Positions 1-40,000 of a stretch of DNA of 40,000 nucleotides are shown here, piece after piece. Origin of the DNA: Pelagibacteraceae bacterium AG-390-O04 (GTDB lineage Bacteria > Pseudomonadota > Alphaproteobacteria > Pelagibacterales > Pelagibacteraceae); the NCBI GenBank assembly GCA_003278065.1, contig QCHE01000006.1, forward strand, positions 1-40,000. Direction: 5' to 3'. The notes beneath the pieces are model-generated. The model saw nothing but the letters and a program-made list of their open reading frames with translations, was not told the origin of the DNA and ran no database searches. Position numbers and translations under genes: made by a program. The number at the start of each line of letters is the position of its first letter. Position 1 is the first letter of the stretch.

Positions 1-1062
1 GGCATTTTTCTAGTAATATTTTTATTATTAAAACAAAGAAGAAATAAGGATGATCAAAACAAGAGTAAAGAGGCTGAGGAAATAGCCAATTTAAAAACAG
101 AAATAGTCACATTAAAAGATACATTAAATAATACTATCAATACTTCACTTGGCACAATGTCGACTTCCTTTAACGCTCTTTCAACAGGAGTAACAAAGGA
201 TATGACAGAGGCTCTAACCAAAGTTGATGAGAAGGTTGGTAATTTTAACCAACAAGTACAATTATTAAATCAAAGCCAAGAGGGGATTACTAAAATTTTA
301 GCAGGGGTTAAAAAGTATGGAACACTTGCAGAGTATTCTTTAGATGCTTTAATAAAAGATTTATTACCCGCATCTCAATTCATGACAAATGTGAAGATGA
401 AAGAGGATACAAGCGAAAACGTAGAATTTGCGATTAAACTTCAAGGAGATGTTTTAGTTCCAGTAGACTCTCATTTTCCAGTAGAAAAATTTAAAGCAAT
501 CACAGATGCTTATGATGTAGATGATAAAAAAGCCGTTGCTGATGCTAGAACCAAATTAGCAAGTGCATTTAAGGCTAAAGCAAAAAGTGTTATGGAAAAA
601 TATATTGTTCCACCTAAGACAACTGATTTTGCAATAGTATATGCCCCAACTGAAAGCCTTTATAAAGAATTAACAGAATATCAAGATCCAAGCACTAAAG
701 AATTGTTAACCCAAGAATTAATGAAAAAATATAAAATAGTAATTTGTGGCCCTAATACTCTTTCAGCTTATTTACAGTCATTACATATGGGCTTTCAATC
801 ACTGAAAGTACAAAAAGGAGCTACAGAAATATACAATCATCTTAAAACAATCACCACAAGATTTGGAAAACATTTTGATAATATAATTACTCTTAGAAAA
901 AAATTAGAAGAAGCAATGAGCGTGGTAGACAAGTTTGGTACTGATGCAAGATCCAAAAGCAGAACGTTAGAAAATATAAAAGATCCCGAGCAGGTTGAGA
1001 AAGCTGTTCAAACAGAAAATGTAGAAAAATTTGTTGAAAGAAATAAACAGCTCAAAAATTAA
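1..1062 (+). CDS. rmuC: DNA recombination protein RmuC, 5' end missing
   Basis: The reading frame is open from base 1, so the gene begins before the window; an internal ATG at 157 is not the true start. The first visible residues (GIFLVIFLLLKQRR) look like the end of an N-terminal membrane anchor, followed by a charged coiled-coil stretch and then the conserved RmuC core (about residues 120-300 of the visible part), including the VDSHFP and YAPTES segments typical of the family. RmuC proteins are membrane-anchored, predicted nucleases that limit recombination at inverted repeats; the biochemical activity is not well established. The gene runs straight into a PD-(D/E)XK nuclease and an exonuclease I gene on the same strand, which suggests a DNA-processing operon. 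The family call rests on whole-protein resemblance and is fairly secure; the missing N-terminus cannot be judged. Confidence 0.87.
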   Translation, partial: GIFLVIFLLLKQRRNKDDQNKSKEAEEIANLKTEIVTLKDTLNNTINTSLGTMSTSFNALSTGVTKDMTEALTKVDEKVGNFNQQVQLLNQSQEGITKILAGVKKYGTLAEYSLDALIKDLLPASQFMTNVKMKEDTSENVEFAIKLQGDVLVPVDSHFPVEKFKAITDAYDVDDKKAVADARTKLASAFKAKAKSVMEKYIVPPKTTDFAIVYAPTESLYKELTEYQDPSTKELLTQELMKKYKIVICGPNTLSAYLQSLHMGFQSLKVQKGATEIYNHLKTITTRFGKHFDNIITLRKKLEEAMSVVDKFGTDARSKSRTLENIKDPEQVEKAVQTENVEKFVERNKQLKN

Positions 1063-1099
1063 TTTCTTTTTTCCAAAAATACCGATTATAAGAAATCAC

Positions 1100-1786
1100 A
1101 TGCAGTGGAATAAGAAATATAATTATCCAACATCATCAAGAGCAACAGAAGATGGAATTAGAAGATATTTATTAGGAGAGAAAAAATTACCTAGTGTTAC
1201 CTCTATTCTTGATGCCACAAAATCTGAGGAGGATAAAGCCGCATTAGCAAACTGGAAAGAAAGAACTGGACATAAAGAAGCTGAAGCGATTACAAAAGCT
1301 GCAAGTAGCAGAGGTTCACAGATGCACAACTATTTAGAGTCATTTTTGTTAGGAAGAGAAAATTTAAGTTTTTTTGATGATAAAGAACAATACAAGATGA
1401 TGGCTAAAGAAATAATTGAGAAAGGTTTAAAAAATAGACTAGAAGAAATATATGGGACTGAGTGCACGCTTTATTACCCAGAAAAGTATGCAGGTACCGC
1501 TGATTGTGTTGGGGTATATGAAGGCAAAGAAACAATAATTGATTTTAAACAATCCAACAAACCTAAAAAAGTTGAGTACATAGATTCTTGGCTGTTACAA
1601 ACTGCTGCTTATTCTTTAGCTCATAATGTTGTGTATAAATCAAATATCACCGCTTGTGTTATACTTGTTTGCACAGTAGATAATTTATTTCAAGAATTTA
1701 AAATTCAAGGCCCTGAGTTGATAACTTATCAAAATTTATTTTTGGGAAGATTAAAAAAATTTAATGAAATGAATAATTTATATTAA
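1100..1786 (+). CDS. Phage-like PD-(D/E)XK family exonuclease
   Basis: A 228-residue protein counted from the ATG at 1100. An in-frame ATG at 1031 would overlap rmuC by 32 bases and add 23 residues without family character, so I prefer 1100. RecB-type nuclease motifs appear in order: RGSQMH with His76 and Glu80, Asp135 in GTADCVG, the core Asp148-Phe-Lys150 (IIDFKQSNKPK) and a QTAAYS motif (Gln167, Tyr171). This pattern is what I know from exonucleases of marine tailed phages (cyanophages, pelagiphages) and related bacterial proteins. It probably degrades DNA ends with a metal-dependent mechanism; polarity and substrate cannot be read from sequence. It starts 37 bases after rmuC and ends 5 bases before the exonuclease I gene, so co-transcription is likely. 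A phage origin is possible, but base composition does not visibly differ from its neighbours. Confidence 0.8.
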   Translation: MQWNKKYNYPTSSRATEDGIRRYLLGEKKLPSVTSILDATKSEEDKAALANWKERTGHKEAEAITKAASSRGSQMHNYLESFLLGRENLSFFDDKEQYKMMAKEIIEKGLKNRLEEIYGTECTLYYPEKYAGTADCVGVYEGKETIIDFKQSNKPKKVEYIDSWLLQTAAYSLAHNVVYKSNITACVILVCTVDNLFQEFKIQGPELITYQNLFLGRLKKFNEMNNLY

Positions 1787-1791
1787 TAAAA

Positions 1792-3228
1792 ATGGATAAA
1801 ATTGTAATTTACGATACTGAAACAACTAATAGTACTATTTGGGGATCTATAATTGAAGTTGGGGCAGTTGTTGTTGATAAAAATCTTAAAGAGATAGGAA
1901 AATTAAATATCAGGGGCCGAATGCCAGAGGGTGAGGTGCCAAGTGCAAAAGCCCTACTAGTAAATTCAACTAGTATTGATTTACTTACAAAGGGTAATTA
2001 TTCTCATTATGATTTTTTAGGAGCTGTTGAGAACTTTTTCTCAAAATGTGCACCAGCAATGTTTATGGGTTGGTCAAACTTAAATTTTGATCGAAGAATG
2101 TTTCATTTTAATTTTTTTAAAGGAAATCGATATCCATATGCTACTCATTCATCACCTAACCAAGAACATGATGGCCTTCATATTGCAAGAGCAGCTCAAA
2201 CATTAAACCCTGAAACTTTGAAAACAGAATTAACAGAAGCAGGTAACCCAAGTCTTGCATTAGAGTCATTATCTAGAATGCAGGGTTTTGACACCTCAGC
2301 TAGTCATACAGCTTATGTTGATGCTTTAAATTCATTACGAGTTCTTAGAATTATAAAAGACAAACACAAAGAAAATTGGGAAAGATTTTTGAAAACATCA
2401 ACAAAATCGAGCGTTGAAACACTTTTAACTAATGAAGGTATTTATTCTATATTTGAAAATGTGAAGGGAAGAAATATGATGTACTTAGTCTCTACTTTAC
2501 ACCCAAAACACACTTTTCACCCCTCATATGTTTCATGGGGGTATCTTTGGGATTTAAGAAGGGATCCAGAACCCTTATTAAATTTATCAGTCAATCAATT
2601 AAGAGATACATTAAAAAAAATCAGCCCAAAAGCGTTAAGAGTTTTAAAAACAAATAAAGCACCAGTGGTTTTGGATAAAGAGTTTGCTTTGAAACAAAAA
2701 CCCTATTCAGATTTAGATTTAGAGACAATTAAAAAGAGAGCACATTTAGTGAGAAATAGTGAAAATTTTTGCAAGAATATTCAAATTATAAATAGGGAAG
2801 CTGCAGAGGAAAAAGAGCAAACTAAAACCCAAGAGGATTTATTACCTGAGGAAACCCTATATGAAAAATTTATTCCAAACAAAGATACAGCTCTATTTAA
2901 AACTTGGCATAGCTCATCGTGGGAAGACAAATTAAGATTATTAGACAAATTTCAAGATAAAAGATGTAGCTGGTTTGGACAAAAAATTATTTATCAAGAA
3001 GCTCCGCAAATTTTACCTCCTGATTTATATAAAAATATAAAGAGTGAAATAGCTAGACGGATTTTAAGTAAAAATAAAGAAAAATGGCAAACAGTAAATA
3101 TGGCTTATACTGAAATTGATTATTTAAGAGATCAAGCTTCAAATAAAGATGACGAAGAAGAATTGAAAAAATTAGATGAAATAAATCAATTTATTATGTC
3201 AATTGAAAAAAAATATGAAATTGCATAG
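1792..3228 (+). CDS. sbcB: Exodeoxyribonuclease I (SbcB-like, DEDDh exonuclease)
   Basis: The 478-residue length matches the exonuclease I family (about 475). The N-terminal DEDDh fold is visible: Asp8 and Glu10 in IVIYDTETT, Asp100 in GWSNLNFD, and His172/Asp177 in SHTAYVDALN. The C-terminal half follows the SH3-like and helical parts of SbcB (LHPKHTFHPSYVSWGYLWDLRRDP). Family members digest single-stranded DNA 3' to 5' and act in mismatch repair and recombination. The start lies 5 bases after the PD-(D/E)XK stop, implying tight coupling. The second motif reads NFDRRMF rather than the more usual RFDDE, so it is a divergent member, but all four acidic residues and the His are present. Confidence 0.85.
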   Translation: MDKIVIYDTETTNSTIWGSIIEVGAVVVDKNLKEIGKLNIRGRMPEGEVPSAKALLVNSTSIDLLTKGNYSHYDFLGAVENFFSKCAPAMFMGWSNLNFDRRMFHFNFFKGNRYPYATHSSPNQEHDGLHIARAAQTLNPETLKTELTEAGNPSLALESLSRMQGFDTSASHTAYVDALNSLRVLRIIKDKHKENWERFLKTSTKSSVETLLTNEGIYSIFENVKGRNMMYLVSTLHPKHTFHPSYVSWGYLWDLRRDPEPLLNLSVNQLRDTLKKISPKALRVLKTNKAPVVLDKEFALKQKPYSDLDLETIKKRAHLVRNSENFCKNIQIINREAAEEKEQTKTQEDLLPEETLYEKFIPNKDTALFKTWHSSSWEDKLRLLDKFQDKRCSWFGQKIIYQEAPQILPPDLYKNIKSEIARRILSKNKEKWQTVNMAYTEIDYLRDQASNKDDEEELKKLDEINQFIMSIEKKYEIA

Positions 3229-3256
3229 TTGACATTAATAATAATAATTATAAATA
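3229..3256 (+). promoter_or_regulatory. Candidate sigma70-type promoter of the thioredoxin gene
   Basis: A perfect -35 TTGACA (3229-3234) is followed after 16 bases by TAAATA (3251-3256); an overlapping TATAAA lies at 3249-3254. The -35 starts immediately after the sbcB stop codon. The implied transcription start falls at or very near the ATG at 3263, so the message would be leaderless or nearly so. Seen by eye only; AT-rich DNA gives many false -10 boxes. Confidence 0.45.
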
Positions 3257-3262
3257 ACCATT

Positions 3263-3580
3263 ATGCTAATAAATTTTAAAGATGAAGATTTTGAAAATAA
3301 AATAAAAAACGAAGATGTGAGCGTTTTACAATTTTCAGCTGCTTGGTGCAAACCTTGCCAAGTTATGCGACCTCTTCTTGAAAAATTAAGTGAAGAATAT
3401 AAAGATAAAGCTAATTTTTATTATGCAGATATAGAAGATGGTGGAATTAATTTGGGTTCTCAAGCTGGTGTTCGAGGAGTTCCAACTTTTGTAATTTATA
3501 AAAAGGGTGTTGAAGTAGATAGAAAAGTTGGCGGAGTTCCTGAAAGTCACTTAAAAGAATTTTTAGAAAAAAATATCTAA
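3263..3580 (+). CDS. trxA: Thioredoxin
   Basis: A 105-residue single-domain protein with the full thioredoxin signature: FSAAWCKPCQVMRPLL, redox pair Cys29-Lys-Pro-Cys32, and the cis-proline loop GVRGVPTFVIYKKG. It reduces protein disulfides as electron donor for enzymes such as ribonucleotide reductase. The active site reads WCKPC instead of the commonest WCGPC, which may shift its redox potential. No signal peptide is visible, so it is cytoplasmic. The last 4 bases overlap the convergent folC end. The symbol is given by family; the genome may hold other thioredoxins. Confidence 0.85.
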   Translation: MLINFKDEDFENKIKNEDVSVLQFSAAWCKPCQVMRPLLEKLSEEYKDKANFYYADIEDGGINLGSQAGVRGVPTFVIYKKGVEVDRKVGGVPESHLKEFLEKNI

Positions 3581-4843
3581 TTTAAATTTAACATTTCACC
3601 AGCTAAATATAAAGATCCAGTTATAATCACTAAATCGTTTTCTTCTAATGGTATAGATTCAATTGCTTGTTTAATACTTTTTTTATATTCAACTTTTGGG
3701 ATACTTTTGAATTTTTCTTTTAAATCTTTTCCACTTAGAGAATTTGGTTGCCCAGGAATATCTATAGTAGTTAAGGAAGATATATCTTTAAAATAACTTA
3801 TATATTTTTCATGATCTTTGTTTGCCATCATTCCTATAACAACATGCTTTTTACAATCAAGAGTTTGAAGGTATTCATTCAAAACTCTTGAACCGTCCTC
3901 ATTATGACTTCCATCTAATAATAATCGATTATTTTTAACTAAGTTTTTAAGTTTTCCGGATTTTATTTCTTGCAATCTAGCAATACTTTTAATTTTCATT
4001 ATTCCATTTTTAATGTTTTCTTCATTAATATTTATATTTAATAATCTTAAAGTTGCTAATGCTGTTGAAATATTTTCTAGTTGAAACCGTCCTAAAATTT
4101 TTTGGTAATGGGAGCTTTAAACCACCAAATTTATCCTCATAATAGAAAAAGGCGTTTTCATTACTAGAGAAACAATAGTCATCATTAAAAAATAATTTTT
4201 TAGATTTATTTTTAGAAATTGTTTTTTTTATGCACTCAGTTGTTTCATTTGAATTTTGTTTAGAAACTATGATATTCGATTTTAAAAGAGATGAAGTTTT
4301 TTCAAATACAATTTTCTTAATTGTTTGTTGGTCTTTTGGTAACCAGTCAAAATGGTCTCTACTTATTGAACATACAACACTAGCTAAATTTTTTTTTAAG
4401 ATATTAGTTGCATCAAATCTATGAAATAAACCTGACTCAATCAAATTTATATTATCAGGGTATTGTGCTGCTTTATGAAAATAACATGCTGTTAATATTT
4501 CAAAAAAAGTAATAGGCTGGCTGTCATTAACTGTTTCAACTTCTTCAAAAAGATCAGCTAACTCATTATCCTCTAACTCTTTATTATTAAAAATAAATCT
4601 TTCATTTATTTTTTGGATATGTGGACTTGTATAAACATTAGATTGAATATTTGCTTCTTTTAAAATTGAATAAATCGCATTTATTGTAGAGTACTTACCG
4701 TTAGTACCAACCACCGATATTGCTTTAATTTTGTTTTGTGGGTTACCAAGTTTTTTACAAAGATCAGTAATTCTATTTAAACTAAGATCAATCTTTTTAG
4801 GATGCAGCTTTTGTAAGCGATTGATTATTTTCTGAAGTTTCAT
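3577..4843 (-). CDS. folC: Dihydrofolate/folylpolyglutamate synthase FolC, interrupted by a one-base frameshift
   Basis: FolC adds L-glutamate to dihydropteroate and to folates. The gene reads from 4843 to a stop in the wrong frame at 4025, while the rest of the protein continues in another frame to 3577. Removing one base from the T6 run at 4098-4103 (A6 on the coding strand) joins both parts into a 421-residue protein of normal length, with the junction reading LPLPKILGRFQLENIS. Visible motifs are the P-loop GTNGKYST (residues 46-53; usually GTNGKGS), FDATN, a DHFDWL segment and the C-terminal DGSHNEDG. Its start overlaps accD by 47 bases, at the end of the trp-accD block. It may be a sequencing error, a true pseudogene or a slippage-rescued gene; error is likeliest given two similar cases in the window. 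Confidence 0.8.
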
Positions 4844-5726
4844 TTTCTCCAGTGCTTATAGCAGAATTTTTCTTTAACAATATTGATAATAAATTTCCAA
4901 TTTTTTCAGCTAGATCTTTTCTTTCCACAATTAGATCGACAAAACCTGTTTTCTTAACATATTCACTTGTTTGAAAGTTCTCAGGAAGTTCTTCTTTCAC
5001 AGTTCCTTGAATAACACGTTTTCCAGCAAACGCGATTAATGATCCTGGTTCAGCTATATGTATATCTCCTAACATTGCATAGGACGCGGTAATTCCTCCT
5101 GCAGTTGGGTCAGTTATAAGAACTATGTAAGGTAAATTATTTTTTTTAAGTTCATTGATTGCAACTGTTGTTCTTGTCATTTGGGATAATGAGATTAAAC
5201 TTTCCATCATTCTCATTCCTCCACCAGCACTAACACATACAAATGGAGTTTGATTTTCTATTGCATGTTGTACGCCATATAAAAAAGCCTCTCCTTCTGC
5301 CGATGCCATAGATGCACCTAAAAATTCAAAATCTGAGGCAACAGAGGTAACTTTAATATTCTTTATATTCCCACAAGCAACTGCCATACCACAGTCTAGA
5401 CCAGTTTTTTTTCGAGCAATTTTTAATCTGTCTTTATATGATTTTGAATCTTTCCATTCAAGAGGATCATCATTTGGAATTGGCGTTTTGAATATTTCAT
5501 AGTTTTCTTTTCCAAACAAAATATCAAATCTTTGTTTAGGAGTTATTCTGTGGTGTTTATTACAATCAGGACAAACCCATAAATTTTTTTCAAGATCTTT
5601 TTTTAAAATTGGACCTTTGCAACATGACGTCCAATCACTTTTAGCAATATCATCTTTTGATGCTCTTTTATGTATTGCAGTTTTTATTTTTTCACCTGCT
5701 TTAATTATTTTAGTAATCCAATTCAT
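4797..5726 (-). CDS. accD: Acetyl-CoA carboxylase carboxyltransferase subunit beta
   Basis: 309 residues with the crotonase-like carboxyltransferase fold: ASDFEFLGASMASAEGE, a GGGMRMMES oxyanion segment and DPTAGGITASYAMLGD, followed by GKRVIQ. With AccA (encoded at 26588) it moves the carboxyl group from biotin to acetyl-CoA, making malonyl-CoA for fatty acids. The N-terminal zinc ribbon is altered: the second pair is a normal CPDC (Cys52, Cys55), but the first is an adjacent Cys35-Cys36 rather than CxxC. The ATG shares an ATGA overlap with the trpA stop, so translation is coupled to the tryptophan genes. The trpFBA-accD-folC order is common in alphaproteobacteria. A short low-complexity tail (from about residue 288) has no obvious role. 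Confidence 0.93.
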   Translation of the reverse strand: MNWITKIIKAGEKIKTAIHKRASKDDIAKSDWTSCCKGPILKKDLEKNLWVCPDCNKHHRITPKQRFDILFGKENYEIFKTPIPNDDPLEWKDSKSYKDRLKIARKKTGLDCGMAVACGNIKNIKVTSVASDFEFLGASMASAEGEAFLYGVQHAIENQTPFVCVSAGGGMRMMESLISLSQMTRTTVAINELKKNNLPYIVLITDPTAGGITASYAMLGDIHIAEPGSLIAFAGKRVIQGTVKEELPENFQTSEYVKKTGFVDLIVERKDLAEKIGNLLSILLKKNSAISTGENETSENNQSLTKAAS

Positions 5727-6523
5727 TTAATTTTATTTTTTAATCGTTTTACAATATTATTAACATTTGTGACTATATTTTGTCTTTTTTTTATTGATTT
5801 AGTTATTTCGTTACAAATTGCACTCCCTACTACTAATCCATCTGCTTTATTTAATGATTTGATTGTTTTTTCAGTTATTCCAAATCCAATAACAACATTT
5901 TTTGATTTATCTTGATTTTTTATTCTAGAATAATTTGCAAGAATTTTTTTTGGAGAAACTTTAAGTTTACCACCTGTCGTCGATAACATACTTATATAAT
6001 AAATCATATCATGAGAATCTTTGATAATTTTTTTTAATCTTATATCTGAAGTTGTAGGAGATACTAATTGAATAAAATTAACTCCATTTTTTTTACATTT
6101 ATGAGCAAATTTCTTATTTTCTGGATAAGGTAAATCTACAACAATTAAACCATCTATTTTTGAGTTTTTACATTTTTTTAAAAACTTATTTTCATTGTAT
6201 TGAAAAATCATATTATAATAACCCATTAAAATAATTGGTTTATTTCTTCTGAATATTTTAAACTTTTTGGCAATTGAAAAAACATCATTTATTTTAATAC
6301 CGTTTTTGATAGCACGATAAGAGCTAGTTTGTATTTGTCCCCCATCTGCGATAGGAGTGTTATGAGGAAAGCCTAATTCACATATGTCAGCATAATTTGA
6401 AATTGATTTAAGAATTTCTAAAGATTTTTTTTTGGTATTATCGCCAGCAACTGTATAAGTTAATAACGCAGGTCTATTTTCATTTCTTGATTTAAGGAAA
6501 GCTTTATTAATTAAAGAGGTCAT
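5723..6523 (-). CDS. trpA: Tryptophan synthase alpha chain
   Basis: 266 residues, a TIM barrel that cleaves indole-3-glycerol phosphate to indole, which is channelled to TrpB. Both catalytic acids fall at the same numbers as in the Salmonella enzyme: Glu49 (ICELGFP) and Asp60 (PIADGG). VVDLPYPE, SPTTSD and the phosphate-binding GFGI and VVGSAI segments are present. Loop 6, usually GVTG, reads STTGG, so its mobile lid is divergent. The start overlaps trpB by 4 bases and the end overlaps accD by 4 bases. The divergence goes together with an unusual TrpB partner. Confidence 0.92.
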   Translation of the reverse strand: MTSLINKAFLKSRNENRPALLTYTVAGDNTKKKSLEILKSISNYADICELGFPHNTPIADGGQIQTSSYRAIKNGIKINDVFSIAKKFKIFRRNKPIILMGYYNMIFQYNENKFLKKCKNSKIDGLIVVDLPYPENKKFAHKCKKNGVNFIQLVSPTTSDIRLKKIIKDSHDMIYYISMLSTTGGKLKVSPKKILANYSRIKNQDKSKNVVIGFGITEKTIKSLNKADGLVVGSAICNEITKSIKKRQNIVTNVNNIVKRLKNKIK

Positions 6524-7752
6524 TGATTTTTACCAAGTCTTTCTTTTAATATGTCACGATCTTTTTTGGCATCACCACAAGAGTTCACAATAATAATTGT
6601 ATCTTTACTTAATCTTGGTGCAATTTTAATTGCTTCAGCGAATGCATGACTAGGTTCTAAACTTGGATTTAAATTTTCAAACTTAGTCACCATAACATGA
6701 GCTTTTAATGCTTCTTCATCAGTTGCATAAGTATATCTTGCTCTTTTTGTGTCTTTTAAAAAACAATGAATAGGGCTTACACCCGGATAATCTAGTCCAG
6801 CACTTATAGATTCTGTTTCATTAATTTGACCCTCTTTGTTTTGGCAAACATATGACGCGGCGCCATGTAAAATTCCAATTTTGGCATTTCTACTTAAAGG
6901 AGCTGCATGAAGTTTAGATCTTTTAGGTCCTCCTGCTTCAACCCCAATTAACTCAATTTGTTTTTTGTTAAAGTCAATAAATTCACTCCAAAAACCATAA
7001 GCTGAACTTCCTCCGCCTACACAATTTATCAATTTAATCTTACTTGGTATTTTTTTGAATTTTGATTTTAATTGTATTTTCAATTCTTTTGATATTTGAG
7101 CTGTACTCCAACCACATATTTTTACAAATATATTTGGACCGACAGTACTACCAACAGCCATATGACAGTCTTGACAATTTGAAACCCAATATCTCATACA
7201 TTCACTAACTGCATCTACTAGGGTTTGACTACCAGAATAAACAGGAACAATCTCTGCACCATTTTTTCTCATTGCATCACAGTTGGGTTTTTGTCTTTTA
7301 ATATCTTTTGCACCCATAAATATTTTACATTTAAGACCAAATTTTTTAGCAGCCATACTGAGCATTTTTCCAGCATATCCAGCACCAGTGTCGCCAACAA
7401 TATATTTTTTACCCATAGCTTTACAAATAAGAGCATGAACTGTTGCATTATAAATTTTATGAGCACCTCCATTAGCTTCAGATACTACTTTTGCCCATAT
7501 TTGAGCACCCCCCAAATGAGAAGATAAATTTTCTAGTTTTACAAATGATGTTGGAGAACCTATGTAATTTTTAAAATAAAAATCTCTTTTTTTAAGAAAT
7601 TTTTTATCTTTTCTCAGTTTTTCAAACTCTTTTGTCAAATCTTCAACTGGTTTTTTTAGAGTTTCGGGTATATAGCTTCCTCCAAATTTTCCTCCCCAAA
7701 AACCCAAGTGATCGTGCTGATCAATTAATGGAATACCTTTCCTAAGTTTCAT
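6520..7752 (-). CDS. trpB: Tryptophan synthase beta chain, divergent active site
   Basis: 410 residues, PLP-dependent; joins indole and serine to give tryptophan. The PLP lysine is Lys99 (GGAHKIYN) and the phosphate-binding loop is VGGGSSAYG (about 245-253). HGAASYV and ESISAGLDYPGVSP match the family strongly. Several usually fixed segments differ: the substrate loop ETGAGQHG is DTGAGYAG with Asp121 in place of the catalytic Glu (Glu109 in Salmonella); KREDLNHTGAHKINN is AKVVSEANGGAHKIYN; GPHPYP is GPNIFV; and the C-terminal LSGRGDKD is NSCGDAKKD. Position between trpF and trpA argues that it is nevertheless the working tryptophan synthase. It overlaps trpF by 11 bases. Confidence 0.9.
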   Translation of the reverse strand: MKLRKGIPLIDQHDHLGFWGGKFGGSYIPETLKKPVEDLTKEFEKLRKDKKFLKKRDFYFKNYIGSPTSFVKLENLSSHLGGAQIWAKVVSEANGGAHKIYNATVHALICKAMGKKYIVGDTGAGYAGKMLSMAAKKFGLKCKIFMGAKDIKRQKPNCDAMRKNGAEIVPVYSGSQTLVDAVSECMRYWVSNCQDCHMAVGSTVGPNIFVKICGWSTAQISKELKIQLKSKFKKIPSKIKLINCVGGGSSAYGFWSEFIDFNKKQIELIGVEAGGPKRSKLHAAPLSRNAKIGILHGAASYVCQNKEGQINETESISAGLDYPGVSPIHCFLKDTKRARYTYATDEEALKAHVMVTKFENLNPSLEPSHAFAEAIKIAPRLSKDTIIIVNSCGDAKKDRDILKERLGKNQ

Positions 7753-8371
7753 TTTTAACCCTTTTTACATTATTTAAAAAAAAATTTATTTTGGATAGAT
7801 CTTTTAATCCAGAAGTTTCTAAGCCTCCAGATAAATCTATAAAATCAGCTATTTTTCCATAATTTTCAATTTTATCATTGTAATTAATCTTACCTGCTAT
7901 CATTAATTCTTTATCTAATTTTATATCTCTTATTAAATTATGGTCAAATTTCTCACTTTTTTCGTAACCTTTACTATCAAAAAGGTAAATATCCGTTATC
8001 CCTGAAAATAAATGAAATTTATCTACATCTGATTTTTCTTTAATAGTAAAAGCAGTAATTATTTTTTTATTATAAGATTCTTTAATTGAGTTTACTTCCT
8101 CGGGGGTACAATCATATAATTGGTAATAATCAAAAGGAAGATCTTTAATTTTTTCTAAAATTTCTTCATTAGGTTTGACTAATACAGATACAAATTTAAT
8201 TTTATTTTTATTTATTTTTAATAGTTTTTTTAAATTTTTAAAATCTACAAATCTTGGGCTTTTGGGGTAGTTACAAATAAAACCAATAAAATTAGGTGGA
8301 TGAGGATGATTTACTATATAATTTAATGTATCAAAATCAGATACTCCACAGATTTTACAACCTTTGATCAT
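7742..8371 (-). CDS. trpF: Phosphoribosylanthranilate isomerase
   Basis: 209 residues. Catalyses the Amadori rearrangement of phosphoribosylanthranilate, the step before indole-3-glycerol phosphate synthase. The catalytic cysteine is Cys8 in KICGVSD and the general acid is Asp132 in YLFDSKG. YPKSPRFV and the phosphate-binding end IDLSGGLETSGLKD match the family. The usual QLHGDE is QLYDCTPEE, so the middle of the barrel is divergent. It begins with an ATGA overlap to pyrF and ends inside trpB, so the pyrF-trpFBA-accD chain looks translationally coupled. Confidence 0.9.
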   Translation of the reverse strand: MIKGCKICGVSDFDTLNYIVNHPHPPNFIGFICNYPKSPRFVDFKNLKKLLKINKNKIKFVSVLVKPNEEILEKIKDLPFDYYQLYDCTPEEVNSIKESYNKKIITAFTIKEKSDVDKFHLFSGITDIYLFDSKGYEKSEKFDHNLIRDIKLDKELMIAGKINYNDKIENYGKIADFIDLSGGLETSGLKDLSKINFFLNNVKRVKNET

Positions 8372-9060
8372 TGACTCAAATGATCGATTAATCTTTTTAC
8401 ATTTTTTTTTATGTTTCCTGATACTAAAGAACGACCGATCACAATTGCAGAAACTTTATTTTCAAATGCCTTTTTGGGCGTCATAACTCTTGCTTGATCA
8501 TTCTTATCATCACCTGGCAATCTAATTCCAGGTGTAACAATGTAAAAATTTTTAAATTTTTTTCTGATTATCTTAGCTTCTTTGGCAGAGCATATACATC
8601 CAGCTGCTCCAGACTTTTTTATTAGAGATGCCTGTTTTAATACTAATTGCTCCACTGTTTTGGTATAACCAATTTCTTTTACAGATTTATTGTCAAGACT
8701 TGTTAGTATTGTAACTCCTAATACTTTTATTTTTTTATTTATAGCTTTTGCTTTTTTTGTAACAGCCTTTAGCATTTGAAGACCACCGCTTGTATGGACG
8801 GTAATATATCTTAAGTTTTTTAAATCAGATAAACTATCCATAGTAGATAAGGCTGTTTGGTAAATGTCGTTAATTTTGACATCAAGAAAAAATTCTGATT
8901 TAAAATTTTCTAAAAATTTTCTTCCGTGTTTTGAATAAAAGAATTGTAGTCCAAATTTTGGAATAATATTTAATTTATTAGTTTTAGTATTTTTGATTAT
9001 TTGTTTAATTTGATTTAGTTTTGATGTGTCACAAGCAACAAAAATATTTCTATTATTCAT
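8368..9060 (-). CDS. pyrF: Orotidine 5'-phosphate decarboxylase
   Basis: 230 residues, a TIM barrel making UMP from OMP, the last step of de novo pyrimidine synthesis. The catalytic triad region is intact: Asp60-x-Lys62-x-x-Asp65 in FLDVKINDI. Further matches are TVHTSGG, the VTPGIRLPGDD phosphate loop and IVIGRSL near the end. It overlaps ihfB by 8 bases upstream and trpF by 4 bases downstream, so it probably belongs to one transcript with both. Confidence 0.93.
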   Translation of the reverse strand: MNNRNIFVACDTSKLNQIKQIIKNTKTNKLNIIPKFGLQFFYSKHGRKFLENFKSEFFLDVKINDIYQTALSTMDSLSDLKNLRYITVHTSGGLQMLKAVTKKAKAINKKIKVLGVTILTSLDNKSVKEIGYTKTVEQLVLKQASLIKKSGAAGCICSAKEAKIIRKKFKNFYIVTPGIRLPGDDKNDQARVMTPKKAFENKVSAIVIGRSLVSGNIKKNVKRLIDHLSQ

Positions 9061-9343
9061 TATTATTTAGCTTTTTAAACAATTCTTTAGCTTGTTTAAA
9101 ATGAATTGTTTTTTTTTCTGGAGTATGGACCTTTTCGCCAGTTTTAGGATTTCTTGAAATCCTTGCTTTTTGCGTTCTGGTTGAAAAGACCCCAAATCCT
9201 CTCAGCTCAACCCTTTCACCTCTTTTAAGAGTTTTTTTTATCTCATTTAATATTATATTTGAAAATTTTTCGAGATCTTTTTTTAAAAAGTTTGGGTAGT
9301 TTTCTGAAAGTTGTTTTAAAATCTTTGATTTTACAATTGCCAA
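9053..9343 (-). CDS. ihfB: Integration host factor beta subunit
   Basis: A 96-residue HU/IHF-family DNA-bending protein. The N-terminal helical dimer region is followed by the GFGVFSTR strand and the beta-arm with the intercalating proline in RNPKTGEKV. I favour IHF beta over HU because it follows rpsA directly, the position of ihfB (himD) in many proteobacteria, and because of the RGFGVFSTRTQKARISRNP type of arm. IHF bends DNA for recombination, replication and transcription. The gap to rpsA is 23 bases and it overlaps pyrF by 8. An HU-type homodimer cannot be excluded. Confidence 0.87.
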   Translation of the reverse strand: MAIVKSKILKQLSENYPNFLKKDLEKFSNIILNEIKKTLKRGERVELRGFGVFSTRTQKARISRNPKTGEKVHTPEKKTIHFKQAKELFKKLNNNE

Positions 9344-9366
9344 ATTAATCTACTTTTATTTAATAT

Positions 9367-11095
9367 TTAATCGTTTTCCTTATCTTTTTTTTTAAGATCT
9401 TCAGAAAGTGATGAGAAAGGCAAGTTTTTACCTGATCCTTCTGATCCATATTTTTCTAAAGCTTCTTTCTTTTCTATTTCTTCAAGAAGCCTTATACTTA
9501 ATACTACTTTTCGTTTATTAAAATCTAACTCAGCTATTGCACAATCAATTCTTTCACCCCCTGTAAATCTTGACGGTCTAGCATCTGCTGCATTGATTGC
9601 TATCTGCGATTTTTTAATCTGGAAATCCATTTCACAACCTTCAGGTCTTACAATTAAACCTTTATTATCTGTTGAAATAATTTTAACAGTAATAGTTTGT
9701 TCAACTTTTTTGTTATTAAACCAATCAAAAGGATCTGGCTGTGTCTGTTTTAAACCAACTCTAATTTTTTGCTCAGAAACTTTAATTTCTAAAACTTTGA
9801 CATTAATCTTATCACCTTTTTTTATATTTAGTTAATTCCTCTTCTCCATTGTTTAGATAAGTCAAATCATTACAATGTAAAAAAGTATCAACATCTATAT
9901 CGTCAGCTTTTACGAATAACGAGTAATCATTTTTATTTACTACACTTCCCTCAAAATTTGATCCTATAGGATATTTCTTTTCAAAAGAGTTAAAAGGATT
10001 TTCCTGAGTTAATCTGTGAGAAATTGCTACTCGTCTTTTGTCTTTATCGATTTCTGTTATTACACAATCAATTTCGTCTCCAACTTTAAACATTTTTTTT
10101 GCAGAAACATTTTTTTTGGTCCAACTAAGTTCACTTGAGTGCAATAAAGTTGTCAATCCTGGTTCTAATTCACAAAAAGCACCAAAGTCCATAATTTTAA
10201 CTACTTTTGCTTTATATGATTTTTTAAGTTCATAATTTTCAATATGTTCAAAAGGATCAGGAGATAATTGTTTTACTGAACACCCTACTTGTAATTTTTC
10301 TTTATCAACTGTGATTACTTTAAGATCGTGCTTTTCTCCAATATTAAACACTTCATCAGGATGATTCACTCTTGAATATGAAATCTCTTGTAAATGGACT
10401 AAAACATCTAATTCATTATTTGCATTAAAAAAACATCCAAAAGAACTATAACCTTTTACCTCTGCATTTTTAATTACATCACCAACTTTATATTTTTCAA
10501 TTATTTTAGCTTTGTCTTCTTTTTTAAATGATGAGATAATTTCTCTTCTTGATACACAAGCATTTCCTCTAACTTTATCTAATTTAATTAATGCAAATTT
10601 TTGTGGTTCATTCATTAAATGACTTATGTCTTTAAGAGGTTTATCACTTATCTGAGATCCGGGTAAAAACATTAATGATCCAGTATCGATATGTTCAACA
10701 ATACAACCACCCTTACATTTTGAAGTTATTTTTCCCATTATTGGTTCATTTTTTTCGTAAGCCTCAACAAGTGTGTCCCAACCTTTTATTTTCTGAGCTT
10801 TACTTGCTGAAACTAAAACTTCACCATTTTTATCTTCTATTTTTTCTAATAAAACTGGTATCGATTCTCCAATCTTAATTTTTTCTCCTAGCCCCATACT
10901 TTTTAGTTCATTAATATCTAAAACAGGCTCACTTTTTAATCCTTCTATAAATAAAAAAACAAATTTCTCAGTAATTTTATTAATTTTACCATTAATAATC
11001 TTACCTTCTTCAATATTGACTTTAGAAAGTTGGCTGTTTAATAATTTTTCAAATTCTTTGGAGGCTGGACTTGATAAATCTTTAAATATTTCCAT
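9367..11095 (-). CDS. rpsA: 30S ribosomal protein S1, interrupted by a one-base frameshift
   Basis: S1 binds mRNA at the 30S subunit and is normally essential. The first frame runs from 11095 to a stop at 9812 (427 residues: several S1 domains, e.g. KAKVVKIMDFGAFCEL and a TTLLHSSELSW segment). The rest continues in another frame to 9367. Deleting one base from the T7 run at 9817-9823 (A7 in the gene) joins them across TKYKKGDKINVKVLEIKVSE and gives 575 residues, a normal length, including the last S1 repeat. The segment downstream of 9812 carries clear S1 motifs (QKIRVGLKQTQPDPFDWF), so it is not a separate gene. The sequence change is best read as an error, or as a slippage-rescued site. The gene leads the block that continues into ihfB and pyrF. 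Confidence 0.9.
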
Positions 11096-11114
11096 TAATT
11101 AGTTAATTTCCTAT

Positions 11115-11133
11115 CTGTTTTTATAAAAAACAG
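11115..11133 (-). other. Small hairpin in the rpsA leader
   Basis: A perfect 8-bp inverted repeat (CTGTTTTT / AAAAACAG) with a 3-base loop lies 20 bases before the rpsA start codon. Ribosomal protein S1 often autoregulates through its leader, so this could be part of such an element. It could equally be chance pairing of A/T-rich DNA, and no further structure is obvious. Confidence 0.3.
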
Positions 11134-11258
11134 GCTCTTTTAGATAAATTTATCAATATAATCAATAGAAAATCTTAGTCTAATTAGTTAAAAATATTAG
11201 TATTTTTCTTAATATTTTATGAAGTTTTAATTTTTATAGTAATTTTAGTATTAAGTTC

Positions 11259-12587
11259 TTAAGCAGATTTCTTCTTTATTTTGTTTAAAATTTTAAAGAA
11301 AGAGGGAAAAGACGATTTGATTGAATCTTGATCATAAATTTTCCATTCTCCACCAAAAGATAAAGCAGCTATGACACTTGTCATGAAGACCCTATGATCT
11401 TTAAAATAATTTTTTATTACAATTCTTTTTTTAATATTTAAATTTGGGTTACCAAATATCTTAATTGAATTTTTTTTAGTGATATTTTTAATTCCCATTG
11501 AATTAAGGATTTTTGAACCCCATTTTAATCGAGGACTTTCTTTTTGATTTAATTCTGACAAATCATTAAAGAATGATGTTCCTTTAGCTTTAGCGGCTAG
11601 TAAAAAAATAACCAAAAACTCATCTATCGCACCAGCATTCAAACTAGTGGGACAATTAATAGGTTTTAAAATCTTAGGACTTTTAATGTATATATTTGCA
11701 ATTTTTTCACCTTTATAGATCTTCTTTTTTTTAAATTTAATTACTACACCCATTTTTTTTAAAATAGTGATTACCCCAATTCTTGAAGGGTTTATATTTA
11801 CATTTTCGACAATCAATTCAGAATTTTTAATTAATGCTGTCAAAACAATAAAAAAAGATGCTGAACTTATATCTGCAGGAATATTGTAATTTAAAGGATT
11901 AATTTTTTTTACTTTATTTATTTTAATTAAATCAAAATTTTTTTTATTTTTTATATTTATTGGCAATTTTAAATACTTAGCTAAAAGTTCTGTATGATTT
12001 CTTGATTTTTTTGCTTTAATCAATGTTTTACCTTTAGTTTTCATGCCAGCAAAAATAACACTACTTTTACATTGTGCTGATCCTTTTTTTTCAAAGTACT
12101 TAATTGGTAAAAGATTTTTTGATCCAAAGATTTTTAGAGGAAGACTACCATTTCTATTCAAAATAAATTTTGCACCAAATTTTGATAAAGGTCTTGCGAT
12201 TCTTTTAAAATCTCTTCTAGATAAACTTTTATCACCAATTATTTTTATTGGATAAGGGGTGTTTACTAATAATCCTAGAATTAATCTTGCAAGTGTACCT
12301 GAATTTCTTGCATCTATAATAATATTCTTTTTATATTTAAATCCATCAATTCCTTTACCAAAAATTTTACAATATCTTTTATTCAAAATTACTTTGACAC
12401 CTAATTTTTTAATTGCGTTAATAGCTGAAATTACATCATCCGAAATTAATAAATTATAAGCTTTAGATGTACCTGATGCTATTGCAGAAAATAATACAAA
12501 ACGAATACTTAGACTTTTATCCCCAGGAACTAAAATTTTTTTTTTAAAAGATTTTATTTTTTTATTAATAATTATAAAATTTGACAT
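11259..12587 (-). CDS. aroA: 3-phosphoshikimate 1-carboxyvinyltransferase (EPSP synthase)
   Basis: 442 residues, a two-domain enolpyruvyl transferase of the shikimate pathway joining PEP to shikimate 3-phosphate. Seen: VPGDKSLSIR (Lys24, Ser25, Arg29), the RNSGTLARL loop, SLSRRDFKRIARPL, GSAQCKSS, ELNQKESPRL and the C-terminal DHRVFM and SSFPSFF. The usual DEIP/DEYP motif reads AIDEFLVIF and ELRVKESDR reads ELNQKESPR, so it is a divergent member with the key charged residues kept. The stop lies 163 bases before the rpsA start. In many alphaproteobacteria cmk sits in this gap; here it does not. The start is 6 bases after the lptB stop. Confidence 0.92.
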   Translation of the reverse strand: MSNFIIINKKIKSFKKKILVPGDKSLSIRFVLFSAIASGTSKAYNLLISDDVISAINAIKKLGVKVILNKRYCKIFGKGIDGFKYKKNIIIDARNSGTLARLILGLLVNTPYPIKIIGDKSLSRRDFKRIARPLSKFGAKFILNRNGSLPLKIFGSKNLLPIKYFEKKGSAQCKSSVIFAGMKTKGKTLIKAKKSRNHTELLAKYLKLPINIKNKKNFDLIKINKVKKINPLNYNIPADISSASFFIVLTALIKNSELIVENVNINPSRIGVITILKKMGVVIKFKKKKIYKGEKIANIYIKSPKILKPINCPTSLNAGAIDEFLVIFLLAAKAKGTSFFNDLSELNQKESPRLKWGSKILNSMGIKNITKKNSIKIFGNPNLNIKKRIVIKNYFKDHRVFMTSVIAALSFGGEWKIYDQDSIKSSFPSFFKILNKIKKKSA

Positions 12588-12593
12588 TTATTA

Positions 12594-13370
12594 TTAGTTA
12601 AATTTAAAGCTGTTTCCAAAATATGCATTTTGAGCATTAATATTTTTAACTAAATTTGAGGGGGTATCTTGTGCTATAATTTTACTATTGCTTAAAATCA
12701 TTGCAACATCTACACAAGCTAATAAATCTCTTGCCTGATGATCACAAATACAAATGGTTATTCGATTTTCTTGCTGAAGATTGACAATTATTTCTTGAAG
12801 CATTTTAATTGTTAAAACATCTAGTGCAGCAAAACACTCATCAAGTAATAGAACCTTTGGATCACTTAGTAATGACAATGCTATAACTAATTTTTTTTTT
12901 TGTCCTCCAGATAAAAATTTACCTTTGACGTCTTTAACATTTTCAAGTTCAAATCTTGATAATAAGTAATCAATTTTTTCTTGTCTTAAATTTTTATTTT
13001 CAATTACAATTTCACTAATTGCTTTTAAATTATCTAACAAGGTAAGGTCATTGAAATATCCCCCATATTGAGGAACATATCCAACTTTAAATTTTCTAGT
13101 TCTTAAATAAACAGGATATTGAGAAACATCATCACCATTAATTTTTATCTTTCCTTGACCGGGCGATATGAGTCCTGTGATGAGATTAAAAATTGTTGAT
13201 TTACCAACTCCATTAGGTCCCAACATTCCAAATATTTGTCCCTCATTAATTTTAAAATTTATATTATCTAAAATTAATCTATTTCCATAAGCAAGGGAAA
13301 CATTTTCAAATTCTATTATTGAGTTTTGATTTTTAAAGGACTTTATTCTAAATTTTTTAATTATTGCCAT
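12594..13370 (-). CDS. lptB: LPS export ABC transporter ATPase
   Basis: 258 residues with a complete ABC ATPase set: Walker A GPNGVGKST (51-59), Q-loop around Gln101, signature LSGGQ (153-157), Walker B VLLLDE with catalytic Glu178, and switch His211 (CDHQ). Assigned to LptB because it overlaps lptC by 14 bases and the LptB-like order runs throughout. It powers extraction of LPS from the inner membrane with LptFG. The usual LSGGERRR of LptB is LSGGQKKK here. The 18-residue N-terminal extension lies in the overlap with lptC; a later start is possible. Confidence 0.88.
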   Translation of the reverse strand: MAIIKKFRIKSFKNQNSIIEFENVSLAYGNRLILDNINFKINEGQIFGMLGPNGVGKSTIFNLITGLISPGQGKIKINGDDVSQYPVYLRTRKFKVGYVPQYGGYFNDLTLLDNLKAISEIVIENKNLRQEKIDYLLSRFELENVKDVKGKFLSGGQKKKLVIALSLLSDPKVLLLDECFAALDVLTIKMLQEIIVNLQQENRITICICDHQARDLLACVDVAMILSNSKIIAQDTPSNLVKNINAQNAYFGNSFKFN

Positions 13371-13944
13371 TATAATTTATTGATCTAATATTCACTTTTT
13401 TATTTTCTTCAAGCATAAAAATTTTTGTATCCTTAGTCTGAATATTAACTTCAGCTACATCAGCATATAAAGTATTTTCTAAATTCTGATAAACTACATT
13501 TTTTGATATAATCATAGAGTTTCTGGCCATTGAAAAATCCACATAATCACCTGTAATTTTGTTATCTAAATAAGTAATTATTACATTTTTTGAAAAAATT
13601 GTATCATAATTGTTTATATTATATTTTCCAAAATCAGACACAATATAAATATTATTTGAATTATTTAGTTTTACTATTGATTTAACATTTGTTAAAAAAA
13701 TTGTATTACTATCTGTTAAATCGATTTCCCCTTCTTTTGAATTTATAATATACTCATTTCCTTTAACATCAACTGAAGTGTAATTAACATCTTTAATTAT
13801 ATTTGTACTATATACACTTTCCTCTTCTTTAGTTTCTTCATTTTGAACAATTGTTTCTTTTTTAAGAAATTTTGAATATATAAATATAGATATTAATAAA
13901 AAGGATAATAAAAATAATGAATTAACTAAATTTTTTTTAGTCAT
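13357..13944 (-). CDS. lptC: LPS export protein LptC
   Basis: 195 residues: a signal-anchor helix at about residues 8-27 (SLFLLSFLLISIFIYSKFL) followed by a periplasmic beta-rich domain with repeated short strands typical of the LptA/C fold (GEIDL, VKLNNSNNIYIVSDFGKYN, NKITGDYVDFSMARNSMIISKNV). LptC passes LPS from LptBFG to the periplasmic bridge. Sequence identity in this family is low, so the call depends on fold pattern plus the position between kdsD and lptB. lptA, usually found between lptC and lptB, is absent here. Confidence 0.82.
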   Translation of the reverse strand: MTKKNLVNSLFLLSFLLISIFIYSKFLKKETIVQNEETKEEESVYSTNIIKDVNYTSVDVKGNEYIINSKEGEIDLTDSNTIFLTNVKSIVKLNNSNNIYIVSDFGKYNINNYDTIFSKNVIITYLDNKITGDYVDFSMARNSMIISKNVVYQNLENTLYADVAEVNIQTKDTKIFMLEENKKVNIRSINYNGNN

Positions 13945-14913
13945 TTACGAAATATTATAATTCAAGAGATTATGAATATGCACAACTCCTATAGTTTTTT
14001 TTTTATTTTTTTTGTCATAAACACATAAAGATGTAATCTTATTTGAATTCATCAGTGATAATGCTTTTACTGCAAGTGAATTTTTATCAATTCCTATAGG
14101 GTTTTTAGTCATTATATTTTTTACCAGCTCTGAATGTAAGTTTCTATTTTTTAGATTAAATCTTCTAATTTGACCGTCTGTGATAATACCTTTTGTTTGA
14201 TTTTTTTTATTTCTTATTATCAATACCCCAAGTTTTTTTTGCGTTAATATTTTTAATGCTCGAGTCATTTCTAGGTTTTCATCAACAAAAGGAATTTTAT
14301 CACCTGTTAACATTATATCTTCTACAGTTTTTAGTTGAGCTCCTAAACTTCCTGCTGGATGAATCTTTTTAAAGTCTAACTTACCAAATTTTTTCTTTTT
14401 CATTACAGCTATTGCTAAAGCATCACCTAAAGCAAGTTGGGATGTAGTACTTGAGGTTGGCACTATCCCTGCTGACTCAATTACTTGTGGTATTAACAAT
14501 TTAATATCTGAGGCTTTATATAGTAGAGAGTCTTTTTTTGAGACAATTCCAATTAATAATATTTTATTTCTGTTTGCATATTGTATAATATTTTTAAGTT
14601 CGTTACTTTTTCCTGAATAACTAATTAATATCAATATATCTTTTCTTGTTATAGATCCTAAATCACCATGCGAAGAGTCATTTGCAGATAAATAGAATGA
14701 TGGTGAACCAACAGATGACATGGTGGCTGCAATTTTATTTGCAATTAAACCACTTTTTCCAACTCCGGATAAAATTATTTTAGACTGACATCTGGTAATT
14801 TTTTCTACAGCTAAATTAAATGAATTATTTATACTTTTTTTAAGTTTTTCTAGTGCTTTAATTTCTAAATTAATAACTTCTTTAGCAGTTTTAATATAAT
14901 TAATTTTTTTCAT
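13945..14913 (-). CDS. kdsD: Arabinose-5-phosphate isomerase (KdsD/KpsF family)
   Basis: 322 residues: an N-terminal SIS sugar-isomerase domain (SGVGKSGLIANKIAATM, DSSHGDLGSI, SYSGKSNEL, SSTTSQLALGDALA) and two C-terminal CBS domains starting near VEDIMLTGD and VKNIMTKNP. It converts ribulose 5-phosphate to arabinose 5-phosphate, the first step to Kdo. kdsB, a later step of the same route, lies at 19958. It abuts lptC with no gap and begins directly after rnd, giving the Kdo/LPS cluster common in proteobacteria. Confidence 0.92.
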   Translation of the reverse strand: MKKINYIKTAKEVINLEIKALEKLKKSINNSFNLAVEKITRCQSKIILSGVGKSGLIANKIAATMSSVGSPSFYLSANDSSHGDLGSITRKDILILISYSGKSNELKNIIQYANRNKILLIGIVSKKDSLLYKASDIKLLIPQVIESAGIVPTSSTTSQLALGDALAIAVMKKKKFGKLDFKKIHPAGSLGAQLKTVEDIMLTGDKIPFVDENLEMTRALKILTQKKLGVLIIRNKKNQTKGIITDGQIRRFNLKNRNLHSELVKNIMTKNPIGIDKNSLAVKALSLMNSNKITSLCVYDKKNKKKTIGVVHIHNLLNYNIS

Positions 14914-15525
14914 TTAATGAGACCAAATATCCTCTTTGAATAATGCTAAATCTAGATCAACTCTTGTTTTTAAAAATTTTAAACAATCTTTATAGAGGTC
15001 AATCCTTTTTTCTCTTTCAAGAATTTTACTCAATTCTGTGTGTATCTTATGAAGGTACACAACATCATTTGCACAATATTTAAGTTGAGCAGGAGTTAAT
15101 TCACCACCAAAATCAGAACTTTGAAATTGTTTACTAATATCAATATTTATGAATTCTTTGATCAAAGTTTTTAATGAGTGACTATCAGAATAAGATCTTG
15201 CTAATTTTGATGCAATTTTTGTATCAAGTATATTGTTCGTACTTGTTTTTAGATAATATTTAATATGAGCTATATCAGCTCTTCCAAAATGAAAAATTTT
15301 TGTAATTTCTTGATTAGATAAAATTTTTATTAAATTTGGAGCTTTATAATTTGATCGGTCTAACTGGACAATATGTGCATCAGAGTTTCCAGATGATATT
15401 TGTATTAAGCATAAAGGATCTCTTCTAAGATCTAGACCCATAAATTCACAGTCGACTGCTATTACATTGCCTAAATTTAAATCATCTGGTAAATCAGTCT
15501 TGTGAAGTTTAATTTCAATATTCAT
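14914..15525 (-). CDS. rnd: Ribonuclease D, short form without HRDC domain
   Basis: 203 residues, DEDDy 3'-5' exonuclease: Asp25 and Glu27 in VIAVDCEFMGL, Asp in HFGRADIAHI, and Tyr/Asp in YCANDVVYLHKI. The family trims tRNA and other RNA 3' ends. The HRDC domain of E. coli RNase D is missing, as in many alphaproteobacterial homologues. It abuts kdsD with no gap. Only 16 bases separate its start from the divergent NDUFA9-like gene, so its promoter must lie partly in that gene. Confidence 0.88.
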   Translation of the reverse strand: MNIEIKLHKTDLPDDLNLGNVIAVDCEFMGLDLRRDPLCLIQISSGNSDAHIVQLDRSNYKAPNLIKILSNQEITKIFHFGRADIAHIKYYLKTSTNNILDTKIASKLARSYSDSHSLKTLIKEFINIDISKQFQSSDFGGELTPAQLKYCANDVVYLHKIHTELSKILEREKRIDLYKDCLKFLKTRVDLDLALFKEDIWSH

Positions 15526-15541
15526 TTTTAAATATATATAT

Positions 15542-16525
15542 ATGAAACCTAAAAATTGTCTAATTTTTGGCGGGAGTGGTCAAATAGGAAGATTCTTAAT
15601 AAGAAAACTTACAAAAAACAATATAAGAGTTACTGTAGTTACCCGTAATATCCATCAAAAAAGTTATATTATAAAAACCCAGGGAAATGCAGGATATATA
15701 GACGTTGTCGAATCAAATATTTATGATGAGGAAAAAATTAGAGAGTTATTTGGGAAAGCAGACATATGTATAAATTTAGTTGGAATTTTATTTGAAAAAA
15801 AAAGAGGAAATACTTTTTACAATATTCACACTTTATTTCCCTCATTATTAGCGAAATTATCTAAAGAATATAAACTTAAGAATTTAATTCATTTATCAGC
15901 TTTAGGAATTAATGAAGCAATAGATAGTGAGTATGCAAAAAGTAAATTGGAGGGAGAAAAAGAAATTTTAAAGAATTTTCCTTTAGCAACAATTTTAAGA
16001 CCATCAGTCGTTTATTCAGTTGATGATAATTTTACAACAAGTTTTATGACTTTATTAAATAGGTTACCTTTTTTCCCAATTTACTATTCGGGTAAAACTA
16101 AATTCACTCCTATACATTGTTCAGATTTGACTGATGTTATTTTTTTTATAATTTCAAATAATATTAATTCTAAAATAATTGAATGTATTGGCCCTGAAGT
16201 TATAAATTTTAAAGAAATTCTTCAAAGATTATTAAAATTAATTGATAAAAAAAGATTAATTATTCCTTTACCATTATTATTAGCTAATTTTTCTGCAAAA
16301 ATTTTTCAATTATTTCCAAACCCATTGCTTACCGAAGATCAATTGAGACTCTTAAAGTATGATAACGTTGCGTCAGGAAGATATAAAACTAATTCAGATA
16401 TAGGTATACCAAGTAAAAAAAATTTTGATGAAGAGGTCAAAAAATATTCTTACATGTGGATAGAAGGTGGTCAGTTTTCAACTGAAAAATATAATCTAAA
16501 AAATAAAGATAATGAAGAAGATTAA
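15542..16525 (+). CDS. NDUFA9-like NAD(P)-binding protein (atypical SDR family)
   Basis: 327 residues with a Rossmann nucleotide-binding start (IFGGSGQIGRFL), ADICINLVGILFE, LIHLSALGI, a YAKSKLEGE active-site-like segment, and a C-terminal region resembling the NDUFA9 accessory subunit of mitochondrial complex I. Bacterial members are annotated as complex I NDUFA9 family or NAD-dependent epimerases; their reaction is largely unknown. In alphaproteobacteria it may stabilise complex I or act on quinone-related substrates; both are inference. Convergent with gcrA (8 bases apart) and divergent from rnd. Confidence 0.82.
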   Translation: MKPKNCLIFGGSGQIGRFLIRKLTKNNIRVTVVTRNIHQKSYIIKTQGNAGYIDVVESNIYDEEKIRELFGKADICINLVGILFEKKRGNTFYNIHTLFPSLLAKLSKEYKLKNLIHLSALGINEAIDSEYAKSKLEGEKEILKNFPLATILRPSVVYSVDDNFTTSFMTLLNRLPFFPIYYSGKTKFTPIHCSDLTDVIFFIISNNINSKIIECIGPEVINFKEILQRLLKLIDKKRLIIPLPLLLANFSAKIFQLFPNPLLTEDQLRLLKYDNVASGRYKTNSDIGIPSKKNFDEEVKKYSYMWIEGGQFSTEKYNLKNKDNEED

Positions 16526-16533
16526 ATTTTAAT

Positions 16534-17028
16534 CTAAGCTGTTTGGATTTTCTTCTCTATAAATTCAGGAATTTCCTCTTTGTCTGCAACGTCCTCTTTC
16601 TTACCTTTAGGTTGATATGCATAAAGTAAGTGAAGTTTACAATATGAAAAATCTTTTAAAGATGATCTTCCACAAAAATAGAAATCATTTTCATCAGGGT
16701 GTCCAATTGGCCATTTACAAGAATTTTCATCTAGTTCTTCTAATTGTTTTGGATTTTCTGGCTCAAAGTCTTTTTCAATTATCAGTGATTTAAATTTACT
16801 TCTTCTTCCTCTATTGGATTTAATATTTTTATTTTCCATAGAGTTATTAAAATTTTGATTTGATGTCGCTGTTCTAGTTTTTATCTTTGCAGAAAGATTC
16901 AACCTATGAGCTTTTCCAATGACAGCATTTCGGCTTATACCACCAATTATTTCAGCTATTTGACTTGCAGTATTCCCTTTTCCCCAAAGTTCTTTTAATT
17001 TATTTACTTTTTCCTCATTCCAGCTCAT
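16534..17028 (-). CDS. gcrA: GcrA family cell cycle regulator
   Basis: 164 residues. The N-terminal GcrA domain is clear: MSWNEEKVNKLKELWGKG, SQIAEIIG and SRNAVIGKAHRLNL. A basic linker (about 70-100) precedes the conserved C-terminal zinc-like block CKWPIGHP, FYFCGRSS and SYCKLH. GcrA is an alphaproteobacterial transcription regulator that works with sigma70 and, in Caulobacter, with methylated GANTC sites. No GANTC cluster was noticed in the 177-base region before it. The gene stands alone on its strand. Confidence 0.92.
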   Translation of the reverse strand: MSWNEEKVNKLKELWGKGNTASQIAEIIGGISRNAVIGKAHRLNLSAKIKTRTATSNQNFNNSMENKNIKSNRGRRSKFKSLIIEKDFEPENPKQLEELDENSCKWPIGHPDENDFYFCGRSSLKDFSYCKLHLLYAYQPKGKKEDVADKEEIPEFIEKKIQTA

Positions 17029-17205
17029 AATTATCTATATCATGTGTTAACTTTATTAAAAAGCACAATATAGTGTTAAAACATTGTAATTAACAAGAAT
17101 TTATTGATACTTATTAACAATTATTAATTTTAACTGATTAAAGTTTTCAATCGAAAATTGTAAATTATTATTTAAATTTACATTTAATTAACTATACCAA
17201 ATTAG

Positions 17206-18384
17206 ATGAGTTACTTAGCAAAAAACTATAACAGAAAAAAAATTTCATTTAAAAAGGGTAAAGGCAGCTATCTTTACACTTCAAATGGAGCAAAGTATTT
17301 AGACTTTGTGCAAGGAATAGCTGTAAATTGTTTAGGTCATGCTCATCCAAAACTAGTTGAGACAATTAAAAATCAATCAAAAAAATTATGGCATGTTTCA
17401 AATGCTTTTCAAATTCCAGAGGGAGAAAAATTAGCAAAAAAGTTGTGTAAAAAAACATTCGCCGAATCCGTAATGTTTCAAAATAGTGGTGCAGAAGCAA
17501 CTGAAGCAGCAATAAAAGTAGCTAGAAGATATTTTTACTCTATCGGTAAACCCAACAAAAATAGAATTCTTTGCATTAAAAATTCTTTTCATGGAAGAAC
17601 ACTTGCTACAATTTTTGCTAGTGGTTCAAAAAAAATGACAGAAGGTTTTGGCCCAAAAGTTCCAGGATTTGATCATGTTATATTTAGAGATACTAAACCT
17701 AGATTTCCAAATTTAAATAATAAGATTAAAAAAAATACGGCAGCTATTATGGTAGAGACAATAATGGGTGAAGGTGGTGTAAAGCCTATTCCAGACAAAT
17801 GTCTTAAATATTTAAGAAAAATTTGTAATAAAAAAAATATTCTATTAATTTTAGACGAAGTTCAATCAGGAATTTCGAGATCTGGTGATTTTTTTGCTTT
17901 TGAGCAGTCTAAGATTAAACCCGACATTGTTCCAATTGCTAAAGGAATTGGTGGTGGATTTCCTATTGGAGCGGTTTTAATGAATAAAAGAGTTGCTTCA
18001 GGAATGATACCAGGAACCCATGGTTCAACTTTTGGAGGCAATCCACTAGCTATGGCTATTGGAAACGAGGTTATGAACATAGTTTCTAATAAGAAGTTTT
18101 TAAACAGTGTAAAAAAAATGTCTAAATACTTTTTGTTAAACCTAAATATAATCAAAGAAAAATATCCTAGTATGATTAAAGAAATAAGAGGCAGAGGTTT
18201 CTTAATTGGTATACAGCTTTACAAGGATCAAACAAAATTTATCAAAAAACTTATGGATAATAAATTATTAACTATACGAGCTGCTGAAAATGTAATCCGG
18301 ATCTTACCACCGCTGAATGTCAAAAAAAAAGAGATAGATAAAGCTCTTAAAATTATAAATAAGGTATGTCAAGATTTAAGCTAA
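17206..18384 (+). CDS. argD: Acetylornithine aminotransferase
   Basis: 392 residues, class III PLP aminotransferase: GIAVNCLGHAHP, FQNSGAEATEAAIK, SFHGRTLAT, LILDEVQSGISRSG and the PLP lysine Lys246 in IAKGIGGGFPIGA. It makes N-acetylornithine in arginine synthesis and may also serve the lysine branch as succinyl-DAP aminotransferase. argF follows after one base, and argJ at 30289 completes the step between. Its 177-base upstream region, shared with divergent gcrA, is A/T-rich without a clear regulatory motif. Confidence 0.93.
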   Translation: MSYLAKNYNRKKISFKKGKGSYLYTSNGAKYLDFVQGIAVNCLGHAHPKLVETIKNQSKKLWHVSNAFQIPEGEKLAKKLCKKTFAESVMFQNSGAEATEAAIKVARRYFYSIGKPNKNRILCIKNSFHGRTLATIFASGSKKMTEGFGPKVPGFDHVIFRDTKPRFPNLNNKIKKNTAAIMVETIMGEGGVKPIPDKCLKYLRKICNKKNILLILDEVQSGISRSGDFFAFEQSKIKPDIVPIAKGIGGGFPIGAVLMNKRVASGMIPGTHGSTFGGNPLAMAIGNEVMNIVSNKKFLNSVKKMSKYFLLNLNIIKEKYPSMIKEIRGRGFLIGIQLYKDQTKFIKKLMDNKLLTIRAAENVIRILPPLNVKKKEIDKALKIINKVCQDLS

Positions 18385-18385
18385 T

Positions 18386-19315
18386 ATGAAACATTTTATT
18401 AATTTAAATGATATTTCAGCAATAGATCTTAGAAAAATTATAAAAGACGCAAAAAGAAGAAAAAATTTAAGAAAGAAGCTAAGCAGTCTTGAAGTTGATA
18501 AGGGGTCACCTCTTAAGGGTAAGTTATTAATACAAATGTTTGAAAAATCTAGCTTAAGAACAAGACTAAGTTTTTATCTAGCAATCAAACAGCTTGGCGG
18601 GAGCACATTAACACTTAGACCAGATGAATTGCATCTTTCCAAAGGAGGCGAGAGTATTGAAGATACAGCAAAGATATTGTCTAATTTTGGGAATGCTTTT
18701 ATGCTTAGAACTGATAGTGATGAAAAATTAGAGGAATTTAAAAGATATTTATCAATCCCTATTATCAATGGATTAAGTCCGTCGTCACATCCAACACAAA
18801 TATTGTCAGATGTTTTTACAGTTGAAGAAATTAAAAAAAAACCAATTTCAAAATTAAATATTTCTTGGATTGGAGACTCTAATAATGTTTTAAATTCTTT
18901 AATTACAGCATCAATTAAATTTTCTTTTAAATTAAATATTGGTTGTCCAAAAAAATATATGCCTAATAAAAAAATCTTGAATTATATTAAAAATAATAAA
19001 AATAAAATTTCTATTTATAATGATCCAAAAAAAGCAGTTGCAGGAGCTGACGTCATTTTTTCAGATAAAGTAATTTCAATGAATGATAAGGTTGATAAGA
19101 TAAAAAAATTAAAACATTTTAAAAAGTTTAAAATTAATAAAAGGCTTATTAATTTTGCAAAAAGAGATTGCATTTTTCTTCATTGCTTACCTAGAGGTAC
19201 AGAAGTTGATGAAAAAGTATTTTCAAGTAAAAAGTCAAAAGTTTGGCTTCAAGCTATAAATAGAGTTCATGTACAAAAATCTATTCTACTTTATTGTTTT
19301 GGAAAATTAAGGTAG
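18386..19315 (+). CDS. argF: Ornithine carbamoyltransferase
   Basis: 309 residues, makes citrulline from ornithine and carbamoyl phosphate. The carbamoyl-phosphate loop is FEKSSLRTR (residues 52-60; usually STRTR), SHPTQILSD (134-142) and HCLP (266-269) are present. The ornithine loop, usually DVWxSMG, reads DKVISMN (227-233), and AENR is AINR, so the second-substrate pocket is unusual. The one-base gap to argD supports the arginine role over other carbamoyltransferases, but acetyl- or succinyl-ornithine specificity cannot be excluded. The 3' end overlaps convergent cycM by 9 bases. Confidence 0.88.
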   Translation: MKHFINLNDISAIDLRKIIKDAKRRKNLRKKLSSLEVDKGSPLKGKLLIQMFEKSSLRTRLSFYLAIKQLGGSTLTLRPDELHLSKGGESIEDTAKILSNFGNAFMLRTDSDEKLEEFKRYLSIPIINGLSPSSHPTQILSDVFTVEEIKKKPISKLNISWIGDSNNVLNSLITASIKFSFKLNIGCPKKYMPNKKILNYIKNNKNKISIYNDPKKAVAGADVIFSDKVISMNDKVDKIKKLKHFKKFKINKRLINFAKRDCIFLHCLPRGTEVDEKVFSSKKSKVWLQAINRVHVQKSILLYCFGKLR

Positions 19316-19849
19316 TGGCAGTGGATTATCTGAATTTTGGTTTAAATATAAAATTACTGAGGCTCTATCTTTTTCTTTTCTTAAACCAGCAAAAGCCATT
19401 TTAGTTCCTTTGATCCATTTAGCAGGTTTTATTAAATAACCATTTAATTCTTCAAATGACCATTCTTTTCCATAGGCAGTAAGTGCTTTAGAGTATTTAT
19501 AATCACTGATTGAACCAATCTTCCTACCGACAACGTTATATAGCGCAGGACCAATATTATTTTTTCCTCCTTTAGCGATAGAGTGGCAAGCTGCACATTT
19601 TTTGAAAACTTTTTCCCCAATAGCTAAATCTCCAGTTGCCATCAGAGCAGCAATATCAATTTTTTCTTCGGTTTCACCTGAGCTTGGTTGTGTACTAGTT
19701 GCGACTGCCTTCTCTACATTAATAGCATAACCAGGTGTTTTAGGCTTTTCTACATGAAAAATAATATTAGAAAGCTTTCCAATACCTATTACAAGTAGAG
19801 CAACTAGTAGAACTGCAGCAATTATCTTATTTAATTCAAAAGAATCCAT
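19307..19849 (-). CDS. cycM: Membrane-anchored cytochrome c (CycM type)
   Basis: 180 residues: an uncleaved N-terminal membrane helix at about residues 8-26 (KIIAAVLLVALLVIGIGKL), a linker, then a class I cytochrome c domain with haem site CAACH (85-89), GPALYNVVGRK, and an axial methionine in GTKMAF. It carries electrons at the periplasmic face, most likely from the bc1 complex to the cytochrome c oxidase, as CycM/c552 does in other alphaproteobacteria. A single-gene unit, divergent from kdsB by 108 bases. Confidence 0.9.
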   Translation of the reverse strand: MDSFELNKIIAAVLLVALLVIGIGKLSNIIFHVEKPKTPGYAINVEKAVATSTQPSSGETEEKIDIAALMATGDLAIGEKVFKKCAACHSIAKGGKNNIGPALYNVVGRKIGSISDYKYSKALTAYGKEWSFEELNGYLIKPAKWIKGTKMAFAGLRKEKDRASVILYLNQNSDNPLPLP

Positions 19850-19957
19850 TTTATTAAAAATTATTTTGAACGTATAACACTATAAACAAAAAATTGCTTA
19901 TATATTTTAATGTACAATTTTGCCTCTACTTATATTGTGTTAGTAAATTAAAGATTA

Positions 19958-20692
19958 ATGAAAACTCTTGTTATTATTCCTTCTAGGTTATCAGCTAAAA
20001 GATTACCCGGAAAGCCACTATTAAAAATCAATGGTTTATCAGTTATTTCACACGTTTTTAAGAAGGCAGAGGAGGCAAATATTGGTGAAGTAATAGTTGC
20101 AACTGGAGATCAAGAAATAATTGATGATGTCAAACTAAATGGTGGCCAAGCAATTTTAACTAACAAAAATCATAAGACTGGCACAGATAGAATTTATGAA
20201 GCTTTGCAAAAAATTGATAGTGTTAATATTGATTTGGTAATGAATCTTCAAGGAGACGAGCCTCTTATGAACATAGAAGATATTAAAAATTTAAATGATC
20301 AAATGAAAGACAATAATTCACAGATGGGGACTTTAGCTTCAAAAATAACAGATCAAAAATTCTATGAAAAGAGCAATGTGGTTAAAGTGATAACAAAAGA
20401 AAATTTAAATCAATCTAATTTTCCAGAAGCATTAAATTTCATGCGAAAAATTTCAGGGCAAATTGAAAAAATATATCACCATTTAGGCATATATTGTTAT
20501 AATATAGAAACACTTAAAAATTTTGTTTCATTCAATCAATCCCCAAACGAGGTAAAGAATAATTTAGAACAATTGCGAGCATTAGATAATGGTATAAAAA
20601 TTAATGTAGCTCTTGCAAAGTCATCTCCAATAGGAGTTGATACAGAGGAGGATTTTGTGGCTATTAAAAAAATTATGGAATATAAATCCTGA
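19958..20692 (+). CDS. kdsB: 3-deoxy-manno-octulosonate cytidylyltransferase
   Basis: 244 residues, nucleotidyltransferase fold: IIPSRLSAKRLPGKPLL at the N-terminus, VATGD, TGTDRIYEA, VMNLQGDEPLM and GVDTEED near the end. It activates Kdo as CMP-Kdo for lipid A core synthesis. Its TGA overlaps the pheA ATG by one base (TGATG), which favours translational re-initiation. It works with kdsD and the lpt genes at 12594-14913. Confidence 0.94.
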   Translation: MKTLVIIPSRLSAKRLPGKPLLKINGLSVISHVFKKAEEANIGEVIVATGDQEIIDDVKLNGGQAILTNKNHKTGTDRIYEALQKIDSVNIDLVMNLQGDEPLMNIEDIKNLNDQMKDNNSQMGTLASKITDQKFYEKSNVVKVITKENLNQSNFPEALNFMRKISGQIEKIYHHLGIYCYNIETLKNFVSFNQSPNEVKNNLEQLRALDNGIKINVALAKSSPIGVDTEEDFVAIKKIMEYKS

Positions 20693-21528
20693 TGAGTAAA
20701 ATTTACTTTCAAGGGACCTTTGGTGCTTATTCTCATTTAGCATCTTTATCAATCAATCCAAAAGCAGAAATTATACCATGTAAGACTTTTGATGAATGTT
20801 TTCTCAAAGCTTCAAAAAATGATGAGTCAAGAATAGTGATCCCGGAGTCTAATAGAATTACAGGCAACATAGGTATAGAATATTTGATCTTCAAATATAG
20901 ATTAAATATTTATGCAGAATATTTTCAAAAAATTGAGCATAATTTATTAGCAATTCCAGGTACAAAAATTGATAATATTAAGAATGTATATTCTCATTCT
21001 CAAGCTTTATCTCAATGTTCTAAATTTATAAAAAAATATAATTTTAATGAAAATGTAAGAGCCGATACAGCAGGATCTGCTGAAATGATATCAAGGAATA
21101 AAAATAAACAAGATGCTGCTATAGCATCGACTTTGAGTGCAGAAACATATGGCTTAGAAATAATTAAAAAAAATATAGAAAATGAAAAAGGAAATTTAAC
21201 AAGATTTTTAATTATGGGAAAAAAAATTTTACAACCAGAATTTAAAAATAAAAAATATATAACTTCTTTTTTATTTAAGTTAAAAAGTAAACCCGCAGCT
21301 CTATATCAATCACTAGGAGGTTTTGCGATTAATGGAGTAAATTTAACAAAGTTGCAAAGTTATCCGGAAAAAAATTCTTTCGACTCATACTTTTTTTTGT
21401 GTGATCTTGACGGGCATATTGAAGAGCCCAAAGTTCAAAAATCTTTAGAGGAATTGGGTCTTCATTGCGAGGATTTTCATGTTCTTGGAGTTTTTGAGGC
21501 AGATCCAATAAGGGAAAAAAATTCTTAA
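20692..21528 (+). CDS. pheA: Prephenate dehydratase
   Basis: 278 residues, monofunctional: the PDT domain starts at FQGTFGAYSHLA, with the phenylpyruvate-forming motif GNLTRFLIMG near residue 170, followed by an ACT regulatory domain (TSFLFKLKSKPAALYQSLGGF, then a SYP segment). No chorismate mutase domain is fused. The ACT domain implies feedback by phenylalanine. The start overlaps the kdsB stop; the SRP RNA gene follows. Confidence 0.93.
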   Translation: MSKIYFQGTFGAYSHLASLSINPKAEIIPCKTFDECFLKASKNDESRIVIPESNRITGNIGIEYLIFKYRLNIYAEYFQKIEHNLLAIPGTKIDNIKNVYSHSQALSQCSKFIKKYNFNENVRADTAGSAEMISRNKNKQDAAIASTLSAETYGLEIIKKNIENEKGNLTRFLIMGKKILQPEFKNKKYITSFLFKLKSKPAALYQSLGGFAINGVNLTKLQSYPEKNSFDSYFFLCDLDGHIEEPKVQKSLEELGLHCEDFHVLGVFEADPIREKNS

Positions 21529-21535
21529 TCTTTTC

Positions 21536-21565
21536 TTGTAGATTAGAAAATATAACTGCTATAAT
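21536..21565 (+). promoter_or_regulatory. Promoter of the SRP RNA gene
   Basis: A perfect -10 TATAAT (21560-21565) preceded after 18 bases by TTGTAG (21536-21541). The inferred transcription start, about 6 bases after the -10 box, coincides with the predicted 5' end of the SRP RNA at 21572, which strongly supports it. It would also drive dnaX if the RNA is not terminated, as no hairpin-plus-T-run terminator follows the RNA. Confidence 0.6.
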
Positions 21566-21571
21566 ACTTAT

Positions 21572-21655
21572 GGAGGCTAGAGGTGGATGCTGCTTGAACC
21601 CGACCAGATCTTAACAGAAGCAGTCGTAAAGACAGTTATTCAGGTTCTAGTCTCC
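21572..21655 (+). ncRNA. ffs: Small signal recognition particle RNA (4.5S type)
   Basis: An 84-base hairpin RNA. The outer arms GGAGGCTAGA and TCTAGTCTCC pair (one G-T). The apical domain carries the conserved internal-loop bases AGAAGCAG found in bacterial SRP RNAs, preceded by GACCAGATC. The apical loop, usually GGAA, aligns here as UAAC closed by a U-A pair. The RNA binds Ffh and guides membrane-protein targeting. Location just before dnaX matches other alphaproteobacteria as I know them. Exact ends are estimated from pairing and the promoter. Confidence 0.85.
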
Positions 21656-21671
21656 TAAATAAATATTTAAA

Positions 21672-23330
21672 ATGAATAAAAATTCTAAAGTATTGGCTCT
21701 TAAATATAGACCAAAAACATTTGATGATTTGTTGGGTCAAGAAGTTGTTGCAGAAACAATAATTAACTCCATAAATGCAAATAAAATTCCTAATGCTTAT
21801 CTCTTTACAGGAATAAGAGGCATTGGAAAAACAACAATAGCAAGAATTGTTGCTAAATCTTTAAATTGTAAAAATGGAATTGAAAATTTATGTAAAGAAA
21901 ATTTTTGTGAAAATTGTGATGCCATTGCAAACTCAAGTCATATAGATGTCCTAGAAATTGACGCTGCAAGTAAAACAGGCGTGGATGATGTTAGAGATTT
22001 GATAGAATTTTCAAGATATGGGCCAACATCATCAAAATTTAAGATTTTTATAATCGACGAGGTTCACATGCTAAGTAAGCAAGCGTTTAATGCTTTATTA
22101 AAAACTTTAGAGGAACCACCAGAATATTTAAAATTCGTATTTGCAACAACTGAAATAAAAAAAATACCAATTACAGTAGTTTCAAGATGTCAAAGATTTG
22201 ATTTATCAAGAATAAAATCATCAGAATTATTTAAATATATTAAAATGATCAAAGATAAAGAAAATGGAAAAATTTCTGATGATGCTCTTAAATTGATAAT
22301 AAAAATTTCAGAGGGTTCTGTTAGAGATGCATTATCTTTGCTAGATAGAGCGTTGCTGAGCCTGAATAATGATGAAGAATTAGATTTAAAGACTATTCAA
22401 AAAATATTTGGATATTTTGATAAGTCTCAATTAATTGATCTTTTTGAATTAATTTTAAAAGGTGATGAAAAAAAGGTGATTGAAGTTTACAGAAAAATTT
22501 TTGACCAAGGTGTTGATCCTAAAGTTTTTATAAATGATTTTTTGGAAATTTTATATTATTTAAAGAATATAAATTTTTTGACTTTAGAAAGTACAAATTT
22601 TTCGTTAAATGATGAGGAATATAATAAAATTAAAGATATCTCGAATAACATAGATACAGGAATATTAATTTTATTTTGGCAATTTACTATAAAAACTATT
22701 GATGAACTAGATATTGTTTCTAATCAAAATTTATCAATCGAAATGTTTTTGCAAAGATTGATCTATATGAATGGAAATAAACCTAAAGATGAAATTAAAA
22801 TAGAAAATATAGTTGAGAATGATAATGAAAAAAAGATAGAGCAGGCATCCTCTAAGATAATTAATAATGAAACTATAAATCAAATCAAAAATGTATCTCA
22901 AGAAAAAAAAATAAAAGTAGAGTCTCAAATTGAAACAAAATCAATAAATAAAACTTTAATAAATTCTTTCGAAAACCTAATTGAAATTTGTAATACAAAT
23001 AAAGAAATGAAATTAAAATATGAATTAGAAAAAAATGTAAATCTTGTTAAATTTGAAATAGGAAGAATAGAAATTTCTTTCAATGATAATTTGGACAAAG
23101 ATTTTGTTAAAGATTTATCGGCAAAACTTCTTGAATGGACAAATCAAAGATGGATTATAAGCTTAAGTAAAAATAAAGGGGAAATGTCTATTAAAGAAAA
23201 AGAAAAAAATAAACAAATAGAGATTTTGGAAAAAGCAAAAAAAACAAATCTATATAAAATTATAAGAGATTTTTTCCCAGATGCAGAACTAAAAGATATC
23301 AAAACTAACTCTAAAGATGAGGTAAAATGA
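21672..23330 (+). CDS. dnaX: DNA polymerase III subunit gamma/tau
   Basis: 552 residues. AAA+ clamp-loader ATPase: KYRPKTFDDLLGQE, Walker A GIRGIGKT (47-54), a zinc-binding cysteine cluster (NLCKENFCENCDAI), Walker B/DEVHML, TTEIKKIP with the SRC motif, and GSVRDALSLLD (sensor 2). Domain III ends near residue 370; a lysine/glutamate-rich linker and a diverged tau-like C-terminal region follow. A heptamer A AAA AAG in the reading frame at 22829-22835 could allow a shorter gamma form. Followed by ybaB and recR, a standard cluster; the stop overlaps ybaB by 4 bases. Confidence 0.94.
   Translation: MNKNSKVLALKYRPKTFDDLLGQEVVAETIINSINANKIPNAYLFTGIRGIGKTTIARIVAKSLNCKNGIENLCKENFCENCDAIANSSHIDVLEIDAASKTGVDDVRDLIEFSRYGPTSSKFKIFIIDEVHMLSKQAFNALLKTLEEPPEYLKFVFATTEIKKIPITVVSRCQRFDLSRIKSSELFKYIKMIKDKENGKISDDALKLIIKISEGSVRDALSLLDRALLSLNNDEELDLKTIQKIFGYFDKSQLIDLFELILKGDEKKVIEVYRKIFDQGVDPKVFINDFLEILYYLKNINFLTLESTNFSLNDEEYNKIKDISNNIDTGILILFWQFTIKTIDELDIVSNQNLSIEMFLQRLIYMNGNKPKDEIKIENIVENDNEKKIEQASSKIINNETINQIKNVSQEKKIKVESQIETKSINKTLINSFENLIEICNTNKEMKLKYELEKNVNLVKFEIGRIEISFNDNLDKDFVKDLSAKLLEWTNQRWIISLSKNKGEMSIKEKEKNKQIEILEKAKKTNLYKIIRDFFPDAELKDIKTNSKDEVK
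22829..22855 (+). other. Candidate -1 frameshift site in dnaX
   Basis: The heptamer A AAA AAG sits in the same phase as in the E. coli dnaX gamma site. A -1 shift would add six residues (DRAGIL) and stop at TAA 22853-22855, giving a product of about 394 residues that ends just after domain III. A 5-bp stem (TAGAG 37-41 / CTCTA 50-54 of the 22800s) starts two bases downstream. No upstream Shine-Dalgarno-like stimulator is obvious, and A-runs are frequent in this genome. Confidence 0.35.
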
Positions 23331-23644
23331 CAGATTTTTCAAAAATTTTGGATAAAGCTAAAGAACTCGAGACTAAAATGAAAGAAAGCCAAGAAAAAAT
23401 AAAAAACATAAAAGCTGAAGGTGTATCAGGATCTAATTCGGTTAAAGTTATTTTAGATGGTGAGGGAGAAATGCATAAAATAGAAATATCTGATGATATT
23501 ATGAAAGAAGATAAGTCAGTGATTGAGGATCTAATAGTAGCGGCACATAACAACGCAAAAATACAACTCAAATCTAAAACAACTGAAGAAATTTCTAAAG
23601 CCACAGGTGGTTTTGGGATTCCTGGTTTTAAATGGCCTTTATAA
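23327..23644 (+). CDS. ybaB: YbaB/EbfC family nucleoid-associated protein
   Basis: 105 residues with an N-terminal coiled helix (LDKAKELETKMKESQEKIKNI), the central GEGEMHKIEISDDIM strand region and a C-terminal helix. The family binds DNA as a dimer with tweezer-like shape. Placement between dnaX and recR is the standard bacterial arrangement. The start shares an ATGA overlap with dnaX, and the glycine/phenylalanine-rich tail (GGFGIPGFKWPL) is usual for the family. Confidence 0.93.
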   Translation: MTDFSKILDKAKELETKMKESQEKIKNIKAEGVSGSNSVKVILDGEGEMHKIEISDDIMKEDKSVIEDLIVAAHNNAKIQLKSKTTEEISKATGGFGIPGFKWPL

Positions 23645-23647
23645 ATA

Positions 23648-24256
23648 ATGCGAAATATTAGTGAAATAGAGGATCTAATAAAATTAATTTCTAAATTACC
23701 AGGTTTAGGACCAAAATCAGCTAAAAGAGTAGTTCTTAAATTAATAAATAATAGAGATGAATTAGTAAAACCAATGGTAAATTCATTAGCACAGGTTTAT
23801 AAAAATGTTACTCGATGTAATGCTTGTGGATCATTAAAATCAAATATTGATGGATGTATCAATTGTCATAATGCTAGTGAAAAATTTAATAAAATTTGTG
23901 TAGTAGAGGATATTGCAGATCAATGGTCTATAGAAAATTCTAACATATTTAAAGGTTATTTTCATATTCTTGGTGGAACACTTGCCTCTGTTGGTCATAG
24001 AAAAGAAGATCTATTAATAAATTCGTTAGTTGATAGAGTAGCGAAAGATAAAATTGAAGAGGTAATTTTAGCAACAAGTGCTACAGTTGAAGGGCAAACA
24101 ACTGCATATTACGTCAAAGATAGTTTAAAACATACAAATGTAAAAATAACCAAGTTAGCTCAAGGACTGCCAGTTGGTGGAGAAATTGAAAGCTTAGATG
24201 ATGGAACTTTATTTTCTGCTTTTAAAAATAGGTCAAATTTAAATTCTAATTCTTAA
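23648..24256 (+). CDS. recR: Recombination protein RecR
   Basis: 202 residues, normal length. N-terminal helix-hairpin-helix ([17 protein letters not shown]), a four-cysteine zinc site (CNACGS and CINCH), a Toprim domain ([14 protein letters not shown]) and the Walker-like C-terminal [11 protein letters not shown] equivalent ([19 protein letters not shown]). It works with RecO/RecF to load RecA on gapped DNA. The 3' end overlaps convergent glcB by 11 bases. Confidence 0.95.
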
Positions 24257-26405
24257 TAGACTTTTTTTTAATTCTATTTAAGTGTAAAAGTGGTTCAGTG
24301 TATCCTGAAGGTTGACTTTTACCCTCAAAGATTAAATTACAAGCAGTTTGAAAAGCGATTGAATTATCAAAATCATCACTCATATTTGAGTAGTTTTTAT
24401 CATTTTTATTTTGTTTATCTACTATTATGGCCATTTCTTTCATGATTTCTATAACTTGTATTTTAGTAGTAACACCATGATGTATCCAATTCGCAATATG
24501 TTGAGATGAAATTCTTAATGTAGCTCTATCTTCCATTAAACCCACATTATCTATATCAGGAACTTTTGAACAGCCTACTCCTTGATCAATCCATCTAACA
24601 ACATATCCTAAAAGAGTTTGAGCAGAATTTGAAATTTCTTTATTTATTTCATCAACAGACCAATTAGGTCGATCAGCTACAGGTATTGTTAATAAATCAT
24701 CAAGTTTAGCCTTATCACGTTTTAAGATTTTTTGCTGTTCATCAAAAATATTTATTTGATGGTAATGTAATGCGTGTAATGAGGCTGCGGTAGGTGAAGG
24801 CACCCATGCACAGTTTGCACCTGCCTTTAAGTGGTTAATTTTATCCTTCATCATTTCTAGCATTTTATCTGGCATAGCCCACATCCCTTTTCCGATTTGA
24901 GCTTTTCCTGAAAAACCACATCTTAGACCAATGTCCACATTATTATTTTCATAGGCCTGGATCCATTTAGATGATTTCATATCACCCTTTTTAATCATAG
25001 GTCCTGCTTCCATTGATGTATGCATTTCATCGCCAGTCCTATCTAAAAAACCTGTATTAATAAAAAATACTCGATTTTTGAGAGTTCTAATACACTCTTT
25101 AAGGTTTGCCGATGTTCTTCTTTCCTCGTCCATAATTCCAATTTTACATGTAAATTTTTTTAAATTTAAAACTTCTTCAACTTTTGTAAAAATCAAATTT
25201 GTAAACTCGGTTTCCTCAGGACCATGCATTTTTGGTTTTACTATGTAAATAGATCCTTTTCTTGAATTTTTTTTTCTTTTTAAATCATGAAGTGCAGCTA
25301 TTGTTGTAAAAAAAGCATCCATAATTCCCTCGGGTATTTCAGTATCATCTTTTAAAAGAATTGAGGAGTTCGTCATTAAATGACCGACATTTCTTATCAG
25401 GAGCAAGCTTCTTCCATGTAATTTTAAACCTTTACCATCTTTTGAAATATAACTTCTGTCAGGATTTAATTTTCTCTCTAAAATTTTACCGTTTTTTTCG
25501 AACTCTATTTTTAAATTACCTTTCATTAATCCAAGCCAATTTCTATAACAAACAACTTTATCTTCAGCATCAACAGCAGCTACACTATCCTCATTGTCAC
25601 AAATTGTAGAAATTGCGGACTCTGCAATAACATCACTTATTCCAGCTATATCGTGCGCAGCACTAAATGCACCTGGGTTAATTATTATTTCAAAATGAAG
25701 TTTATTATTTTTAAGTATTATGGCTTCTGGCTTTAGAGCGTTACCTCTATGTCCAATGAATTTATCAACATCTTTTAATTTATAATTATAGTCATCTTTT
25801 GTAATTATTAAATTATTATCCACTATTTTAAGAGAACTAATATTTTTCCAACTCGTTCCATCGATGGGTATATATTTATCAAAAAACTCTCTTACATATT
25901 TTATGACTTCTTGACCACGATTAGGATCATATCTTTCACTTCCCCCTTCTTCTGACTCTATTATATTTGTGCCATATAAACTGTCATATAAACTTACCCA
26001 TCTAGCATTAGCAGCATTTAGAGTATATCTTGCATTCATTACCGGAACAACTAATTGTGGTCCAGCAATATTACTTATTTCATCGTCAACATGTTCAGTT
26101 TCAATTTTGAAATCTGGACCTTCTTCTTTTAGATAATCAATCTCTTTTAAAAATTTTTTATATTCATTTAAATTTATTTCTTTAGATTTATTTTCTAAAT
26201 GCCATTGATCAATTTTTTTTTGAATTTCATTCCTCTTGATAATTAATTCTTTATTTTTTGGAGCAAGTTCGTGAATTACTTTATTAAAATTTTTCCAAAA
26301 ATATTCAGGCGAAACTTCTGTATCTTTTAAAAGTTCATCATTTACAAATTTGAGCAATATTTCTGAAACTTTTAAGTCATTTATTTTGACGTATTTTTCT
26401 TTCAT
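24246..26405 (-). CDS. glcB: Malate synthase G
   Basis: 719 residues, close to E. coli GlcB (723). It condenses glyoxylate with acetyl-CoA to malate. Clear family segments are [23 protein letters not shown]-type [29 protein letters not shown] and [23 protein letters not shown]. In SAR11 this enzyme is known to link glycine and glycolate oxidation to central carbon metabolism. It stands alone on its strand, overlapping recR at the 3' end, with 182 bases to the divergent accA. The published SAR11 glycine riboswitch before this gene is not recognisable here. Confidence 0.95.
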
Positions 26406-26492
26406 ATTATTATCTTATTTCCAATCTCAGAGGTTTATACTTTATATTTAATTTTAGAAATATAACTCAAATAAACCATATTCTAATTAATA

Positions 26493-26520
26493 AATTTACT
26501 TGTTAAACTAATGAAGTCAA
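26493..26520 (-). promoter_or_regulatory. Candidate glcB promoter
   Basis: On the minus strand TTGACT (26515-26520) is followed after 16 bases by TAAATT (26493-26498). The leader to the glcB ATG would be about 80 bases, without a strong hairpin. Weak -10 match, judged by eye. Confidence 0.3.
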
Positions 26521-26550
26521 ATGCTGTTTAGTCCCATTAAAAACATTTTA

Positions 26551-26580
26551 TTGCCTTTTTTGTTTTTTAAGTAATATTCT
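26551..26580 (+). promoter_or_regulatory. Candidate accA promoter
   Basis: TTGCCT (26551-26556) and TATTCT (26575-26580) are separated by 18 bases. The implied start of transcription lies at the accA ATG (26588), so the message would have almost no leader. Motif match only. Confidence 0.3.
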
Positions 26581-26587
26581 TATTATA

Positions 26588-27682
26588 ATGAAAAATTATC
26601 TAAATTTTGAAACAGAAATCAAAAATATTGAGAATGAGTTAGAAAAATTAAAAGACCCTTATAATCAAGAGGGATTATCAGAAGTTGATACTAAAAAAAT
26701 TTCAGAGACTCAGCAAGAATTAGATAAAAAATTAAAAGATATTTATTCAAACCTTGATCATTGGCAAACAACAATGGTTGCCAGGCACGAGGATAGACCA
26801 AAATCAAAATTCTTTATAGATAATTTGTTTGATGACTTTGTTGCTCTAGCTGGTGATAGATATTATGGAGAAGATAAATCTGTAATAACTGGTTTTGCAA
26901 AATTTGATGGTCAATCAGTTTTAGTAATTGGTCAAGAGAAGGGAGAAGATTTAGATTCAAGAATTGAAAGAAATTTTGGAATGATGAGACCAGAAGGATA
27001 TAGGAAAACAATCCGATTAATGAAATTAGCTGATAAGTTTAATATTCCAATTATTTCATTCATTGATACTCCAGGGGCCTATCCTGGTGTTGGTGCCGAA
27101 GAAAGAGGTCAAGCAGAGGCTATAGCAAAGTCAATTGAATGTTGCATGGAATTAAAAGTTCCAACTTTATCAATTGTAATTGGTGAAGGAGGATCTGGAG
27201 GAGCAATCGCATTAGCTTCATCAAATAAAGTTTTGATGCTTGAAAATGCTATTTATTCTGTAATTTCACCAGAAGGGTGTGCAACAATTTTATGGAGAGA
27301 CCCAAAAAAAATGCTAGATGCAGCAAGCGCAATGAAATTGTCTGCAAAAGATCTTTTAGAATTAAATGTTATAGATGAAATAATTCAAGAACCATTAGGA
27401 GGAGCTCACAGAGATAAGAGTTTGATTTTAATTAATGTTAAGAAGTCAATTAGTCAGAATTTAAAAATTTTTAATGAAATGTCATCTGATGATATTTTAA
27501 ATCATAGAAAAAATAAATTTTTAAAAATTGGAAGAGGTAAAGGTTTTATTTCTAACCCAGAAAACTTAACGTCTTTAGAAGTGAAAAAAAATTATATTGG
27601 TCTATTTTTAGATAATAAAAAATATTTACTACTTTTTGGATTATTTATTTCTCTGATCTCTTTATTATTATTTATTTTATAA
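26588..27682 (+). CDS. accA: Acetyl-CoA carboxylase carboxyltransferase subunit alpha with C-terminal membrane segment
   Basis: 364 residues; the usual length is near 320. The catalytic part is standard: FETEIKNIENELEKL coiled start, ARHEDRPKSKFFID, GQEKGEDLDSRIERNFGM, FIDTPGAYPGVGAEERGQ, GEGGSGGAIALA and SVISPEGCATILW. It pairs with AccD (4797-5726). The family core ends near HRKNKFLKIGR; about 45 further residues follow, finishing in an uninterrupted hydrophobic stretch at 345-364 after KK. That looks like a tail anchor with no room for more protein after it. The tail is in frame and uninterrupted. The 3' end overlaps convergent secA by 6 bases. Confidence 0.92.
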   Translation: MKNYLNFETEIKNIENELEKLKDPYNQEGLSEVDTKKISETQQELDKKLKDIYSNLDHWQTTMVARHEDRPKSKFFIDNLFDDFVALAGDRYYGEDKSVITGFAKFDGQSVLVIGQEKGEDLDSRIERNFGMMRPEGYRKTIRLMKLADKFNIPIISFIDTPGAYPGVGAEERGQAEAIAKSIECCMELKVPTLSIVIGEGGSGGAIALASSNKVLMLENAIYSVISPEGCATILWRDPKKMLDAASAMKLSAKDLLELNVIDEIIQEPLGGAHRDKSLILINVKKSISQNLKIFNEMSSDDILNHRKNKFLKIGRGKGFISNPENLTSLEVKKNYIGLFLDNKKYLLLFGLFISLISLLLFIL

Positions 27683-30223
27683 AGAACCACAGCAATGCTT
27701 ATATTTTTTTCCTGATCCACAAAAACAAGGTTCATTTCTCCTCATTTTTCTACCCTTATACTTAGGATCAATTTCTTTGTTATTGAATTTTGTTTTGTTT
27801 TCTGTTTGTTGTTCAATTATTTTTAAATTCATTAAAATAGTAATATAATCTAATTTTAATTTTTCTAATAAATTTGAAAATAAATCAAACGCTTCTTTTT
27901 TATATTCAATTAAAGGATCTCTTTGTCCATAAGATCTAAGCCCAATCACTTGTCTCAGTTGTTCTAAATACTGAATATGGGATTTCCAATTCATATCTAT
28001 TGTTTGTAAAAGTATTCTTTTTTCTATTTCTTTTGATTGTTCATCATTTAAAATTTTTGTTCTTTCGTTTCTATTCTCATAAAATTTATCAGTAATTTTT
28101 TGTTTAAAATCAATATCTTTTTGTAAAACGAGCTCTTTAAATTGATTTTCATCTAAACTTTTACCCATAAGAGTTTTTAATTTCGTATCAAATTCGTTAT
28201 TATTAGGATTAGACACTTTATTGATTTTTAATTTTGTTAAATTATCAAGAATTTCATTTAAAAATCCTTCCGAATAATTAAATATTTCTTTACTATTCAT
28301 TGCATCATCTCTTTGAGAAAAAATAACATGTCGTTGGTCATTAAGTACATTATCGAATTTAATTAGAGTTTTTCTAATATCGAAATTTCTTGCCTCGACT
28401 TTTTGTTGGGCTCTCTCAAGGGCTTTGTTAATCCATGGATGATCTATACTTTCACCATCTTTTAATCCTAATTTTTGAAGAATATTATTCATAGATTCAG
28501 AACCAAAAATTCTCATTAAATCATCTTCAAGACTTACATAAAATATTGAATTTCCTTCGTCACCTTGTCTTCCAGATCTTCCCCTAGCTTGATTGTCAAC
28601 CCTTCTTGACTCCATTCTCTCAGTACCAATTACAAACAAACCACCTAAAGACTTGATTTTTTCTTTATCTTTTTTTAGTTGTTCATTTGGTGCGGATCCT
28701 TTTTTCCCACCTAATTGAATATCCACTCCTCGTCCTGAAATACTTGTTGTAATAATTACTGAGCCTTCTTTACCTGCATTAGCAATTATTTCGGCTTCAT
28801 TTTCATGGTTCTTGGCATTTAACACAACGTGCTTTATTTTTTCTTTTGAAAGTAGTTTAGAATAAATTTCAGACTTATTAATACTTGAAGTAAAAATTAG
28901 AAGAGGTTGACCAGCAGTGTGACATTCTTTTATCCGTTTAATAATGGCATGATTTTTTTCTACTTCTGTTCTAAAAATTTGATCATTATAGTCAACTCGT
29001 ATCATTGGCTTATTAGTTGGAATGACAACAACTGGTAAGTTATAAATTTCAAAAAATTCTTCCGCTTCGGTAGCTGCCGTTCCTGTACAGCCTGAAATTT
29101 TTCCATAAAGTTTAAAATAATTTTGATAAGTTATAGATGCTAAAGTTTGATTTTCTGCTTGTATTTTAATTTTTTCTTTTGCTTCCAAAGCTTGGTGAAG
29201 ACCATCACCAAATCTTCTACCTTCTAAAATTCTACCAGTTAACTCATCAATAATTTTTAAACTATTATCTTTAACGATATAATCTTTACCTTTTTCAAAT
29301 AAATGATTGGCCCTTAAAGCCTGATTAACGTGATGAACTAAAGCTAAATTTTCAGGATCATAAAAATTATTATTTTTTAAAATTTTTGCATTAGAAAAAA
29401 TATTTTCCACATTATTTATGCCATCATTTGTTAAAAGAATATTTTTATCTTTTTCATCAATTTCATAGTCATTTTTATCTAATTGTTTGATTAATTTATC
29501 AATAGCCAGATATTGATTTGTTTTGTCTTCAGCTGCACCAGATATAACCAGAGGAGTTCTTGCTTCATCAATGAGACAAGAATCTATTTCATCTACAATA
29601 GAATAATGATGACCTCTTTGTACTTTCTCAATTATAGAAAATTTCATATTGTCTCTTAAATAATCAAATCCCAATTCACTATTCGTTGCGTAAGTTATAT
29701 TACAGTTATAGTTTTTTTTTCTTTCCTCATCATTTTGATTGTTATTAATAAAACCAGATGACAATCCTAAAAAATTATATATTTGTCCCATTTCTTGAGA
29801 ATCCCTTTTTGCCAAGTAATCATTAACAGTCACAACGTGTACTCCTTTATCTTCAAGTGCATTTAAATACGCAGATAAAGCAATTGTTAAAGTTTTACCT
29901 TCACCAGTTCTCATCTCAGCAATTTTATTTTCATGAAGAACTATTCCACCAATTAATTGCACATCAAAGTGACGTTCATTTCTCGTTCGTTTTGAAGCTT
30001 CTCTTACAAGAGCAAAAGCCTCTGGTAAAATTGCATCTAAAGATTTACCATTTTTGATTTGCTCCTTAAATTCCATTGTTTTTTTAGGAAAGGCTTCATT
30101 TTTGAGATTGCTTAAATTTTCTTCTAGTAAATTTATTTTATCTACAATTTTAGAAATTCTGTCCAATTCTTTCTGATTGCCAGATTTGATAAATTTTGAA
30201 ATAAAACTTAAAGGGTTTAGCAT
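27677..30223 (-). CDS. secA: Preprotein translocase ATPase SecA
   Basis: 848 residues with all SecA parts: NBD1 Walker A in EMRTGEGKTLTIAL, VHVVTVNDYLAKRD, DEIDSCLIDEARTPL, the preprotein cross-linking region, TGTAATEAEEF, NBD2 with SRRVDNQARGRSGRQGD, the helical scaffold (QTIDMNWKSHIQYLEQLR), and a C-terminal SecB/zinc motif EPCFCGSGKKYKHCCG. It drives export through SecYEG. Divergent from argJ by 65 bases; in many alphaproteobacteria a peptidyl-prolyl isomerase gene sits there, but not here. Confidence 0.97.
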   Translation of the reverse strand: MLNPLSFISKFIKSGNQKELDRISKIVDKINLLEENLSNLKNEAFPKKTMEFKEQIKNGKSLDAILPEAFALVREASKRTRNERHFDVQLIGGIVLHENKIAEMRTGEGKTLTIALSAYLNALEDKGVHVVTVNDYLAKRDSQEMGQIYNFLGLSSGFINNNQNDEERKKNYNCNITYATNSELGFDYLRDNMKFSIIEKVQRGHHYSIVDEIDSCLIDEARTPLVISGAAEDKTNQYLAIDKLIKQLDKNDYEIDEKDKNILLTNDGINNVENIFSNAKILKNNNFYDPENLALVHHVNQALRANHLFEKGKDYIVKDNSLKIIDELTGRILEGRRFGDGLHQALEAKEKIKIQAENQTLASITYQNYFKLYGKISGCTGTAATEAEEFFEIYNLPVVVIPTNKPMIRVDYNDQIFRTEVEKNHAIIKRIKECHTAGQPLLIFTSSINKSEIYSKLLSKEKIKHVVLNAKNHENEAEIIANAGKEGSVIITTSISGRGVDIQLGGKKGSAPNEQLKKDKEKIKSLGGLFVIGTERMESRRVDNQARGRSGRQGDEGNSIFYVSLEDDLMRIFGSESMNNILQKLGLKDGESIDHPWINKALERAQQKVEARNFDIRKTLIKFDNVLNDQRHVIFSQRDDAMNSKEIFNYSEGFLNEILDNLTKLKINKVSNPNNNEFDTKLKTLMGKSLDENQFKELVLQKDIDFKQKITDKFYENRNERTKILNDEQSKEIEKRILLQTIDMNWKSHIQYLEQLRQVIGLRSYGQRDPLIEYKKEAFDLFSNLLEKLKLDYITILMNLKIIEQQTENKTKFNNKEIDPKYKGRKMRRNEPCFCGSGKKYKHCCGSL

Positions 30224-30288
30224 GCGTTTTTGATATACAAATTACTTATATCTTTTAATATAATTATTAAATAATTATTTTAAAGATT

Positions 30289-31590
30289 ATGGGAATTAAT
30301 ATAAACAATTTTTTATCATCAAAATCAAAAGATCGAAAAATGATACAATTTCAAGATCTTGACCATTTAGATGGTCTTTCAATATCAACTGTTAGCGCAA
30401 ATTTATATGGAAGTGATAGAGATGATTTAGTTATGTTTTATTTTAGAGATGGTGCAAATTTTGCATCAGTTTATACTCAGTCAAAAATTGTCTCTGAAAA
30501 CATAAAATGGAATCTAAATCAAAAATCAAAAAAAATTTTTTCATTACTTGTTAACACTAGAAATGCTAATGCCTTTACTGGTGAACAAGGATATAAGAGT
30601 ATGGAGGAAATCTCAGAAATTATTTCAAAACAATTAACTGAAAAACAAAAAGAGGATGATGAAACTCCAATAAAAATTAGACCAAATAATATTATTTTTG
30701 GATGCACAGGCACAATTGGGGAAAAGTTTCCTTCTGAAAAAATAAAAAAAAAAATTTCTGATTTAATTAAAAATATTAAATATACCCAAAATAAATATAT
30801 TTGGATGAAAGCAGCACTTGGAATAATGACAACAGATACACAACCCAAAATGGCTATGGAAGAATGTTTGATAGGCAAAACTCCAATTAAAATTTATGGA
30901 ATTGCGAAAGGCTCAGGAATGATACAGCCAAACATGGCTACTACTTTGGGTTATGTTTTTACAGATGCAGATATATCAAATGAAATATTAAAAAAATTAT
31001 TAAAAAAAAATATTGAAAACACTTTTAATGCAATTTCATGTGATGGAGATACAAGTACAAATGATATGGTTTCAATTTTTTCTACAAGCAAAGCAAAGCA
31101 CGTAAAAATAAATAATATATCTGATAAAAAATTAAAATATTTTGAAGAATCTTTAAATAAAGTTTTACTTAATTTGGCAAAAAGAGTTGTGGCAGATGGA
31201 GAGGGTGCTTCAAAGTTTATAACTATTAATATTTTAAAATCTAAATCAGAAAATGATGCAAAAAAAATTGCTTTTTCGATTGCAAATTCACCTTTAGTTA
31301 AAACTGCTATTTCAGGAGAAGATCCCAACTGGGGAAGAATAATTATGGCAATAGGTAAATCAGAGGGAGAAATTAATTTAAGTAAGTTATCAATTAAATT
31401 TGGTAATTTAATTATTGTTCACAAAGGGAAATTCTATAATCAATTTAATGAAGATGAGACAAAAGAATATATGAGAAACTCACATATCGAAATTAATGTT
31501 GATGTTGCAAGTGGAAATAAAAATTTTACTGCTTTCACAATGGATTTAACAAAAAAATATATTGATATAAACTCAGATTATAGAAGTTAA
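30289..31590 (+). CDS. argJ: Glutamate N-acetyltransferase / ornithine acetyltransferase
   Basis: 433 residues. The self-cleavage and catalytic threonine is Thr218 in GSGMIQPNMATT; CDGDTSTNDM, GEDPNWGRI and VADGEGASKF match the family. ArgJ moves the acetyl group from acetylornithine to glutamate, making the arginine cycle economical; it may also use acetyl-CoA. It cooperates with argD and argF at 17206-19315. The precursor should cleave before Thr218 into alpha and beta chains. A short hairpin follows its stop. Confidence 0.94.
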   Translation: MGININNFLSSKSKDRKMIQFQDLDHLDGLSISTVSANLYGSDRDDLVMFYFRDGANFASVYTQSKIVSENIKWNLNQKSKKIFSLLVNTRNANAFTGEQGYKSMEEISEIISKQLTEKQKEDDETPIKIRPNNIIFGCTGTIGEKFPSEKIKKKISDLIKNIKYTQNKYIWMKAALGIMTTDTQPKMAMEECLIGKTPIKIYGIAKGSGMIQPNMATTLGYVFTDADISNEILKKLLKKNIENTFNAISCDGDTSTNDMVSIFSTSKAKHVKINNISDKKLKYFEESLNKVLLNLAKRVVADGEGASKFITINILKSKSENDAKKIAFSIANSPLVKTAISGEDPNWGRIIMAIGKSEGEINLSKLSIKFGNLIIVHKGKFYNQFNEDETKEYMRNSHIEINVDVASGNKNFTAFTMDLTKKYIDINSDYRS

Positions 31591-31614
31591 TGATATTGAT
31601 TTTTGAAATATCAT
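31590..31614. other. Inverted repeat between argJ and the DUF1178 gene
   Basis: ATGATATT and AATATCAT are perfect 8-base arms around a 9-base loop, beginning at the last base of the argJ stop. There is no T-run after it, so it does not look like a standard intrinsic terminator. It might stabilise the argJ mRNA end or be chance. Confidence 0.3.
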
Positions 31615-31629
31615 GCTTAAATAAATTAT

Positions 31630-32057
31630 ATGATTAAATACAACTTAAAATGTAAAAACTGTAAATTAACTTTTGATAGTTGGTTTGCAGCATCTAAAGA
31701 GTTTGAAAAATTGAAAAAAAAAATCTGTTAAATTGTCATAGTTGTGGATCACTAAGGATAGAAAAAAATCTAATGGCACCAAAATTAATAAAAAAAAATT
31801 CTCATGGTAAAACCGAAAAAATATCTGAAAAATATAAATTTATACAAAAAAAAGTAAAAGAGTATAAAAAGTTTATCAAAAATAATTTTGAATATGTGGG
31901 AGAAAATTTTGCCTATGAGGCTAGATCAATTCATTATGATAGTAAAAAAAATAAAAAAAATATTTATGGAACAGCTTCGAAAGAAGATTTAAAAGAACTT
32001 AAAGAAGAAGGGATTGATACACAAACAATTCCTTGGATAGAAGATAAGAATAATTAA
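31630..32057 (+). CDS. DUF1178 family protein, interrupted by a one-base frameshift
   Basis: The reading from ATG 31630 gives MIKYNLKCKNCKLTFDSWF, the start of the DUF1178 family, but stops at 31729. Adding one A to the A10 run at 31714-31723 restores a 142-residue protein with LKKKNLLNCHSCGSLRIEKN, MAPKLIKK and a C-terminal EGIDTQTIPW. The four cysteines (CKNC and CHSC) look like a small metal site. The function of the family is unknown. It lies between argJ and convergent ubiG (4-base overlap). Most likely the real gene is intact and the base was lost in sequencing. Confidence 0.8.
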
Positions 32058-32782
32058 TTTTTAATAAACTTAGCAATATAATTAATTGATTTATCTGAAC
32101 TAAGACTCCAGTTGTCTGTTATTATATTGAATTTGACACCATCTAATTTATCTAGTTTAAGATTATTTTTACTTAAGATATCAATTAATTCTTCAGGCTT
32201 AACAAATTTTTCCCAATCGTGAGTTCCTATTGGAAGCCATCTTAGTATATATTCTGCTCCAACTATAGCAAAAACATACGATTTAAGTGTTTTGTTTAGT
32301 GTCGCAACAAACATAATTCCATTTTTTTTTAATAGTTTAGTACATGAATTTAAAAATATAGGTACATTTTCAACGTGTTCAATTATTTCCATATTTAGAA
32401 TTACATCATATTTTAAATTAGTTTTTAATTTTTCAGGGGATGAGCAAATATATTTTATTTTTAAATTATTTTTCCTTGCATGAACTTTAGCAATATTTAT
32501 ATTTTTACTTGATGCATCTATTCCCGTAACATCAGCACCCATTCTACACATTGGTTCTGATAATAAGCCCCCACCACATCCAATATCTAATATTTTTACA
32601 TTTTCTAGAGGTTTTTTTCCTTTTTTAAGTCTTAAAGTTTTGACTATATTATTTTTGATATATTCAATTCTAATTGGATTAAATTTGTGTAATGGTTTAA
32701 ATTTTCCTACAGGATCCCACCAATCCTCTGCCATTTTTGAAAATTTTTCTATTTCTTCTTTATTAATTGTGCTATTTTTCAT
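32054..32782 (-). CDS. ubiG: Ubiquinone biosynthesis O-methyltransferase
   Basis: 242 residues, SAM-dependent class I methyltransferase: the typical UbiG N-terminus KFSKMAEDWWDPVGKFKPLHKFNP, SAM motif I VKILDIGCGGGLLSEPM, GIDAS, and ILNMEIIEHVEN. It carries out both O-methylations in ubiquinone synthesis. The WLPIGTHDWEKF segment near residue 185 is also typical. Divergent from lysC by 69 bases; the ubiG/lysC neighbourhood is common in alphaproteobacteria. Confidence 0.94.
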   Translation of the reverse strand: MKNSTINKEEIEKFSKMAEDWWDPVGKFKPLHKFNPIRIEYIKNNIVKTLRLKKGKKPLENVKILDIGCGGGLLSEPMCRMGADVTGIDASSKNINIAKVHARKNNLKIKYICSSPEKLKTNLKYDVILNMEIIEHVENVPIFLNSCTKLLKKNGIMFVATLNKTLKSYVFAIVGAEYILRWLPIGTHDWEKFVKPEELIDILSKNNLKLDKLDGVKFNIITDNWSLSSDKSINYIAKFIKN

Positions 32783-32851
32783 TAGTAATTTGACATTATA
32801 ATCAAGATGTATTTTATCAATATATTTTTTATTTTAAGATAAGTATTTATC

Positions 32852-34066
32852 ATGAAAATTGTAGTATTAAAATTTGGCGGCACATCAGTAGGATCAATAG
32901 GGAAAATCAAAAAAGTAGCTGATATTATAAATGAACATAAAAAAAAAAATTACAAAGTAATTGTTGTTTCATCAGCTATGAGTGGTGTTACTAATGAATT
33001 AGTTAAAAAATCTCAAGAAATTAGTGAAAATTTTTCAGACGAAGAATACGACGCGCTCGTTTCATCAGGAGAACAAATTGCTTGTTCTCTAATTGCAGGA
33101 AGTCTTGTTCATAAAGGTTTAAAAGCCAGATCATGGTTAGCATGGCAAATACCAATTTTTACTAAAGGCCTGCATAAGAATTCAAGAATTGTTAAAATTA
33201 ATAAAAATAAGATTCTTCATTATTTAAAAGAGGGCGGAATACCAATTATAACTGGTTTTCAGGGAATAAATAATAGTCATAGAGTAACAACTATTGGAAG
33301 AGGTGGATCTGATGCTACTGCTATTTTATTAGCTAAATTTTTTAAAGCTGAAAGATGTATAATTTATACTGATGTTGAAGGTGTTTATACAACTGACCCC
33401 AACAAATTGAAAAAAGCAAAAAAAATAAAAACCATTTCTTATGAAGAAATGTTAGAAATGGCATCACTTGGAGCTAAGGTAATGCAGCCAGTTTCAATTC
33501 AAGATGCAAGATTAAATAGAATCGATATTGAAGTAAAATCTTCTTTTGTTAATAAATCTGGAACATTGATTACAAAAAGATCAAATATTATTAACAATAA
33601 AATTATTACTGGTATTTCATCAACACATAATGATTCCAAAGTCACACTGATCGGTGTTAAAGATAAGCCTGGAGTTGCAGCATCTATCTTCAAACCATTA
33701 TCAAAAAATTCTATAAATGTTGATATGGTAGTTCAAAATATTTCTGCAAATGGTAAGGAGACAGATTTAACTTTTACTATCAAAAAAGATGATTTGTTTA
33801 AAACAAAAAAAATAATTAGAGAAAATAAAAATATTGAATATAGAAAATTACTTTTCACAAAGGGAGTTTCAAAAATTTCTATAATTGGGGTAGGAATGGT
33901 CACAACTCCAGGTGTAACTTTTAGAATGTTTCAAGCTTTGGCAAAAAAAAAAATAAATATTCAAGTAATTTCAACTTCTGAAATTAAAATTTCAGTATTA
34001 ATTGATAAATTTGATACAAAAAAAGCTTTAGCAGTTTTGCATAAAGAGTTTAGATTAGATAAATAA
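32852..34066 (+). CDS. lysC: Aspartate kinase
   Basis: 404 residues. Catalytic domain: KFGGTSVG at residues 7-14, [37 protein letters not shown] and [12 protein letters not shown]. Two ACT domains follow (about 265-400; [17 protein letters not shown] and [19 protein letters not shown]). First step to lysine, threonine and methionine; ACT domains predict feedback control. It leads a closely packed block with ispG, prfA, prmC and DUF4167 (gaps of 0-10 bases). Confidence 0.95.
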
Positions 34067-34070
34067 AGAA

Positions 34071-35168
34071 ATGAGCATAAGGCCTTTTAGAGATATTAAG
34101 AGAAAAAAAACAAAAGTAATTAGTGTAGGTAAAATTAAAATTGGAGGAGACAATCCAATTTCAGTTCAATCTATGACAAATACTTTAACTACAGACGTAA
34201 AAGCAACAATAAAACAAATTCACGAAATCCAAAATGAAGGTGCTGATTTAGTAAGGGTTTCTTGTCCAGATGAATCTTCATCAAAAGCCTTGAAAGAAAT
34301 TGTTAAACATATTGATATTCCCTTAATCGCAGATATTCATTTTCATTTCAAAAGAGCCATTGAAGCGGCAGAGAATGGAGCAAGTTGTCTGAGAATTAAT
34401 CCAGGAAATATTGGGGATAAAAAAAAAATTAATGATGTTTTAAAAGCTGCAAAAAATAATGATTGTTCAATAAGAATAGGAGTTAACGCAGGCTCACTCG
34501 AAAAAGATATACTTGAAAAATATAAAGAACCTTGTCCCGAAGCATTAGTTGAAAGTGCTTTAAGAAATATAAAAATACTAGAAGATCAAGATTTTTTTAA
34601 TTTTAAGATAAGTGTAAAGTCATCAGATGTTTTTTTATCGATAAAAGCTTATCAGCAGCTTTCAAGAGTTACTGACTATCCTCTTCATCTAGGAATTACT
34701 GAGGCTGGAAGTTTTATATCAGGTAGCATCAAATCCTCTATTGGAATTGGCACCCTACTTCTTGATGGAATTGGTGATACAATTAGAATTTCTTTATCAG
34801 ATGATCCCGTGAAAGAGGTCAAGGTAGGGAATGAAATATTAAAATCTTTAAATTTGAAAAATAGAGGTGTCAAAATCATCTCATGCCCATCATGTGCAAG
34901 ACAAGGTTTTGAAGTAATTAAAACAGTTAAAATCTTAGAGGAAAAGCTTTCACATATTAAAATTCCTATTACGTTATCTATAATAGGTTGTGTTGTAAAT
35001 GGGCCCGGAGAGGCAGCTATGACTGATGTAGGAATTACTGGAGGAGGCAAAGGAAATAATATGCTTTATTTGTCTGGTATTCAGTCGGAAAAAGTAATCA
35101 CTGATGAGATAATAAATAGAGTTATTTACGAAGTTGAAAAAAAAGCTAATGAGCTTGAAAAAAATTAA
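34071..35168 (+). CDS. ispG: 4-hydroxy-3-methylbut-2-enyl diphosphate synthase
   Basis: 365 residues. [28 protein letters not shown] and NPGNIGD are characteristic. The [4Fe-4S] ligands are Cys272 and Cys275 ([10 protein letters not shown]) and Cys307 ([10 protein letters not shown]). It makes HMBPP in the MEP isoprenoid route using reduced flavodoxin or ferredoxin. It sits between lysC and prfA, where many alphaproteobacteria have ptsP. The prfA ATG follows its stop with no gap. Confidence 0.95.
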
Positions 35169-36242
35169 ATGATTCCACAAAAAACAATTGAAGAATTAAT
35201 TAGTAAACATGCATCTTTAGAGAAAGATCTTTCTTCCGGAGATATAGATAAAAAATTATATGCTGAAAAGTCAAAAGAGTATTCCGATTTAAATGATATA
35301 ATTGAAAATGCTAAAAAATATTTATCATTTGAGTCAGATAAATTTGAGTTAAATAAAATTTTAAATGAAAAAAACTCTGATAATGAGTTAAAAAAAATGG
35401 CTGAAAACGAATTAAATGATTTGAAACTAGAATATGAAAAAAATGAAAAAAAATTAAAGCTATTTCTTCTACCAAAAGATGAAGCGGATAAAAAAAATGC
35501 AATTATTGAAATACGAGCTGGAACAGGAGGCTTGGAAGCCAGTTTATTTGCATCTGATCTTTTTAAGATGTATGAAAAAATAAGTCATAAAAAAAAATGG
35601 AATGTTGAATTAATCTCTATATCAAGAAGTGAGGCCGGAGGACTAAAAGAAGTTATTGCCTCCATCAAAGGCAACAATATTTATTCAACATTAAAATATG
35701 AAAGTGGTGTTCATAGAGTTCAAAGAGTTCCTGACACCGAAACTCAAGGAAGAGTTCATACTTCAGCAGCAACAGTTGCAGTATTACCTGAAGCAGAAGA
35801 AGTGGATGTTAAGATTAATGAGTCAGATTTAAGAATTGATGTATTTAGAGCAGGAGGCCCAGGAGGTCAATCAGTAAATACAACTGACAGTGCAGTTAGA
35901 ATTACTCATATACCCACAGGTCTAACAGTTTCTCAGCAAGATGAAAAATCTCAACATAAAAATAAAGCGAAAGGAATGAAAATTTTAAGAGCAAGGCTTT
36001 ATGAATTTGAACGATCAAGAATAGATAAAGAGAGATCTCAAGATAGAAAAAACAAAATTGGAAGTGGTGATAGATCAGAGAGAATTAGAACATATAATTT
36101 TCCACAAGGGAGAGTAACTGATCATCGAATAAACTTAACTCTTCACAAGCTTGAAGAGTTTTTAGAAGGTGAGGCATTTGATGAAATGATAGAATCATTA
36201 ACTTTGCAGGCACAGGAGGAGAGTCTTAACAGTTTAAATTAA
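35169..36242 (+). CDS. prfA: Peptide chain release factor 1
   Basis: 357 residues. RF1 rather than RF2 by the codon-recognition tripeptide region ([20 protein letters not shown]; PxT type). The peptidyl hydrolysis loop GGPGGQSVN is intact, with the Gln that prmC methylates. It reads UAA and UAG stops. prmC follows after 2 bases, the common modifier-substrate pair. Confidence 0.96.
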
Positions 36243-36244
36243 TT

Positions 36245-37087
36245 ATGGATATTAGAACAGCGATAAAAGATGCTTTTCATAATTTAATAATCAATAAAAT
36301 AAAAACACCTTTACTTGATTGTGAGTTGTTAATTTCAAAAGCTATTAAAAAAAATAGAGAATATGTAATTTTAAATTTAGATAAAGAAATTAAAAAGAAT
36401 GAATATTCTTATTTTCAAGAATTAATTAATCAGCGCTCAAAGGGTAAACCAATAGCCTATTTAACTGGTAAAAAATACTTTTGGAAAAATGAATTCAATG
36501 TTAGTAAAGATGTTTTGATTCCAAGACCTGATACAGAGTTGATAATTGAACAAGTACTAAATAATTATAAATATAAGAATAAGATTAATTTCTTAGAAAT
36601 TGGTGTTGGCTCAGGGTGTATTATGCTTTCAATTCTTAAAGAACGAAAAGATTTTTACGCAAAAGGAATTGATATTTGTCATCATTCTTTAAAAATATGT
36701 AAAATTAATGCCCATAAACTTGGTGTAAGTAATAGAATAAAATTATTTAAATCAGATATTGACAATTTTGATAAGGGCAAATATGATTTAATTATATCTA
36801 ATCCTCCTTATATCAAAAAATTAGATCTTAGATATTTGGATAAAGATGTTATAAATTTTGAGCCGAAAGCAGCTCTAGATGGTGGATTAGACGGAATGTC
36901 AGAAATCAGAAAAGTTGTTAACAAGTCCTCTGAACTGATAAAAAGAAATGGAAAATTAGTTTTAGAAATTGCTTTCAACCAAAGAGAAATGGTTAGACAA
37001 TTATTATTAAAGAAAGGCTTTTATATTAATAAGGTAATCAAGGATCTTGCAAAAAAAGATCGTTGTATAGTAAGCACAAAGAAATAA
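36245..37087 (+). CDS. prmC: Peptide chain release factor N5-glutamine methyltransferase
   Basis: 280 residues with a HemK-type helical N-terminus, PIAYLTGKKYFWKNEF, VLIPRPDTE, the SAM motif FLEIGVGSGCIMLSIL and catalytic NPPY at 186-189. It methylates the Gln of the GGQ motif in RF1 (and RF2), improving termination. It sits directly after prfA, its substrate gene. Confidence 0.95.
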   Translation: MDIRTAIKDAFHNLIINKIKTPLLDCELLISKAIKKNREYVILNLDKEIKKNEYSYFQELINQRSKGKPIAYLTGKKYFWKNEFNVSKDVLIPRPDTELIIEQVLNNYKYKNKINFLEIGVGSGCIMLSILKERKDFYAKGIDICHHSLKICKINAHKLGVSNRIKLFKSDIDNFDKGKYDLIISNPPYIKKLDLRYLDKDVINFEPKAALDGGLDGMSEIRKVVNKSSELIKRNGKLVLEIAFNQREMVRQLLLKKGFYINKVIKDLAKKDRCIVSTKK

Positions 37088-37097
37088 TAAAAAAATT

Positions 37098-37502
37098 ATG
37101 GTAACGTTTAGAAACAATAGCAATATAAGAAGAAACAACTTTCGTAGGAATGACAGAGGTTTTAAATCAAACGGGAACAGACCTAAATTTGTATCAAATT
37201 TGAATAATGAAAATTTTCAAAGAAAAATTCCTGGCAGAAATAATCACAACGCTTCTAAATTAATAGAAAAATATAATAATCTTGCAAGAGAAGCTTTGTC
37301 AAATGGCGATAAAATACTTTCAGAAAATTATTTTCAACACGCAGATTATTTTACAAGGGTATTAAATGAGCAAGAAAGTCATAGAAAAGCAAAATTTGGG
37401 GAAAACTCAACTGATGCTAATAAAAAATTGGATACAAAAAATATTGAAAATAAAGAAACTGAAGTTGTAGAGGAATCAAAAAGTAAAACAGCTGAAGTCT
37501 AA
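37098..37502 (+). CDS. DUF4167 domain protein
   Basis: 134 residues. A basic, asparagine/arginine-rich N-terminus (NNFRRNDRGFKSNGNRP) leads into the conserved DUF4167 block at about residues 45-95 (NASKLIEKYNNLAREALSNGDKI, ENYFQHADYFTRVLNE). The acidic tail is low-complexity. The function is unknown; the basic start suggests RNA or ribosome contact, and location after prfA/prmC is usual in alphaproteobacteria. Ten bases separate it from prmC. Confidence 0.88.
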   Translation: MVTFRNNSNIRRNNFRRNDRGFKSNGNRPKFVSNLNNENFQRKIPGRNNHNASKLIEKYNNLAREALSNGDKILSENYFQHADYFTRVLNEQESHRKAKFGENSTDANKKLDTKNIENKETEVVEESKSKTAEV

Positions 37503-37525
37503 AAAGATCTCTAAGTATTTAAAAA

Positions 37526-38818
37526 TTATTTAATCCCTATTATCTTTTCTGATTTTAAAACGTTTAGTTTTATTTTTTTCGTTTCAAATATCTTTCTCTC
37601 ATCCCCTTTTAAAATTTTTCCAGAGGGTAACTTTAAAGTTTGTGAATTGACTCTTTTCCCATTTATCAAAACCTCATAATGGAGATGTGGACCCGTTGAT
37701 TTACCAGTTGAACCAACGTAGCCAATTATTTGACCTTGTTTTACTCTTTTGCCATTTCTAATTCCCGTTGCAAATTTTGACATGTGTGCATATATAGTTT
37801 CATATGTTGAATTATGTCTTATCATCACACAATTACCACCACCTCCACACCATCCTGCTTTTTTAACCACTCCTGAACCTGATGCCATTATAGGTGTGCC
37901 CATCGGTGCTGCAAAATCAGTTCCACGATGCATTTTGTTAAATCCATCAATAGGATGTTTTCTCATTCCAAAAGGTGATGATAATCGTGCACCGTTAATT
38001 GGTGTTTTCATTAATGCTTTTCGAATACTTTTTCCATTTTTATCATAGTGTCCAATACTTCCTTTTTTATCGAAGTAATAAAGTGAATTATCTTCACCAC
38101 TTAATATAAGATTAGCAAAAAGTATATTACCAGTTTCAATTATTTTTTCATTTTCATCCACAAAAACTTCGTACATAATTTGAAATCTATCTCTTTTTCT
38201 AATATCTCTTTGGAAGTCAACTTGAAAACCATAAACTCTCGCAAATTCAATTATTGTACTTACAGGAATTTTTTTATCTGTTGCTGATTTATATAAGCTT
38301 TGAATAATCAAATTTTCTTTATAAATAATCTTTTTATTTAGTTTAGTTAATATAATTTCTTGATTAAAATTGTCAGTATCATTGTTTCTAGTTAAAAGAA
38401 TTCTTTCTTTATTAGATATTTGAAATATAAAATTTTTAACTGAATTATTTGATTGATCAATAGTAAGATAAATTTTTTGATTAGTGTTTAGTTTATTTAA
38501 ATTTACTTTTTTAGAAAGTTTATTTTTAATATTTTGTATTTCATTTTTATTAATTGAATATTCATTCAAGATACTATCAAAAGTTTCTCCTATATTTATC
38601 TGATGTCTTATTTTTTTAAATTTTGGCTCCAAATTATAAAAAAAATGATTTAGAGTTTTTTTAAAATAAATATTATTAATTATACTTTTGTAGTTATCAG
38701 TAATTTTCATTTTTGTGTAATTATGGTAACTCGTTGAAATAATAGTGACTAATAAAAGTATACCTAAAGCTATAATCTCATTTTTATTTTTAAATTTGCT
38801 TTTGAATTTGTTTAACAT
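37526..38818 (-). CDS. M23 family peptidoglycan metallopeptidase
   Basis: 430 residues. An N-terminal membrane helix at about 15-33 (EIIALGILLLVTIISTSYH), a LysM/OapA-like middle region (INIGETFDSILNEYSINKNEI) and a C-terminal LytM domain. Zinc ligands His297 and Asp301 (HRGTDFAAP) and His380, with His345 (YAHMSK) and His378 (PHLHYEV), are all present, so it should be active. It probably cuts peptide cross-links in the cell wall as an endopeptidase during growth or division. Convergent with the DUF4167 gene; it starts 51 bases from a bidirectional terminator. Confidence 0.9.
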   Translation of the reverse strand: MLNKFKSKFKNKNEIIALGILLLVTIISTSYHNYTKMKITDNYKSIINNIYFKKTLNHFFYNLEPKFKKIRHQINIGETFDSILNEYSINKNEIQNIKNKLSKKVNLNKLNTNQKIYLTIDQSNNSVKNFIFQISNKERILLTRNNDTDNFNQEIILTKLNKKIIYKENLIIQSLYKSATDKKIPVSTIIEFARVYGFQVDFQRDIRKRDRFQIMYEVFVDENEKIIETGNILFANLILSGEDNSLYYFDKKGSIGHYDKNGKSIRKALMKTPINGARLSSPFGMRKHPIDGFNKMHRGTDFAAPMGTPIMASGSGVVKKAGWCGGGGNCVMIRHNSTYETIYAHMSKFATGIRNGKRVKQGQIIGYVGSTGKSTGPHLHYEVLINGKRVNSQTLKLPSGKILKGDERKIFETKKIKLNVLKSEKIIGIK

Positions 38819-38868
38819 CTATAATTTTTAAATTTTCAATTATTAGTTCACCATTATTAAAAAATCAA

Positions 38869-38897
38869 AAAAAACCCTTAAAAATGAAGGGTTTTTT
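38869..38897. terminator. Strong bidirectional intrinsic terminator
   Basis: A perfect 11-bp inverted repeat AAAAAACCCTT / AAGGGTTTTTT around a 7-base loop, with T-runs on both strands outside it. It lies in the divergent region between the M23 gene (-) and the rRNA operon (+), not after any annotated gene. It may insulate the rRNA promoter from upstream transcripts, or stop minus-strand transcripts coming from the rRNA side, or end an unannotated small RNA. Confidence 0.75.
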
Positions 38898-38920
38898 ATA
38901 GTTTTTTTACTCTTAAACGC

Positions 38921-38948
38921 TTGATTTCTCATAATTTTAGCCTATAAG
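38921..38948 (+). promoter_or_regulatory. Candidate rRNA operon promoter
   Basis: TTGATT (38921-38926) and TATAAG (38943-38948) are 16 bases apart, just downstream of the terminator. This would give a leader of about 200 bases before 16S, a normal rRNA operon length. A second weaker candidate -10 (TATAAA, 39028-39033) exists. Confidence 0.4.
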
Positions 38949-38954
38949 CATCAA

Positions 38955-39155
38955 ACTTTCTCAGTAAAATTAATGTAATTTAATAAATTAATTGAGGATT
39001 ATTGGGCTTTTTTAGTTCAATTAGCTGTATAAAAAGTAAATATTTAAGAAGAGAAGTGTGGACGGTTAAGGTTACCAAAATTTGTCGTACACACTTCAAC
39101 ATTATATAAATTTTATTCTTAGAATTTATATAGAAGCTAGTGTGCGCCGTTTTTA
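38955..39155 (+). other. Structured leader of the rRNA operon
   Basis: The region between the candidate promoter and 16S holds two hairpins. The first has arms GAAGTGTG (39053-39060) and CACACTTC (39090-39097) with a nested inner pairing GAC/GTC and GGT/ACC. The second has 10-bp arms TATATAAATT (39103-39112) and AATTTATATA (39123-39132). Neither is followed by a T-run, so processing or antitermination is more likely than termination. No tRNA or protein gene is visible in 38819-39155. Confidence 0.5.
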
Positions 39156-40000
39156 AACTTGAGAGTTTGATCATGGCTCAGAACGTACGCTGGCGGCACG
39201 CCTAACACATGCAAGTCGAACGAAGTAGCAATACTTAGTGGCAGACGGGTGAGTAACATGTAGGTATCTACCCTATGGCCTGGAATAACACGAGGAAACT
39301 TGTGCTAATACCGGATAAGTCTTTACGGAGAAAGCTTTATGCACCATTGGATGAGCCTGCAATTGATTAGTTTGTTGGTAGGGTAATGGCCTACCAAGAC
39401 TGTGATCAATAGCTGATTTGAGAGGATGATCAGCCACATTGGGACTGAGACACGGCCCAAACTCCTACGGGAGGCAGCAGTGGGGAATCTTGCACAATGG
39501 AGGAAACTCTGATGCAGCGATGCCGCGTGAGTGAAGAAGGCCTTTGGGTTGTAAAGCTCTTTCGTCGGGGAAGAAAATGACTGTACCCGAATAAGAAGGT
39601 CCGGCTAACTTCGTGCCAGCAGCCGCGGTAATACGAAGGGACCTAGCGTAGTTCGGAATTACTGGGCTTAAAGAGTTCGTAGGTTGTTGAAATAGTTGGT
39701 GGTGAAATCCCAGAGCTTAACTCTGGAACTGCCATCAAAACTTTTCAGCTAGAGTTTGATAGAGGAAAGCAGAATTTCTAGTGTAGAGGTGAAATTCGTA
39801 GATATTAGAAAGAATACCAATTGCGAAGGCAGCTTTCTGGATCATTACTGACACTGAGGAACGAAAGCATGGGTAGCGAAGAGGATTAGATACCCTCGTA
39901 GTCCATGCCGTAAACGATGTGTGTTAGACGTTGGAAATTTATTTTCAGTGTCGCAGCGAAAGCGATAAACACACCGCCTGGGGAGTACGACCGCAAGGTT
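39156..40000 (+). rRNA. rrs: 16S ribosomal RNA, 5' part
   Basis: Begins near AACTTGAGAGTTTGATCATG and runs off the window. Universal segments are intact: GGCGGCACGCCTAACACATG, CTCCTACGGGAGGCAGCAGT (338 region), GTGCCAGCAGCCGCGGTAAT (515 region), GGATTAGATACCC (785 region). The 22 bases at 39564-39585 are the exact complement of the SAR11 441R target, placing the genome in SAR11. The 5' end is estimated by comparison with E. coli. About 845 bases are present, so the 3' end, tRNAs and 23S lie outside. Confidence 0.98.

What the first reader, a model, noticed from the sequence alone, without database searches (positions are those of the whole stretch)
1..3228. Three-nuclease cluster: RmuC, phage-like PD-(D/E)XK exonuclease, exonuclease I
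Three DNA end-processing proteins follow each other on one strand with gaps of 37 and 5 bases, in a genome otherwise stripped of extras. The middle gene resembles exonucleases of marine phages. The set could be a recombination or DNA uptake/degradation module, or an anti-phage nuclease set assembled from a captured phage gene.
Basis: inference. Interest (0 to 1): 0.5.

Follow-up and report, generated by a model that had tools for sequence, protein, structure and literature searches.

The report
Captured phage exonuclease in SAR11 cluster
In the ocean bacterium SAR11, an old pair of DNA-handling genes has gained a DNA-end-chewing enzyme related to those of marine viruses, and this trio sits at a spot where other virus-defence genes keep landing, so it may help destroy viral or broken DNA.

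Summary
In detail: rmuC (5'-cut by the contig start), a 228-aa PD-(D/E)XK exonuclease and exonuclease I lie on one strand with gaps of 37 and 5 bases. The linkage is real. Of 75 other Pelagibacteraceae genomes with the middle gene, 69 have both partners within 5 kb, 5 have one of them, and the exception is a phage-like contig. An ExoI–RmuC–thioredoxin cluster also occurs in the sister family without the middle gene, so the trio is an old pair plus one capture. The middle protein is MGME1-like in fold and active site; its chromosomal copies form one clade beside marine-viral homologues. Gene order is shuffled yet linkage persists. The hisG–thioredoxin site behaves as a defence hotspot: C5-methyltransferases lie within 5 kb of rmuC in 6 of 33 genomes (0.3 expected), and inserts carry DISARM, Pbe, R-M and ATPase genes. 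Unexpectedly, the window's RmuC lacks the canonical catalytic residues (VE..DSH, not PD..DSK) yet is under purifying selection; divergent RmuC alleles with the lysine replace it in other strains. Best reading: a DNA-end/ssDNA degradation module, probably housekeeping that may also limit phage DNA. An anti-phage role is circumstantial; a DNA-uptake role has no support.

The parts
1..1062 (+). rmuC, 5'-truncated by the contig start (353 aa open); variant active site VE..DSH instead of PD..D(S/A)K; end of an N-terminal hydrophobic segment still visible
   Evidence: PF02646 3.9e-48; motif alignment; N-terminal hydrophobic segment in 16 of 16 full-length relatives printed
1100..1786 (+). MGME1-like PD-(D/E)XK exonuclease (228 aa) of phage family phrog_298; active-site residues H76, E121, D135, D148, K150
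   Evidence: phrog_298 2.3e-45; human MGME1 by sequence 1.2e-11 and by fold TM 0.74; invariant residues
1792..3228 (+). exonuclease I (SbcB-like, 478 aa); candidate DEDDh residues D8/E10, D100, H172, D177
   Evidence: PF08411 1.4e-14; PADLOC RTasSbcB 1e-55; ExoI chains in the PDB; motif positions, their roles recalled
3263..3580 (+). thioredoxin gene, right-hand anchor of the site, also near rmuC/sbcB in the sister family; not claimed as a working part
   Evidence: PF00085 8.2e-22; position in relatives

Best explanation
It is a co-directional DNA-end degradation module. Its old core is exonuclease I next to a membrane-anchored RmuC, as in the sister family. In the Pelagibacter lineage an MGME1-like exonuclease from the marine-phage pool was added. 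Inferred mechanism: RmuC holds or senses DNA at the membrane but in this lineage probably does not cut by the usual chemistry. The captured enzyme trims 5' and 3' single-stranded tails and DNA ends, as human MGME1 does. ExoI removes 3' single strands. Together they would clear linear or single-stranded DNA (broken forks, phage intermediates) in cells where no AddA was found. Shown: linkage, phage-family relationship and one chromosomal clade, fold, intact exonuclease residues, altered RmuC motif, defence-gene hotspot. Inferred: activities, substrates, cooperation and any benefit against phages.
For: Linkage: of 75 genomes with the middle gene (own excluded), 69 have rmuC and sbcB within 5 kb, 2 a DUF2130-related ORF plus sbcB, 2 rmuC only, 1 sbcB only at a contig end, 1 neither (phage-like contig) (its 76 loci hold G180 twice). 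Orders differ (rmuC-mid-sbcB, mid-rmuC-sbcB, mid-sbcB-rmuC) yet proximity is kept. Old core: in the 30 loci fetched from the order search (29 sister family, 1 own family) sbcB lies by rmuC in 29 and mid in 0. Capture: 28 chromosomal SAR11 sequences form one clade (94/93) next to IMG/VR and pelagiphage sequences; of 289 genomes drawn from the class only 2 Pelagibacter genomes, the own one included, match well, plus one weak partial hit; 35 of 35 viral loci carry mid without rmuC, sbcB or trx in the flanks read. Fold and residues. AddA: 0 of 61 genomes over the curated cut-off. Purifying selection: dN/dS 0.05-0.15 (rmuC, 11 loci), 0.025-0.09 (mid) and 0.02-0.07 (sbcB) for the nine nearest loci. 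Hotspot.
Against: No activity was measured. Linkage does not prove a shared pathway. By subtraction at least 25 of 102 near-complete genomes keep both RmuC and ExoI without the middle gene (70 have it, 97 and 100 have the others), so it is dispensable. RecB and RecC were not searched for separately, and the AddA model is narrow: it passes its cut-off in only 1 of 14 control genomes. The hotspot could be a permissive place unrelated to the module's job. For the two more distant loci compared, dN/dS is higher (mid 0.12-0.21, sbcB 0.26) and dS is near saturation.
Confidence: 0.58

Rival explanations
1. A dedicated anti-phage system: membrane-bound RmuC meets incoming DNA, the captured phage-type exonuclease and ExoI degrade it. 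It works like Shield but as a compact three-gene set.
For: C5-methyltransferase within 5 kb of rmuC in 6 of 33 genomes, 0.30 expected, P 5e-7 uncorrected for relatedness. Both DrmB genes found in 247 genomes lie within about 2.1 kb of mid or rmuC. Inserts with DrmA, DrmB, methyl-directed REase, Pbe, R-M and ATPase genes. In G202, G109 and G078 the hisG-trx interval is an island: about 33 kb, about 23 kb, and at least 33 kb with hisG out of view. RmuC is replaced by an allele without blastp similarity in 8 of 103 loci whose middle protein is at least 85% identical. Shield's ShdA is a membrane RmuC protein that degrades DNA and protects from phages (PMC10270631).
Against: RmuC and ExoI are present in 97 and 100 of 102 near-complete genomes and the cluster is shared with the sister family, unlike patchy defence systems. 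The commonest state is a bare trio with no other defence gene (98 of 119 informative loci). The window's RmuC gave no PADLOC family and lacks the catalytic lysine. No phage test exists.
Confidence: 0.3
2. Pure housekeeping: replication-fork and recombination end processing in a lineage without AddAB; the defence genes nearby are accidental neighbours.
For: Near-universal ExoI and RmuC, shared cluster in the sister family, purifying selection, no AddA over cut-off in 61 genomes, MGME1 precedent in mitochondrial DNA maintenance (PMC6237815).
Against: Repeated swap of RmuC alleles and the enrichment of defence genes at this one place are not expected of plain housekeeping genes.
Confidence: 0.3
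3. A DNA-uptake or DNA-as-nutrient degradation set.
For: Only the kinds of enzymes: single-strand exonucleases and a membrane-anchored DNA protein.
Against: No competence family came up among the neighbouring proteins that were scanned; competence genes were not searched for as such.
Confidence: 0.05
4. The middle gene is a neutral passenger from a prophage.
For: Phage family.
Against: One clade across divergent genomes, dN/dS 0.025-0.09 against the nine nearest loci compared, intact catalytic residues, no other phage genes in the module.
Confidence: 0.03

Closest known systems
MGME1 (mitochondrial genome maintenance exonuclease 1), PD-(D/E)XK
   Same: Fold (TM 0.74, best PDB match), sequence (1.2e-11), His/Glu/Asp/Asp/Lys active site
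   Different: Bacterial chromosome, clustered with rmuC and sbcB, about 25% identical; activity untested
phrog_298 phage exonucleases (Pelagibacter phages HTVC023P and HTVC027P, jumbo phages, IMG/VR contigs)
   Same: Family, length, invariant residues; 882 phage records match by tblastn, 379 of them over at least 80% of the query
   Different: At most 49% identical in the collections searched; the phage copies read here stand without rmuC or sbcB nearby (35 of 35 loci)
Shield anti-phage system (ShdA, RmuC domain, Pseudomonas)
   Same: Membrane-anchored RmuC-domain protein near defence genes
   Different: Here RmuC has a degenerate active site, is near-universal, and is paired with two exonucleases; ShdB-E were not searched for
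Exonuclease I (SbcB)
   Same: PF08411 over cut-off, DEDDh-type motifs by eye
   Different: 109.6 bits against the NCBIfam equivalog cut-off of 260; best PADLOC model is an RT-associated SbcB
AddAB/RecBCD
   Same: PD-(D/E)XK end-processing logic
   Different: No helicase in the trio; no AddA over cut-off in 61 genomes

Membership tests
MGME1-like / phrog_298 exonuclease | Membership in the sequence family | tested here: met
   phrog_298 2.3e-45; MGME1 chains 1.2e-11
MGME1-like / phrog_298 exonuclease | Catalytic His, Glu, Asp, Asp, Lys | tested here: met
   H76, E121, D135, D148, K150 invariant in 16 and in 20 aligned sequences; MGME1 residues from passages of PMC6237815
MGME1-like / phrog_298 exonuclease | MGME1 fold | tested here: met
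   Model pLDDT 91.5; nine MGME1 chains rank first, TM 0.69-0.74
MGME1-like / phrog_298 exonuclease | Bidirectional single-strand exonuclease activity | not testable with these tools
   Needs purified protein
RmuC (PF02646) | Curated family score | tested here: met
   164.5 bits, cut-off 26
RmuC (PF02646) | PD-(D/E)XK residues PD..D(S/A)K | tested here: not met
   VE..DSH in the window and in 132 of 161 RmuC examined (loci, some genomes twice); 29 of 161, E. coli and 30 of 30 loci of the order search have the lysine
RmuC (PF02646) | N-terminal membrane helix | tested here: inconclusive
   Start cut off in the window; 16 of 16 relatives printed have a hydrophobic N-terminal segment
Exonuclease I | ExoI C-terminal domain PF08411 | tested here: met
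   54.3 bits, cut-off 27
Exonuclease I | RNase_T exonuclease domain PF00929 over its cut-off | tested here: not met
   19.9 bits against 24, E 0.0011; matched over the whole domain but below the curated score
Exonuclease I | NCBIfam equivalog PRK11779 cut-off | tested here: not met
   109.6 bits against 260: ExoI family, not shown to be the equivalog
Shield anti-phage system | ShdA with active RmuC domain, plus ShdB-E in some subtypes | tested here: inconclusive
   No PADLOC match for the window RmuC at E 0.1; whether that library holds Shield models was not checked; ShdB-E not searched
Shield anti-phage system | Protection against phages | not testable with these tools
   Needs phage assays
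DISARM | DrmA and DrmB present | tested here: not met
   DrmB absent from the window's genome (one DrmB model); DrmA and DrmB beside the cluster in G202, DrmB in G009

The most novel reading that the evidence does not exclude
SAR11 carries a previously undescribed anti-phage module in which a nuclease-dead, membrane-anchored RmuC acts as DNA sensor or scaffold and works with an exonuclease captured from the phages' own replication toolkit. The hisG-thioredoxin site would then be a main defence hotspot of the ocean's commonest bacteria, and RmuC alleles there would be exchanged under phage pressure.
Probability: 0.25. Interest if true: 0.8.

Novelty: new variant of a known kind. Interest (0 to 1): 0.58.

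Why it matters
SAR11 is thought to have few defences although its phages are abundant (recalled). A fixed site where RmuC alleles and defence genes turn over gives a concrete place to look for its immunity. The case also shows a phage-type exonuclease domesticated next to old host partners, with the fold of human mitochondrial MGME1. An RmuC that lost its catalytic residues but stays conserved makes a testable question of what RmuC does apart from cutting DNA.

Tried and rejected
Prophage remnant: rejected, no phage genes in the module and purifying selection. DISARM membership: rejected for the window. AddAB in the genome: 49 of 61 genomes gave only matches below the cut-off, those listed lying in frames of up to about 755 aa, which I read as UvrD-type helicases by length; RecB and RecC were not searched separately. 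RmuC as a canonical nuclease: rejected for this lineage on motif grounds; a shifted lysine could still rescue activity, which was not modelled. A PDB sequence match for RmuC: none useful. A reverse-transcriptase partner, suggested by the RTasSbcB model: the only RT-linked model among the flanking proteins scanned was RTasNERD-Hel for a helicase-like protein in L167; no RT itself was reported, but not every flanking gene was scanned. I had first doubted that L147, L151 and L152 lie at the same site, since neither anchor was in the stretch read; wider stretches show trx in all three and hisG in two.

Papers: RmuC with SAR11 gave 1 paper, one mention of each word (listing only); MGME1 with SAR11 gave 0; SAR11 with DISARM and 'defense system' gave 1 (listing only); SAR11 with restriction-modification and phage defense gave 10, none opened. 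Searches returned 607 and 606 papers dominated by SAR11 plus Pelagibacter and say nothing either way. PMC12753301 (passages) reports SOS induction by phage HTVC027P but no passage shown concerns these genes. PMC2217521 (passages) describes four hypervariable SAR11 regions; I did not establish whether this site is one of them.

Limits of the counts: the methyltransferase test used one match per genome; 38 genomes with a substantial C5 match were given to, 5 without an RmuC match were dropped, weak partial matches and second or tandem copies were dropped, and relatedness is not corrected. Inserts: 19 of 119 informative loci (10 of 75 and, without the phage-like contig L153, 9 of 44) have an extra ORF of at least 140 aa upstream of the middle gene; 16 of these 19 carry a gene of a blastp cluster whose representative matched a PADLOC family, so not every member was scanned. 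L067 and L100 were not scanned against PADLOC, and L149 gave only weak TPR/PrimPol matches that I did not count. Several other insert proteins scanned had no PADLOC match (7 of 10). Control: 1 of 10 random window proteins (the SecA-like one) matched weakly, 9e-6.
Full report
What is there. Three genes follow each other on the + strand: rmuC (1-1062, its start cut off by the contig end), a 228-aa PD-(D/E)XK protein (1100-1786) and exonuclease I (1792-3228), with gaps of 37 and 5 bases. The window is the first 40 kb of contig C6 of a 1.06-Mb genome. Its closest named relatives are Pelagibacteraceae single-cell genomes, so SAR11 is right. The upstream question cannot be answered in this genome; in relatives hisS-hisZ-hisG precedes the cluster and trx-folC-accD follows (the his, folC and accD names are my reading of the proteins, not a database result).

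Linkage. In 247 family genomes (own included) the middle gene is found in 76, RmuC in 202 and ExoI in 215; among 102 near-complete ones 70, 97 and 100. Of the 75 other genomes with the middle gene, 69 have both partners within 5 kb, 2 have a DUF2130-related ORF plus sbcB, 2 have rmuC only, 1 has sbcB only at a contig end, and 1 has neither and looks like a phage contig (PF09903 shown for L116 only). Order varies: rmuC-mid-sbcB is commonest, with mid-rmuC-sbcB (L138, L147, L151, L158) and mid-sbcB-rmuC (L144, L152) also seen. Staying together while the order changes argues for a functional tie.

Origin. RmuC and ExoI are the old part. The order search found RmuC in 74 of 78 genomes; of the 30 loci fetched (29 of the sister family and G004 of the own family), ExoI lies beside rmuC in 29, a thioredoxin match in 29, and the middle gene in none. 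The middle protein hits 882 phage records, best the Pelagibacter phages HTVC023P and HTVC027P and one relative at 42-44%, and 26 IMG/VR loci at up to 49%. In a maximum-likelihood tree of 47 sequences, 28 chromosomal SAR11 sequences form one group (94/93, just under the tool's 95 mark) next to these viral ones; the 29th, from G119, falls inside a viral group. Among 289 genomes drawn from the class, only two Pelagibacter genomes (the own one included) matched well, plus one weak partial hit. None of 35 viral loci carries rmuC, sbcB or trx in the flanks read, which are short for some. One capture into an existing host pair is the simplest reading; the tree has no independent root, so the direction rests on the wide phage distribution and the near absence elsewhere in the class.

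What the middle protein is. By sequence its only PDB relatives at E up to 1 are human MGME1 chains. The model (pLDDT 91.5) matches MGME1 first (TM 0.74); RecE and Cas4-type nucleases follow. The residues that bind metal and catalyse in MGME1 (His180, Glu223, Asp238, Asp251, Lys253; passages of PMC6237815) correspond to H76, E121, D135, D148 and K150, invariant across the phage and host sequences aligned. MGME1 degrades single-stranded DNA from both ends (abstract of PMC11551736 in the listing) and cleaves flaps. That is the expected activity here, by inference.

The surprise in RmuC. The published RmuC active site is a PD-(D/E)XK motif (PMC1189080, passages). The window has VE..DSH. So do 132 of the 161 RmuC examined; 29 of 161, E. 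coli and 30 of 30 loci of the order search keep the lysine (some genomes are counted twice). The VE..DSH type is one clade on a long branch (100/100, length 2.23; the tool warns that long branches meet there, so its deeper position is unsure). It is under purifying selection (dN/dS 0.05-0.15 over 11 loci). It occurs in genomes without the middle gene too (L162, L169, L170), so the loss probably came first and the middle gene is not simply its replacement. Several deeply divergent RmuC types occur in the one genus. In 8 of 103 loci whose middle protein is at least 85% identical to the window's and whose rmuC is in view, RmuC has no blastp similarity to the window's, and in 8 of 105 ExoI is under 80% identical.

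A defence hotspot. C5-methyltransferases lie within 5 kb of rmuC in 6 of 33 genomes where 0.30 are expected (P 5e-7, uncorrected for relatedness) and within 15 kb in 8 of 33 (0.90 expected). DrmB occurs in 2 of 247 genomes, both times within about 2.1 kb of mid or rmuC (G009 has no middle gene). In 19 of 119 informative loci an extra ORF lies upstream of the middle gene, and in 16 of these 19 it belongs to a cluster with a PADLOC match: DrmA/DrmB/methyl-directed endonuclease (L152), PbeA/PbeC (L151), C5-methyltransferases (L058, L107, L144, L147), a large AAA ATPase (six loci) and a GHKL-type ATPase like MzaB (four loci). The ATPase matches are weak to moderate and belong to broad families. 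One of ten random window proteins gave a weak match. The three richest loci do lie at the hisG-trx site: hisG to trx spans about 23 kb in G109 and about 33 kb in G202, and in G078 trx is on one side with hisG beyond the 33 kb read on the other. In 98 of 119 loci, the window's kind, the trio stands there with no such insert.

How it may work. Best supported is a DNA-end and single-strand degradation module, possibly filling part of the gap left by AddA, which none of 61 genomes shows over cut-off. Whether its gain is repair, phage restriction or both is open. For defence: the hotspot, allele swapping and the Shield precedent, where a membrane-bound RmuC protein degrades DNA and protects Pseudomonas (PMC10270631: abstract, discussion section and passages). 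Against: a near-universal, old core; a degenerate RmuC site; no activity data. ExoI is also known to modulate a reverse-transcriptase defence by degrading its product (PMC12483538, passages), a reminder that host exonucleases can be defence partners.

Novelty. Every part is a known family; the combination, the capture and the altered RmuC were not found described in the held library by the word searches, and that library lacks most subscription papers. I file it as a new variant of a known kind.

Noticed in passing
window 3577-4843, - strand: folC is split into two frames (272 and 140 aa) that together match the single 423-aa gene of L032; a frameshift, possibly a single-cell assembly error.
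   Followed up: partly
L159, L160 (G074, G176), with related sets in L154-L157: Larger rmuC loci: a small protein, a 530-aa protein without Pfam match, RmuC with the lysine, a 190-aa protein, a protein of about 1,120 aa with RNase H-like and AAA helicase domains and a Cas4-like stretch, and a divergent ExoI next to a Peptidase_S24 repressor-like gene. Possibly an inducible nuclease system.
   Followed up: partly
L116:4075-5274 and L149:2074-2532: A DUF2130 gene (L116; a shorter related ORF in L149) stands in the cluster where rmuC is missing.
   Followed up: partly
L153 (G119): A contig binned in a Pelagibacteraceae genome that carries the middle gene among many small ORFs; its copy groups with viral sequences, so it is probably phage.
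   Followed up: no
L147:8421-11501 and L151:949-3033: A protein of at least 1,027 aa (L147 scanned) with no Pfam or PADLOC match, near sbcB in two loci with defence genes.
   Followed up: no
L058, L107, L144: A restriction-modification-like insert between hisG and the cluster: an EVE-domain protein (scanned in L107), a C5-methyltransferase, and a partner that differs from locus to locus.
   Followed up: partly
G109:C4:88515-111949, G202:C9:3-34226, G078:C1 from 1087951: The hisG-trx interval is expanded to islands of about 23, about 33 and at least 33 kb, most of whose genes were not annotated here.
   Followed up: partly
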